Source: Bacteroidota bacterium (GTDB taxonomy: Bacteria; Bacteroidota; Bacteroidia; Bacteroidales; UBA932). From it: a stretch of 53,584 nucleotides of DNA. The first letter of the stretch is position 1. Every line of letters starts with the position of its first letter. The translations under genes were made by a program, and so were the position numbers. The stretch is taken from positions 1-53,584 of the forward strand of contig JAKQLB010000155.1 of the NCBI GenBank assembly GCA_029567375.1, given 5' to 3'. The notes under the pieces were generated by a model. It worked only from the letters and a program-made list of their open reading frames with translations. It had not been told where the DNA came from and searched no databases. Of the stretch, positions 1 through 53,584 are shown piece after piece.

Positions 1-17
1 GTGTGCTCTTCCGATCT
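1..17 (+). other. Illumina adapter remnant at contig end
   Basis: Bases 1-17 read GTGTGCTCTTCCGATCT, identical to the 3' end of the standard TruSeq read-2 adapter. This is sequencing-library DNA left on the end of an assembled contig and should be trimmed. Genomic sequence probably starts at base 18, so the promoter of the first gene is missing. Confidence 0.93.
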
Positions 18-38
18 TGACCGTTTAAAAAAAGTTTT

Positions 39-1586
39 ATGGCAACATCAGCACAAGTTATTGGCGCGTCTATACTCTTTGCTGTTTATGTGGTGTTCGT
101 ACTCTACTTTGTGATCAAAGGTGCGCGCGGTACGAAAAACATCAAAGATTACGCAGTTGGGAGTTTTACGTTTTCGCCGGTTTATGTAGCGTTGTCATTG
201 GCCGCTGCCATGACAAGTGCTGCCACTTTCGTTATTAACCCCGGATTGATAGCCACTTACGGTTTAAGTGCCTATATCTCGTACGGATTAGTGTTTCCGT
301 TTGCATCATTGGCATCGTTGGTTATTCTGACAAAAAGTTTCAGAAAATACGGTCAATCCGTAAAAGCTCTAACTTTGTCGAGCTGGGTTGGAAACAGGTA
401 TAACAGTAAAGGATACGCTCTGTTCGTTGCCATCCTTACGGTTCTGCTGTTGGCATTTATTGTGTTGATTCTCGTTGCTTTGGTAAAGGTAGTCGCACAA
501 GCATTGAATGCCAATCAGATTGTAGTTCTTGCCGTTGTGGTTGCCTTTACGTTTGGATATATGATGTTTGGCGGAGCTAACTCCATGGTTTATACCAATG
601 TGATTCAGGCATCACTGATGATTTTGGTTGCACTAATTCTACTTGGTTCGGGATTTCAGTTTTTTAAAGACGGATTTTTCGGTTTCTTTGAAAAGTTAAG
701 GGTAATAGACCCGCAATTGGTAAAATTCCCGAATGAGCAAAGTCCGCTTTTCCGCGATTTCTTTGAAATCGTGATTGCACAATTGGTTGTAGGAGCAGCA
801 GTGGTAGCCCAGCCACACATCATTACCAAATCTTTGTTACTGAAAAAAGAGAAAGACGTAAATAAATTCCTGGTAGTCTCGGTTATTGTTCAATTTCTAT
901 TCTTTTCGGTGGTATTTGTAGGACTGTTTGCCCGTCTGCTTTTCCCTGAGCTAACATTAAATGGAGAGCCTATCAATGTGGATAGCGTCATACCCAATTA
1001 TGTAATTACTGTTTTCTCAGGTGGAGTAGGTTCGTTGCTGGTTGGACTTTTGGTAATTCTTGGCTTGATTAGTGCCGGTTTTTCAACTATTGAAGGGCTG
1101 ATTCAGTCATTAAGCACCACAATAACCACAGATCTTATCAAACCGCTTTTTGGAAAATCCATAAAAAACGAAAACAGCTATATTACCATCAATCGAATAG
1201 TAATAGCCGTAATGGCAGTAATAGCGTTTTTTATGTCGAGAGAGCAGATTCTCAATCCCAATGTGAGCGTAGCCATTTTTGCCCAAAACGGAACCTATTC
1301 CTACTTCTCGATATTAATTGTGCCGTTGGTATTTGGAATTTTCCTGAAAGATGTGAAGATGAAGTCAGCACTTTCGGGCTCAATAACTGCTCTTGTGGTC
1401 TATTTTGCTGTATACTATCTGCTCACTTATCTTTATAAGTCAGGTATAGCCAGCTTTGGTTTTGCCAATCGTTATTTCGGTGACCAAGTTCAAAATCCCG
1501 GCATTGCAGCTGCCATCGCCATATTAGCAGCATTTGCAGTAGGACTCACTGTCCATTTTCTCAGCAGGGACAAAAAGAAAGTTTAG
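39..1586 (+). CDS. Sodium:solute symporter family transporter (SSS)
   Basis: This 515-residue protein is almost entirely hydrophobic, with about 13 predicted membrane helices and a short charged C-terminus, which fits the solute:sodium symporter (PutP/ActP-like) family in length and layout. It would import a small solute with Na+ across the inner membrane. The substrate cannot be read from sequence. The next gene encodes a CoA-transferase, followed by two KAS III-like enzymes, so a monocarboxylate or short acyl acid is a reasonable guess. The ATG at 39 lies only 21 bases after the adapter remnant, so its upstream control region is missing. A slightly longer N-terminus cannot be excluded but the first helix looks complete. 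Confidence 0.85.
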   Translation: MATSAQVIGASILFAVYVVFVLYFVIKGARGTKNIKDYAVGSFTFSPVYVALSLAAAMTSAATFVINPGLIATYGLSAYISYGLVFPFASLASLVILTKSFRKYGQSVKALTLSSWVGNRYNSKGYALFVAILTVLLLAFIVLILVALVKVVAQALNANQIVVLAVVVAFTFGYMMFGGANSMVYTNVIQASLMILVALILLGSGFQFFKDGFFGFFEKLRVIDPQLVKFPNEQSPLFRDFFEIVIAQLVVGAAVVAQPHIITKSLLLKKEKDVNKFLVVSVIVQFLFFSVVFVGLFARLLFPELTLNGEPINVDSVIPNYVITVFSGGVGSLLVGLLVILGLISAGFSTIEGLIQSLSTTITTDLIKPLFGKSIKNENSYITINRIVIAVMAVIAFFMSREQILNPNVSVAIFAQNGTYSYFSILIVPLVFGIFLKDVKMKSALSGSITALVVYFAVYYLLTYLYKSGIASFGFANRYFGDQVQNPGIAAAIAILAAFAVGLTVHFLSRDKKKV

Positions 1587-1657
1587 GAAAATATGAAGAT
1601 AAGCATCTAAAAGAACATTGTAACTAACCAATCGTAAATCCAAATTTGTAATATATT

Positions 1658-2968
1658 ATGTCAAAATTCAAAGAAATATATAAAAGTAAATTAATCCCAT
1701 TGGAAAAAATGCCGGATCTGCTCCAAAGTGATTCGGATGTTATTGTAGCGCAGTGCGCATCTGAGCCACAAGGCTGTATGTCGGTATTCCATTTAGCAAA
1801 AGAGCGTGTAAGAGATGTAAAAGTATTTTCCGTACTTACTTTGAAACCCTATGAATTCTACATGAAACCGGAAATGAAAGGGCATTTTGAACTTTGCAGT
1901 TGGTTTCATGCACCCGGTTCAAGGAAAGCAATCAAGGAAAAAACGGGAACTGTTACTTATGTCCCTAATATGCTTCATAATGCGGCATCCGACAGAATGA
2001 AGGTGCGTCGTCCGCATATGTTTGTGGGCACTTGTACACCTCCTGACGGGAAAGGGTTTGTTTCGCTTTCGCTCGGAATAACCTATGAGAAAGATATTCT
2101 TGAAGCAGCAGAAGTCGTTGTATTGGAAGTGAACGACAAACTGCCAAGAACATTTGGTGATACCCAGGTGCATGTTTCGCAAGTAGATTATTTTGTAGAG
2201 TATTCTCAAAATCCACCTGCAATACCGAAACCTCAACCTGATGAAGCGGCAATGAAAATAGGGAGACATATTGCCGATTTGATTGAAGACGGTTCTACCA
2301 TTCAACTGGGCATTGGTGAAATACCAAATGCTGCCGCATTGATGCTCAGAGACAAGAAAGATCTGGGCGTTCATACGGAAATGATGGTGGATAGCATGAT
2401 GGAGCTCTATGATATGGGTGTTATTACCAACCAGAAAAAGAGCATACACAAGGGGAAATTCATCTGTACTTTTGCGATGGGAAGTGACAAACTTTACGAG
2501 TGGCTGGATAATAATCCGGCAGTAGAATTCCTGCGTGGCTCATATGTAAATGATCCCTCTGTAGTTCGTCAAAACTCGAAAATGGTCTCCATCAATACTT
2601 GCATGATGATTGACTTTACCGGTCAGGTAGCGAGTGAAGGTATAGGTACACGGCAATATTCGGGAACCGGAGGACAGAGTGATACCGCAGTTGGAGCTAT
2701 TGAAGGCTTGGATGGAAAAGGAAAATCCATTATTGCCTGCCGATCAACTGCCAAAGACGGAACAATTTCTACCATTGTTCCCGTACTGCCCGCCGGAACG
2801 GGAGTAACACTTCATCGCAGCAATACAGACTACGTTGTAACCGAATACGGAAGTGTAAGATTAACCGGCCGTACCGTTCGTGAACGTACCGAACTGCTGA
2901 TTTCCATTGCTCATCCCGATTTCAGAGAGGAATTGAGAAAGCAAGCAGAAGAGATTGGATATTTGTAA
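1658..2968 (+). CDS. Acetyl-CoA hydrolase/transferase family protein (4-hydroxybutyrate/butyryl-CoA:acetate CoA-transferase-like)
   Basis: The 436-residue protein has the family's two-domain layout: an N-terminal half with a motif ending TPPDGKGFVSLS near 126-138, and a C-terminal half with GSTIQLGIGEIPNAA near 213-227, HTEM at 239-242 and a glycine-rich GGQSDTAVGAIEG segment near 340. Glu241 in HTEM aligns with the catalytic glutamate that forms the glutamyl-CoA thioester in Clostridium 4-hydroxybutyrate CoA-transferase. The enzyme should move CoA between acyl-CoA and a free carboxylate in the cytoplasm. It lies 71 bases after the symporter and 42 before the first KAS III-like gene, so it is probably cotranscribed and may activate the imported acid. 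The exact acyl substrate is not known. Confidence 0.88.
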   Translation: MSKFKEIYKSKLIPLEKMPDLLQSDSDVIVAQCASEPQGCMSVFHLAKERVRDVKVFSVLTLKPYEFYMKPEMKGHFELCSWFHAPGSRKAIKEKTGTVTYVPNMLHNAASDRMKVRRPHMFVGTCTPPDGKGFVSLSLGITYEKDILEAAEVVVLEVNDKLPRTFGDTQVHVSQVDYFVEYSQNPPAIPKPQPDEAAMKIGRHIADLIEDGSTIQLGIGEIPNAAALMLRDKKDLGVHTEMMVDSMMELYDMGVITNQKKSIHKGKFICTFAMGSDKLYEWLDNNPAVEFLRGSYVNDPSVVRQNSKMVSINTCMMIDFTGQVASEGIGTRQYSGTGGQSDTAVGAIEGLDGKGKSIIACRSTAKDGTISTIVPVLPAGTGVTLHRSNTDYVVTEYGSVRLTGRTVRERTELLISIAHPDFREELRKQAEEIGYL

Positions 2969-2978
2969 TGTTGAATTT

Positions 2979-3013
2979 AAAGTAAATAATCAAATCGTAA
3001 ATCAAATATAATG
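2979..3013 (+). repeat. AT-rich period-7 leader segment between CoA-transferase and KAS III-like gene
   Basis: After the stop at 2968 the spacer falls into five 7-mers (for example AATCGTA at 2993-2999 and AATCAAA at 3000-3006). A 24-base stretch here (AAAGTAAATAAT, C or T, then AAATCGTAAAT) recurs almost unchanged at 4096-4119 before the second KAS III-like gene. A shorter match, AATCGTAAATC, precedes the CoA-transferase start near 1629-1640. The repeats could be shared leader elements or degenerated tandem repeats. Confidence 0.5.
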
Positions 3014-4018
3014 TTACCAATAAAAATAGTTGCTACCGGGCTGTATGCTCCGGGTGAACCAATAGGAAATGCAGAATTGAAAAAGCTGACAGGCATTGAG
3101 TTTAATCACGAAAAAACTGAAGAAAAAATCGGAATTAAGCAGCGCCACATTGCTCATCTCAGAAACCTGAATGAAACCACGGCAGATTTTGTAACCAAAT
3201 CGGCCGAAGTGGCTTTGAAAAATGCCGGTTTATCAGCCGATGATGTAGGTCTGTTTATCGTGGCAACCGACACTCCCGAATATATTACTCCCGCAACAGC
3301 CATTATTCAGCAAGGCCGATTGCAGAAGGGTGAAAAATGGAGTATGTCTTTTGACGTTTCAGCATCATGTGCGAGCTTCACAATGGCTTTTGATACGGCC
3401 TCACGGATTCTTGCAAACAATCCGAAAATCAAATACGCATTGATAACGGGAGTTTATAATATGCCTGCATTTATCCGTCCGGGTGATAAGTTCTCTTATC
3501 CGATTTTTGCCGATGGAGCTGCTTCGTTTATTCTTACAAAAGATGATACCGGACAATCAGCCTATATCGGCAATCAGATGCTGACCGACGGAACTCAGTT
3601 TGACTTTATAGGCATTTATGCCGGCGGTTCCAAAATGCCGGTGACCAAAGAAGTTTTGGAAGAAGAGAAAAACGGTCTTCTAAGTCTAAAACCGATGCCG
3701 GGCGACCGAAACGTACGACTTTGGCCGATGGTAGTCGATAAGCTCCTTGCCGAATACAATGTGAAAGCTGACGAGATTGACCATTATATTTTTACACAAA
3801 TCAATCGCTCGGTGATAATCAGAGTAATGGAAGCCATCAATCAACCCGTGGAAAAAGCCATGATGATAATGGATAGATACGGTTACACCGGATCCGGTTG
3901 TGTGCCAATGGCAATGCACGAAGGAATTAAATCGGGTAAAATCAAGCGTGGAGACAAAGTGCTTTTCATGGCATCAGGAGCAGGTTTGTCAGTAGGTAGT
4001 AATTTGTTAGTGTATTAG
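3011..4018 (+). CDS. 3-oxoacyl-ACP synthase III-like (thiolase fold) protein, triad altered
   Basis: The 335-residue length and fold signatures fit the KAS III/HMG-CoA synthase group. The nucleophile region SASCAS places Cys120 in the active site, and the C-terminal DRYGYTGSG loop (around 289-296) matches the usual DRYGNTSAA loop. Two of the three classical KAS III residues are changed. The histidine of PHQAN is Gln263 (FTQIN) and the asparagine of YGNT is Tyr292. KAS III relatives with altered triads include acyltransferases as well as condensing enzymes, so normal fatty-acid initiation is unlikely. It sits between a CoA-transferase and a second KAS III-like gene in what looks like one operon. 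Substrate and reaction are unknown. Confidence 0.8.
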   Translation: MLPIKIVATGLYAPGEPIGNAELKKLTGIEFNHEKTEEKIGIKQRHIAHLRNLNETTADFVTKSAEVALKNAGLSADDVGLFIVATDTPEYITPATAIIQQGRLQKGEKWSMSFDVSASCASFTMAFDTASRILANNPKIKYALITGVYNMPAFIRPGDKFSYPIFADGAASFILTKDDTGQSAYIGNQMLTDGTQFDFIGIYAGGSKMPVTKEVLEEEKNGLLSLKPMPGDRNVRLWPMVVDKLLAEYNVKADEIDHYIFTQINRSVIIRVMEAINQPVEKAMMIMDRYGYTGSGCVPMAMHEGIKSGKIKRGDKVLFMASGAGLSVGSNLLVY

Positions 4019-4132
4019 GAGTTGATTGTGCCTGGATGATGGATGCCTGATGTCCGACGTCAGGCGGCCGATGATGGAGGTTATATGACTGATGTAAAGT
4101 AAATAATTAAATCGTAAATAATAGAGAGTAAA
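4019..4132 (+). repeat. Period-7 degenerate tract between the two KAS III-like genes
   Basis: Immediately after the stop at 4018 the spacer divides into 7-base units. GATG or a one-base variant starts the units at 4035, 4042, 4049, 4056 (GACG), 4070, 4077 (GAGG), 4084 (TATG) and 4091. Units include GATGATG (4035-4041 and 4070-4076), GATGCCT and GATGTCC. The GC-rich words at 4042-4069 stand out from the AT-rich neighbourhood. The same phase runs into the AATCGTAAAT leader motif before the next gene. A weak hairpin, CCTGATGT with ACGTCAGG, is also present. Confidence 0.6.
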
Positions 4133-4134
4133 AT

Positions 4135-5148
4135 ATGGTAAACGTAGGAATAGTTGGAACCGGAATTTATATGCCGGAAACAAAAATGACTGCTAAACAG
4201 ATTTCAGAAGCCACGAAAGGCGTATGGAGTGAAGCAGCGGTAATAGAAAAACTGGGGATTGTTGAAAAAACAATTGCCGGTCCCGATGATGGCACGCAGG
4301 AAATGGGTGTACGTGCTGCACTGGATTGTTTGAAAAACACCGGTGTCGATCCGATGGAGATAGATTTGATTCTCTGTATCGGTGAGGAATGGAAAGAATA
4401 TCCGCTCACCACATCGGGAATTTATATTCAGGAGAAAATCGGAGCCAATAATGCCTGGTCAATTGACATTCAGCAACGTTGCGGAACAACGGTAGCAGCC
4501 ATGAAAATTGCCAAAGATATGATGATAGCCGACGAAGAGCTGAAAACGATTATGATTGTAGGCGGTTATAGAAATGGTGATTTCATCGATTTTGAAGACA
4601 GTGCCGTTTCGTTTATGTTTAATCTGGGTGCCGGTGCCGGAGCGATGATTTTGAAACGCAACTACGGTAAAAATTTGATTTTAGGTACGCACATTATCAC
4701 AGATGGAACAATGGCGCGCGATGCAGGTGTACTTTATGGCGGAACGGAAAACCCGATTACGGCAGAAAATGCTCACTTGGCTTATAAATCACTGAAGGTC
4801 TTCAATGTAGAACACATGAAAGACCGATTAAATGAAGTTTCAATGAAAAACTGGTTTCATTGCATTGATAAAGCATTCGAGAAATCAGGGATCCGGAAAA
4901 GCGAACTAGGTTTCCTTTGTTGTTTACATTTTAAGCGCAGTATGTTTGGCTATATGCTGACTGAACTCGGACTGACCCCGGAGCAGAGCATTTATCTCGA
5001 ACATTACGGACACATCGGTCAAATAGACCAAATTTTACTACTCCATTTGGCTCAGGAGCGAAATTTATTGAAACCGGGAACTGTAGTATCCATGATAGCA
5101 GCCGGAATCGGATATGCCTGGGGAGCGAATGTAATTCGTTGGGGATAA
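4135..5148 (+). CDS. Second 3-oxoacyl-ACP synthase III/HMG-CoA synthase-like protein, triad altered
   Basis: This 337-residue protein has the thiolase-fold start (VGIVGTGIYMPE), the segment DGTQEMGVRAALDCL typical of KAS III/HMG-CoA synthase relatives, and Cys116 in QQRCGTT as the probable nucleophile. His265 (CCLHFKRS) corresponds to the PHQAN histidine. The usual asparagine is replaced by His293 in EHYGHIGQ. The paralogue just upstream differs in other triad positions, so the pair may act on different steps or form a heteromer. It is probably cotranscribed with the CoA-transferase and the other KAS III-like gene. The reaction could be condensation, acyl transfer or retro-cleavage; sequence alone does not decide. 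Confidence 0.8.
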   Translation: MVNVGIVGTGIYMPETKMTAKQISEATKGVWSEAAVIEKLGIVEKTIAGPDDGTQEMGVRAALDCLKNTGVDPMEIDLILCIGEEWKEYPLTTSGIYIQEKIGANNAWSIDIQQRCGTTVAAMKIAKDMMIADEELKTIMIVGGYRNGDFIDFEDSAVSFMFNLGAGAGAMILKRNYGKNLILGTHIITDGTMARDAGVLYGGTENPITAENAHLAYKSLKVFNVEHMKDRLNEVSMKNWFHCIDKAFEKSGIRKSELGFLCCLHFKRSMFGYMLTELGLTPEQSIYLEHYGHIGQIDQILLLHLAQERNLLKPGTVVSMIAAGIGYAWGANVIRWG

Positions 5149-5280
5149 GAGCTGGTCAAGCCTTTAATTAAGACTATTAATTAATTGTATATCTGCATTT
5201 TATATTAAAATATCAGGAATTTTATAATAAAGTCAACCCGAATATTTTCAATATGTTTTTTTTTTCAATTACTAATTATC

Positions 5281-5288
5281 TAAATTTG
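5281..5288 (+). promoter_or_regulatory. Candidate -7 box TAAATTTG before lipoprotein gene
   Basis: TAAATTTG matches the Bacteroidota -7 consensus TAnnTTTG and lies 39 bases before the ATG at 5328, in an AT-rich 179-base spacer. No good TTTG -33 box is visible; a T-run sits there instead. Confidence 0.5.
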
Positions 5289-5327
5289 TGTTTACAACAA
5301 AAATATTAATATTAAATTTTTGAAATT

Positions 5328-5828
5328 ATGAGAAAACTATTTTTTATTTTAGCCGCAGTAGCAACTCTATTTTACGCTTGTGAAAAGAGTGAAGTAGAAG
5401 ATGTGTACAATCCGTCAGAAGACGGAATTGTAGGAAACTGGCTGTCAGCAGGTGCTGACGTAGCTCCGTTGCTGTCAACTTATTTCGCAGTGGACAGTAT
5501 CACAGCTAACTTCAAAAACAATAACACTTATGCAGTGGTATCTTATTCCGGAGGTGTACCGACAAATTATGTAGGCACTTTTGTTCAGACAAAGTCAGGA
5601 ACCGGAATTATCTGGACAATCAAATTGAACCAATCTACTCCATCAGCCGTAACCAGCGAAGGTATTTTTGAAATTACCAAAGTTGGAGAAGGTTACACCA
5701 TGAAGTATGAAGTTGTTCAAACTGAACCTGATATTGGAGCAACTCCTCCTACAGCAAGTGCAGGTTTCGGAAGTAGTAACGGTGGGGCTTTGGGACAGAT
5801 GAACATTCAGAAATTTGTAAAAAGATAG
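5328..5828 (+). CDS. Small secreted lipoprotein, function unknown
   Basis: The 166-residue protein starts with a basic-hydrophobic signal that ends in the lipobox LFYAC, so Cys18 is the likely lipidated residue and the mature protein would be anchored in the outer or inner membrane. The mature part (GNWLSAG near 37-43, then alternating beta-like segments with NNTYAV and GTFVQT) resembles lipocalin-like single-domain lipoproteins common in Bacteroidetes, but I cannot assign a family. It has its own candidate promoter and is followed by a hairpin terminator at 5849-5882, so it may be a separate short transcription unit inside the cluster. Confidence 0.7.
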   Translation: MRKLFFILAAVATLFYACEKSEVEDVYNPSEDGIVGNWLSAGADVAPLLSTYFAVDSITANFKNNNTYAVVSYSGGVPTNYVGTFVQTKSGTGIIWTIKLNQSTPSAVTSEGIFEITKVGEGYTMKYEVVQTEPDIGATPPTASAGFGSSNGGALGQMNIQKFVKR

Positions 5829-5848
5829 TACTGTGTGATATAATTAAG

Positions 5849-5882
5849 AAGGTCAGGAGAAAATATTACCCTGACCTTTTTA
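5849..5882 (+). terminator. Rho-independent terminator after lipoprotein gene
   Basis: AAGGTCAGG at 5849-5857 pairs with CCTGACCTT at 5870-5878, with a 12-base AT-rich loop and trailing T residues. It separates the lipoprotein transcript from the next barrel gene. Confidence 0.8.
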
Positions 5883-5944
5883 AATTTCCAATGAGAAATA
5901 AGGTTGCATTATTTCGTGTTTTTTAAATGATAAAACTTAATAAA

Positions 5945-7528
5945 ATGAAGAAAATATTATTGCTTCTATTATCAGTTCTTATTTCTTTTTCTGCTTTGGC
6001 GCAATTGCCGACCAATCAATATTTTTCAAAAGAAATACCTGATAAAGCAAATAAAGAGTTTCAATTTCTGGCATTTTTCATCAATCAGGTGGTTACATCC
6101 AATGTCTATCCTGAGAATGACTTTCTGAAAGGTCAGACGGTGGGACGTTTATTTGGAGGAAATACCACTACAACGTCCAACGAGAGAGTGAGCGCTTATG
6201 TGGAGCAACGCCTAATCCCGTTTTTTATCTACAAACCCAATCTTTTCAATGGCAAAGCGATATTGAGAGCTGCATTTGAAATCGACTGGACTTGGGGTGA
6301 CGTGGCCTATGGTGTAGGCGGTAACTTCGGTGGAGGTTTTTCGGCCGACCAGGTAAACCTACAAACCCAAAACCTGGAAATAGAGATTAATCCCACAAAA
6401 GGTCTTTATATTAACCTGGGCTTACAACGAATTTTTGATACTCCTTACAATCCTTATACTACATTATTTGATAAAATGACACTGACCGGCTATCGGTTAG
6501 CCTATTTCGGAACAGATGGTGTCGGAGTTTCAGTTCGCAAAGACTGGGATTTTTCACGATTAAAGGCAGGTTATTATAAATTGTATGAAAACTATATTCA
6601 CTTGGATGACGACGTAACATTGATGGAACTGAACGGTGAAAAAGATGTGAGTCGTGCTTGGAAAGTGGGAGGCTCAGTATATTATCTACGTGATCGAGGA
6701 AACGGTGCAGGCGGTGTTTCTATCCTCGGACAAGGGTTCAACAGCCTTTTGGCAAGCCATAACGGAACATTTCGATTTAACTATGGTGCAGTACCTTATC
6801 ATGCTGACGTAGTGTGGTTGGGAACTTTTTTCAGCAGAAATGCCGACACATGGCTCGATCCATGGACTGTAACCGGATTCGTGAATGTAAACTTAGGTCA
6901 GGCAAACACATTGGATTCGTCAACTGAAAAATATACCAAAGCGACAAGTATTTTCGGTTTTGCAGCGAATACACGTCTTTCGTATCGCTTTGGACAAACT
7001 CCCAATGATAATGTAGCATTGGATGTGCTTTATACATCCGGTGATGCCGATGCCTTGCAAGATGGAAAATATAGTGGTGTAATCACAGGAAATCAATGGG
7101 GAGCACCGGGTGCAATTTACGTTAGCTCAGGTTCTTATTTGCTAATGCCTCACGGCAATGTAGTAAACCGTTTTACTCCTGCTGTAATGGATATTTCAAA
7201 TATGGGATATGGATTGACCTATGCCAATTTAAGTGCATCAAAAGGTATTATTCCTAATAAATTAAATGCAAAAGTCGGTGTTTCTGCCGGATTGAGCAAT
7301 GTTCAACCGACTGGTGGAGGAGCATTCATAGGTGTAGAAGCTAATGGAAATATTCAGTATAATTTAGGACCTTACATGAGTCTGGAACTACATGGCGCCT
7401 ACCTTTCGTTGGGGAATTTCTACGACAGTAAGCAAGCTGCTTACGGAAGTCCCGTTAATGGTGGAGTTGATGAGCGTCCGGTAAATCCTTGGACAGCATT
7501 TTTGGTTTTCAAATGGTTGATGTTCTAA
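5945..7528 (+). CDS. Outer-membrane beta-barrel (porin-like) protein
   Basis: An in-frame ATG lies at 5927, but the one at 5945 starts directly with a classical signal peptide (MKKILLLLL..., cleavage after SALA, before QLPTNQ), giving 527 residues. The mature protein is rich in aromatic and glycine residues in alternating strands and ends in FLVFKWLMF, with the terminal phenylalanine typical of barrels recognised by the BAM complex. It would form an outer-membrane channel. The alpha/beta-hydrolase lipoprotein follows 23 bases later, suggesting that one surface system takes up or processes a hydrophobic ester. The solute is unknown and I do not recognise a named porin family. Confidence 0.75.
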   Translation: MKKILLLLLSVLISFSALAQLPTNQYFSKEIPDKANKEFQFLAFFINQVVTSNVYPENDFLKGQTVGRLFGGNTTTTSNERVSAYVEQRLIPFFIYKPNLFNGKAILRAAFEIDWTWGDVAYGVGGNFGGGFSADQVNLQTQNLEIEINPTKGLYINLGLQRIFDTPYNPYTTLFDKMTLTGYRLAYFGTDGVGVSVRKDWDFSRLKAGYYKLYENYIHLDDDVTLMELNGEKDVSRAWKVGGSVYYLRDRGNGAGGVSILGQGFNSLLASHNGTFRFNYGAVPYHADVVWLGTFFSRNADTWLDPWTVTGFVNVNLGQANTLDSSTEKYTKATSIFGFAANTRLSYRFGQTPNDNVALDVLYTSGDADALQDGKYSGVITGNQWGAPGAIYVSSGSYLLMPHGNVVNRFTPAVMDISNMGYGLTYANLSASKGIIPNKLNAKVGVSAGLSNVQPTGGGAFIGVEANGNIQYNLGPYMSLELHGAYLSLGNFYDSKQAAYGSPVNGGVDERPVNPWTAFLVFKWLMF

Positions 7529-7551
7529 AATAGGAAAAGGAGAAACAAAAT

Positions 7552-8511
7552 ATGAAAGTTAAAATATTAAGCATAATAATTATGGCTATTGGTTTAGGAG
7601 CGTGCAGCACCCCCTATGCTGCTCTCAAAGAGATCAGTTCTTTTGAGGAGCTGGACTATAAATATCAGGTAAAAAAAGTTTATTTACCTGAAAATGAGTT
7701 TACTATTGCGTATACTGATGAAGGACAAGGCGACAATACCATCATTCTTATTCATGGTTTGGGCAGCTATCTTCGTGCCTGGGAGAAAAATATAGGCGAA
7801 TTGAGTAAAACCAGCCGTGTAATAGCCATAGACCTTCCCGGGTACGGCAAATCAAGCAAGGAACCTCACAGCGGTATGATGACTTTTTACGCAGGCATTG
7901 TGAATGAACTCGTCAAAGAACTGAAACTGGGTAAAGTAGTTATCGGCGGTCACTCTATGGGCGGACAAATAGGAATGACCACTTATCTGCAATATCCGCA
8001 AATTGTTAAAGGGCTTGTGTTGGTGGCACCTGCCGGTTTTGAAGGTTTCACCAAGGGTCAAAAACAATGGTTCCGAGACGTGATGACTTTAGATGGCGTA
8101 CGGCTCACAACTACGGAAGCCATTCAAACTAACCTTGCAACCAACTTTTACCGCGTACCGAAAGATGCTGACTTCATGATTTCCGAACGAATGCAAATGC
8201 GCTCGGCAGAGGATTTTATACCCTATTGTTACGCAGTGGTACAGTCCGTTAACGGAATGGTGGATGAACCCGTGATTGACTATTTACAAGATATAAAAGT
8301 ACCGACAATCATTTTCTTCGGAGAAAACGATAATCTAATTCCGAATCGTTACTTGAACCCCGGACGTACGGTGGACATCGCCAACTTTGGGGCATCAAAA
8401 ATTCCAAACAGCAAATTGATAATGATTCCCAAAACGGGACACTTTTTGATGTTTGAAAAACCTAAGATTTTTAACAAAGAGACTATTGATTTCTTAAAAG
8501 AGTTGAAATAG
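7552..8511 (+). CDS. Alpha/beta-fold hydrolase, lipoprotein
   Basis: The 319-residue protein has a lipoprotein signal with lipobox GLGAC (Cys18), then a complete alpha/beta-hydrolase core. HG oxyanion motif (IHGLGS) is near 68-72, the nucleophile elbow GGHSMGG has Ser135, a likely acid lies in GENDNLIP, and the catalytic histidine lies in KTGHFLMF near the C-terminus. It should hydrolyse an ester or similar bond in the periplasm or at the cell surface. It is the last gene of the cluster and is followed 30 bases later by a strong terminator. The natural substrate is unknown; pairing with a barrel, CoA-transferase and KAS III-like enzymes makes an acyl ester plausible. Confidence 0.85.
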   Translation: MKVKILSIIIMAIGLGACSTPYAALKEISSFEELDYKYQVKKVYLPENEFTIAYTDEGQGDNTIILIHGLGSYLRAWEKNIGELSKTSRVIAIDLPGYGKSSKEPHSGMMTFYAGIVNELVKELKLGKVVIGGHSMGGQIGMTTYLQYPQIVKGLVLVAPAGFEGFTKGQKQWFRDVMTLDGVRLTTTEAIQTNLATNFYRVPKDADFMISERMQMRSAEDFIPYCYAVVQSVNGMVDEPVIDYLQDIKVPTIIFFGENDNLIPNRYLNPGRTVDIANFGASKIPNSKLIMIPKTGHFLMFEKPKIFNKETIDFLKELK

Positions 8512-8540
8512 TTTGGTGTTTTATCATTAATAGTGAAAAT

Positions 8541-8571
8541 GCGTGTCAATTTTTTTTGACACGCTTTTTTT
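8541..8571 (+). terminator. Strong rho-independent terminator closing the first gene cluster
   Basis: GCGTGTCAA at 8541-8549 pairs perfectly with TTGACACGC at 8556-8564 around a six-T loop and is followed by seven Ts. It ends the transcript carrying the barrel and hydrolase genes. Confidence 0.9.
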
Positions 8572-8601
8572 GTACCTTTAAAGTCTCGAAAACAACTTAA
8601 T

Positions 8602-10026
8602 ATGCGTCCTAAACTTTCAATATTTACCGATTTTGCCGATACGCTTTTTCCACATGAACTGGAGTATCTGATGGCTGTGCAGAATTTTTCTAAGCCAATG
8701 AATTTGAAGATATTGAAACAAATATACCACAATAACACATCAAGTGGAAAACAACGTAAACCCTTCGATAAGAGTATTGATAAACGCACGTATTCCTACC
8801 TAAAAAAATGGATAACGGAGACGTTGCTTAAAATTGATGTCGATTATTTTTTCGATTGGCTGATTGAAACTGAGAAAAAAATCCTGACAGACGTGATTGT
8901 TCCTTCGGATGAAGCGGTGATTTTGAGCAACATGAATAAAATGCACCCCACGAATTATAACTACATCCGATTCTACGAACTTTTACAGTATTACCGCGAT
9001 TATCTGATGGTACGGAACCGTACAAAATACAATAAGGTGGTAACAGATTTTCTTGAAGTTCATCATGAACAATATCTCAAACTGAAAAACCTGAATATTG
9101 AGCTTGATAATGTTACGGCAAGAATTGTGAAGAGAATAGAGTTCCATCCGGAAGAGAAGGAAAGTATTGAAAACTTTCTTTGGGATATATTTTTTGATGA
9201 AACTTTGGATGGCTACACGAGATACCGGGCAGTGGTAAGGCTAACCATACATTACTATAACAACAGGGAGTTTGACAAGCAATTTGTGGTGTATCAACAC
9301 CTTGATAATTATTTTAAAACGCCTGTATTCTACTCAAAGCGTATTCTGTCCAACTATTACGCTAATCGTACGATGATGCATTCCAAACTTAGTGAACTGC
9401 AAGAAGCTGAAAAATACGGTTATCTCTCCATACAAAACAAGAACAGCGATTACCTCTTTTACCTCATTAATCTATGTGGGGTACTTTTGAAACAGGGGAA
9501 AAACAGTGAAGCTCTGGAGTTAATGCGTAACTCCATTCCCGAGCTGAAAAATACAAATAACAATTACTATAAAATTGGTTTTGCATCATTTTACATACTT
9601 ACCTTTATAGCCAACAAACAAACTGAAGAAGCGGTATATTATGCTTCTCAATATTTTAAAACTTACCGAAAAGAGATTTTTGAGCATCGCTGGCATCTAT
9701 ACTGCACCACTTACCTTTTCGCATTGATTAATGCCGAACAATATGGTAAAGTAGTCTCGATTTGCAAGCGCTATGATCTCCTGCTTAAAGAAAAACAGCG
9801 TGTTGATCGACCTGACTATTTGCCTATCATAGAAAACTATTACTACCTTTCCGAGTATATGGAGGGAAAAATAGATCAGGATAAATTAATATCATCAATT
9901 GTTAAATCAGTAAAGCCTCTGATGAATAATGGCTATCGTTCACGGCGGATGCTGAACATGATTGATAAGTTGGGGAACTTTCTATACGATGAAATGAGAG
10001 AGGTAAAGACGAAATTATTAAAATGA
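8602..10026 (+). CDS. Helical-repeat (TPR-like) protein of unknown function
   Basis: The 474-residue protein has no signal peptide or membrane segment and is rich in Tyr, Asn, Lys and Leu. From about residue 200 it shows successive pairs of amphipathic helices (for example around LNLCGVLLKQGKNSEALELM), which resemble divergent TPR units; the N-terminal 200 residues are predicted helical without a recognised domain. It is probably cytosolic. It starts just after the terminator at 8541-8571 and ends two bases before the convergent atpG stop. It looks like a lineage-restricted protein and I do not recognise a family. Confidence 0.7.
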   Translation: MRPKLSIFTDFADTLFPHELEYLMAVQNFSKPMNLKILKQIYHNNTSSGKQRKPFDKSIDKRTYSYLKKWITETLLKIDVDYFFDWLIETEKKILTDVIVPSDEAVILSNMNKMHPTNYNYIRFYELLQYYRDYLMVRNRTKYNKVVTDFLEVHHEQYLKLKNLNIELDNVTARIVKRIEFHPEEKESIENFLWDIFFDETLDGYTRYRAVVRLTIHYYNNREFDKQFVVYQHLDNYFKTPVFYSKRILSNYYANRTMMHSKLSELQEAEKYGYLSIQNKNSDYLFYLINLCGVLLKQGKNSEALELMRNSIPELKNTNNNYYKIGFASFYILTFIANKQTEEAVYYASQYFKTYRKEIFEHRWHLYCTTYLFALINAEQYGKVVSICKRYDLLLKEKQRVDRPDYLPIIENYYYLSEYMEGKIDQDKLISSIVKSVKPLMNNGYRSRRMLNMIDKLGNFLYDEMREVKTKLLK

Positions 10027-10028
10027 GT

Positions 10029-10901
10029 TTATCTGCCGAATGAGCCTCCCATGATGTCCAGCAACTCCGCGGTAATGGCCTGTTGACGCAGTTTGTTGTA
10101 CTCCAAGGTGAGTTCATCAACCAATTCGTCGGCATTATCGGTAGCTATCTGCATCGCAGTCATTCTTGCAACGTGTTCCGAAACCAAAGAATCGATATGT
10201 GCAATAAGAAATTGCAGATTGATCAATAAAGGAGTCAAGTCCTTTAAAATAAGTTTACTATCGGGCTCGATAATATAATCCTCAAGATATTCTCCTTTTT
10301 CCGGCACCAGTTTTTCAACTTTAAACGGGAGTAGAGTTTCTCGTGTCATCACTTGCGTACCCTTAGTGATAAAATGATGATGAATAAGCTCCACTTTATC
10401 TATCTCCTTTCGTGTAAACTTCTCCATCAACTCGTCGCATATGGGCTTTATATTGACAAGAGAAGGCTTATCTGCAATAGATTGAAATTTTCCTTGATAA
10501 TGCACACCACCTCGCTTTAAAACATCTCTCACACCCCTATCCCCGAGTGAATAGAGCAGTACATTGGATTCTCCGAGAGATTTATAACTTTCTACCGCTC
10601 GCAGTAACTCTGCCGAAACCAAATGATTGAAACGCCCTGCCAACCCCGTATTCGAAGAAAAAACGACAAGGGCCACACGCTCTACCGGTCGCTCCTCCAT
10701 CAAAGGAGATTTAAAATTTTGTCTTTGCGCCAAAAGGATATTATAGATTCTACTCAAACCCTCCAGATATGGTTCCAGGCTGTCGAGCATACGCTGAGTT
10801 TTCCTCAACTTTGCCGAAGCAACCAACATCATTGCCGAGGTAATCTTTTGAGTAGATTTAACCGTTTGAAGTCTGGTCTTTATATCTTTTAGCTGCGCCA
10901 T
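10029..10901 (-). CDS. atpG: ATP synthase F1 subunit gamma
   Basis: The 290-residue protein has the coiled-coil ends typical of the gamma rotor: an N-terminal helix MAQLKDIKTRLQTVKSTQKITSAM and a C-terminal helix with RMTAMQIATDNADELVDEL followed by YNKLRQQAITAEL. Gamma is the central stalk that couples proton flow to the alpha3beta3 head. It is the last gene of the ATPase operon, six bases after atpA. Its 3' end converges on the 474-residue protein gene with a two-base gap and no visible hairpin. Confidence 0.96.
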   Translation of the reverse strand: MAQLKDIKTRLQTVKSTQKITSAMMLVASAKLRKTQRMLDSLEPYLEGLSRIYNILLAQRQNFKSPLMEERPVERVALVVFSSNTGLAGRFNHLVSAELLRAVESYKSLGESNVLLYSLGDRGVRDVLKRGGVHYQGKFQSIADKPSLVNIKPICDELMEKFTRKEIDKVELIHHHFITKGTQVMTRETLLPFKVEKLVPEKGEYLEDYIIEPDSKLILKDLTPLLINLQFLIAHIDSLVSEHVARMTAMQIATDNADELVDELTLEYNKLRQQAITAELLDIMGGSFGR

Positions 10902-10907
10902 TCAAAA

Positions 10908-12497
10908 TTAGGATTTTATCATGTTTACCGTTTCAGCTGCAACTTCTTCAATAAGGGTCGTGATTTGATCATTAATCTCTCCCTTTTTCAAGGGTTCCAA
11001 TACTTCTTCTTTATATCTGAAGTCCAAGATATTCAAAAACTCTTTTTCAAAGAGTTGCACTTGCTCTGCAGAAATATCTTTCAATAAACCATTGACGCCA
11101 CAATACAAAACCGCTATTTGATGTTCTACCGGCATAGGACTGTGAACTCTTTGAACAAGCAATTGCTCGTTTTTCTGCCCCTTGTCAATGGCCATCATCG
11201 TCACTGCGTCCAGATCACCGCCAAATTTCGTAAATGCAGCCAACTCATGGTATTGAGCCTGGTCGATTTTCAATGAACCGGCTACTTTTTTCATGGATTT
11301 TATTTGAGCATTTCCTCCTACACGAGAAACGGAAATACCTACATTGATGGCGGGACGAATACCTCTGTTGAATAAATCGGTCTCCAGGAAAATCTGACCA
11401 TCGGTAATTGAAATAACGTTGGTCGGAATATAGGCCGAAACGTCGCCTGCCTGTGTCTCCACAATAGGCAAAGCGGTAAGAGACCCTCCACCTTTAACTT
11501 TTCCTTTCAATCCGGCCGGCAAATCATTCATATTGACCGCAACCTCATTTTGCGAAATAATATTCGCAGCTCTCTCCAATAGACGGGAGTGCAAATAGAA
11601 AATATCGCCCGGATAGGCTTCACGCCCTGAAGGACGACGTAGAATGAGCGAAATCTCACGATAAGCTACCGCCTGCTTGGACAGGTCATCATATACTACC
11701 AAAGCATGACGTCCGGTATCGCGAAAATATTCACCGATAGCCGCTCCTGCAAAGGGAGCAATATAGCGCAATGCAGCCGAATCGGAACCTGCTGCCAAAA
11801 CGATAACGGTATAATCCATAGCCCCTTGTTCGGTGAGGGTTTTCAAAATGGAAGCTACGGATGACCCTTTTTGTCCTACCGCAACATAAACACAATAAAC
11901 GGGATCGCCGTTTTCGTAATGCTCTCGTTGATTGAGTATGGTGTCGATCGCGATACTTGTTTTTCCTGTTTGTCGGTCGCCTATGATCAACTCTCGCTGG
12001 CCGTGCCCGATTGGAATCATAGCGTCAATTGCCTTCAAACCGGTTTGCAAGGGTTTGCTAACCGGCTGGCGAAAGACCACGCCCGGAGCTTTTCGCTCCA
12101 AAGGCATCTCCACCAACTCGCCTTTTATGGCACCTTTTCCGTCAAGCGGTTCTCCAATAGGTGAAATGACACGTCCGAGCATGGACTCTCCAACGAAAAG
12201 CGATGCTACACGTTTTGTGCGCCTTGCCACACTACCCTCTTTTATCTCGCTTGAAGAGCCGAGCAGGATGGCACCGACATTGTCTTCTTCAAGATTCATT
12301 ACGATAGCCTGCATGCCGTTTTCAAACTCCAGCAGTTCGCTCGCCTCAGCATTGCGTAATCCGAAAATACGGGCCACACCATCGCTTACGCTCATTACAA
12401 CGCCTGTTTCATCGTATTTTATATCCGTGTCTATCCCTTTTAGTTGCATACGCAACACCTCGGAAACTTCGCTTACTTTTATTATCCTTTCGCTCAT
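10908..12497 (-). CDS. atpA: ATP synthase F1 subunit alpha
   Basis: The 529-residue protein has the F1-alpha Walker A motif GDRQTGKT at 173-180 and the C-terminal alpha segments (RVGGNAQIKSMKKVAGSLK). The subunit binds nucleotide non-catalytically and builds the alpha3beta3 hexamer with beta. It lies between atpH (39-base gap) and atpG (six-base gap) in the operon. Long antisense reading frames over this gene have no independent support. Confidence 0.98.
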   Translation of the reverse strand: MSERIIKVSEVSEVLRMQLKGIDTDIKYDETGVVMSVSDGVARIFGLRNAEASELLEFENGMQAIVMNLEEDNVGAILLGSSSEIKEGSVARRTKRVASLFVGESMLGRVISPIGEPLDGKGAIKGELVEMPLERKAPGVVFRQPVSKPLQTGLKAIDAMIPIGHGQRELIIGDRQTGKTSIAIDTILNQREHYENGDPVYCVYVAVGQKGSSVASILKTLTEQGAMDYTVIVLAAGSDSAALRYIAPFAGAAIGEYFRDTGRHALVVYDDLSKQAVAYREISLILRRPSGREAYPGDIFYLHSRLLERAANIISQNEVAVNMNDLPAGLKGKVKGGGSLTALPIVETQAGDVSAYIPTNVISITDGQIFLETDLFNRGIRPAINVGISVSRVGGNAQIKSMKKVAGSLKIDQAQYHELAAFTKFGGDLDAVTMMAIDKGQKNEQLLVQRVHSPMPVEHQIAVLYCGVNGLLKDISAEQVQLFEKEFLNILDFRYKEEVLEPLKKGEINDQITTLIEEVAAETVNMIKS

Positions 12498-12535
12498 AAT
12501 TTCTTTATTTGCATCTCTGTAACGATTAAAATCAA

Positions 12536-13075
12536 TTACATTTTTTTCACTTTACTTCTAATGCGATTCAATTTACCGGAAACGCTCGCATCCAACCGAT
12601 GATCGTCCAAATAGAGGAGAAATCCACCTATGATATCGGGATCAACTTCGGCTTCAATCTCCAGTCGCTTATCAATAATGCTCTCTATTCGTTTGACAAA
12701 ATGCTCTTTAGTTTCCTCATCCATGGATACAGCGGTAACAAGTTTTCCGTGCTGTATGTTAAAACGCTCACGATACAGGTCAATATAGCGCAACGCAATG
12801 TAATCAATAAGCACCTGCCTCTCATTTTTAATAACAAGGTCAAGCATTTCATCCAGGGTAGAAGGTATATTTCCGCCGCAGGCAGCAATGATTATCTCCT
12901 TTTTCTCACTCTTGGCAATTGAATGGATTTGCAGTGCTTCCCTCAATTCGGGCACATTGCCACACACTTTTAAAAAAAACTTCAACGCGGAATAGACCTC
13001 CTTTTGTTGATCCAACTCGATAGAATATTTCAACAAAGCAGTAGCATAACGCGTAGAAATTAATCCTGTATTCAT
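12536..13075 (-). CDS. atpH: ATP synthase F1 subunit delta
   Basis: The 179-residue protein starts GLISTRYATALLKY, the usual delta/OSCP N-terminus, and ends with the conserved pattern DPDIIGGFLLYLDDHRLDASVSG. Delta links the b stalk to the top of F1 and forms part of the stator. It lies six bases downstream of atpF in the ATPase operon. Confidence 0.96.
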   Translation of the reverse strand: MNTGLISTRYATALLKYSIELDQQKEVYSALKFFLKVCGNVPELREALQIHSIAKSEKKEIIIAACGGNIPSTLDEMLDLVIKNERQVLIDYIALRYIDLYRERFNIQHGKLVTAVSMDEETKEHFVKRIESIIDKRLEIEAEVDPDIIGGFLLYLDDHRLDASVSGKLNRIRSKVKKM

Positions 13076-13081
13076 GAATAA

Positions 13082-13579
13082 TTAAGAAGTAATTTCAATT
13101 TCGTCCAATAATCGGTCGATCATTTTCATTTGAGCTTTATCAGTGCTAAGCTCCTCGCGCAAAATCTTTTCGGTTAAGTCGATAGAGATTTTGGTGACCT
13201 CCTCGCGAATTTCTTGAAGAGCTACCTCCTTTTCCGATTGAATTTGTTTGCGTGCGACGCCGATTATTTTTTCAGATTCCAAACCGGCTCTTTCACGAGC
13301 ATCCTCAAGCATCTGTTCTTGTATCTTAGATGCCTCTTTGATCATTTCGGTTTGCTGTTTTCGGGTTTCAGCCAATAAGGATTCGCCTATTTCTTTCACA
13401 TGGTCCAACTCTTCCTTTGCTTTTTTAGCGGCTACAAGAGATTCATCCACATAATTTCTCCGCTTCTCCACCGCCTTCAAAATTGGCGGAAAAGCAAACT
13501 TTATCAGTATAAACAGAGTTATACCGAAAGCAATAGACATCCAAAAAACCAAACCCGGTTCGGGCGTCAGTAAGGACAT
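13082..13579 (-). CDS. atpF: ATP synthase F0 subunit b
   Basis: The 165-residue protein has one N-terminal membrane helix (about residues 8-30, LVFWMSIAFGITLFILIKF) followed by a long charged coiled coil, which is the b-subunit layout. Two copies form the peripheral stalk that holds F1 still against the rotor. It lies between atpE and atpH with six-base spacers on both sides. Confidence 0.96.
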   Translation of the reverse strand: MSLLTPEPGLVFWMSIAFGITLFILIKFAFPPILKAVEKRRNYVDESLVAAKKAKEELDHVKEIGESLLAETRKQQTEMIKEASKIQEQMLEDARERAGLESEKIIGVARKQIQSEKEVALQEIREEVTKISIDLTEKILREELSTDKAQMKMIDRLLDEIEITS

Positions 13580-13585
13580 ATTCTA

Positions 13586-13843
13586 TTAACCTAAAATAAA
13601 ACCACAAACAACTATGGCAAAAAGTGCCACTCCCTCAATAAGGGCTGCCACAATAATCATCGATGTTCTAACATCCGAACCCGCTTCCGGTTGTCTCGAA
13701 ATAGCATCCATCGCCGATTTTCCAATTAAACTGATACCGGAAGCTGCAGCAATTACAGCAACAATAACTCCTGCAATGGGAGCCCAAGCTGCAGAAGCAG
13801 CACCTGCTTGTAACAAAACAGAAAATAGTAAGTTCATAATCAA
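13586..13843 (-). CDS. atpE: ATP synthase F0 subunit c
   Basis: The 85-residue proteolipid has two membrane helices joined by the polar loop SRQPEA (49-54). The ion-binding carboxylate is Glu70 in ALIEGVALF. The residue after it is glycine, not the serine or threonine of Na+-binding rings such as Ilyobacter, and no matching glutamine is evident in helix 1, so a proton-driven ring is the better reading. The ATG at 13837 is an equally possible start, two codons later. It lies between atpB and atpF. Confidence 0.95.
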   Translation of the reverse strand: MIMNLLFSVLLQAGAASAAWAPIAGVIVAVIAAASGISLIGKSAMDAISRQPEAGSDVRTSMIIVAALIEGVALFAIVVCGFILG

Positions 13844-13876
13844 TCTTTTTTAGTGTAATTAATTTATTAATATTTA

Positions 13877-14935
13877 TTATGCATTTCTTGCCATTCCAAT
13901 AAATACTGAAGAAAGCAGTGTAAAAATAAAAGCTTGAATAAAGGCAACCAACAACTCCAAAAACAAAATAAAGACGGAAAAAAACACCGACACCGCCGTC
14001 ATTGATGAACTGATGGCTGCGCCCATACCCGCCGTAATGAAAACAATCGAAACCAATCCCAACACAATAGCGTGACCACCCATTATATTCGCAAAAAGAC
14101 GAATCATCAATGCAAAAGGCTTGGTAAACAATCCCACAATCTCAATTACGGGCATAATGGGAAAAGGCACTTTGAGAAAAATAGGTACGTCAGGCCAGAA
14201 AATACTCTTATAATACTCTTTTGTGCCGGTTAGGTTGATAGCCAAAAATGTTCCGACAGCCAGCACCATAGTCACCGCAATATTACCCGTTACGTTTGCA
14301 CCACCCGGGAAAAAGGGCACCAGTCCCAGCACATTATTGAAGAAGATAAAGAAGAAAACCGTCAACAAAAATGGTGCATACCTTTTATAATCAGCGCCTA
14401 CCGAAGGTTTTATTATGTCATCATGTATCATCATGATAAACATCTCCATCATACCCACAAAACCCTTATTCCCTTTCATCGGTTCTCGTTTAATTACACG
14501 CGATATACCCAAAAAGGTAATAATAAGCACAAGCGAAGAGAGGATCAATGAGGCTGCATTTTTGGTAAGCGACAAATCAAGCGGTCGGGTTTCGCTTCCA
14601 TCCCTACCCATTTCGACAATTTTTCCTTTATATTTTCCCTCGGCAGCAATCTGAAAACCTTTGTAATTCTTATTTCCCCGATCTAACTTATAAGAAAGAA
14701 AGAGGTGTACCCCCGATGTTTTGCTATACAATATTACCGGTAGAGGGATGGAAACATGCCAATCTTCGGAACTAAGCAGAGTCCATTCATATGTATCTGC
14801 CAGATGCTCCAAAATAAACTCTTTCACATTAAACTTTTCCTGAGCGACGCTGTCAGTTTGAGCATTCGCTCCCATCGAAAAGAGAAGAACGATGAAAAGA
14901 ATTATCGGCTTATATGTTATATGAAGTTTCTTCAT
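13877..14935 (-). CDS. atpB: ATP synthase F0 subunit a with N-terminal signal and extension
   Basis: The 352-residue protein is longer than the roughly 270 residues of the E. coli subunit. It starts with a signal-like helix ending GANAQ (residues 21-25), then about 100 residues with no membrane helix, then the five to six helices of subunit a. The essential arginine is Arg279 in FALMIRLFANIMGGH. The subunit provides the two half-channels for protons at the rotor. The extension is usual in Bacteroidetes relatives as far as I recall. It follows the 140-residue membrane protein by 11 bases. Confidence 0.96.
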   Translation of the reverse strand: MKKLHITYKPIILFIVLLFSMGANAQTDSVAQEKFNVKEFILEHLADTYEWTLLSSEDWHVSIPLPVILYSKTSGVHLFLSYKLDRGNKNYKGFQIAAEGKYKGKIVEMGRDGSETRPLDLSLTKNAASLILSSLVLIITFLGISRVIKREPMKGNKGFVGMMEMFIMMIHDDIIKPSVGADYKRYAPFLLTVFFFIFFNNVLGLVPFFPGGANVTGNIAVTMVLAVGTFLAINLTGTKEYYKSIFWPDVPIFLKVPFPIMPVIEIVGLFTKPFALMIRLFANIMGGHAIVLGLVSIVFITAGMGAAISSSMTAVSVFFSVFILFLELLVAFIQAFIFTLLSSVFIGMARNA

Positions 14936-14946
14936 CTATTTCAACT

Positions 14947-15369
14947 TTACTCAAGCGGCTTACTTTGAGTTTTCTTATACCTGATATGCTTTTCCATTCG
15001 GATGAAAATAATTGTTTCCCAAATCAGGTAAAGCAGATAAAACACCGCAAAAACGATCGCAAAAGGGCGGATACCCGGCTTGTTAATCAGCCAATAAACC
15101 ATGAGACCGGTAAGCGAAATCAACATTTTCATCACTCGCATCTGCATATACATATTCGAGGTCTTTGATGGTGTTTTGATATAAATTCGTCTAAATCTCA
15201 AAAATAGCACAACACCCATAAGGTAAAAGAAGAGCGGAATAGCAAAGTATCCTTTCACCTCTATTTCCGGAAAAAGACATTTCAACACTATCCATCCACC
15301 CACTCCCAAAACAAGTAGAAGTAGCGTATGAATAATCAAAAAATTATTTACCACCTTTCGCATAAACAA
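14947..15369 (-). CDS. AtpI-position membrane protein of the ATPase operon
   Basis: The 140-residue protein has about four hydrophobic helices and a basic C-terminus. It sits between atpC and atpB, where many Bacteroidales carry a small uncharacterised membrane protein that may play an AtpI-like role in c-ring assembly; sequence similarity to AtpI is not obvious to me. ATG codons at 15369 and 15363 are both usable. The gap to atpC holds a period-7 tract (15380-15414). Confidence 0.75.
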   Translation of the reverse strand: MFMRKVVNNFLIIHTLLLLVLGVGGWIVLKCLFPEIEVKGYFAIPLFFYLMGVVLFLRFRRIYIKTPSKTSNMYMQMRVMKMLISLTGLMVYWLINKPGIRPFAIVFAVFYLLYLIWETIIFIRMEKHIRYKKTQSKPLE

Positions 15370-15379
15370 AAAATATTTA

Positions 15380-15414
15380 TAGTCTGTAGTATGTAGTCAG
15401 TAGTGTGTAGTTAA
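15380..15414 (+). repeat. Period-7 tract touching the atpC stop codon
   Basis: Five consecutive 7-mers start with TAGT: TAGTCTG (15380), TAGTATG (15387), TAGTCAG (15394), TAGTGTG (15401) and TAGTTAA (15408). The AGT core recurs at exactly seven-base steps. The last unit overlaps the atpC stop codon (reverse complement of TTA at 15411-15413). The tract fills the gap between atpC and the next operon gene. Confidence 0.75.
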
Positions 15415-15650
15415 ATGTTTATAAATACACTTATCGTGTTGTCTTGTACCTCTACAAAACCACCCGCTATCGTCATTTTTTTAACCTCACCGTCAGTAAC
15501 AAATGTTAGCGTGCCTTCCGTGAGCGTTGAAACAAGCGGGGCGTGATTATTCAGCACCTGAAACGGACATACGGTTCCCGGCAAGGTTACAGAAGAAACT
15601 TCGCCGGTAAAGAGAGTTGATTCTATAGTGCGAATGACCAATTTCATCAC
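15411..15650 (-). CDS. atpC: ATP synthase F1 subunit epsilon, short form
   Basis: The 79-residue protein carries only the N-terminal beta-sandwich of epsilon (VIRTIESTLFTGEV..., TLPGTVCPFQVLNNHAPLVSTL). The C-terminal helical hairpin that inhibits ATP hydrolysis in E. coli (about 135-residue protein) is absent, so this kind of self-inhibition is not expected. Short epsilon subunits are common in Bacteroidetes to my knowledge. Its start abuts the atpD stop, with no spacer. Confidence 0.93.
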   Translation of the reverse strand: MMKLVIRTIESTLFTGEVSSVTLPGTVCPFQVLNNHAPLVSTLTEGTLTFVTDGEVKKMTIAGGFVEVQDNTISVFINI

Positions 15651-17192
<1,542 letters not shown>

Positions 17193-17290
17193 TCAGTTGC
17201 TTTTGCAACAATTTGCGAAGTTACTTTAAATTAACGTTTAAAGAAAATATTTTAATGATAATTCTCAGTAAAAATCTCATTATGGCTTAA

Positions 17291-17325
17291 GGAGTCGGTG
17301 ATTGGTGAGGAGTTGGATCGTTGTA
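17291..17325 (+). repeat. Weak period-7 segment between divergent genes
   Basis: GGTG recurs at 17297 and 17304 and the GT core continues at 17312, so about four units of seven bases can be seen (GTGATTG, GTGAGGA). Unlike the other tracts it does not touch a stop codon. The signal is short and could be chance. Confidence 0.35.
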
Positions 17326-17377
17326 AAGCGAGAAATCAGCTAGCGTTCTGAAATGTAGAGAAATTATTTACTGATTT

Positions 17378-17413
17378 TTTGTGAACCGGAGTGGGGGGAA
17401 TTTTGTATATTTG
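17378..17413 (+). promoter_or_regulatory. Promoter of the ABM-like gene; fixes its start
   Basis: TTTG at 17378-17381 and TATATTTG at 17406-17413 match the Bacteroidota -33 and -7 elements with a 24-base spacer. The reading frame stays open back to a GTG at 17381, inside this promoter, so the ATG at 17438 must be the real start. Confidence 0.65.
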
Positions 17414-17437
17414 TTACGAGTATCAAACGACAAAAAA

Positions 17438-17791
17438 ATGAGTAATTTTTCAGAGATTTGTATTTATGAGGTAAACCCTGACAAGGTTGATGAATTTGAA
17501 AAATTGATTAAGGAAGTTGCAGAACACCATAAATCCTTTGCAGGTGTGATTGATGTAAAATATATCAAAAGGACACATCGACAAAAGGACTTCAATTCGG
17601 TGAAAAATGGAGAACCTGCAATCCGGCTGACAAGAAAACCGCAAAGCGTGACTTATATTTTATATTGGGAACTTGAAAACGAATTAATCCACGCCGAAGC
17701 CACAAAATCCGGATTGGAAAAATTCTACAAACAATTCAACCGTTGTTTAACCACAATGCCGAAAATAATACTTGGAGAGAGGGTACAATAA
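17438..17791 (+). CDS. ABM-like dimeric alpha/beta-barrel protein
   Basis: From the ATG at 17438 the protein has 117 residues. It starts with a strand FSEICIYEVNPDKVDEFEKL and a helix, in the style of antibiotic-biosynthesis-monooxygenase/dimeric alpha-beta barrel proteins, and includes a second strand VTYILYWELE near 70-80. Small proteins of this fold include monooxygenases and uncharacterised stress proteins, and no catalytic residues can be named here. It is followed 16 bases later by the two-helix membrane protein gene and may share its transcript with the ADP-ribosylglycohydrolase. Confidence 0.6.
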   Translation: MSNFSEICIYEVNPDKVDEFEKLIKEVAEHHKSFAGVIDVKYIKRTHRQKDFNSVKNGEPAIRLTRKPQSVTYILYWELENELIHAEATKSGLEKFYKQFNRCLTTMPKIILGERVQ

Positions 17792-17806
17792 TAAACACTA
17801 TCGGAT

Positions 17807-18049
17807 ATGACAAATCGTTGGGAAAAAACCAGAAAACTTGGGAAAACAAGATACATGATCTTGTCCACCTTGCTTTTTGCAATTACTTATACAATAGTTA
17901 AAATTATTATTGAGAATAATTATGACTTAAGCATATTCTATTCATCCTCATTTTGGATCTCCATCGCAACAGGAATTATATGCGGACTAATAGCCTCACA
18001 TTCACTGTGGAAATTCAATGAGAAAAGATATAAGGAAAATAAGCAATGA
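17807..18049 (+). CDS. Small two-helix membrane protein, unknown
   Basis: The 80-residue protein has a basic start, two hydrophobic helices (about residues 18-33 and 45-65) and a charged tail (NEKRYKENKQ). No family is recognised. Its stop overlaps the start of the ADP-ribosylglycohydrolase gene (ATGA, 18046-18049), so the two are likely translationally coupled. Confidence 0.6.
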   Translation: MTNRWEKTRKLGKTRYMILSTLLFAITYTIVKIIIENNYDLSIFYSSSFWISIATGIICGLIASHSLWKFNEKRYKENKQ

Positions 18050-18996
18050 CCTCCCAATCCACCCTTTTATATCAAATAAAATCTGCCCTATTCGGTGTTG
18101 CACTCGGTGATGCGTTAGGGGTTCCCGTTGAGTTTAATAGCAGAGAAACACTTCGCAAAAAGCCGGTTACCGATATGGTTGGCTACAGCACTTATAATTT
18201 ACCGCCAGGCACCTGGTCCGACGACAGTTCGTTGACTTTCTGCCTTGCGGAGGCTCTTACTGAGGGTTTTGACCTAAACACAATCGGAAGAAACTTTGTC
18301 CGCTGGGCTCACGAAAATTATTGGACACCTCGCGGACACGTATTTGACATAGGCATCGCGACACAAAAAGCAATTTATAAACTCTCAAAGGGCGAAGAAC
18401 CGGAATTAGCGGGTGGTATTGAAGATAGAGACAACGGTAACGGCTCGCTTATGCGAATTTTGCCTTTACTATTTTATATTCTTGACAAAGAAATTTATGA
18501 ACGTTTTGAGATGACGGCAAAAGTCTCATCAATTACTCACGGACACATTAGGTCAATAATAGCCTGTTTCTATTATCTTGAATTTGCAAGGCAGATTTTG
18601 GAGGGAAAAGAGAAATTTGAAATCTATAAATACTTGCAAAGTGAGGTTTCAGATTTCTTGACAGATATTGAAATCGATCCTGATGAAATTTCAAAGTTCG
18701 ATAGATTACTAAGAAACGACATTGCCCTACTTCCCGAAGAGGAGATTCAAAGCAGCGGTTATGTGATGCACACTCTTGAAGCAAGCATTTGGTCTCTGCT
18801 TACAACAGAGAGTTACGAAGATGCCGTCTTAAAAGCAGTCAATCTGGGTAGCGACACGGACACAACAGGAGCCGTTACCGGCGGACTTGCCGGACTTCTT
18901 TATGGATTTGACAAAATTCCTGAAAATTGGCTACAACAATTGGCAAGATACAACGACATCGAAAATCTGGCAGAACGCCTTAGTGATAAAATTTGA
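18046..18996 (+). CDS. ADP-ribosylglycohydrolase family protein
   Basis: The 316-residue protein has the family's metal-binding signatures in order: GDALGVPVEF near 19-28, PGTWSDDSS near 51-59 and GSDTDTTGAV near 267-276. GNGSLMR lies between them. DraG-type enzymes use two Mg2+ or Mn2+ ions to remove ADP-ribose from protein or nucleic acid in the cytosol. All visible metal ligands are present, so it should be active, though the target is unknown. The start overlaps the preceding membrane protein gene. Confidence 0.9.
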   Translation: MTSQSTLLYQIKSALFGVALGDALGVPVEFNSRETLRKKPVTDMVGYSTYNLPPGTWSDDSSLTFCLAEALTEGFDLNTIGRNFVRWAHENYWTPRGHVFDIGIATQKAIYKLSKGEEPELAGGIEDRDNGNGSLMRILPLLFYILDKEIYERFEMTAKVSSITHGHIRSIIACFYYLEFARQILEGKEKFEIYKYLQSEVSDFLTDIEIDPDEISKFDRLLRNDIALLPEEEIQSSGYVMHTLEASIWSLLTTESYEDAVLKAVNLGSDTDTTGAVTGGLAGLLYGFDKIPENWLQQLARYNDIENLAERLSDKI

Positions 18997-19133
18997 AGTA
19001 ACTTCCACATTAATCAATAAAATCCTTTCCACGCAACGCTCTGTTGATTTAAAGCTAAAAAGCCATAAAGAAACAGCTTGGTGGCATAATTTATGCTCAC
19101 CTTTACGACTATTAACGAATTAAAACCCATAAA

Positions 19134-19688
19134 ATGAAGAATAATATTATTATTTGCCTCTTGGCTATTTTATTTAGCGTACAAGCGTTTGGACAAGAAA
19201 AAGTAAGAAAATTGGACTTCAGGTTAGGCGCAGGTCTTTCATTGTTGGGAACCGGAGATATGAGAACATTTAATTATGAAAACGAGTTAAACGTAAAGCT
19301 GAACAAATATTTCACAAGCTCGGTTTCAATAAATTTGGGACGCAGTAATCGTGGAGACTTCGAGACCGCCTCATTTACCCAGGGAAATTTGAATATTTTC
19401 ATCTCGCCATTTAAGAATACCAGACGATTTGACTTCAGACTCGGTACGGGTTTGACTTATTATAATATCTCAGACGCTTACCTGGCATGGCAATCATGGA
19501 AAAATGGCGTGTTGATTGCGACGAAACATGAATTTGAGAACCGTACTTCCTTTGGATACAATGTAATTATCGAAGGCTCATTCCTGATTACCAATAGGTT
19601 TTTGGTTGGAGTGAAAGCCTTCACTCAGCCCTATCAAAATGGTGATATCAACTCAGGCGTAATGTTAAAACTAGGGATGTTACTATAA
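19134..19688 (+). CDS. Small outer-membrane barrel protein
   Basis: The 184-residue protein has a signal peptide ending AFGQ (about residue 20), then alternating beta-strand segments such as FDFRLGTGLTYY, and ends in MLKLGMLL. It fits small OmpX/OmpW-type barrels in length, but I cannot name a family. The 137-base gap before it contains no clear -7 box, and it may be cotranscribed with the hydrolase. Confidence 0.65.
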   Translation: MKNNIIICLLAILFSVQAFGQEKVRKLDFRLGAGLSLLGTGDMRTFNYENELNVKLNKYFTSSVSINLGRSNRGDFETASFTQGNLNIFISPFKNTRRFDFRLGTGLTYYNISDAYLAWQSWKNGVLIATKHEFENRTSFGYNVIIEGSFLITNRFLVGVKAFTQPYQNGDINSGVMLKLGMLL

Positions 19689-19729
19689 CGAAACGAATAG
19701 TGCTGACAACATACGACTACAAATCATTA

Positions 19730-19760
19730 TTGACTATATTGATATTTTTTCTTACATTTG
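19730..19760 (+). promoter_or_regulatory. Promoter of the DUF805 gene
   Basis: ATTG at 19730-19733 and TACATTTG at 19753-19760 are separated by 19 bases and match the Bacteroidota -33/-7 pattern, with one mismatch in the first box. About 110 bases separate it from the ATG at 19872; the direct repeat GGAGACC GGAGACC lies in this leader near 19794-19809. Confidence 0.6.
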
Positions 19761-19871
19761 GCAATGTTTATTTTTGACAATAAACAAAAGTAGTGGAGAC
19801 CGGAGACCACTTTAAAAACGGGGCGGAACTGAAAAGCCAGACGAGTAAGGGTACTAAAACTTAAATAAATT

Positions 19872-20243
19872 ATGAAGTGGTTTGTAAAATGTATGAAACA
19901 GTACGCTGATTTTGGCGGAAGAGCAAGAAGAACAGAGTTTTGGATGTTTGTATTATTCAATATTATTTTCTCTGTAATTGCATCACTTATTGATAGGGCC
20001 ATAGGGTTTAAAATAGGTGCTATTCAAATGGGAATTATTGGTCTTATCTATTCACTCGCTGTTTTGATTCCGGCATTGGCTGTTAGCGTAAGACGTCTTC
20101 ACGATATAGGCAAAAGCGGCTGGATGATTTTAATTAATCTGATTCCTTTTATCGGCTGGATTTGGTTTATAGTTTTAATGGTCAAAGACAGCCAACCGGG
20201 AGAGAATCAATACGGTCCAAATCCCAAAGAAGTGACAACTTAA
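19872..20243 (+). CDS. DUF805 family membrane protein
   Basis: The 123-residue protein has the DUF805 hallmarks: an N-terminal YADFGGRARRTEFW segment, four hydrophobic helices, RRLHDIGKSGW between helices, and a C-terminal SQPGENQYGPNP near the end. These are inner-membrane proteins of unknown biochemical role, common in bacteria. It has its own promoter and is followed by a terminator shared with the convergent fucosidase gene. Confidence 0.9.
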   Translation: MKWFVKCMKQYADFGGRARRTEFWMFVLFNIIFSVIASLIDRAIGFKIGAIQMGIIGLIYSLAVLIPALAVSVRRLHDIGKSGWMILINLIPFIGWIWFIVLMVKDSQPGENQYGPNPKEVTT

Positions 20244-20313
20244 AACAAAGAAAATCAGCACATAACATAAACTATATGCTATAGCGGTTTTAAGACTATT
20301 TACACCGCATAAG

Positions 20314-20339
20314 AAAGCCCTTCTCGCGAAGGGCTTTTT
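20314..20339. terminator. Bidirectional terminator between convergent genes
   Basis: AAAGCCCTTC (20314-20323) pairs with GAAGGGCTTT (20328-20337) around the loop TCGC, with Ts on the right and As on the left. It can end both the DUF805 transcript and the minus-strand GlmM-to-fucosidase transcript. Confidence 0.9.
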
Positions 20340-20341
20340 GG

Positions 20342-21715
20342 TCATTTAATTTCCACCTTAATAACACAATTAGGAGTATCATCAAGCATCGCCGGCGGTA
20401 TTGTCACGAAAAGACCCTCTTGACAGCGACGGAAAGGAATTGGGGTTCCATCCTCAAGTGAAACAACGCTGCTAACCTTCGGAATTCCATCACAAGGAAT
20501 GAAAATGCGAATGCCGCCATCAACAGCTACACCGCTCTTACTCGAAGCGAGATCTTTCGGAAACACATGAAGATAAAGGGTGGAAGGGTACCCATCTTTG
20601 GTAACCGCTTTGCTGTGTGTAACCACTCCCCATGGCTGTGGCGGAACTAAAGTAGCGCGTGTATCGTATATCGATTCGCCATTTTTAGAGAGCCACTCCC
20701 CCATTATTGCCAATCTCTCCAGAGCGGCAGCAGGGATGCGACCGTCAGGCTGAGGCCCGACATTCAGCAGAAGGTTGGCATTTCGACCCGCAGTATAGGC
20801 CAAATAACGGATGAGTTCGGGAGCACTCGTGTAATTTTGATCCTTGATGCGGTAGCCCCAAGAGTTATTCATAGTTTGGCAGGTTTCCAAAGGGAGATTA
20901 TCACTTACTCCTCCCTGAGTTAATCCTATTTTGTTTTCACCCGGCACATCCCGCTCGAATATTTGAATATCCTCACCCTCAAAAGGATCAAGGTGGTGAT
21001 TATTTCCAATGAGACAATCGCTCTGGAGCGATTTTATCAGCGGATATAAGGTGTCATAACGCCAATCAAACTCTACCGGATCCTCTTCGTGATCCCAGTG
21101 GCCGTCGAGCCAGATGCAGCCGATCCTACCATATTGCGTCAACAATTCAGTCAACTGCGCATACATGAAGTTGAAATAGTTATCTATGGGCTGCTGAGGG
21201 CCTCTGCCACATTCACGCCCTGTACGACCACGGGGATAGTCCTCCCTGCGCCAATCCAAAGTGGAGTAGTAGAAGTGGAGCTGAATGCCCTGTTTTTCAC
21301 ATTCCTGCGCCAATTCCTTTAGCACATCACGGCCGAAAGGGGTAGCATCCACGATATTGTAATCCGATTGAGCGGTATCCCACAGCGAGAAACCGTCGTG
21401 ATGGCGCGAAGTGATGCAGATATAGCGCGCCCCCGCATTTTTGATTGCAGAAACCCACTGCTTGGCGTCAAAATGTAAAGGATAGAAGGCAGCGGCCATT
21501 TTTTCATATTCCTGCCAGTGAATGTCCTGGTTTTGCATCACCCATTCACCCTGTCCGAGCATACTGTAGATGCCCCAGTGTATGAATACACCGAATCTCA
21601 TATCCGAGAAATGCTCCTGAGCCGGAGTCAGGGCCGTTTTTTTCTGAATGTCAGATTGTGCAAAAGTGCTCCCCGCAAAGAAAAGCAGAGCCAATAGAAT
21701 TGATAAAAGTCTCAT
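20342..21715 (-). CDS. Alpha-L-fucosidase (GH29), secreted
   Basis: The 457-residue protein has a signal peptide ending TFAQ (residue 20), then a GH29 barrel start (FGVFIHWGIYS), the HHDGF motif at 105-109 and the nucleophile region GCIWLDGHWD with Asp204. GH29 enzymes remove alpha-L-fucose from glycans, probably in the periplasm or at the surface. It lies 53 bases downstream of the low-molecular-weight phosphatase gene. A C-terminal beta domain follows the barrel. Confidence 0.92.
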   Translation of the reverse strand: MRLLSILLALLFFAGSTFAQSDIQKKTALTPAQEHFSDMRFGVFIHWGIYSMLGQGEWVMQNQDIHWQEYEKMAAAFYPLHFDAKQWVSAIKNAGARYICITSRHHDGFSLWDTAQSDYNIVDATPFGRDVLKELAQECEKQGIQLHFYYSTLDWRREDYPRGRTGRECGRGPQQPIDNYFNFMYAQLTELLTQYGRIGCIWLDGHWDHEEDPVEFDWRYDTLYPLIKSLQSDCLIGNNHHLDPFEGEDIQIFERDVPGENKIGLTQGGVSDNLPLETCQTMNNSWGYRIKDQNYTSAPELIRYLAYTAGRNANLLLNVGPQPDGRIPAAALERLAIMGEWLSKNGESIYDTRATLVPPQPWGVVTHSKAVTKDGYPSTLYLHVFPKDLASSKSGVAVDGGIRIFIPCDGIPKVSSVVSLEDGTPIPFRRCQEGLFVTIPPAMLDDTPNCVIKVEIK

Positions 21716-21768
21716 AATTCACCTGTTTTAACACGTGAATATAACACTTTTTTGGTGTTCCGGAAAAA

Positions 21769-22236
21769 TCAAATGAAGTCCAATGAAGCAAGCATGGCAT
21801 CGCACCCCTCGTTGACATCATTCCATGTCGCCTGGAAATCACCGGTATACCAGGGATCAGCTATATTGCGAGAATGCTCCGTATAATCGAGGAGAAGTCG
21901 GATTTTCCCTTCGGGATCACCATCGAAAGCGAAATGCATATCGCGTATGTTTGATGAATCCATCCCGATTATAAGATCATAATAAGAGTAGTCTTCGGGA
22001 ACTATCTGGCGGGAATATTTTCCTTGAGAGCCAATACCGTGGCGTTTTAGCATTTCCCTTGCCGGCGGATAAACCGGATTGCCGCGTTCTTCATCGCTCG
22101 TGCCGGCAGATGCTATTTCAAATTTATCCGCTACACCAAGCTCAGCAACCTTGTGTTTCATAATAAACTCCGCCATCGGACTGCGGCAAATGTTACCAAG
22201 GCAAACAAACAATATCCTGTAATCTTTCTTATCCAT
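21769..22236 (-). CDS. Low-molecular-weight protein-tyrosine phosphatase
   Basis: The 155-residue protein has the P-loop VCLGNICRSP (residues 11-20), with nucleophile Cys12 and Arg18. The general acid is Asp127 in IADPWY. It removes phosphate from tyrosine in the cytosol; in bacteria this class often acts on polysaccharide-synthesis kinases. It is six bases downstream of the NamZ-like gene, so they are cotranscribed. Confidence 0.95.
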   Translation of the reverse strand: MDKKDYRILFVCLGNICRSPMAEFIMKHKVAELGVADKFEIASAGTSDEERGNPVYPPAREMLKRHGIGSQGKYSRQIVPEDYSYYDLIIGMDSSNIRDMHFAFDGDPEGKIRLLLDYTEHSRNIADPWYTGDFQATWNDVNEGCDAMLASLDFI

Positions 22237-22242
22237 TTTTAA

Positions 22243-23346
22243 TTATTTAACACGCCAGGGAGCATCACCGTAAAGAAGATATTTCTTCACTTTGCGAAGC
22301 CATTTCTGCTCCTCGGTCTTAATATGCTCACCGGTCAACTCCCAGTCAATTTCGCCGGTAATATAACTAAAAAGCATGTTATCCTGAAGTAACGGCTCAA
22401 GTTTGTCATATTCAAAGTCTTCAGGGAACTGCTCACGGACAAATCTTATGGAACGAAGAGCGTGGTTGAGTGCATGATAGGTGCGTCCGGGGATAAACAT
22501 CAGATGAAATCCGAAACATATCTCATCTTTCCAGATTCCGTAAGCCGGCTCAAATCTGCACCATCTTATGTAGAGACTATCGTCGTAGAGCGGATTGGCC
22601 GGATCATTCCAATTTCTAAATCCGTTTTTACGATTAAAGTCATAGAGAGGCTCCATAAAGGGTGCTCCGAATTGCTCAAACGGACGCGTAGTGCCGTGAC
22701 CATAACTGACATTTGTCCCCATCCAGAGACACTGACCGCTATAGAAGTGGGATGTAAAGAGGCCTGCAAAATCGGAAAATGGAGGGATGCTCCAGGGCAT
22801 CAGATCTTTGTTGACCTGCTCCGCCTCCGCCGAGATGATATGCAGATGGAATTTTGCGCTCAGCTCATAATAAAAGAAATTGGCAATCTCACCGAAAGTG
22901 AGTCCGTGCCTGTGCGGGAGACCCATCACCCCCATAGTTCCCTCCACCTGGCGGCCGGAGGAGTTGATCTTGTCCACTATGTAAATGGAGATATCGCTTC
23001 CGGAATGGTGAAGGTCGTAGAAAAGCTTGAGTAAGGTGCGAGTAGCCGTGCAATATCTGGAACCCACATCCTGGAGCTCAATAATCAAAGCATCAATATC
23101 CTGAAGTTTTTCCAGAGGAACAGAGTCACCGATTTCCACCATTTCGACACCGGGACAGCACTCACCATATAGTGAGTGTTCCGGCATGAAAAGGCGGACA
23201 AGATTCCTTTTACGTGCCAGTGTCTCGAAATGATACTCCCCTTTATCGGGATGCCAGGCCACCTGGTTGCATAGCATTGCCAACCTCCCCTTCTTAAGTA
23301 CTAGGTCTGGTTGTTCGAAAAGTGGTGTGGTACGGAAAGAAAACAT
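22243..23346 (-). CDS. DUF1343 (NamZ-like exo-N-acetylmuramidase family) protein, no signal peptide
   Basis: The 367-residue protein shows DUF1343 features: a first segment with LAMLCNQVAWHPD, FMPEHSLYGE, IIELQDVGSRYC (typically LQDVGxR) and RHGLTFGEIAN. NamZ enzymes remove terminal MurNAc from peptidoglycan fragments. This copy starts directly at MFSFRTTPLF with no signal peptide, so it would be cytosolic, whereas known NamZ enzymes are exported. It is placed after glmM and before the phosphatase. Activity is inferred only from the family. Confidence 0.8.
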   Translation of the reverse strand: MFSFRTTPLFEQPDLVLKKGRLAMLCNQVAWHPDKGEYHFETLARKRNLVRLFMPEHSLYGECCPGVEMVEIGDSVPLEKLQDIDALIIELQDVGSRYCTATRTLLKLFYDLHHSGSDISIYIVDKINSSGRQVEGTMGVMGLPHRHGLTFGEIANFFYYELSAKFHLHIISAEAEQVNKDLMPWSIPPFSDFAGLFTSHFYSGQCLWMGTNVSYGHGTTRPFEQFGAPFMEPLYDFNRKNGFRNWNDPANPLYDDSLYIRWCRFEPAYGIWKDEICFGFHLMFIPGRTYHALNHALRSIRFVREQFPEDFEYDKLEPLLQDNMLFSYITGEIDWELTGEHIKTEEQKWLRKVKKYLLYGDAPWRVK

Positions 23347-23350
23347 ACGG

Positions 23351-23392
23351 GGTGCGGGTTACGAGTTACGGGGTACGGGGTGCGGGGTGCGG
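23351..23392 (+). repeat. GC-rich period-7 tract touching the glmM stop codon
   Basis: Six units fill the gap between the NamZ-like start and the glmM stop: GGTGCGG (23351, 23379 and 23386), GTTACGA (23358), GTTACGG (23365) and GGTACGG (23372). The consensus is G-G/T-T-A/G-C-G-G/A. The tract ends one base before the TTA that encodes the glmM stop codon. The words also occur, inverted, in the tract at 41143-41343. Confidence 0.8.
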
Positions 23393-23393
23393 A

Positions 23394-24773
23394 TTAGGAG
23401 AGTATGGAGATAACTTCTTGTGCAAGGGCTTCTGCAACTGTTTCTGTTGGTGCCTCAGCATAAATGCGGATGATGGGCTCGGTATTGGATTTGCGCAGCA
23501 CAAACCACTTCTTTTCAGTGTCAAAATCCACTCTTAAACCATCGATGGTAGTTATGCGCTCAGCTGAATAATGCTTCTTAACCGCCTCAAGGAGAGAATC
23601 GATCACCGCAGGATCGGAAATTTCTATCTTATTTTTGGATAAATAATAGTCGGGATAGGTAGCACGGAGGGTAGATGCTGAGAGCTTCTTGTGAGCCATG
23701 TTGCTCAGGAAGAGCGCTGCACCGATGAGCGCGTCGCGACCGTAGTGGAAGTCGGGAACGATAACACCACCGTTGCCCTCTCCTCCGATGACTGCATTGA
23801 CCTGCTGCATCATAGTGGATGCATTGACTTCACCTACTGCGGAAGCATAATAACGGCAACCGTGGGCCTCGGTTACATCCTTGAGAGCTCTCGAGGAGGA
23901 GATATTGGAGACTGTCGGACCCTTTCTATGTGATAGAACATAGTCAGCAACAGCCACCAGAGTATATTCTTCGCCGAACGCCTCCCCATTCTCAGAGATG
24001 AAAGCAATGCGATCCACATCGGGGTCCACGGCAACTCCGAGATCCGCTCCGGCTGAAATAACCGCAGCAGAGAGATCGGTGAGATTTGAAGGAATCGGCT
24101 CGGGATTGTGTGCGAACCGGCCGTTTGGTTCACCGTTGATTGTGACACACTCCACTCCAAGCGCCTCGAAAAGCTTCGGCATCACAATACCTCCCACAGA
24201 GTTGATGGCATCAAGTACCACCTTAAAGCCTGCTGCTTTAATGGCTTTTAAATCTACGAGAGGATATGATAAAACTGCATCGATATGTGCCTGGGTAAAG
24301 TCTTTATACTCCATATGACCGATTGAATCCACATCTTTGTAATCAAAATCATCGGACTCTGCAACCTCCAGAAGGGCCGCACCCTCTTCCGCCGTCAGAA
24401 ACTCACCCTTCTCATTGAGAAGCTTTAGAGCGTTCCACTGCTTAGGATTGTGCGAAGCGGTGAGAATGATACCACCGTCGGCTTTTTCGAATATCACTGC
24501 CATTTCGGTTGTGGGAGTGGATGCCAGACCGGCATTCACTACATCAATACCGCAAGCCATCAATGTGCCGCAGACAATGGAGTCCACCATCTTTCCGGAG
24601 ATACGGGCATCCCTGCCCACAACCACCTTATAGTGCTTTTGGGATGGAAACTTTCTTTGCAGTTGACGCGCATAGGCCGAGGTGAATTTAACTATGTCAA
24701 CCGGAGTCAGTGCATCGCCGGGAGTACCACCTATAGTTCCTCTGATGCCCGAGATTGATTTAATTAGTGTCAT
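23394..24773 (-). CDS. glmM: Phosphoglucosamine mutase-type phosphohexomutase
   Basis: The 459-residue protein has an N-terminal SISGIRGT motif and the active-site phosphoserine Ser107 in TASHNP, followed by the DPDVDRIAF metal loop and the C-terminal RKSNTEPIIRIYAE phosphate-binding loop. It should interconvert glucosamine-6-phosphate and glucosamine-1-phosphate for peptidoglycan and LPS precursors. A phosphomannomutase role cannot be excluded. It has a -7 box at 24814-24821 and heads a minus-strand cluster with NamZ-like, phosphatase and fucosidase genes. Confidence 0.88.
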   Translation of the reverse strand: MTLIKSISGIRGTIGGTPGDALTPVDIVKFTSAYARQLQRKFPSQKHYKVVVGRDARISGKMVDSIVCGTLMACGIDVVNAGLASTPTTEMAVIFEKADGGIILTASHNPKQWNALKLLNEKGEFLTAEEGAALLEVAESDDFDYKDVDSIGHMEYKDFTQAHIDAVLSYPLVDLKAIKAAGFKVVLDAINSVGGIVMPKLFEALGVECVTINGEPNGRFAHNPEPIPSNLTDLSAAVISAGADLGVAVDPDVDRIAFISENGEAFGEEYTLVAVADYVLSHRKGPTVSNISSSRALKDVTEAHGCRYYASAVGEVNASTMMQQVNAVIGGEGNGGVIVPDFHYGRDALIGAALFLSNMAHKKLSASTLRATYPDYYLSKNKIEISDPAVIDSLLEAVKKHYSAERITTIDGLRVDFDTEKKWFVLRKSNTEPIIRIYAEAPTETVAEALAQEVISILS

Positions 24774-24813
24774 ATGATCAAAAAATTTGTATGATTGGCT
24801 TGAAAATATGCGG

Positions 24814-24821
24814 CAAAGTTA
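24814..24821 (-). promoter_or_regulatory. -7 box of glmM
   Basis: The minus strand reads TAACTTTG here, a match to TAnnTTTG, about 40 bases before the glmM ATG. No clear -33 box is found at the expected distance. It is back-to-back with the L31 promoter. Confidence 0.55.
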
Positions 24822-24838
24822 CAAAAAGCAGCAAATTA

Positions 24839-24870
24839 TTTGGCCATTCCCCAAATTATTTCTACTTTTG
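24839..24870 (+). promoter_or_regulatory. Promoter of the L31 gene
   Basis: TTTG at 24839-24842 and TACTTTTG at 24863-24870 with a 20-base spacer make a full Bacteroidota promoter, 39 bases before the ATG. Confidence 0.8.
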
Positions 24871-24909
24871 CAGCCCGAAAAAGATTTTAACAATTAACAA
24901 ACCGATAAG

Positions 24910-25161
24910 ATGAAAAAAGGTATACATCCCGAATCCTACCGTCTTGTAGCTTTCAAGGATATGTCAAATGACCATGTGTTCATCACACGCTCTTGCGTCA
25001 ACACCAAGGAGACTCTGGAGGTTGACGGCGTTGAGTACCCTTTAGTAAAGGTCGAGATTTCCAATACTTCACACCCTTTCTATACCGGTAAGATGAAGCT
25101 CGTAGACACTGCAGGCCGTGTTGACAAGTTCTACAGCAGATACAAGAATAAGAAGAAATAA
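24910..25161 (+). CDS. rpmE2: 50S ribosomal protein L31, type B
   Basis: The 83-residue protein starts [20 protein letters not shown] and ends in a basic YKNKKK tail, as in type B L31. It lacks the four-cysteine zinc ribbon of type A L31, having a single cysteine at SCVNTKET. Type B forms typically serve when zinc is low or, in many Bacteroidetes, are the main copy. It has its own promoter and a terminator right after the gene. Confidence 0.95.
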
Positions 25162-25189
25162 GCCGCGAGGCGTTTTGTTTATATTTGAG

Positions 25190-25220
25190 GGGTGACTTTC
25201 ATAGGTCACCTTTCTTTTTT
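25190..25220 (+). terminator. Terminator after the L31 gene
   Basis: GGTGAC (25191-25196) pairs with GTCACC (25205-25210), followed by a T-rich run at 25211-25220. The hairpin lies inside the longest open frame of the next gene, so that gene must start after it (25239). Confidence 0.8.
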
Positions 25221-25238
25221 CAACAGACAACGACAATC

Positions 25239-25955
25239 GTGAAGGAGCTCCTTACAAAATATGCAATTATGTACAACCGTCCCGAATACTTCGAGACGGA
25301 TCCTGTGATTTTTCCCAAAAAATTCGCACAATTGACCCAGTCCGGCAAAGCCTCCCTGCAGGATGTGGAAATCGCCGCCGTAATTGCGGCACATCTTGCC
25401 TGGGGCAGAAGAGATATGACGGTGAGGAATTGCAACAGAGCTTTTGACGAGATGGAGTGGCAACCATACCGCTATATCATGGAAGGTGAATGGCGCAATG
25501 AAAAGATATCACTTCACAGAACAATTAAATGGAGTGACTTTGCAGCCATTTGTTTCAGGCTTCGCGATTTCTACATGCAATATGACTCTCTCGAATTACT
25601 TACTCCCGACCTTTTCAGAACTGAAATATACGGACAGAAAAGCGATCCGAAAGCAGCCAACAAAAAGATACACCTGCTCAGACGCTGGATGGTGCGTGAT
25701 GACGGCATAATTGACCTGGGATTGTGGAAAAAAACCTCTCCTGCCGACCTTATAATTCCTCTTGATGTCCATGTCCATCGTACTGCTGCAATGCTCGGCA
25801 TTACCTCACGTAAAAGTACCGATTTATCAACAGCATTGGAGATCACATCTTTCCTTAAGGAAATATTCCCCACGGACCCCTGCAAAGGAGATTTTGCACT
25901 TTTCGGCTATGGTATAACACACAAAAAGGAAGAGAATTCCAATATCTGTTGTTGA
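25239..25955 (+). CDS. DUF2400/TIGR02757 family protein
   Basis: From GTG at 25239 the protein has 238 residues. It has the family blocks ending AAHLAWGRRDM (near 50-62), the LDVHVHRTAAMLG block near 180-192 and the C-terminal DPCKGDFALFGYGI block near 215-228. Family members occur in Bacteroidetes, epsilonproteobacteria and spirochaetes and have no known function. The frame is open back to 25185, but a terminator hairpin occupies 25190-25220, so the GTG is preferred. ATG at 25269 would cut off conserved residues. It precedes the zeta-like toxin gene. Confidence 0.85.
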   Translation: MKELLTKYAIMYNRPEYFETDPVIFPKKFAQLTQSGKASLQDVEIAAVIAAHLAWGRRDMTVRNCNRAFDEMEWQPYRYIMEGEWRNEKISLHRTIKWSDFAAICFRLRDFYMQYDSLELLTPDLFRTEIYGQKSDPKAANKKIHLLRRWMVRDDGIIDLGLWKKTSPADLIIPLDVHVHRTAAMLGITSRKSTDLSTALEITSFLKEIFPTDPCKGDFALFGYGITHKKEENSNICC

Positions 25956-25972
25956 AAAAAGGTACTATGAAA

Positions 25973-26005
25973 TTTGCCGATTACATATATTTTTTACTAT
26001 TTTTG
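25973..26005 (+). promoter_or_regulatory. Promoter of the zeta-like toxin gene
   Basis: TTTG at 25973-25976 and TATTTTTG at 25998-26005 are spaced 21 bases apart and match both Bacteroidota promoter boxes. The start codon at 26023 follows 17 bases later, so the leader is short. This shows the toxin-like gene has its own transcript. Confidence 0.75.
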
Positions 26006-26022
26006 TTTCCGACTGAGGTGAT

Positions 26023-26613
26023 ATGCCTAGACTTTATATAATAGCAGGCTGCAACGGAGCAGGGAAAACCACCGCGTCCTACACGATATTGCCCGACATG
26101 CTCAATTGTGATGAGTTTGTCAATTCGGACGAGATTGCAAAGCGTTTGTCTCCCAATAAACCGGAAGAGTCTGCCGTAAGGGCTAGCAGGTTGATGATGG
26201 AGAGGATTGAAGAGTTGATTGACAAGGGGGAAACCTTCGGAGTTGAGACCACTTTGGCCACCAGAACACTCGTAAGGGTAATAACCGAAGCACAGCAAAA
26301 GGGCTACGTAGTGACTCTGGTCTTTTTTTGGCTCAAAATGCCGGAATTGGCTGTAGAGAGGGTAAAACTCAGGGTTGAAGCAGGCGGACACTACGTACCC
26401 GAAGCGACCATCCGAAGGCGTTATGATGTGGGGATCAGGAACCTTTTCAATCTCTATATTCCGGTGTGCGATTACTGGATAATGATAGATAACTCCAACA
26501 ACCCGAGTACTATTATAGCCGAAGGTGGAACGAGTGTTGTGACTAAAATACATAATAAAACCTTATATAACCTATTAATCAATTATGAGCGAACTAGAGA
26601 CGAGAGAACTTAG
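26023..26613 (+). CDS. Zeta-toxin-like P-loop kinase
   Basis: The 196-residue protein has Walker A GCNGAGKTT at residues 9-17, then DEFVNSDEIAKRL near 30-42 with an aspartate position typical of zeta/UNAG-kinase folds. GVETTLATRT near 73-82 also fits zeta relatives. Zeta toxins phosphorylate UDP-N-acetylglucosamine and block wall synthesis; chromosomal relatives are often less clear. No epsilon antitoxin is present, but a 52-residue gene overlaps its end by 29 bases in another frame. It is probably a toxin-like or housekeeping kinase with a local partner. Confidence 0.8.
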   Translation: MPRLYIIAGCNGAGKTTASYTILPDMLNCDEFVNSDEIAKRLSPNKPEESAVRASRLMMERIEELIDKGETFGVETTLATRTLVRVITEAQQKGYVVTLVFFWLKMPELAVERVKLRVEAGGHYVPEATIRRRYDVGIRNLFNLYIPVCDYWIMIDNSNNPSTIIAEGGTSVVTKIHNKTLYNLLINYERTRDERT

Positions 26614-26743
26614 AGAGACTATTCTTCTAGGTTTGAACATCACTTTTGAGAGGCTCGTACAAGAAAAAAAACAAGACAATTCCGAATTGGCGTTTGCACG
26701 TAAAGGACAGATTGTCAGAATAAAAGCCGATGAGATTTGTTAA
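26585..26743 (+). CDS. 52-residue protein overlapping the zeta-like gene, candidate partner
   Basis: The ATG at 26585 opens 52 codons in another frame and overlaps the kinase gene by 29 bases. The product begins MSELETRELRET, has an amphipathic helix to about residue 30 and ends in a beta-like segment with NSELAFARKGQIVRIKADEI. I recall similar small proteins following zeta-like genes in other Bacteroidetes. The overlap suggests coupled translation, and a shared terminator follows at 26789. An antitoxin role is inference only. Confidence 0.7.
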   Translation: MSELETRELRETILLGLNITFERLVQEKKQDNSELAFARKGQIVRIKADEIC

Positions 26744-26788
26744 ACTTGTAAGACTCTGCCAGCAAAATGAGAGATTATTAACCCAAAC

Positions 26789-26817
26789 ACTACTGCAGCA
26801 ATGCAGTAGTTTTTTTG
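26789..26817 (+). terminator. Strong terminator ending the kinase/partner operon
   Basis: ACTACTGCA (26789-26797) pairs with TGCAGTAGT (26802-26810) around a GCAA tetraloop, followed by six Ts. The tldD start codon follows three bases after the end of this signal, leaving no room for a normal leader if transcripts stop here. Confidence 0.9.
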
Positions 26818-26820
26818 TAT

Positions 26821-28233
26821 ATGACAGACTACTTTGAATTGTTTAACATAAACAAGGATCAATTGATCCTGCTTATGGAAGAGGCCCTCTCTTCCGGAGG
26901 CGAGTATGCCGACATTTTTTGTGAATACAGCATGCAGGAAGTGCTCGCGCTACGTGATGGTGAGGTCAACTCCATCCGCAACGACATCGATTTCGGAGCA
27001 GGCATCAGGGTCATTCGCAATGGTCGTACAGGTTATGCATATTCTGAAAGCACAGATATAAGGCATTTGCAAGCTGCCGCACAAGCTGCCGCCCGTATTG
27101 CGGAGAGTCCGGCCGGCGATAGAAAAAAAATCCCATTTACACCTCTAAAATTAGCCGACTATTATTCCCGCACCCATTCATCAGCCGATGTTGATGTTTT
27201 CTCAAAAAAAGGGTATCTCAAGGAGATCCACACAAAGCTTTCCGAAGGAGATGGCAGGATAGTACAGATTATCGGACAAAGCTCCTCTTCTCTGAGTAAG
27301 ATAATGTTCTTCAACTCCTTGGGGGAATTTTACTGCGACGAAAGGCCACTCTCTTCAGTAGCCTTCACAGCTGTATTCAGCCGGGATGGAGTTACCGATA
27401 ATTACACTAGTTCTAAAAGTTTCAGGATGGGAAATGAAATGTTCACCCCCGCCCTTGCAGACGAGATTGTTAATGAAATTCTCGAAGCCATTCCAACTGT
27501 ACTGGAAGCGGTGCGTCCTCAAGGTGGGGAAATGATGGTGGTAATGGGGGCCGGTGGATCAGGAATTCTGCTCCACGAAGCTATAGGGCATGCATTCGAG
27601 GCAGATTTCAACCGTAAAGGAATCTCCATATTTTCCGACAAGATGGGCAAAAAAATCTGCAGCGAAGTTATCAGCATTGCAGACGATGCCACCATTCCCG
27701 CCAACAGGGGTTCTCTCAATGTGGATGATGAAGGAGTACCCGGACAGAAGACTATGCTGATTAAGGAAGGGGTACTTACCTCTTATCTACACGACCGCAT
27801 TAGCGCCAAGCACTACAAAGTAGTTCCTACCGGCAATGGACGCAGAGAGTCATTCAGGTTTGAACCTCTCCCAAGGATGCGTGCCACCTATATGGAAAAC
27901 GGCTCCGCCACCTCCGAGGATATTATCTCCGGAGTACGAAAAGGCATCTATGTGGACAAATTCAGGAACGGTCAGGTGAAGATTGGAGCAGGTGACTTCA
28001 CATTCTTCGTCAAGAGCGGACGTATGATTGAGAACGGACATCTCACCCGCCCTATCAAGGATATCAATATAATAGGCAACGGGCCCAGAGCACTTGCAGA
28101 TATTCTGGAGGTAGCATCCGACGGAAAAATGGAAGATGGCACCTGGACCTGCGGTAAGGGTCAACAATGTCCCGTCTCGTGCGGTATGCCCACGGTACTG
28201 GTAAAATCACTAACGGTAGGAGGAAGCAACTGA
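26821..28233 (+). CDS. tldD: TldD family metalloprotease subunit
   Basis: From ATG 26821 the protein has 470 residues. It has the family metal site HEAIGH at 252-257 (HExxxH), within GSGILLHEAIGHAFEAD. TldD and TldE form a heterodimeric protease that degrades unfolded peptides; in E. coli it also processes microcin B17. A TTG at 26815 would add two codons and lies inside the terminator T-run, so ATG is preferred. The stop overlaps the tldE start (TGATG). Confidence 0.93.
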   Translation: MTDYFELFNINKDQLILLMEEALSSGGEYADIFCEYSMQEVLALRDGEVNSIRNDIDFGAGIRVIRNGRTGYAYSESTDIRHLQAAAQAAARIAESPAGDRKKIPFTPLKLADYYSRTHSSADVDVFSKKGYLKEIHTKLSEGDGRIVQIIGQSSSSLSKIMFFNSLGEFYCDERPLSSVAFTAVFSRDGVTDNYTSSKSFRMGNEMFTPALADEIVNEILEAIPTVLEAVRPQGGEMMVVMGAGGSGILLHEAIGHAFEADFNRKGISIFSDKMGKKICSEVISIADDATIPANRGSLNVDDEGVPGQKTMLIKEGVLTSYLHDRISAKHYKVVPTGNGRRESFRFEPLPRMRATYMENGSATSEDIISGVRKGIYVDKFRNGQVKIGAGDFTFFVKSGRMIENGHLTRPIKDINIIGNGPRALADILEVASDGKMEDGTWTCGKGQQCPVSCGMPTVLVKSLTVGGSN

Positions 28234-29552
28234 TGAGAGATATCACTTTGAAAGCGCTCCAGATGGCGCTGGATGCAGGTGCATCCGATGCACGGGTGGT
28301 TTTCGAGAGGGGAAACGGCGATATGGTCACAATCCTCAACGGAGAGATAGACCGACTATATCAGGCTGACAGCTCCGCTCTCAATTTCCATATTTTTGCC
28401 GAGGGCAGGTACGGCTCATTTTCCACCAATCTGTTTGATGACGCAACGCTGAGGAAGTTTTCCACCGATGCGGTCAAGGCTACACTCCTAATGACCCCCG
28501 ATGAGTGCAGATCTCTGCCCGACAGAAAAATTTGCTATAATGGAGGCGGACCTAACCTTCTGCAGTATGATCCTTCCATTGAGACACGTCCCTCTTCCGG
28601 AGGCGTTATTATTGCACACGAAGTAGCGGCCGAAATGCTCTCCGAGGAGAGGGTTATTTCAGCGGAGAGCGAGTATGGCGACTTTGTAGAGGAGTACTTC
28701 ATCGCAGACAGTCTGGGGTTTGAGGGATATCAGCGCAGATCCGCCTTTTCAATAGGTGCTACTTGTTCTGTCGCCGGTAAAGGGGACGAAAAGCCCGAGA
28801 GAACTTGGTATGAGGATGAGGTATTCTTTGCCAATCTCCGATACCATGGATGTGGAAAAAAAGCTCTGAAATTGGCAATTGAGAGCATTGGTCCGCTTAA
28901 AATGCCTTCCGGTTCATATAATATGGTCGTAGACAGGACCATTGCTGCAAATCTGGTCATACCTCTCACCGAAGCCCTCAAGGGCAGTGCCCTCCACACA
29001 CGAAATTCATTTCTGATGGATAAACTCGGGGAAAAGATTTTTGGGAAAAATGTCTTCCTGAGAGATATGCCGCATACTATCGGCAATGCATACTCCCGTC
29101 TCTTCAATATTGAAGGTATAGCGACAAAGGAGCGCGACATCATTTCAGGCGGCACTATTTGTAATTATTTCATTGACAACTATTACAGCCGCAAACTGGC
29201 ACTTGATGTTACTATCGGTAACCCTTCGGTGGTAATGATGCCTAAAAGCGAGCTTTTGTCAAATAATAAATTATCTTTGTCCGATATTTTGAAGAGAGCG
29301 GGCAAAGGTATTTATGTTACGCAGTTTAACGGAGGTAACTGTAATGCCGCAACCGGAGACATCTCCTACGGCATAGAGGGATTTCTGTTCGACAATGGAG
29401 AAATAGTCCATCCGGTAAACGAAATGTTAATTTCCGGCAACCTGGTCACCCTGTGGAACAATCTAGTAGCCGTTGCTGATGACCGGCTGGAGAGCCGCAA
29501 ATGGCAGATACCTTCGCTATGCTTCTCGAACGTAAATTTTAACGGACTTTGA
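28233..29552 (+). CDS. pmbA: TldE/PmbA family protein
   Basis: From ATG 28233 the protein has 439 residues and the PmbA layout: N-terminal beta-rich half (VTILNGEIDRLYQAD), central segment with YNMVVDRTIAANLVIPL, and C-terminal GIYVTQFNGGNCNAATGDISYGIEGFLFDNGEI. It lacks the HExxxH site, as expected for the non-catalytic partner of TldD. The open frame extends back to 28167 inside tldD, but the TGATG overlap at 28231-28235 fixes the start. Its stop overlaps nhaC in the same way. Confidence 0.93.
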   Translation: MRDITLKALQMALDAGASDARVVFERGNGDMVTILNGEIDRLYQADSSALNFHIFAEGRYGSFSTNLFDDATLRKFSTDAVKATLLMTPDECRSLPDRKICYNGGGPNLLQYDPSIETRPSSGGVIIAHEVAAEMLSEERVISAESEYGDFVEEYFIADSLGFEGYQRRSAFSIGATCSVAGKGDEKPERTWYEDEVFFANLRYHGCGKKALKLAIESIGPLKMPSGSYNMVVDRTIAANLVIPLTEALKGSALHTRNSFLMDKLGEKIFGKNVFLRDMPHTIGNAYSRLFNIEGIATKERDIISGGTICNYFIDNYYSRKLALDVTIGNPSVVMMPKSELLSNNKLSLSDILKRAGKGIYVTQFNGGNCNAATGDISYGIEGFLFDNGEIVHPVNEMLISGNLVTLWNNLVAVADDRLESRKWQIPSLCFSNVNFNGL

Positions 29553-31024
29553 TGAAGAAAAAGGAGAAAAAACCCGGTCTGCTTCTTTCGCTCGTCCCGG
29601 TAGTTATACTGGTGGTAATACTGGCTGTAGGAGTAGTTATTTTCGGTGAAGATGTTACCAGCGGCCCCTCACAAATTGCGCTTGTAACTGCCGCTATAGT
29701 TGCTTGTCTTATTGGAATGCTCTACCTCAAAGTACCATGGGCACGTTTTGGGGATGCGATGGGTGACAATATGAGCAAAACGAGTGAGGCTATTTTCATC
29801 CTGCTTATGATTGGGGCACTGACCTCGACCTGGATGCTCTCCGGAGTTGTTCCTACAATGATATATTATGGCCTCAAACTTATCCATCCATCGATATTTT
29901 TGCTGGTTACATTTTTGCTATGCTCCATTATTTCCATAATGGCCGGCAGTTCATGGACCACTGTAGGCACTATAGGAGTGGCAATGCTCCATGCCGGCCA
30001 GATCGTGGGTATACCCACCGGTTGGCTTGCAGGCGCAATTATCTCCGGTGCATATCTGGGTGACAAGATCTCCCCTCTCTCCGACACAACCAATCTCGCC
30101 GCGTCAGTTGCGGGAGTCGACCTCTATAAACATGTAAAATACAATCTGATCACCACCATACCGGCAACAATCATCTGCATTATAATTTACACTCTGGCAG
30201 GATTCTTCATAAAGACTTCCTCGAATTTGGATGTGGGAGCACAACTTGCTGCTCTCGAGGAAACATTCAATATTTCCGGATGGCTCCTATTGATTCCCGC
30301 AGTGACCATTTACCTGATTTTCAAAAAGGTTCCTCCGGTACTCACACTATTTATCTCGGCTTTTGTAGGTGCGTTGGTTGCTTTTTGGGCACAACCCCAG
30401 ATAATAGAGCAGATTGTTACCGGAATGAGCAGTTTCAAAGAGTTCTTTTATGCCATCCTCAAGATGATGTCCAGCGAGATATCTATCGAGGCCAGTGACC
30501 CTATGATCACCACTCTGGCCTCCACAAGAGGTATGAGCGGCATGGTCAATACAGTCTGGATAATAATCTGTGTGATAATGCTCGGAGGTGCCCTCTCTGC
30601 CAGCGGAATGATACAGACCATAACCGAGAGCATGCTTCGTTTCATGCACAACTTGGTGAGCATGGTAACCTCTACAGTATTAACCTGCATTTTCTGCAAC
30701 ATCATACTTGCTGACCAGTATATGGCCATATTGATTCCCGGAAAGATGTTTGGTGATGTGTATAGGAGAAAGGGCTACGCCCCCGAGATGTTGAGCCGCA
30801 CATTGCAGGACTCCGCCACTGTGAGCTCCGTAATGGTCCCCTGGAATACCTGTGCAGTTGCACAAGCCGGTGTGCTGGGAATTTCCTGCATGGTCTGGTT
30901 CCCTTACGCATTCTTCTGCTTTATAACTCCAATAATATCGATTATCATAGTGGCTATGGGATACAAGATACGCCGTCTCCCTGTTGAGAATGGCGAACCT
31001 GCAACAATAATATCCGAAGCATAG
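29552..31024 (+). CDS. nhaC: NhaC-type Na+/H+ antiporter
   Basis: From ATG 29552 the protein has 490 residues and about 12 membrane helices. NhaC-family motifs include the conserved GSSWTTVGTIGVA segment near 132-144 and ISGAYLGDKISPLSDTTN near 164-181. It exchanges cytoplasmic Na+ for external protons or related organic solutes. A TTG one codon upstream (29549) is less likely than the ATG. The TGATG overlap with pmbA suggests translational coupling of three functionally different genes. Confidence 0.92.
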   Translation: MKKKEKKPGLLLSLVPVVILVVILAVGVVIFGEDVTSGPSQIALVTAAIVACLIGMLYLKVPWARFGDAMGDNMSKTSEAIFILLMIGALTSTWMLSGVVPTMIYYGLKLIHPSIFLLVTFLLCSIISIMAGSSWTTVGTIGVAMLHAGQIVGIPTGWLAGAIISGAYLGDKISPLSDTTNLAASVAGVDLYKHVKYNLITTIPATIICIIIYTLAGFFIKTSSNLDVGAQLAALEETFNISGWLLLIPAVTIYLIFKKVPPVLTLFISAFVGALVAFWAQPQIIEQIVTGMSSFKEFFYAILKMMSSEISIEASDPMITTLASTRGMSGMVNTVWIIICVIMLGGALSASGMIQTITESMLRFMHNLVSMVTSTVLTCIFCNIILADQYMAILIPGKMFGDVYRRKGYAPEMLSRTLQDSATVSSVMVPWNTCAVAQAGVLGISCMVWFPYAFFCFITPIISIIIVAMGYKIRRLPVENGEPATIISEA

Positions 31025-31058
31025 TACATTTAAAATAATAACTGAAATTCACTATAAA

Positions 31059-31586
31059 ATGAAAATTGAAGACAACAAAGTAGTATCTCTGATCTACAAT
31101 CTGAAAGTCAATGGTGAGACCAAAGACTCCTGCGACAAGGAAAATCCGCTTGAATTCATAATGGGTATGGGCTATTTGCTCCCTAAATTTGAGGAAAATC
31201 TCCTCGGCAAGGGTGTAGGTGACAAATTTGACTTTGTCCTTTCAGCAGCCGAAGGTTATGGCGAACTCAACCCCCAAGCTATCGTTGACCTTCCCAAAAA
31301 CATATTCGAAGTAGATGGTGTACTCCAGGAAGAGCTTCTCGTGCCGGGCAATTATATCCCCATGATGAACCAAATGGGTGGTGTAATCCCCGGTAAAGTT
31401 CTGGAAGTGAGTGAGGAAAGCGTAAAAATGGACTTCAACCACGAACTTGCGGGACAATCACTCCATTTCACAGGAGAGATTACTGCAGTTAGAGAAGCTA
31501 CCGATGAAGAGCTTACCAACGGACTGCACGGTGAGAGAGCCATGCATAACTGCGAAGGCAACTGCTCCTCTTGCGGAGGGTGCTAA
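31059..31586 (+). CDS. slyD: SlyD-type FKBP peptidyl-prolyl isomerase
   Basis: The 175-residue protein has an FKBP/IF-domain architecture: N-terminal FKBP half (GMGYLLPKFEENLLGKGVGDKFDF), insert-in-flap segment, then LAGQSLHFTGEITAVREATDEE. The C-terminus is a short metal-binding tail with four cysteines and a histidine (HNCEGNCSSCGGC), as in SlyD, which delivers nickel and isomerises proline bonds. Its last codons overlap the convergent tsaD gene (31583-31586). Confidence 0.92.
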   Translation: MKIEDNKVVSLIYNLKVNGETKDSCDKENPLEFIMGMGYLLPKFEENLLGKGVGDKFDFVLSAAEGYGELNPQAIVDLPKNIFEVDGVLQEELLVPGNYIPMMNQMGGVIPGKVLEVSEESVKMDFNHELAGQSLHFTGEITAVREATDEELTNGLHGERAMHNCEGNCSSCGGC

Positions 31587-32611
31587 AGTTGGTTATAATC
31601 CGCAGCACGTGATATAGGCGCTACATCTATAGGAGCAAAAAGTCCTTCTCTGTAACGATAGAGTCCGGCTATGCCTATCATAGCTGCATTGTCGGTAGTA
31701 AATCTTAATTCGGGCAGGAATACATTCCAGCCCCGTTTTTCTCCTTCAAAAGTGACACGCTCTCTGAGATACGAGTTGGCGGAGACTCCGCCACCGAGGG
31801 CAATCTCCTTTATTCCGGTCTGTTTTGATGCGAGGATGAGTTTCTTGAGGAGAATATCTATCAGATCTTTCTGGTAAGAGGCGCAGATGTCCTTTTTGTT
31901 CTCTTCGAGAAAATCGGGATTCTCGGCAATATTATCCCTGAGGAAATAGAGGAGCGATGTTTTTATGCCGCTGAAACTGTAATCCAGACCGGCAATATTG
32001 GGCTTTGCAAAACGAAAGGCAGATGCATTTCCCTCTTTTGCAAGTCGGTCAATAATCGGACCGCCCGGATATCCGAGACCGAGCAATTTTGCACATTTGT
32101 CAAATGCCTCTCCAACGGCATCGTCTATAGTGTGACCGAGTATTTCAAAATCGAGATAATCATTGACTTTGACGATCTGTGTATGTCCTCCTGAGACAAG
32201 TAGTGAAAGATAGGGAAACTTCGGTTCCCTATGTTCCCTACCCTCAATCCTGATAAAATGAGAAAGTATGTGACCTTGAAGGTGGTTTACTTCAACGAGA
32301 GGCTTACCAGTAGCAATGGCAAGTCCTTTGGCAAAGGCAGTCCCCACCAAAAGCGATCCCAAAAGTCCGGGGCCACGGGTAAATGCTATGGCATCCAACT
32401 CTTTTACGGTGACACCAGCCTGATCCAGAGCCTGTGAGACTACCGGAAGAATATTCTGTTGGTGGGCACGTGAAGCAAGCTCCGGCACCACACCGCCATA
32501 CTTTTTGTGGACCTCCTGAGAGGCCATTACGTTGGATAGCAGATATTCTTCCCTCAGCACTGCTGCTGAAGTATCATCACAGGAGGATTCTATCGCAAGG
32601 ATTGTCACCAT
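31583..32611 (-). CDS. tsaD: tRNA N6-threonylcarbamoyladenosine transferase TsaD
   Basis: The 342-residue protein has the TsaD signatures: start ILAIESSCDDTSAAVL, metal ligands His110 and His114 in NHLQGH, and the C-terminal GGVSAN/FTTDNAAMI. It transfers the threonylcarbamoyl group to A37 of ANN-decoding tRNAs. It converges with slyD by four bases and is divergent from tamB, an arrangement I recall from other Bacteroidales. A -7 box (TAATTTTG, minus strand) is at 32640-32647. Confidence 0.96.
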   Translation of the reverse strand: MVTILAIESSCDDTSAAVLREEYLLSNVMASQEVHKKYGGVVPELASRAHQQNILPVVSQALDQAGVTVKELDAIAFTRGPGLLGSLLVGTAFAKGLAIATGKPLVEVNHLQGHILSHFIRIEGREHREPKFPYLSLLVSGGHTQIVKVNDYLDFEILGHTIDDAVGEAFDKCAKLLGLGYPGGPIIDRLAKEGNASAFRFAKPNIAGLDYSFSGIKTSLLYFLRDNIAENPDFLEENKKDICASYQKDLIDILLKKLILASKQTGIKEIALGGGVSANSYLRERVTFEGEKRGWNVFLPELRFTTDNAAMIGIAGLYRYREGLFAPIDVAPISRAADYNQL

Positions 32612-32639
32612 ATCTTCAATTTGGATTGAAATTTGTACG

Positions 32640-32666
32640 CAAAATTAGTAAAAATTAGTACTTTTG
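32640..32666. promoter_or_regulatory. Divergent promoters for tsaD (-) and tamB (+)
   Basis: On the minus strand TAATTTTG occupies 32640-32647, about 30 bases before the tsaD start. On the plus strand TACTTTTG occupies 32659-32666, preceded by TTTG at 32632-32635 with a 23-base spacer, and should serve tamB. Transcription from the latter would start near 32673, so the tamB start codon must lie after that. Confidence 0.6.
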
Positions 32667-32721
32667 TTTGATATACTGAAAATTAAAGCACATCAAGACC
32701 TGGAAAAAAATAGTCCTTGCG

Positions 32722-35700
32722 GTGGTCATTCTCACGGCACTTATCCCGACCACCCTCTATATTGCAATACAAATGCCTGCATTCCAGACATTTGTAGGCA
32801 ATAAGGTTTCTTCTGCGCTTTCCGAAAAAATAAATGGTAACATATCCGTAGGCAAAATCTCATATGCCCTTTTCAACCGTTTGATTGTCAAGAATGTTCT
32901 GGTTACCGGCCCTGCAGGCGACACTATTCTTCATGCGAATAAGATTTCCGTCAATCTACAGGCGCGAAGTTTTATTTCAGGTGAGATGAAGGCAGGTAAA
33001 GTAGTTGTCGATGGAGGTGAATTCAACATCTTCAAAATAACTCCTGAAGAGAGTAATCTAGCTCTACTTTTTGAAAAAAATGAAGCACAGCATGGGGAAG
33101 AATTATCGGAAGCAACGGAAGAGGAGCCTGACATGAGACCGGAAGAGTGGCCTAAATCGGTAAACATTGACAAAATAGAGATACGAGACTTCACATTCAG
33201 AGCACTTGACACATTCGACATCACCACCTATGCCGACCCCAGAACCATTGACTGGCGCAATATAGTTCTAAATGATATCAATCTCTCCGCACGTAATCTC
33301 CATATAGAAGAAGATGTGACATTAGAGCTGGACAATCTTTCCTTCAAAGAGGGCAACGGACTAAATATAAACACATTTAGCGGAAATATACGTCTCGGTG
33401 ACGTACTGGAATACAACGGACTTGACACAATTACCCGTAAGGAGATATACATTGACGATATGCTCTATGACGACGGGTATTCCAGACTTGTGACGGAGTA
33501 TTACTCGATGACATTTGACGATTTCAGTGACTTTTCGGATTATGTGAGGAAGGTTTATATGGGTCTGGATCTCAAAGAAGGATCATTTCTGGATTTCCAA
33601 TCCCTGAGAAGTTACACAGATGCTCTTTCATATTTTACTTTAAAATTCTATCTGTCCGGTGAAACTAAAGGCACTGTGAGTAATCTGGTCACCCGTTCGC
33701 TGAAAGTTCAATCCAAAACAAAACAAACTTTGCTTGATTTCTCAGCTCACCTCTCCGGTCTGCCTAAAGCCGGCGAGACAATGGCCAGTTTTGATGTTAA
33801 GAGATGCTACACCACCACCGCCGAGATAGCCGATATAGTGGAGTCGGTAACCGACACCCCTATTGATAAAAAAGCAATCAGCTCTTTCGCACGAGGTGAA
33901 AGGATCCATTTTGACGGAAGCCTGAACGGCTTCTTCGAAGACTTTGTGGCATTCGGTGAACTCGGATCCGAGGATCTGGGAAATTTCAAGGTTGACATCA
34001 TATGCCGCAATGAAAGAGGAGCCGGATATGAACTTATCGGATTTATTAAGAGCAGGGCATTCGACCTCGGGCGTCTGATGGACAACTCCCTTTTGGGGGA
34101 TTTTACCTGCGATGCCACTGTTTCAGCAGTATTAGGTAAGGAATCGAGCATAGATATCGAGAATATCAGTATCAGCGAACTCGGATTCAACAATTACAAC
34201 TACAGCAACATACTGGCAACGGGAAGGCTCGCCAATAATGAATTTGATGGACGCGTCATATGCAGCGACCCAAATCTTAACTTTATGTTTCATGGAGTCT
34301 TCGCCCTTGCAGGCAAGAGCAGTAATTCTCTCTACAAATTTAATCTGGCACTGGGTCATGCAGACCTTCACGCACTCAATTTCGACAAGAGGGAAATTTC
34401 CAGAATCAAACTCCTTGCCGATGCCGACTTCACCAAAACCAAATCCGGAGATTTATTCGGAGATATCCTTATCAAGAATTTCATCTGCTCTCTGGGGAAC
34501 GACCACTATGATGTAGGCAACATCAACCTGCGCTCAACTTCATACAAGAACGACTATAAACTACAGCTCAAATCCTCGTTTGCCAGAGCCGATTACGCAG
34601 GCACTGCCCCGATCTCCTCATTTGTATCAGACCTGCTTAAACTTACGGCCGAGCACCATTTAAGCCACTTATTTGAGACAAAGGAGAAGGCAGAGGGGCT
34701 TCCTGACATAAATGAAAATTACAGCTTCAATCTGCAGACTTTTGATATGAGACCGGTCTGCAGTTTCCTCATGCCCGGCCTCTATGTGGAAGATCGTACC
34801 AACATAAATGTCAGGATGACAAGTGACGACAAGCTGAAAATCAATATAAATTCCCCTCTGCTGGCATACAAACACAATTACATAAGAGATATTGACCTGA
34901 CTGTAGATAACCGTGACAGCATGATCACCACCATCATCAGATCCGGAATGCTGCAATCCGGCAACGTCAAAGGTTATGATGCAATCATTAAAGCTCTGGT
35001 AAAAGATAACGCCATAGGACTTAATCTCGGATTTGACAACGGAGAAAAGGCGGCCACATACGCTGACCTCAATGCCAGAGTATCATTCCCTGAGCCAAAG
35101 GAGAATGGATTGAATATTATTGCCGACTTTTATCCATCCAATATCGTTATTAATGGAGAAAACTGGTCCCTAAACCCCTCTTCAATAGGCTACAGAGAGA
35201 AAGATCTATCGGTAACTGGCTTCGGACTCTCCAATGGAGATCAGACTATCCGTTTTGACGGCCGACTCTCGGCAAGCACCGAAGATACACTTCTGGTGAC
35301 TTTGAACCGTTTTGATGCATCCGTGGCCAATCCCCTTCTCGATATACCGCTTGACATAAAGGGTTTTCTGACCGGTAAGGCCGAGTTTTTCAGCCTCTTT
35401 TCTGACAACAAAGGCATATTGCTTAATATTGAGGGAGAAAAAATGTCAATAGCCGGAGATCAAATCGGGGACCTTGGTATCCACACCAAATGGAATGAAA
35501 CCGCTAAATCTTTTGATTTTCTGGTCAACAACACAAAAAATGAATTCACACCCCTACATCTTGCAGGATCTTATTATCCAAACAAAAAGAGCATCGATGG
35601 AAACATGTCATTGGACAAATTCTCCCTTGTATGTCTAAACCCTATAGTCGAAGGACTCTTATCCGATGTCAGCGGGCACATTTCTGCAGATATTGACATA

Positions 35701-37302
35701 TCAGGGACACTGGACAAACCGGTTCTAAAAAGTACCAACGGGCATTTTGAAGATTTTAACTTCATACTGGACTACACAAAGGTACCATATACGGTAAATG
35801 GCCCTTTCAGCATCAGCGAAAATGGAGTAGTGTTTGAGAACGCGATTGTTACTGACAGATTTGGTCATGAAGGAACCCTTACAGGAGGATTGCAATATGA
35901 CCATTTCAAAGACATGCGTCTTAACGCCAGACTGAATGCCGAGCATCTACACGGACTCAATACCACGGCTGCAGACAACGATTCATACTACGGAAGAGCA
36001 TTTGCCACCGGTACAGTCCGTTTAAGCGGACCATTCAGAAAACTCCTGCTGGATATGAATATCACCACCGGGCGGAACTCTACCATACATATCCCGCTAG
36101 GTTCCTCATCAAGCAGCCATACCTCATTGCTCACCTTTGTGGACAACACTACTGTCAAGTCCATCTCAGCCTATGACTCGCTACAGGTGATGAACACCAT
36201 AGCTGAAAAGAGAGGCGGTTACGAATTTGCTGTAAGAATGCGTGTCAATGCCACTCCTGATGCCGAAGTCCATCTCGAAATCAATAAAGCCCTGGGCGAT
36301 GTCCTCAAGACTCGCGGATCCGGACAGTTGGTTATTAATGCCGCCACAGATTTGTTTGACATAAAAGGGAACTACAATATCGATGAAGGCAGCTACAAGT
36401 TCGTGATGTTGGGACTCGCTTCCCGTGACTTCATTATCAATCCGGGTGGCACTATCAATTTCACCGGAGATGTAATGAAATCTGACCTCAACCTTGAGGC
36501 TATATACCGTACAAAAGCCTCCATAGGCACTCTGATAGCCGATACCACCTCTATAAGTACCAGGCGCACAGTGGACTGTGGCATAGGCATCACCGGAAAA
36601 CTCGCCAATCCCGAACTCAATTTCTCCATTGATATTCCAGATCTGGACCCCACCATCAAAGGGCGTGTGGAAAGTGCACTGAGTACCGAAGATAAACGTC
36701 TCAAACAGTTACTTACTCTGCTCCTCTCAGGCAGTTTCGTTCCCGACGAACAGTCAGGCATTGTCAACAACACCACCGTGCTTTACTCCAATGCCTCCGA
36801 GATTATGGCCAACCAGCTCAATAATGTATTCCGCCAACTCAACATTCCTCTCGACCTTGGATTCAATTACCAACCCGGAGAGAAGGGACGCGACATATTT
36901 GATGTGGCAGTCTCGACTCAGTTGTTCAACAACCGTGTCAGTATAAACGGAAATATAGGAAACAGGCAATATATGACCTCCAACCAGAGTGACCTGGTGG
37001 GTGACGTCGATGTGGAAATCAAAATCGATCGTACCGGCAGGGTTCGCCTCACTCTATTTTCTCATTCAGCAGACCAGTACAGTAATTACCTCGACCAGTT
37101 ACAGCGCAACGGAATAGGTGTATCTTACCAGGAAGAATTTGATGACTTCAGAGAACTTTTCAGAAAGATCTTCTGGAGTAAAAGACGCCGCGATGAGTAC
37201 GCCGCTCAGCAAGCGAGAGTGCTAGAGATACGTCAAAAAGACCCCCTGCAACGAATACAGGAACAAAAATCAAAGCAGACGCAAGAAACCACCATCAGGT
37301 GA
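32722..37302 (+). CDS. tamB: TamB/AsmA-like translocation and assembly protein
   Basis: The protein of at least 1526 residues has an N-terminal membrane anchor, a long beta-helix-forming middle, and the C-terminal TamB domain (from about 1150, with GSYKFVMLGLASRDFIINPGGTI and later LFNNRVSINGNIG). TamB-type proteins bridge the inner and outer membranes for lipid or barrel assembly. The first standard start codon is GTG 32722, inside the hydrophobic anchor. The frame stays open back to a stop at 32677, and residues just before the GTG (IKTWKKIVLAV) form the basic part of the anchor. The real start may be a rare ATC at 32692 or another non-AUG codon. Confidence 0.88.
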   Translation: MVILTALIPTTLYIAIQMPAFQTFVGNKVSSALSEKINGNISVGKISYALFNRLIVKNVLVTGPAGDTILHANKISVNLQARSFISGEMKAGKVVVDGGEFNIFKITPEESNLALLFEKNEAQHGEELSEATEEEPDMRPEEWPKSVNIDKIEIRDFTFRALDTFDITTYADPRTIDWRNIVLNDINLSARNLHIEEDVTLELDNLSFKEGNGLNINTFSGNIRLGDVLEYNGLDTITRKEIYIDDMLYDDGYSRLVTEYYSMTFDDFSDFSDYVRKVYMGLDLKEGSFLDFQSLRSYTDALSYFTLKFYLSGETKGTVSNLVTRSLKVQSKTKQTLLDFSAHLSGLPKAGETMASFDVKRCYTTTAEIADIVESVTDTPIDKKAISSFARGERIHFDGSLNGFFEDFVAFGELGSEDLGNFKVDIICRNERGAGYELIGFIKSRAFDLGRLMDNSLLGDFTCDATVSAVLGKESSIDIENISISELGFNNYNYSNILATGRLANNEFDGRVICSDPNLNFMFHGVFALAGKSSNSLYKFNLALGHADLHALNFDKREISRIKLLADADFTKTKSGDLFGDILIKNFICSLGNDHYDVGNINLRSTSYKNDYKLQLKSSFARADYAGTAPISSFVSDLLKLTAEHHLSHLFETKEKAEGLPDINENYSFNLQTFDMRPVCSFLMPGLYVEDRTNINVRMTSDDKLKININSPLLAYKHNYIRDIDLTVDNRDSMITTIIRSGMLQSGNVKGYDAIIKALVKDNAIGLNLGFDNGEKAATYADLNARVSFPEPKENGLNIIADFYPSNIVINGENWSLNPSSIGYREKDLSVTGFGLSNGDQTIRFDGRLSASTEDTLLVTLNRFDASVANPLLDIPLDIKGFLTGKAEFFSLFSDNKGILLNIEGEKMSIAGDQIGDLGIHTKWNETAKSFDFLVNNTKNEFTPLHLAGSYYPNKKSIDGNMSLDKFSLVCLNPIVEGLLSDVSGHISADIDISGTLDKPVLKSTNGHFEDFNFILDYTKVPYTVNGPFSISENGVVFENAIVTDRFGHEGTLTGGLQYDHFKDMRLNARLNAEHLHGLNTTAADNDSYYGRAFATGTVRLSGPFRKLLLDMNITTGRNSTIHIPLGSSSSSHTSLLTFVDNTTVKSISAYDSLQVMNTIAEKRGGYEFAVRMRVNATPDAEVHLEINKALGDVLKTRGSGQLVINAATDLFDIKGNYNIDEGSYKFVMLGLASRDFIINPGGTINFTGDVMKSDLNLEAIYRTKASIGTLIADTTSISTRRTVDCGIGITGKLANPELNFSIDIPDLDPTIKGRVESALSTEDKRLKQLLTLLLSGSFVPDEQSGIVNNTTVLYSNASEIMANQLNNVFRQLNIPLDLGFNYQPGEKGRDIFDVAVSTQLFNNRVSINGNIGNRQYMTSNQSDLVGDVDVEIKIDRTGRVRLTLFSHSADQYSNYLDQLQRNGIGVSYQEEFDDFRELFRKIFWSKRRRDEYAAQQARVLEIRQKDPLQRIQEQKSKQTQETTIR

Positions 37303-38193
37303 CACCTTAAGTACTGCTTCTCTTCCCAACACAAGCGAATAATTGGGCTGCTCGTGACCGCACGGAAATCCGAAAAGCACCGGACAATCGAGACGATCGG
37401 TATGTTCCTTTATGAGGGTATATACATCTTTTTCCCACTTATCGCTATCCGCCGTATCGGTAAACTGGCCGATAATCACACCTTTGAGACGATCCAGCAT
37501 ACCTGCACAACGCATAGTGAGCAACATTCTATCTACCGTATGCATCTTCTCGTCAATATCCTCAATAAACAGAATGGAGTCCTCTTCGAAGAGATTCTGG
37601 ATAGGAGTACCTATGGTGCTGGCAAAAAGGCATAGATTGCCTCCAACCAACCTGCCCCTGCATTTCCCTAATTTACTGAATGGATGTGGAGCTGTATCGT
37701 AGTGCATATCGGCACCGAAAAGTGCATCATGGAGTGAATCGAAGGTCTGCGGTAACGCATCTCCAAAGGTACTGGGCATTGCTCCGAGTATTGACTCAAT
37801 TCCCAGTGAGCGAAGTGCGTTATGGAAGATGGTGATGTCACTGAATCCAACCAGCCATTTCGGGTGTTCCCTGAAGAGGTTGAGATCCAGGTGACTGAGA
37901 GTGCGCATCGAGCCATAGCCGCCGCGGTAGGAGATTATCGCCTTGATCTCATCGTCTAGGAGCATTTCGCGGATATCTTCGGCACGAAGAGCGTCATCTC
38001 CTGCAAAGTCACCGGGGAGTGAGTTATATAGGTATTTTCCCTTTTTGACCTTGAGCCCCCAGGAATTAAATATGGATATCCATTTCTCTTCGTATTCGGG
38101 TGTGAGTTGAGATTTTGATATGGCTGAAGCCATCGTTACAACTCCTATAGTATCACCCTGTTTAAGATATGAGGGTCTGATAAATTGTCGCAT
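37270..38193 (-). CDS. LD-carboxypeptidase (MccF-like, S66)
   Basis: The 307-residue protein has the S66 signatures: SYRGGYGSMRTLSHLD near 88-103, nucleophile Ser118 in VGFSDIT, LFIEDIDEK with the catalytic glutamate, and GFPCGHEQPN with the catalytic histidine. These cytosolic enzymes cut the L,D-bond of murein tetrapeptides during recycling. Its 3' end overlaps the tamB 3' end by 33 bases, and it follows the 7TM-HD gene by 12 bases on the minus strand. Confidence 0.92.
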   Translation of the reverse strand: MRQFIRPSYLKQGDTIGVVTMASAISKSQLTPEYEEKWISIFNSWGLKVKKGKYLYNSLPGDFAGDDALRAEDIREMLLDDEIKAIISYRGGYGSMRTLSHLDLNLFREHPKWLVGFSDITIFHNALRSLGIESILGAMPSTFGDALPQTFDSLHDALFGADMHYDTAPHPFSKLGKCRGRLVGGNLCLFASTIGTPIQNLFEEDSILFIEDIDEKMHTVDRMLLTMRCAGMLDRLKGVIIGQFTDTADSDKWEKDVYTLIKEHTDRLDCPVLFGFPCGHEQPNYSLVLGREAVLKVSPDGGFLRLL

Positions 38194-38205
38194 CTGACGT
38201 ACGGA

Positions 38206-40254
38206 TTACTGTTTGCTATCGCGTTTGCGCTTGGGATATGCAATACGCGCGTGATAAGTCTGTTTTATCTGCCGTTTAAAGCACTCCTTGACTATATTTA
38301 TTTCTTTGAGTGAGATGTCTGCACGGACAAGCTGTTGGTCTGAAAGCCGTGAACCGAGAATCTCCTCAACCAGTTCTGAGATACTTTCATCGGTATATTT
38401 CTTGAGTGAACGCGAGGCGGCCTCTACAGCATCCGCCATCATCACCACTACCTGTTCCTTGGTAGTAGGAAGCATTCCTCTATATGTAAAAGGTGCGGTG
38501 TTCTTGGGATCACCTCCGTTGTTGCAATAAACATTATAAAAATAGAGAGTCATCGATTGTCCGTGATGCGAGCGTATGAAGTCTTTTATCACATCCGGAA
38601 GATGGAATTTGCGGGCAAGCGCAAGTCCATCATCAACGTGACGAATAATATCTGCAGCACTCTCTTCAGGTGTAAGTCCTTTATGGTAATTATCTTGTCC
38701 GCTTCCGGGATTGACATTTTCAATGAAGCAAGCAGGATTTTCAATTTTTCCCACATCATGGTACATTGCACCGGCTCTTGCCAACATGGCATTGGCACCA
38801 ATTTCCCGCGCAGCATTTTCAGCCATATTTGCCACCATCAGAGAGTGCTGAAAAGTACCTGGTGCGCGGTGCGATAGTTCCTGAAGCAGAGGATTGCTGC
38901 TATCGGTAAGGTCAAAGAGACGGGAGTATGAGGTAAATGAAAATATCCTTTCAAAGAGGAGTACAAAGGGATTGAGAACAACGCATAACACCGCATTGAT
39001 AGCAATGAATGTCACAGTATAACTCTTCCAGATCATCGCTGCATCATCCGTCAATAGACGGAATGAGAGCAACAGAGCCACCATTCCCACAAAGATGAAG
39101 ACCGCATTGAGAAACAACTTCCATCCTCTGTTGAAATGGGCATAAGTAAGCAGTCCGATACTGCCGGCCACCAGATTTATGCCAAACAGTTCTATACCAT
39201 TCTCTGCGATTAGCAAAAGAGGCAAAAGCGATATTACATAGACGGGAAAGATAAGTTCATTCCTAAAAAAGGAGGCAGCAATGAGGACCAGCGCCGCAAA
39301 AGGCACCAGATAAATGAGATTGGCTCCAAGACGGTGGACCAAAGCCGTAGCTGCAAAGGAGAAAAATACCATCAACAGGATAAACAACAGGTGACTGGTG
39401 CGTCTCAGCACCTCCTTTGCAGTGAAGAAAATAGCCAAAAAGAGAAGTGCAACCAATATGAGCACAGTCAATATATGACTGACGATGAGCCATCCGCGCG
39501 AAGAGCTGTAACCAAAACTTCTGTTGTACTCAGCCTTGTAGGAATCGAGAATCTGTTCGATCTCAGCCGAGACTATCTCCCCCTTGGAGACAATCAGCTG
39601 ACCGGAGTAAATAATACCCTTGGTGGGCGAAATGTAATTGACTGCATCGCGGTGTAAAAGCGCAGTAACATCCTCATCGTACTCGAGGTTTGGCACAATC
39701 CAGGAGGGAATATTAAGTAATGTTATAAGCGAATCGGTGGCCAGCTTGGGAAAAGTATAGCGCAGGTCAGCCTGTAGCAGACCGGCGGCCCGCTTTTGAT
39801 CATAAACCTCCAGAGCAGGCATATCCGTCACCCTTCCGTTCCTGTTGACGAATATCACCTTATCCGATATATCATCTTCAAAAGTGGAGACTATTCCACC
39901 GTAATAAGCATCGGTAAGAAACTCGGATACATGGCGTGAAATATCCTTCGGAATAGAGTTATCAATAGAAAACCTTATAAAACCATCGATCATCCTTTCG
40001 CCTGTCTCATCATTGAAGTTGTAATATTCGACTATACGCGAAGTCTTCTGCTCGATTTCAACAAGCATTTCAGCCTCAGTCTTCAAAATAGGGAAATCAA
40101 TCGGAGCAATAAGTGTCTCATAAATCCAGGCTTGCCCACGTGCGTATTCATATTTGAATTTTCCTTCAACGGGATAGAGCAGGATCATCAGTAGAGCCAA
40201 AACGCCAAACCAGATTAGTGATCGGTAGTTTTTGAGGTTTCTTGTTGTTTCCAT
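38206..40254 (-). CDS. 7TM-HD domain phosphodiesterase (PgpH-like)
   Basis: The 682-residue protein has one helix at about 13-27, an extracytoplasmic domain to about 250, seven membrane helices to about 435, then an HD domain with His470 in FQHSL and the HD pair at 499-500 in MYHDVGKIE. The layout is that of PgpH, which hydrolyses c-di-AMP in Firmicutes; Bacteroidetes have related proteins. Substrate c-di-AMP is likely by family. It is the first gene of a two-gene operon with the LD-carboxypeptidase. Its start is divergent from the esterase gene. Confidence 0.9.
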   Translation of the reverse strand: METTRNLKNYRSLIWFGVLALLMILLYPVEGKFKYEYARGQAWIYETLIAPIDFPILKTEAEMLVEIEQKTSRIVEYYNFNDETGERMIDGFIRFSIDNSIPKDISRHVSEFLTDAYYGGIVSTFEDDISDKVIFVNRNGRVTDMPALEVYDQKRAAGLLQADLRYTFPKLATDSLITLLNIPSWIVPNLEYDEDVTALLHRDAVNYISPTKGIIYSGQLIVSKGEIVSAEIEQILDSYKAEYNRSFGYSSSRGWLIVSHILTVLILVALLFLAIFFTAKEVLRRTSHLLFILLMVFFSFAATALVHRLGANLIYLVPFAALVLIAASFFRNELIFPVYVISLLPLLLIAENGIELFGINLVAGSIGLLTYAHFNRGWKLFLNAVFIFVGMVALLLSFRLLTDDAAMIWKSYTVTFIAINAVLCVVLNPFVLLFERIFSFTSYSRLFDLTDSSNPLLQELSHRAPGTFQHSLMVANMAENAAREIGANAMLARAGAMYHDVGKIENPACFIENVNPGSGQDNYHKGLTPEESAADIIRHVDDGLALARKFHLPDVIKDFIRSHHGQSMTLYFYNVYCNNGGDPKNTAPFTYRGMLPTTKEQVVVMMADAVEAASRSLKKYTDESISELVEEILGSRLSDQQLVRADISLKEINIVKECFKRQIKQTYHARIAYPKRKRDSKQ

Positions 40255-40265
40255 AAATTATTTTA

Positions 40266-40273
40266 TAATTTTG
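40266..40273 (+). promoter_or_regulatory. -7 box of the esterase gene
   Basis: TAATTTTG matches TAnnTTTG and lies 26 bases before the ATG at 40300. Partial -33 candidates (TTG at 40242-40247) are present with a spacer of 18-21 bases. Confidence 0.6.
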
Positions 40274-40299
40274 TAAAGGTAAGAAAAAAAAATGCTACA

Positions 40300-41142
40300 A
40301 TGAAAAAACTAATTCTGGCTACAGCCCTCCTTCTGGCCACATTTACAATGAAAGCGCAGGAACTTATCATCATCAGTTCCGACCTTCTCAAATGTGACGA
40401 TTCCATCCTGGTATTCACCCCGGGACACTCTAGATACTGCAATAAATCGGATGACAATACCACTGAAGCCATACCCACACTCTTTCTGCTTCATGGCTGG
40501 TCGGGATGCTACCGCAATTGGGCAGACAAGTCCGACCTTCAGCAGGTCAGCGACCGTTTCGGGTTCAGGATCATCTGTCCGGATGGATTTTACAACAGTT
40601 GGTATGCAAACAACGTGGATAAAAACAAAATGCAATGGAGGAGTTTTTTTGATCGGGAACTCTATCCGCAAATGGTGGAGAAATACAATCTCGATCCCGA
40701 AAAGACATTCATTACGGGCCTTTCAATGGGCGGTCTCGGGGCCATCAACATTTTTCTTGACGATATTTCCAGATTCAGGTCAGCCGGCTCAATGAGTGGT
40801 GTGCTTGACATCTATCATACCTCACCCAATCTGCTCGACAAGGAACTTAGCCAAATTCTCGGCCCTTATACGCCTGAGAACCCGCTCTACGACGCCAACA
40901 ATCCAATAAACAACCTCGACAAAGTGGCAGGATCAGGCAAACTGATGGTAATATCCTGCGGATATGAAGATTATTATGTAAAATCCACCCTGGACTTTTC
41001 AGCAAAATGTCGCGAAATGAAGATTCCCCACATAATGCTTCTATCACCGGGACGCCACTCCTGGATCTACTGGGACTACGCCCTTGTAGAACATCTGGAG
41101 TTTTTTAAGAAAATATTGGATGGAGCGAATCTGGGATTCTGA
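40300..41142 (+). CDS. Secreted esterase, S-formylglutathione hydrolase/tributyrin esterase-like
   Basis: The 280-residue protein has a signal peptide ending MKAQ (residue 20) and an esterase D-type fold. The oxyanion motif LLHGWSG is at 63-69, the nucleophile elbow TGLSMGG has Ser142, and the catalytic histidine is in PGRHSWIYWD near the C-terminus. It should cleave ester bonds in the periplasm. Substrate is unknown; Bacteroidetes use similar enzymes on acetylated glycans. It converges on the oxoamine synthase, with a 201-base period-7 tract between the two. Confidence 0.85.
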   Translation: MKKLILATALLLATFTMKAQELIIISSDLLKCDDSILVFTPGHSRYCNKSDDNTTEAIPTLFLLHGWSGCYRNWADKSDLQQVSDRFGFRIICPDGFYNSWYANNVDKNKMQWRSFFDRELYPQMVEKYNLDPEKTFITGLSMGGLGAINIFLDDISRFRSAGSMSGVLDIYHTSPNLLDKELSQILGPYTPENPLYDANNPINNLDKVAGSGKLMVISCGYEDYYVKSTLDFSAKCREMKIPHIMLLSPGRHSWIYWDYALVEHLEFFKKILDGANLGF

Positions 41143-41343
41143 GGTGCGAGATACGGGGTACATGTTGCGAGGTTAGTAAACTCAGCACTTCCTCTCAACC
41201 CGTAACACATAACACGCAGCCGAACCACCCCATACCCCGGCAACACGTAACTCGCAACCCGAACCACCCCGTAACCCGCAACGCGTAACTCGCAACACTA
41301 CTCACTCCCCACTACACACTACACACTCGGAACTCAGAACTAC
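41143..41343. repeat. Long period-7 tract between convergent genes, with orientation switch
   Basis: The whole gap between the esterase stop and the oxoamine synthase stop consists of degenerate 7-mers. The left part (41143-41175) uses GGTGCGA-type words; the right part (from 41197) uses inverted-type words such as GTAACAC and CGCAACC. The AAC core recurs at seven-base steps in runs broken by register shifts. At the right end ACT recurs at 41297, 41304, 41311, 41318, 41325, 41332 and 41339, a perfect series ending at the stop codon. The opposite orientation of the two halves allows long imperfect pairing. Confidence 0.8.
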
Positions 41344-42606
41344 TTAATACTTAATAGACATGTCTCTAATCTCCTCTGCATCATAAACACCCTTGTCGAG
41401 CTTCACCTTGATCTCGGCGAATGCATTGAGAGTATATTCCACATCCTCGAGTGAATGAACTGCAGTAGGAATGATACGATACATTATGATACCTTGGGGC
41501 ACCACGGGATATGTAACTGTAGAACAGAAAATTTTGTAATTTTTTCTAAGATCAATCACGATGTTTGTAGCCTGTGCTAAGTTGCCATCCATAAACACAG
41601 GGGTAACACATGCCTCCGCTTCACCGATATTGAAACCTCTTTTACGGAGACCTTCTTGAAGTGCCCTTGTAACAACCCAGAGTTTTTCACGAAGACGTGC
41701 ACCCTCTTTACCACGTATGATTTCGAGACGTTTGAGAGCACCCTCTACGATAGGCATGGGAAGTGACTTTGCATAAATCTGTGAACGGAGATTATACCTG
41801 AGATAATTGATGATGGCTCTGGGACCGGCAACGAACCCGCCGATGGTAGCCATTGATTTTGCGTATGTACCTATGTATAGGTCAATTTCATCCATCACAC
41901 CGAAATGCTCGGACGTTCCACGGCCTTCCTTACCCATAACTCCGAAACCATGTGCATCATCGATAAGAATGCGGAAATTGTACTTCTTTTTGAGATCCAC
42001 GATATCTTTAAGAATACCGAGAGCTCCGGTCATACCGTAAACACCCTCAGTAAGGAGGAGAACTCCTCCCCCTTTGGCCTTAGCCTCAGCGCAAGCTCTT
42101 TTAATGATCCTCTCGCAATCGGCAATATCATTGTGACGGTATTTATACTTGGTGCCGAGATGGAGGCGAATTCCATCAAGAAGACATGCATGACATTCGT
42201 TGTCATATACTACCACGTCATGCCGGCAAAGAAGCGCATCAATGGTAGATACAATGCCCTGGTAACCGAAATTGAAAAGGAAACAATCTTCTTTTTTCTC
42301 GAAATCGGCAAGCTCCCTTTCGAGTCTTTCGTGGAGAGCGGTATGTCCGGTAAGCATTCTGGAGCCCATAGGATAAGCCATACCCCATTTTGCGGCTCCT
42401 TCTGCATCTGCTTTGCGTATCTCAGGATGATTGGCAAGACCAAGATAGTTGTTTATACTCCAACATAGGACTTCTTCGCCCTGGAAAAACATCCTGGGAC
42501 CAATTTCACCCTCAAGTTTGGGAAACATAAAGTAACCGAAAGCTTTATCACGATATTGGCCCAAAGGACCGCCTGAGTCTTTGCTTAATCTTTCAAAAAT
42601 GTCCAT
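41344..42606 (-). CDS. Alpha-oxoamine synthase family PLP enzyme
   Basis: The 420-residue protein has the fold-type I PLP layout of the family that includes KBL, serine palmitoyltransferase, BioF and cysteate acyltransferase: NYLGLANHPE at 53-62, DDAHGFGVMG at 216-225 and PLP lysine Lys250 in GTYAKSMATIGG. It joins an acyl-CoA to an amino acid. A close match to the named serine palmitoyltransferase or KBL is not evident, so a lipid-base (sphingoid or sulfonolipid) role is possible but not shown. It is 29 bases downstream of gyrB and probably cotranscribed. Confidence 0.85.
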   Translation of the reverse strand: MDIFERLSKDSGGPLGQYRDKAFGYFMFPKLEGEIGPRMFFQGEEVLCWSINNYLGLANHPEIRKADAEGAAKWGMAYPMGSRMLTGHTALHERLERELADFEKKEDCFLFNFGYQGIVSTIDALLCRHDVVVYDNECHACLLDGIRLHLGTKYKYRHNDIADCERIIKRACAEAKAKGGGVLLLTEGVYGMTGALGILKDIVDLKKKYNFRILIDDAHGFGVMGKEGRGTSEHFGVMDEIDLYIGTYAKSMATIGGFVAGPRAIINYLRYNLRSQIYAKSLPMPIVEGALKRLEIIRGKEGARLREKLWVVTRALQEGLRKRGFNIGEAEACVTPVFMDGNLAQATNIVIDLRKNYKIFCSTVTYPVVPQGIIMYRIIPTAVHSLEDVEYTLNAFAEIKVKLDKGVYDAEEIRDMSIKY

Positions 42607-42635
42607 GGTAAAAAATATTTAGGTTTTAGTAATTA

Positions 42636-46336
<3,701 letters not shown>

Positions 46337-46338
46337 CT

Positions 46339-49329
46339 CTATTTCAGTTTATCAAGACGCATTTTTACCTGTTCCTTCACATCATCTGCATCTCCGGTAG
46401 GCTGGTATCCCTCGAGTACGCTTTCATAGGTTGCCCTGGCCTGTTCCACATCTCCCCTATCCGCAAATGAGTCACCCAGTATAATGAATGCTTTTGCAAG
46501 CCAGTAAATCTGGGAAGTTTCGGAGTCGGAAAAATCATACACACGATTCTCAACCGCAAGGAAATCACCCGCTCCGTAAGCATCAGTAATCAGCAGATAA
46601 GTAGCTTCCGCCCCATAATTGTCGTGAGGATTGCGGGAAAGAGAATTGAGAATAGGCTTGGCCTCTTCTCTGTTATCAAGATATAGAAGGCTTTTGGCAG
46701 TAATATATTCCGCCTCACGTCGCATCTCATCGGGAAGTTCGGAAACTCCGATCACTCTTTTTGCGTCTGCAACGGCCTCTTCATACTGCTTATTATTGTA
46801 ATATGAGCGCATACGACCGAAATAGCCGGTATTTTTCATATTTTCAGTGCTTGCAATGTAAATGAGGGATTCGTATGCGGTCACAGCCGTCGGGTAATGC
46901 TCGAGTTCATATGAAATATCTGCATAATTGAGAGTGGCAGCCTCGGCAAAGGGGCCTTCACCCAGTTTTATAACCTTGAAATAAGCATCTGATGCAGCCT
47001 CTTTGCGCCCTTTGGCCTTAAGAGACTCGGCCAGATAATAATATGCCTGTGCCGTTTTGGAACCTGAAGGATAGTTTTTCACAAATGACTGCAGAGATGT
47101 GATGGCTGAGTTATAATTGCCGGAAAGATAGCGGTGCTCGGCCGCATTGAAGAGCATCAGTTCCTTTTCATCGGCACTCTTGATGTCCGACATTCCTAAA
47201 GTCTCGAGGTATGCGAAATACTCTTCAGGCTTATTGATAGTCTGATAGACACTTTCCATACCCGATATGGCATTTGGTACCTCGGGAGATAGCGGCATGC
47301 CTTCGATGATGTTCTTATAATATTCTATAGCTTTAGTGTATTTCCCATTATTGGCGTTGATCATCGCCAGCTCAAGCATCGATTTTGTGAAGAAAATACT
47401 ATCCGCATCATGTCCTATAAGGGTGTGGAAGCAATCTGCCGCATCATCATCAGCCCCGCGCTGCACTAAAGTGCGTCCCAGTTCGAATAGGCACTGAGAA
47501 TAGAGTTCCGCGTTGCGGTTGATTTTAAGCGCCTGTCTTAATATGGATATTTTTCTGGTGTCATTGCCCAGGAGGCCGTAAGATACAGCGCCCTGATATG
47601 CCGGATATAGGTCGCTGGAGGTGGGATATCTGTTGAAGACCCGTTCATAAGTGGCAGCTGCATCGGTATAGTTGTTCTGCATGAAGTAGGAGTCGGCCAG
47701 GCGAATCCTTGCATCCCTTTCAAACTGCTTGCGGCCACTCATTCCGAGGTACTCGGAAAACCATTGCTGCGCACTTGCAAATTTACCCCACATGAAATAA
47801 CTGTACGCAAGGTTGTATACTGCAGTCCGGTATTGCTCCGAATCTAGGAAATGGGGATTTTCCATCAGGCGGAGATTGATGTCGGTAGCTTGACGGTATT
47901 TTCCATTGCGGAAATGAGACTCTGCAAGCCAGTAATTGGCAAGCGCCTCAAGGCGAGGATCATGGCGTCCGTTCTCTATAGAGAGTTCCAGCATCGGAAC
48001 TGCCGATCTGTATCCCCTGTTTTCAATAAGTTGCATCGCCCTGAAGAATGCCGCTTTCTGGAGATTGGCCGAGGATTCATCTGAAAGTTCCCGAATCTTC
48101 GTAAGGGCTGTCACTGCCGAGTTATAATCATTGCTCAGCAAGAAAGCTGCTGCAATGTAATTGTTTATGATATCATCTTTTCCACTCTCAGGATAAAGCT
48201 CCATATAATTTTCGAAACCGGAGATATCGCCGTTTACATCAAAAGAGAGTTTGGCATGATTGAAAAGAGCATCTTCTTTGATGACACTGTCAAAATCGGA
48301 TTCAGAGGCCGCTTTGAAGGCTTCCATCGCAGCAATTTTATTGTGCAGGCGGAGAGAACTGTTGGCGCTGTAATAGTAAGCGCTCTGACCAAGTGCATCT
48401 TCATTTCCGACAACATTGCTGAAGGACTCTATGGCCTGCTTGAATGACTGAAGGGTGTAGGAAAGAAGACCGGAGTAATAATGGTCCTTTCGGGTAAGGT
48501 TGCCTCCGGATGTGGAGAACATATCGAAATACTGGGCAGCAAGTGTCGGCTGTCCCATAGAAAAATAGGCCTCTGAGACTATTCTGGCCAGATTGACCTG
48601 CAAATCGCGATCAAGCGTGCTGAATATGGCAGGACCACGGTCAATTACATAACGGTAATTACCGAGCATAAACTCAGATTCTACTGTATAATAGGAAGCC
48701 AGTACCGAAAACCGGGGATCTTTCTCCGCTTTGCGGAAAAGAGGCAGAGCCGAAGCAAAATCCTTTTCCAGATAGCGCACGTAACCCAGATAATACTGAC
48801 TTGGCACGGAGAAAGGACTGAAATCGCCCTCGATAATGGCAGTAAGTCTCCGTGCAGCCACATCGGTGTCGCCTGCCCTTATATAACAATATGCGCTTTT
48901 GAAATCATATTCAATCTGTTCCTCTGCATAGAGGAAGGGCTTTTTTATGGAATCATAGATGACAAGTGCAGCGGCATACTCCTCTCTGTCGAAAAGACGC
49001 GATGCGAGTGCAAACTTGACCATCTGAAGCTCCGGAGCATTGGGATATCTATCCTCGAAATTCTTGACCAGACCGGCAATGTTGGACCTATCAAGACGGA
49101 TGGCGCACATTGTCTTATAGGCCTCCACCTGAATTGCAAAAATGGAGATATCGCTGTCCGGATCAGGCGTGACAAGGTTTAACATCTGCTCTGCCGAATA
49201 GAAGGCTCCCTTTCTGTAAAGGTCAAGCGCCGACTCAAGACGGCCGACACGATGCTCCTGTGCCATGACTTGCCCTGACAGCATCAGAGCAAAATAAGCA
49301 AGAACCAATATGAGGCTTTTCCTTTTCAT
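46339..49329 (-). CDS. Large tetratricopeptide-repeat periplasmic protein
   Basis: From ATG 49329 the protein has 996 residues. The ATG at 49356 would place nine extra residues before the signal peptide, which runs from MKRKSLILV to VMAQ, so the shorter start is preferred. The mature protein is nearly all TPR units, for example YYLAESLKAKGRKEAASDAY and YNLAYSYFMWGKFASA. TPR scaffolds bind other proteins, here likely at the periplasmic face of the outer membrane with the adjacent barrel. A -7 box lies at 49423-49430. Confidence 0.88.
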   Translation of the reverse strand: MKRKSLILVLAYFALMLSGQVMAQEHRVGRLESALDLYRKGAFYSAEQMLNLVTPDPDSDISIFAIQVEAYKTMCAIRLDRSNIAGLVKNFEDRYPNAPELQMVKFALASRLFDREEYAAALVIYDSIKKPFLYAEEQIEYDFKSAYCYIRAGDTDVAARRLTAIIEGDFSPFSVPSQYYLGYVRYLEKDFASALPLFRKAEKDPRFSVLASYYTVESEFMLGNYRYVIDRGPAIFSTLDRDLQVNLARIVSEAYFSMGQPTLAAQYFDMFSTSGGNLTRKDHYYSGLLSYTLQSFKQAIESFSNVVGNEDALGQSAYYYSANSSLRLHNKIAAMEAFKAASESDFDSVIKEDALFNHAKLSFDVNGDISGFENYMELYPESGKDDIINNYIAAAFLLSNDYNSAVTALTKIRELSDESSANLQKAAFFRAMQLIENRGYRSAVPMLELSIENGRHDPRLEALANYWLAESHFRNGKYRQATDINLRLMENPHFLDSEQYRTAVYNLAYSYFMWGKFASAQQWFSEYLGMSGRKQFERDARIRLADSYFMQNNYTDAAATYERVFNRYPTSSDLYPAYQGAVSYGLLGNDTRKISILRQALKINRNAELYSQCLFELGRTLVQRGADDDAADCFHTLIGHDADSIFFTKSMLELAMINANNGKYTKAIEYYKNIIEGMPLSPEVPNAISGMESVYQTINKPEEYFAYLETLGMSDIKSADEKELMLFNAAEHRYLSGNYNSAITSLQSFVKNYPSGSKTAQAYYYLAESLKAKGRKEAASDAYFKVIKLGEGPFAEAATLNYADISYELEHYPTAVTAYESLIYIASTENMKNTGYFGRMRSYYNNKQYEEAVADAKRVIGVSELPDEMRREAEYITAKSLLYLDNREEAKPILNSLSRNPHDNYGAEATYLLITDAYGAGDFLAVENRVYDFSDSETSQIYWLAKAFIILGDSFADRGDVEQARATYESVLEGYQPTGDADDVKEQVKMRLDKLK

Positions 49330-49422
49330 CAATAAAAAACTCACATAAAAACGCATATATCAGGTGGAGCGTTTAGCTGCAAGGCATTACAACAAACCGA
49401 CTCCTGCCTAAAATAGGAAAAA

Positions 49423-49430
49423 CAAAAATA
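49423..49430 (-). promoter_or_regulatory. -7 box of the TPR gene
   Basis: The minus strand reads TATTTTTG, matching TAnnTTTG, about 94 bases before the ATG at 49329. No -33 box is obvious in the A-rich sequence. Confidence 0.5.
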
Positions 49431-49474
49431 CAAAAAAAATCTCATTTACAGCAGTTCGGTGATAAAGGGCTCAA

Positions 49475-50239
49475 TCAGAATACAAATCCATAACCGAGGC
49501 TGATGTTTAAATTTCTGCCTGCGGTTGATGTTTCGTACAACTTTCTGTCGTGCACAGTTTGATCTCTCTGAACTTCCAGTTCAGCAAAGGATTTTTGTAT
49601 TGGTTGCTGGAAGTTTATATCCAGAAACAGTGCACCGCTGTCGGAAATAAGATACCGGGTTGATAAACCAACATTTAAGAATATGGATGATGCATGCTGT
49701 CTATATGAGACATTATATCTGACACCATCTTCCTTTACACTTTTCGAAGATTCTTTATCGAACAAATATGTCATATATCCAATCCCTACCCCGGGATGTA
49801 TGCTCCATTTATTTTGCTCAAATCGATAGATGATTCCAATATCAAAAGCCGGATATATTTTCGTAACCATTGGGATACTTACATCTACTAACTTTTTGAT
49901 TATATCTATTACAATATCAGCAATACCGGAAGGATTGTACTCCGACTTTTCGGTTGAATAGAGATTAGCATGAAACCTGGCATATCCTCCAAACTTCTCT
50001 GCAAACAGATAGGTGAACCTAAATCCGGCTAAAGGAACAATCTTGGGCTTGGATTCGAATAACTTGGATCCCGGAGGTGAGCCGGGACTGATTAGGTCAA
50101 AATTTGCTCCTGCCATCAGATCGAGTAGGAATTTTGAGTTCTGACTATTTAAGTGAGAATTCCCCGAGTTCAGTTGTTGACCATAGGAAAACAAACTAAA
50201 AAAGAGAAATATAAAGATCACGCAGTAATGTCTAATCAT
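49475..50239 (-). CDS. Small outer-membrane barrel protein downstream of the radical SAM gene
   Basis: The 254-residue protein has a signal peptide ending YGQQ and alternating strands up to the terminal NISLGYGFVF, an outer-membrane barrel ending in phenylalanine. One sampled line (49861-49920) has 17 of 60 G+C, much lower than neighbouring genes. It follows the radical SAM gene by 91 bases, the gap being a period-7 tract. A shared transcript is possible but not shown. No family is recognised. Confidence 0.65.
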   Translation of the reverse strand: MIRHYCVIFIFLFFSLFSYGQQLNSGNSHLNSQNSKFLLDLMAGANFDLISPGSPPGSKLFESKPKIVPLAGFRFTYLFAEKFGGYARFHANLYSTEKSEYNPSGIADIVIDIIKKLVDVSIPMVTKIYPAFDIGIIYRFEQNKWSIHPGVGIGYMTYLFDKESSKSVKEDGVRYNVSYRQHASSIFLNVGLSTRYLISDSGALFLDINFQQPIQKSFAELEVQRDQTVHDRKLYETSTAGRNLNISLGYGFVF

Positions 50240-50272
50240 GAGTATGTGTTATACAGTATTTAGTTGTAGTAT

Positions 50273-50335
50273 GGAACTCAGAACTAGCTACTAGATAACT
50301 TACTCAGAACTCCATACTTTGGACTCGAAACTAAT
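50273..50335 (+). repeat. Period-7 tract touching the radical SAM stop codon
   Basis: ACT recurs at 50276, 50283 and 50290, then after a register shift at 50302, 50309, 50316, 50323 and 50330. The last unit runs into the radical SAM stop codon (complement of CTA at 50331-50333). The 14-mer GGAACTCAGAACTA at 50273-50286 also occurs at the right end of the tract at 41143-41343 (41330-41343). Confidence 0.75.
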
Positions 50336-51404
50336 TCAATTGTCCCATCATTTCCAAATGGCATTGCAACAGTTCGCCGGTTGACTCGTCGCGTAGGTGC
50401 AAACCGTTTCCTTCACAGTATTTATAAGCTTTACAAGTGGCGCATTTCCCTGTTTTGGTCCAGGAACGGTCACGCATTATCTGATATTTGGTATTCCAGA
50501 CTGTCCAGAAGTCATCTTTGTAGATATTCCCCTGAATGTAATCACCACGCAAGCTGGGACATGCGCTAATATCGCCGTTTGCCAACACCGAACCGATGTG
50601 AATGCCGGCCTGACAAAAGAAAGGTGCGTCGCGCACTTGCATTTCATAATCTGCCAAATAGCCCTCACAGCCATATGAAGCGCGAATTATCCCCTCTTTA
50701 CGGGTCTGTTTAATGAAGTCCAGCATCTGCACAAACTCATCTACGGATAGTCTGAGTAGCGGGTTATCTTTTGCTCTTCCTTTAGGGAAAACGGTAAAAA
50801 GCCGCCAGTGAGTAACGCCCAGCGAAATAAGCAACTCCTTGAGCTTATGCAGGTCCAGCAATGATTTTTTATTGACACAAGTAACCACGTCATAAACCAA
50901 ATCGGGAGTGGAGGCTACTCGCCGTATAGCATCTACTGCACGCTTCCAGGAGCCTTTTTTGCCGCGGAACCACTCGTGTGACTCTGCCGTATATCCATCC
51001 AGACTCACGGTGACCGAGCGCAATCCGGCACGAAGTAATCCGTCAAGTCGTTCTTGCGAAAGTCCCCATCCGTTGGTTACAAATCCCCAGGGATATCCCA
51101 TGTCGTACATGGCTCTTCCGCACTCTTCCAAATCTTTTCGCATCAATGGTTCGCCACCGGTAAGCACAATCATGGTCTTATTGGGGTTAACATGCGGACG
51201 AATATCCGAGAGCACTTTCAAAAAGTCCTCTTTTGGCATATCGGGCGTAACTGATTCTCTTGTGCAATCACTTCCGCAATGGATACAGTTGAAATTGCAA
51301 CGCAAAGTGCATTCCCAAAAGAAATAGGTAAGTTCGTGTAGTTTTGCTTGCGTTTTTCTGTGTTCGCGGTATAAATTCAGTATGATTTTTTTCCGTAATT
51401 TCAT
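50331..51404 (-). CDS. Radical SAM/SPASM enzyme of the lipoprotein-associated type
   Basis: The 357-residue protein has the radical SAM cluster cysteines 36, 40 and 43 in CNFNCIHC, plus a C-terminal SPASM-type region with CQAG, ACPS, CATCKAYKYC and CHLE cysteines for additional Fe-S clusters. From memory it matches the family TIGR04133 (rSAM partner of a putative lipoprotein). It lies 66 bases after the lipoprotein gene. SPASM enzymes modify peptides, so the lipoprotein or an unseen peptide is the likely target. Substrate and chemistry are not known. Confidence 0.88.
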   Translation of the reverse strand: MKLRKKIILNLYREHRKTQAKLHELTYFFWECTLRCNFNCIHCGSDCTRESVTPDMPKEDFLKVLSDIRPHVNPNKTMIVLTGGEPLMRKDLEECGRAMYDMGYPWGFVTNGWGLSQERLDGLLRAGLRSVTVSLDGYTAESHEWFRGKKGSWKRAVDAIRRVASTPDLVYDVVTCVNKKSLLDLHKLKELLISLGVTHWRLFTVFPKGRAKDNPLLRLSVDEFVQMLDFIKQTRKEGIIRASYGCEGYLADYEMQVRDAPFFCQAGIHIGSVLANGDISACPSLRGDYIQGNIYKDDFWTVWNTKYQIMRDRSWTKTGKCATCKAYKYCEGNGLHLRDESTGELLQCHLEMMGQLN

Positions 51405-51470
51405 CTTTATATCCGGTATAGGTTACTCATCGTTTACTCCGCACGTAAGGATACCTTCTCTTTCATACAA

Positions 51471-51980
51471 CTACTCTTCTTCTTTCATTCCCTTGTACTC
51501 TGCCGACATAACGCCGTACAGAGCGATAGTCTGATGTTCCAGTTCAAAGTTGGTGTCAGCCCTGAGAAAAACTCCGTCATACCACCTTCCATCACCTTTT
51601 TTAATCTTTTGCATTTGCTTCCAATCTACTTTGATAGAATCGGGAGCATACCATCCGCCATTTTTCTCTTTGTCTAAATCTTCGACAACAATCAGATCTT
51701 CACCTCCGAAATGACGATATTTTAACTCATAATCTCCACGAAAATCGGTCCTTACCGTGTCGTTGCCATAGGGTGAAGAGTAGGCTTTTCTGATGACTGC
51801 GATATTTTTAATAGGCTTTTTCGATTGTTTATCCGTCACTTTCCCTTTGATAATATAATCTGCGGAAGGACACCCGTATTCATACGAAGGTTCGAACCAG
51901 TCGCATCCTGTTATCATTCCTACCATTGAGAAAAAGAGGGTTAATATTTTCCCGTAGGTTTTAATCGCTATCTTTTTCAT
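51471..51980 (-). CDS. Putative lipoprotein paired with the radical SAM enzyme
   Basis: The 169-residue protein has a signal with lipobox MITGC (Cys26), a short linker, the motif EYGCPSADYIIKGKV near 34-48 and a carboxypeptidase-regulatory-like beta domain (GKVTDKQSKKPIKNIAVI) to about residue 85. From memory it corresponds to TIGR04134, lipoproteins that occur with TIGR04133 radical SAM enzymes in Bacteroidetes. The C-terminus is a charged YKGMKEEE. Modification by the neighbour is plausible but unproved. Confidence 0.8.
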   Translation of the reverse strand: MKKIAIKTYGKILTLFFSMVGMITGCDWFEPSYEYGCPSADYIIKGKVTDKQSKKPIKNIAVIRKAYSSPYGNDTVRTDFRGDYELKYRHFGGEDLIVVEDLDKEKNGGWYAPDSIKVDWKQMQKIKKGDGRWYDGVFLRADTNFELEHQTIALYGVMSAEYKGMKEEE

Positions 51981-52266
51981 GACTTTCTGTGCACTGAGAT
52001 TTTTAAATAAAAAACATTTGTCTGATTACTCTATATACGCAGTGACTCACGAAATACTTCCATCATTGATTAAAGACTGTGCGACAATACATCTTAATTA
52101 ATATTATATAGATGCAAAAAAATGCAAAAGCGTTGCAAGTTAAGTGGTATTTTCCGCTATTCTCAACAAAGTTAAGTGAAAACTGTTGATTTGGACCAAA
52201 ATTGTCAACTGAGATTTATTAAATGGGAATAAAAATGTAATTTTGCATCCAAACAGTGTCATAAAG
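51981..52266. promoter_or_regulatory. Divergent spacer before ftsE and the lipoprotein gene
   Basis: This 286-base gap holds a minus-strand promoter with -7 TAACTTTG (52167-52174) and -33 TTTG (52197-52200), 22 bases apart, so the lipoprotein mRNA would have a leader near 180 bases. It also contains a small hairpin (TGCAA with TTGCA, near 52121-52137) in that leader. On the plus strand TAATTTTG at 52238-52245 is the ftsE -7 box. No gene is seen. Confidence 0.55.
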
Positions 52267-52965
52267 ATGGAAGACAACGATATTATCATAGAATTTGAAG
52301 ATGTGGAGATCACAAACGGAGAAATTCCCGTCATAACTTCCCTGAACCTGACTATCCGTGAAGGGGAGTTTATATATCTCACAGGCAAAGTAGGTAGTGG
52401 CAAAACCTCCATCATACGCACCATAACCGCAGAAAATCCCATCACTACAGGAAATGCGCGCGTTGGGGATTTCAACCTCTCCAACCTTAAAAGGAGGAAA
52501 ATACCCTATCTCAGACGTAAAATCGGTGTGGTTTTCCAGGACTTCCAACTCTTGATGGATAGGAGCGTAGAGGACAATCTCCTTTTTGTCCTTAAATCCA
52601 CCGGATGGAAAGATCGCAAGCTTATGGAGGAGAGAATAAATAGTGTGCTTGAGGCGGTGGGAGTGGCCAGCAAGGCCCACAAAATGCCGCATCAGCTCTC
52701 AGGAGGAGAGCAGCAGAGAGTAGCCATAGCCCGCGCTCTACTCAACGAGCCTCGTCTCATACTTGCAGACGAGCCCACGGGTAATCTTGACGGAGAAACC
52801 GCAGCAGGCATAATGCGCCTGCTTTTCGAGATCAACCGCACACGCAAGACTGCCATCCTTATGGTTACACACAATATGAATATAGTGCGGGATTATCCCG
52901 GAAGAATACTTGTATGCGCCGATAATGAATGCAAAGAAATATCAACAGGTTATAGCCTGGTTTGA
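52267..52965 (+). CDS. ftsE: Cell-division ABC transporter ATPase FtsE
   Basis: From ATG 52267 the protein has 232 residues with Walker A GKVGSGKTS, signature LSGGEQQR and Walker B LILADEPTGNLD. FtsE works with FtsX to activate septal murein hydrolases. An earlier in-frame start at 52243 lies inside the -7 box TAATTTTG (52238-52245), so 52267 is preferred. ftsX is not adjacent; nth overlaps its 3' end by 41 bases instead. Confidence 0.9.
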   Translation: MEDNDIIIEFEDVEITNGEIPVITSLNLTIREGEFIYLTGKVGSGKTSIIRTITAENPITTGNARVGDFNLSNLKRRKIPYLRRKIGVVFQDFQLLMDRSVEDNLLFVLKSTGWKDRKLMEERINSVLEAVGVASKAHKMPHQLSGGEQQRVAIARALLNEPRLILADEPTGNLDGETAAGIMRLLFEINRTRKTAILMVTHNMNIVRDYPGRILVCADNECKEISTGYSLV

Positions 52966-53563
52966 GACCAATATGCCGGTAGCCAAAAGCGAGCTGGACT
53001 ACAAGAACCCCTACCAGCTGCTCTGCGCAGTAATACTTTCTGCTCAGGCTACCGACAAGCGGGTCAACATGATCACCCCCGAACTCTTCGAACGATTCCC
53101 CACACCCGAAGACATGGCCGCATCCAATGAAGAGGAGATTTATCAGATTATACGTTCCATAACTTATCCCAATAGTAAAGCACGACACTTGCTGGGAATG
53201 TCTAGAATGCTGGTAAGTGACTTTGGGTCTGTTGTGCCGGATGATATAGATGAACTGCAGAAACTCCCCGGCGTAGGACGTAAAACTGCCAATGTGGTGG
53301 CATCAGTCGTTTACAACAAACCGGTTATTGCCGTGGACACACATGTATTCCGCACCGCACGCCGACTGGGACTCTCATCAGGCAATACTGTGCTTGAGGT
53401 AGAAAAAGATCTGACCGCCGGCTTTCCTGAATATCTTCGTGCAAAAGCGCATCACTGGCTGATACTCCATGGCCGTTATGTCTGCACTGCGAGAAAACAA
53501 AAGTGCGAATCCTGTGGACTCGCACCTTTCTGTGACCATTTCAACCAGAACAATCAATTCTGA
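52925..53563 (+). CDS. nth: Endonuclease III
   Basis: From ATG 52925 the protein has 212 residues with catalytic Lys120 (GVGRKTAN) and Asp138 (VDTHVF), and the [4Fe-4S] ligands Cys187, 194, 197 and 203. These are the same positions as in E. coli Nth. It removes oxidised pyrimidines and cuts abasic sites. A TTG at 52910 would extend it upstream but the ATG fits the family start. It overlaps ftsE by 41 bases; the window ends 21 bases later. Confidence 0.97.
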   Translation: MNAKKYQQVIAWFETNMPVAKSELDYKNPYQLLCAVILSAQATDKRVNMITPELFERFPTPEDMAASNEEEIYQIIRSITYPNSKARHLLGMSRMLVSDFGSVVPDDIDELQKLPGVGRKTANVVASVVYNKPVIAVDTHVFRTARRLGLSSGNTVLEVEKDLTAGFPEYLRAKAHHWLILHGRYVCTARKQKCESCGLAPFCDHFNQNNQF

Positions 53564-53584
53564 TTAAAATCTCTTGGTAATACC

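What the first reader, a model, noticed from the sequence alone, without database searches (positions are those of the whole stretch)
41143..41343. A class of intergenic tracts with 7-base periodicity and changing words
At least five gaps (4019-4132, 15380-15414, 23351-23392, 41143-41343, 50273-50335) are built of 7-mers whose core recurs at exact seven-base steps: GATG, TAGT, GGTGCGG/GTTACGG and ACT. Words differ between loci, so this is not one repeated sequence, yet the period is the same. Five of them start or end at a stop codon. Tracts at 23351 and 41143 share words, and those at 41143 and 50273 share the 14-mer GGAACTCAGAACTA. I know of no name for this pattern. Possibilities: replication-slippage relics, terminator-like or protein-binding arrays, or a mobile or templated element.
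Basis: seen in the sequence. Interest (0 to 1): 0.7.

Follow-up and report, generated by a model that had tools for sequence, protein, structure and literature searches.

The report
Seven-base repeat arrays filling gene gaps
Short stretches of DNA built from seven-letter words that change along the way fill many gaps between genes in this bacterium and its relatives, often starting right at a gene's stop signal; they look like a fast-changing kind of repeat that grows in seven-letter steps, related to repeats known in other bacteria whose cause is still unsettled.

Summary
In detail: each of the five gaps beats shuffles on at least one lag-7 test, and all abut a stop codon. It is general. In sister species, family and class samples, 7-nt degenerate arrays outnumber other periods; only 8 comes near, in the family. 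A far-order sample shows no lead for 7, and 100 kb of E. coli has no arrays. Lexicons differ between clades; this genus uses AGT-core words. In 12 of 425 ortholog groups an array starts within 12 nt of the stop codon, which is TAG in 7 of 12 against 84 of 413. Tracts persist at orthologous stops but change words; 7 nt is the commonest array indel after 1 nt and rare in other gaps. The window carries a 7-nt duplication over the 41344 gene's stop. At ftsW-murG its genome has a ~260-nt array-bearing insert absent from 6 of 6 relatives found.

Best reading: degenerate heptameric tandem repeats, a known kind (cyanobacteria, Xanthomonas, Beggiatoaceae), remodelled by slippage, spread between loci as blocks, trimmed by selection at stops, terminators and starts. 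Why seven is unexplained.

The parts
41143..41343 (.). Two-armed heptad tract between convergent genes: from the 41344 stop (minus strand) AGT words then GTTGCGG/GTTACGG words; from the 41142 stop (plus strand) G words. Contains a 38-nt higher-order repeat.
   Evidence: array-like DNA at the orthologous stop in 7 of 7 genomes compared, G-type words only in G017
41341..41356 (-). 7-nt tandem duplication spanning the stop codon of the 41344-42606 aminotransferase; G061 and G012 have one copy
   Evidence: (period 7, 41341-41356)
23347..23393 (.). Heptad tract filling the whole gap between the stop of 23394-24773 (phosphoglucomutase/phosphomannomutase) and the start of 22243-23346 (NamZ)
   Evidence: array-like DNA in the ortholog of 3 of 3 relatives, 34-112 nt
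15380..15411 (.). ACT-word tract (minus strand) directly after the stop of the ATP synthase epsilon ORF 15411-15647 (minus)
   Evidence: present and partly duplicated as a block in G017, the only relative compared there
50240..50330 (.). Two-armed tract: AGT words from the TAG stop of 50331-51404 (minus), ACT words before the next start
   Evidence: array in 5 of 6 genomes (not G014)
4019..4134 (+). Weaker GATG-type tract after the TAG stop of 3011-4018; G017 has 44 nt without an array there

Best explanation
These are degenerate heptameric tandem repeats, a kind of bacterial micro-satellite. Shown: units of 7 nt are gained and lost between close orthologs; tracts persist at the same gap across species while their words turn over; they abut stop codons without running on into the gene. 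Inferred: the steps arise by strand slippage or unequal pairing inside an array, and at its edge copy whatever sequence lies there. Arrays spread between gaps as blocks (ectopic conversion or insertion), so that a lineage shares a lexicon and a word order. Selection allows them only in dispensable DNA, so they run up to the stop codon (which becomes the TAG of the first heptad), to a terminator's T-run, or to a start codon. Selection on translation signals sets polarity: the strand rich in stops reads away from the upstream gene's end, and the strand nearly free of start triplets leads into the next start. No function of the array itself is needed. Why the step is seven is not explained by anything measured here; a contact length of the polymerase is a published guess (Mrazek 2007, seen only as reported in PMC4692102 and PMC4679880).
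For: Period: arrays of score >=14 by lag in gaps: lag 7 own 2 (both are the window's), close species 17, family 74 loci 24, far order 1, class 10, high-count genomes 4, cyanobacterial plasmids 3; lag 8 0/0/11/1/1/2/0; lag 6 0/2/1/0/0/0/0; lag 9 0/1/1/1/0/0/0; lag 5 none. Indels in arrays of close orthologs: 7 nt 11 of 46 listed (one event seen twice, others may be), against 5 of 336 in other gaps. The window's 7-nt duplication at the 41344 stop copies the array edge with the gene's last letters, not an array word. Array gaps vary in length between orthologs (41143: 78-487 nt), most other gaps little, with exceptions such as 49357, 51405 and 51981. Local homogenisation: TTACGT runs three times in a row in G012 where the window mixes GTTGCG and GTTACG. 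A neutral slippage-plus-mutation simulation gives mean per-phase dispersion 1.5-3.0 against 3.3 observed over 25 arrays (of 36; 11 with under 10 changes dropped), so the core-plus-slot look mostly needs no selection. Stops: 7 of 12 against 84 of 413 groups TAG, Fisher p 0.005; 0 of 24 arrays near a stop show a lag-7 segment in the last 60 coding bases. Polarity: near stops 21 away, 2 toward; near starts 7 away, 3 toward; where both orientations occur the order is + then - in 7 of 7 gaps (orthologs not collapsed). AGT strand 10.4 start and 9.8 stop triplets per 100 nt, ACT strand 0.4 and 1.6. Gain: ftsW-murG, insert in 1 of 7 genomes.
Against: Slippage alone does not explain why non-orthologous loci share words and their order (T words before R words 20, the reverse 7, orthologs not collapsed), nor the ~260-nt gain. 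7-nt indels are not enriched outside arrays (5 of 336, against 10 of 6 nt and 8 of 8 nt), so there is no sign of a general 7-nt slippage bias. Lengths of all-array gaps do not differ by multiples of 7 (23347: 47, about 59, 34, 112). Core AGT positions differ less between orthologs than slot positions (15 of 315 against 70 of 442; 11 of 108 against 58 of 153); ascertainment can explain about a factor of two, not clearly all. Observed dispersion is a little above the simulation. Near-start polarity (7 against 3) is weak. Twenty other own contigs (119 kb) gave no array at score 14 and three segments at 9-10; plain autocorrelation there does not favour lag 7.
Confidence: 0.6

Rival explanations
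1. A dispersed, non-autonomous mobile element (MITE- or REP-like) about 200-260 nt long. Its left arm is AGT then G heptads, its middle AT-rich, its right arm GCCAAYR heptads in the opposite sense. It inserts at a TA such as that of a stop codon; heptads are how its arms slip and decay.
For: ftsW-murG: ~260-nt insert in the window's genome, empty overlapping ATGA in 6 of 6 relatives found, 2 more gave no match. Parts of the insert match places in 7 of 7 genomes, 14-36 matches each, mostly to its left arm. A 72% match to 132-258 of the insert lies between two permease genes in G017, with an ortholog in G012; G062 has one heptad there. Seven of 29 array rows, from 4 loci, open with TAGTTCTGAG.
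Against: No fixed ends or clear target duplication (a TA is possible, but two letters prove little). Matches between arms of periodic DNA may reflect a shared lexicon rather than copies. The arms are not inverted copies of each other. Most loci compared have arrays in most sister species; clear absence was seen at ftsW-murG (6 genomes), L243 (G062), L228 (G017), 50240 (G014) and nearly at L338 (G062). No transposase was sought. The middle match is weak in held DNA (41 nt, E 0.013).
Confidence: 0.17
2. A binding array: a DNA- or RNA-binding protein recognises a short core (AGT here) every 7 nt, and the spacers are free to vary. Cold-shock OB-fold proteins, reported to bind one per heptamer with weak specificity (PMC4679880 passage), would be a candidate.
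For: Core less variable than slot in orthologs; one array keeps TC nearly unchanged over 22 heptad steps (L301); persistence at orthologous stops.
Against: Words at one site are replaced between species (L243 locus: AGT words in 3, G words in 1, none in 1; L338 similar). Lexicons differ between genera, 8-nt arrays exist, and one tract changes from period 6 to 8. Both orientations occur. Simulated neutral slippage reproduces most of the core/slot contrast.
Confidence: 0.12
3. RNA or DNA hairpins (terminators or 3' end stabilisers) made from opposed heptad arms.
For: 41144-41293 and 50250-50340 fold better than most shuffles (z -2.8, 0 of 200; z -2.2, 8 of 200); opposed order in 7 of 7 gaps with both orientations, several of them orthologs.
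Against: Single-armed tracts 23340-23400 and 15370-15420 do not fold (z +0.9, +0.4). Arrays lie beyond terminator-like T-runs, judged by eye, in L007, L179 and L239. Many loci have one arm.
Confidence: 0.05

Closest known systems
Heptameric simple sequence repeats of Xanthomonas (GGGAATC) and Nostoc (GGGGA[C/T]T), PMC4692102 (passages seen)
   Same: 7-nt unit, degenerate, intergenic; near the stop on the coding strand, including overlap of the stop, and near the start on the other strand; mostly the same gene pairs in relatives, with length and sequence variation
   Different: There one word family with G-tracts and a preference for four units, read as quadruplex-forming; the commonest words here (AGTGTGT, AGTATGT) have no G-tract, and vocabularies change along one array
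TAACTGA heptamer repeats of Beggiatoaceae, cyanobacteria and some Bacteroidetes, PMC4679880 (abstract, section 10 and passages seen)
   Same: 7-nt arrays, mixed with other heptamers in Microcystis and some Bacteroidetes; indels mostly in 7-nt increments between two Cyanothece strains; some overlap stop codons; stops in all frames
   Different: There sets of one word, in the Beggiatoa genome mostly just upstream of starts; here AGT, G and other words, mostly after stops
Degenerate heptanucleotide repeats of the Nostoc tRNA-Leu intron P6b loop (PMC3488679 passages); cyanobacterial STRR (name recalled and seen in listings)
   Same: Degenerate heptads, copy-number variation, arms that pair into a hairpin
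   Different: Inside a structured intron; here intergenic and often one-armed

Membership tests
Degenerate heptameric tandem repeats (STRR / heptameric SSR) | tandem unit of 7 nt | tested here: met
Degenerate heptameric tandem repeats (STRR / heptameric SSR) | mainly intergenic | tested here: met
   lag-7 segments in coding DNA: window 0, close species 0, family loci 7 against 27 in far less gap DNA
Degenerate heptameric tandem repeats (STRR / heptameric SSR) | copy number varies by 7 nt between relatives | tested here: met
   11 of 46 array indels; but whole-gap length differences are not multiples of 7
Degenerate heptameric tandem repeats (STRR / heptameric SSR) | strand preference and overlap at stop codons as in Xanthomonas | tested here: met
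   the near-start half is weak (7 against 3)
Quadruplex-forming heptameric repeats | a G-tract in every unit | tested here: not met
   word counts: AGTGTGT 47, AGTATGT 34, AGTTCTG 21 lack GGG
MITE / REP-type mobile element | presence against empty site in close relatives | tested here: met
   one locus, ftsW-murG, 1 of 7 genomes
MITE / REP-type mobile element | constant inverted ends and target duplication | tested here: inconclusive
   recurrent TAGTTCTGAG start (7 of 29 rows, 4 loci); only a possible TA at the insert
MITE / REP-type mobile element | related transposase | not tested
   no search made
Intrinsic terminator | GC stem followed by a T-run at the array | tested here: inconclusive
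   two of four tracts fold no better than shuffles, two do; no terminator scan was run; three arrays follow a separate terminator-like hairpin by eye
TAACTGA repeats | the word TAACTGA in tandem | not tested
   word not searched in this genome

The most novel reading that the evidence does not exclude
Across phyla, a molecular ruler of seven nucleotides, not only inheritance of old arrays, writes these tracts: an enzyme or single-strand-binding protein with a seven-nt footprint makes tandem copies of whatever sequence sits at an array's edge. Period stays near seven (less often eight) while words drift freely, and the arrays propagate into gaps that selection leaves open.
Probability: 0.13. 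Interest if true: 0.85.

Novelty: new variant of a known kind. Interest (0 to 1): 0.52.

Why it matters
Heptameric repeats are reported as the most abundant class of longer simple repeats in most genomes of one survey (Mrazek 2007, as told in PMC4679880), but why seven is open. A genus with many arrays per genome, sister species at about 81-98% identity, an empty site and a 7-nt event caught at a stop codon makes that question testable. The arrays also go with a switch of stop codons to TAG and change the spacing between genes, and can separate overlapping genes, as at ftsW-murG.

Tried and rejected
Chance: rejected by shuffles. A single repeated sequence: rejected, the shared 14-mer occurs only 3 times in the genome. 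Assembly artefact: arrays recur at the same stops in separate assemblies. Strict inheritance of period 7: weakened by 8-nt arrays and one 6-to-8 switch in the family. Strong selection on a core: per-phase dispersion mostly within a neutral simulation. Hairpin as common function: not borne out. A known RNA family at the tracts: none at gathering score; only DUF805 RNA elsewhere. AGT as a universal core: rejected; many genomes have as many or more hits to the reversed control pattern (G355 24 against 705). G164, G184, G304, G355 and G317, picked for high pattern counts or controls, gave no lag-7 array in the stretches sampled.

Limits: genes were called by my own longest-ORF routine, not a trained caller; score thresholds differed between calls (9, 10, 12, 14); include loci fetched because they hold AGT arrays, so on unselected, ortholog-grouped DNA is the cleaner test; polarity and word-order counts are not ortholog-collapsed; the family sample is 74 loci of one gene neighbourhood (L065-L138 of the 80 found), so related arrays repeat. 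At L188 a seventh, partial match (G010) was not examined. Papers outside the open library were not seen.

Full report
What was checked. The window is contig C349 of a 3.38-Mb, 400-contig assembly, 89% complete. Its nearest named records are Bacteroidales metagenome assemblies, and more distant ones include Candidatus Cryptobacteroides. The five tracts are real and periodic at seven, and each abuts a stop codon. Over the window's 34 gaps lag 7 has z 4.8; no coding segment at lag 7 reaches the threshold. The 50273 tract is weak on the best-segment test (96 of 2000 shuffles as good) but not on total matches (1 of 2000).

How general. In 341 kb from six sister species, lag-7 segments in gaps number 13 against a shuffle mean of 0.2; lag 6 has 1 and the other lags from 4 to 13 none. 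In 868 kb from 74 loci of the wider family there are 27 at lag 7 and 18 at lag 8 (shuffle 0.2-0.3); other lags from 4 to 13 have 0 to 3. At a stricter threshold the class sample of 20 genomes has 10 at lag 7 and 1 each at lags 8 and 11; four 50-kb pieces of two cyanobacterial plasmids have 3 at lag 7 and none at other lags from 4 to 13; 100 kb of E. coli has none. Two results go the other way: the far-order sample has 1 at lag 7, no more than at lags 8, 9 and 13, and 20 further contigs of the own genome had no strong array and no special lag-7 autocorrelation. A whole-genome search shows why the latter is sampling: the pattern AGT every seven, four times, has 220 overlapping hits in the own genome against 4 for the reversed control. 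Five AGTs in a row occur in 191 of 296 Bacteroidota genomes, 134 times in the own genome with no control hit; but in many others the control does as well, because the core word differs.

Anatomy. In the window's genus the commonest words in 53 AGT chains are AGTGTGT, AGTATGT, AGTTCTG and AGTTCCG; a second dialect is GTTGCGG/GTTACGG. A typical array reads TAG TTCTGAG TTCCGAG TGTGTAG TGTGTAG, so that the stop codon is the core of the first heptad, while the coding side shows no array (0 of 24). In three loci the array instead follows a terminator-like hairpin and T-run, judged by eye. On unselected, ortholog-grouped data 12 of 425 gene ends start an array within 12 nt; TAG is the stop in 7 of these 12 against 84 of 413 (p 0.005). 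At two loci of the wider family (L131/L132 and L094/L097) the array-bearing genes end in TAG; the listed orthologs of the first end in TAA or TGA, one of them (L108) with a TAA-based heptad run of its own, and of three orthologs of the second one also ends in TAG. AGT strands near a stop read away from it in 21 of 23 cases, and where both orientations occur they face each other in 7 of 7 gaps. The AGT strand is rich in start and stop triplets, the ACT strand nearly free of both. The strand rule and stop overlap match those reported for Xanthomonas and Nostoc (PMC4692102, passages).

How they change. Array DNA follows the same aminotransferase stop in 7 of 7 genomes, with in-register word changes. 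Array gaps change length; most others little, with a few exceptions. Seven nt is the commonest array indel after one nt, 11 of 46, against 5 of 336 in other gaps; many of the short array indels come from poorly aligned distant pairs, and the window's own event is counted twice. That event is informative: relative to G061 and G012 the window carries a second copy of seven letters spanning the aminotransferase stop, so the step copied gene-edge DNA rather than an array word. At the L243 locus four of five species have an array, in two dialects; at L188 six of six shown; at L228 six of seven; at L338 five of six, in different words, and G062 has a single heptad.

Gain. Between ftsW and murG (named from Pfam families) the window's genome has about 260 nt starting TAGTTTTGAGTG, where six relatives (81-95% identical in the 400-nt flank) have an overlapping ATGA; two further genomes gave no match. 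Its left part matches many places in all seven genomes, and its right arm (GCCAAYR words) recurs at other loci. I infer that arrays can reach new sites as blocks.

Mechanism and its limits. Slippage in 7-nt steps, spread of blocks between loci and trimming by selection account for most of this; a neutral simulation makes similar core-and-slot patterns. Not explained: why seven. No 7-nt excess exists outside arrays, which suggests that the period is mostly inherited within arrays; but 8-nt arrays and a 6-to-8 switch inside one tract show it can change, and the same number in distant phyla suggests a physical preference. The polymerase-contact idea is from Mrazek 2007 as reported in PMC4692102 and PMC4679880; I did not see that paper. 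A cold-shock protein binding one per heptamer is mentioned in PMC4679880 and is only a lead.

Verdict. A real, widespread and little-explained feature of a known kind, with anatomy that I did not find in the passages and searches seen: changing lexicons along one array, the stop codon in register as TAG, dialect replacement at one site, and a gain with empty sites.

Noticed in passing
window 41242-51413: The window and G012 are 98.5% identical here but 92.7% and 91.3% on either side; one edge of this likely exchanged block falls inside the 41143 array.
   Followed up: partly
L104 12055-12121, L111 12817-12882, L114 248-292, L115 8849-8975: Eight-nt arrays of the same style, two with an AGT core, and one tract (L115) that changes from period 6 to 8.
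   Followed up: partly
L301 10521-10679: A 159-nt array in a class-level relative keeps TC at one phase (1 and 0 changes of 22) while the other phases change 6-13 times.
   Followed up: partly
window 19788-19856: DUF805 RNA, 74.9 bits, the only Rfam match in the window at gathering score.
   Followed up: no
L131 after 1299 and L118 after 2329: Other palindrome-like repeats (TTGCGAGGAGGAACGACGAAGCAATCC; CCCTGAGCCTGTCGAAGGGCC) sit just after the same stop in orthologs; I recall both as widespread in bacteria, not checked.
   Followed up: no
window 51405-51470: The orthologous gap is 655 nt in G014 and 572 nt in G062 with gene-like sequence, against 66 nt here and 17 in G012 and G017.
   Followed up: no
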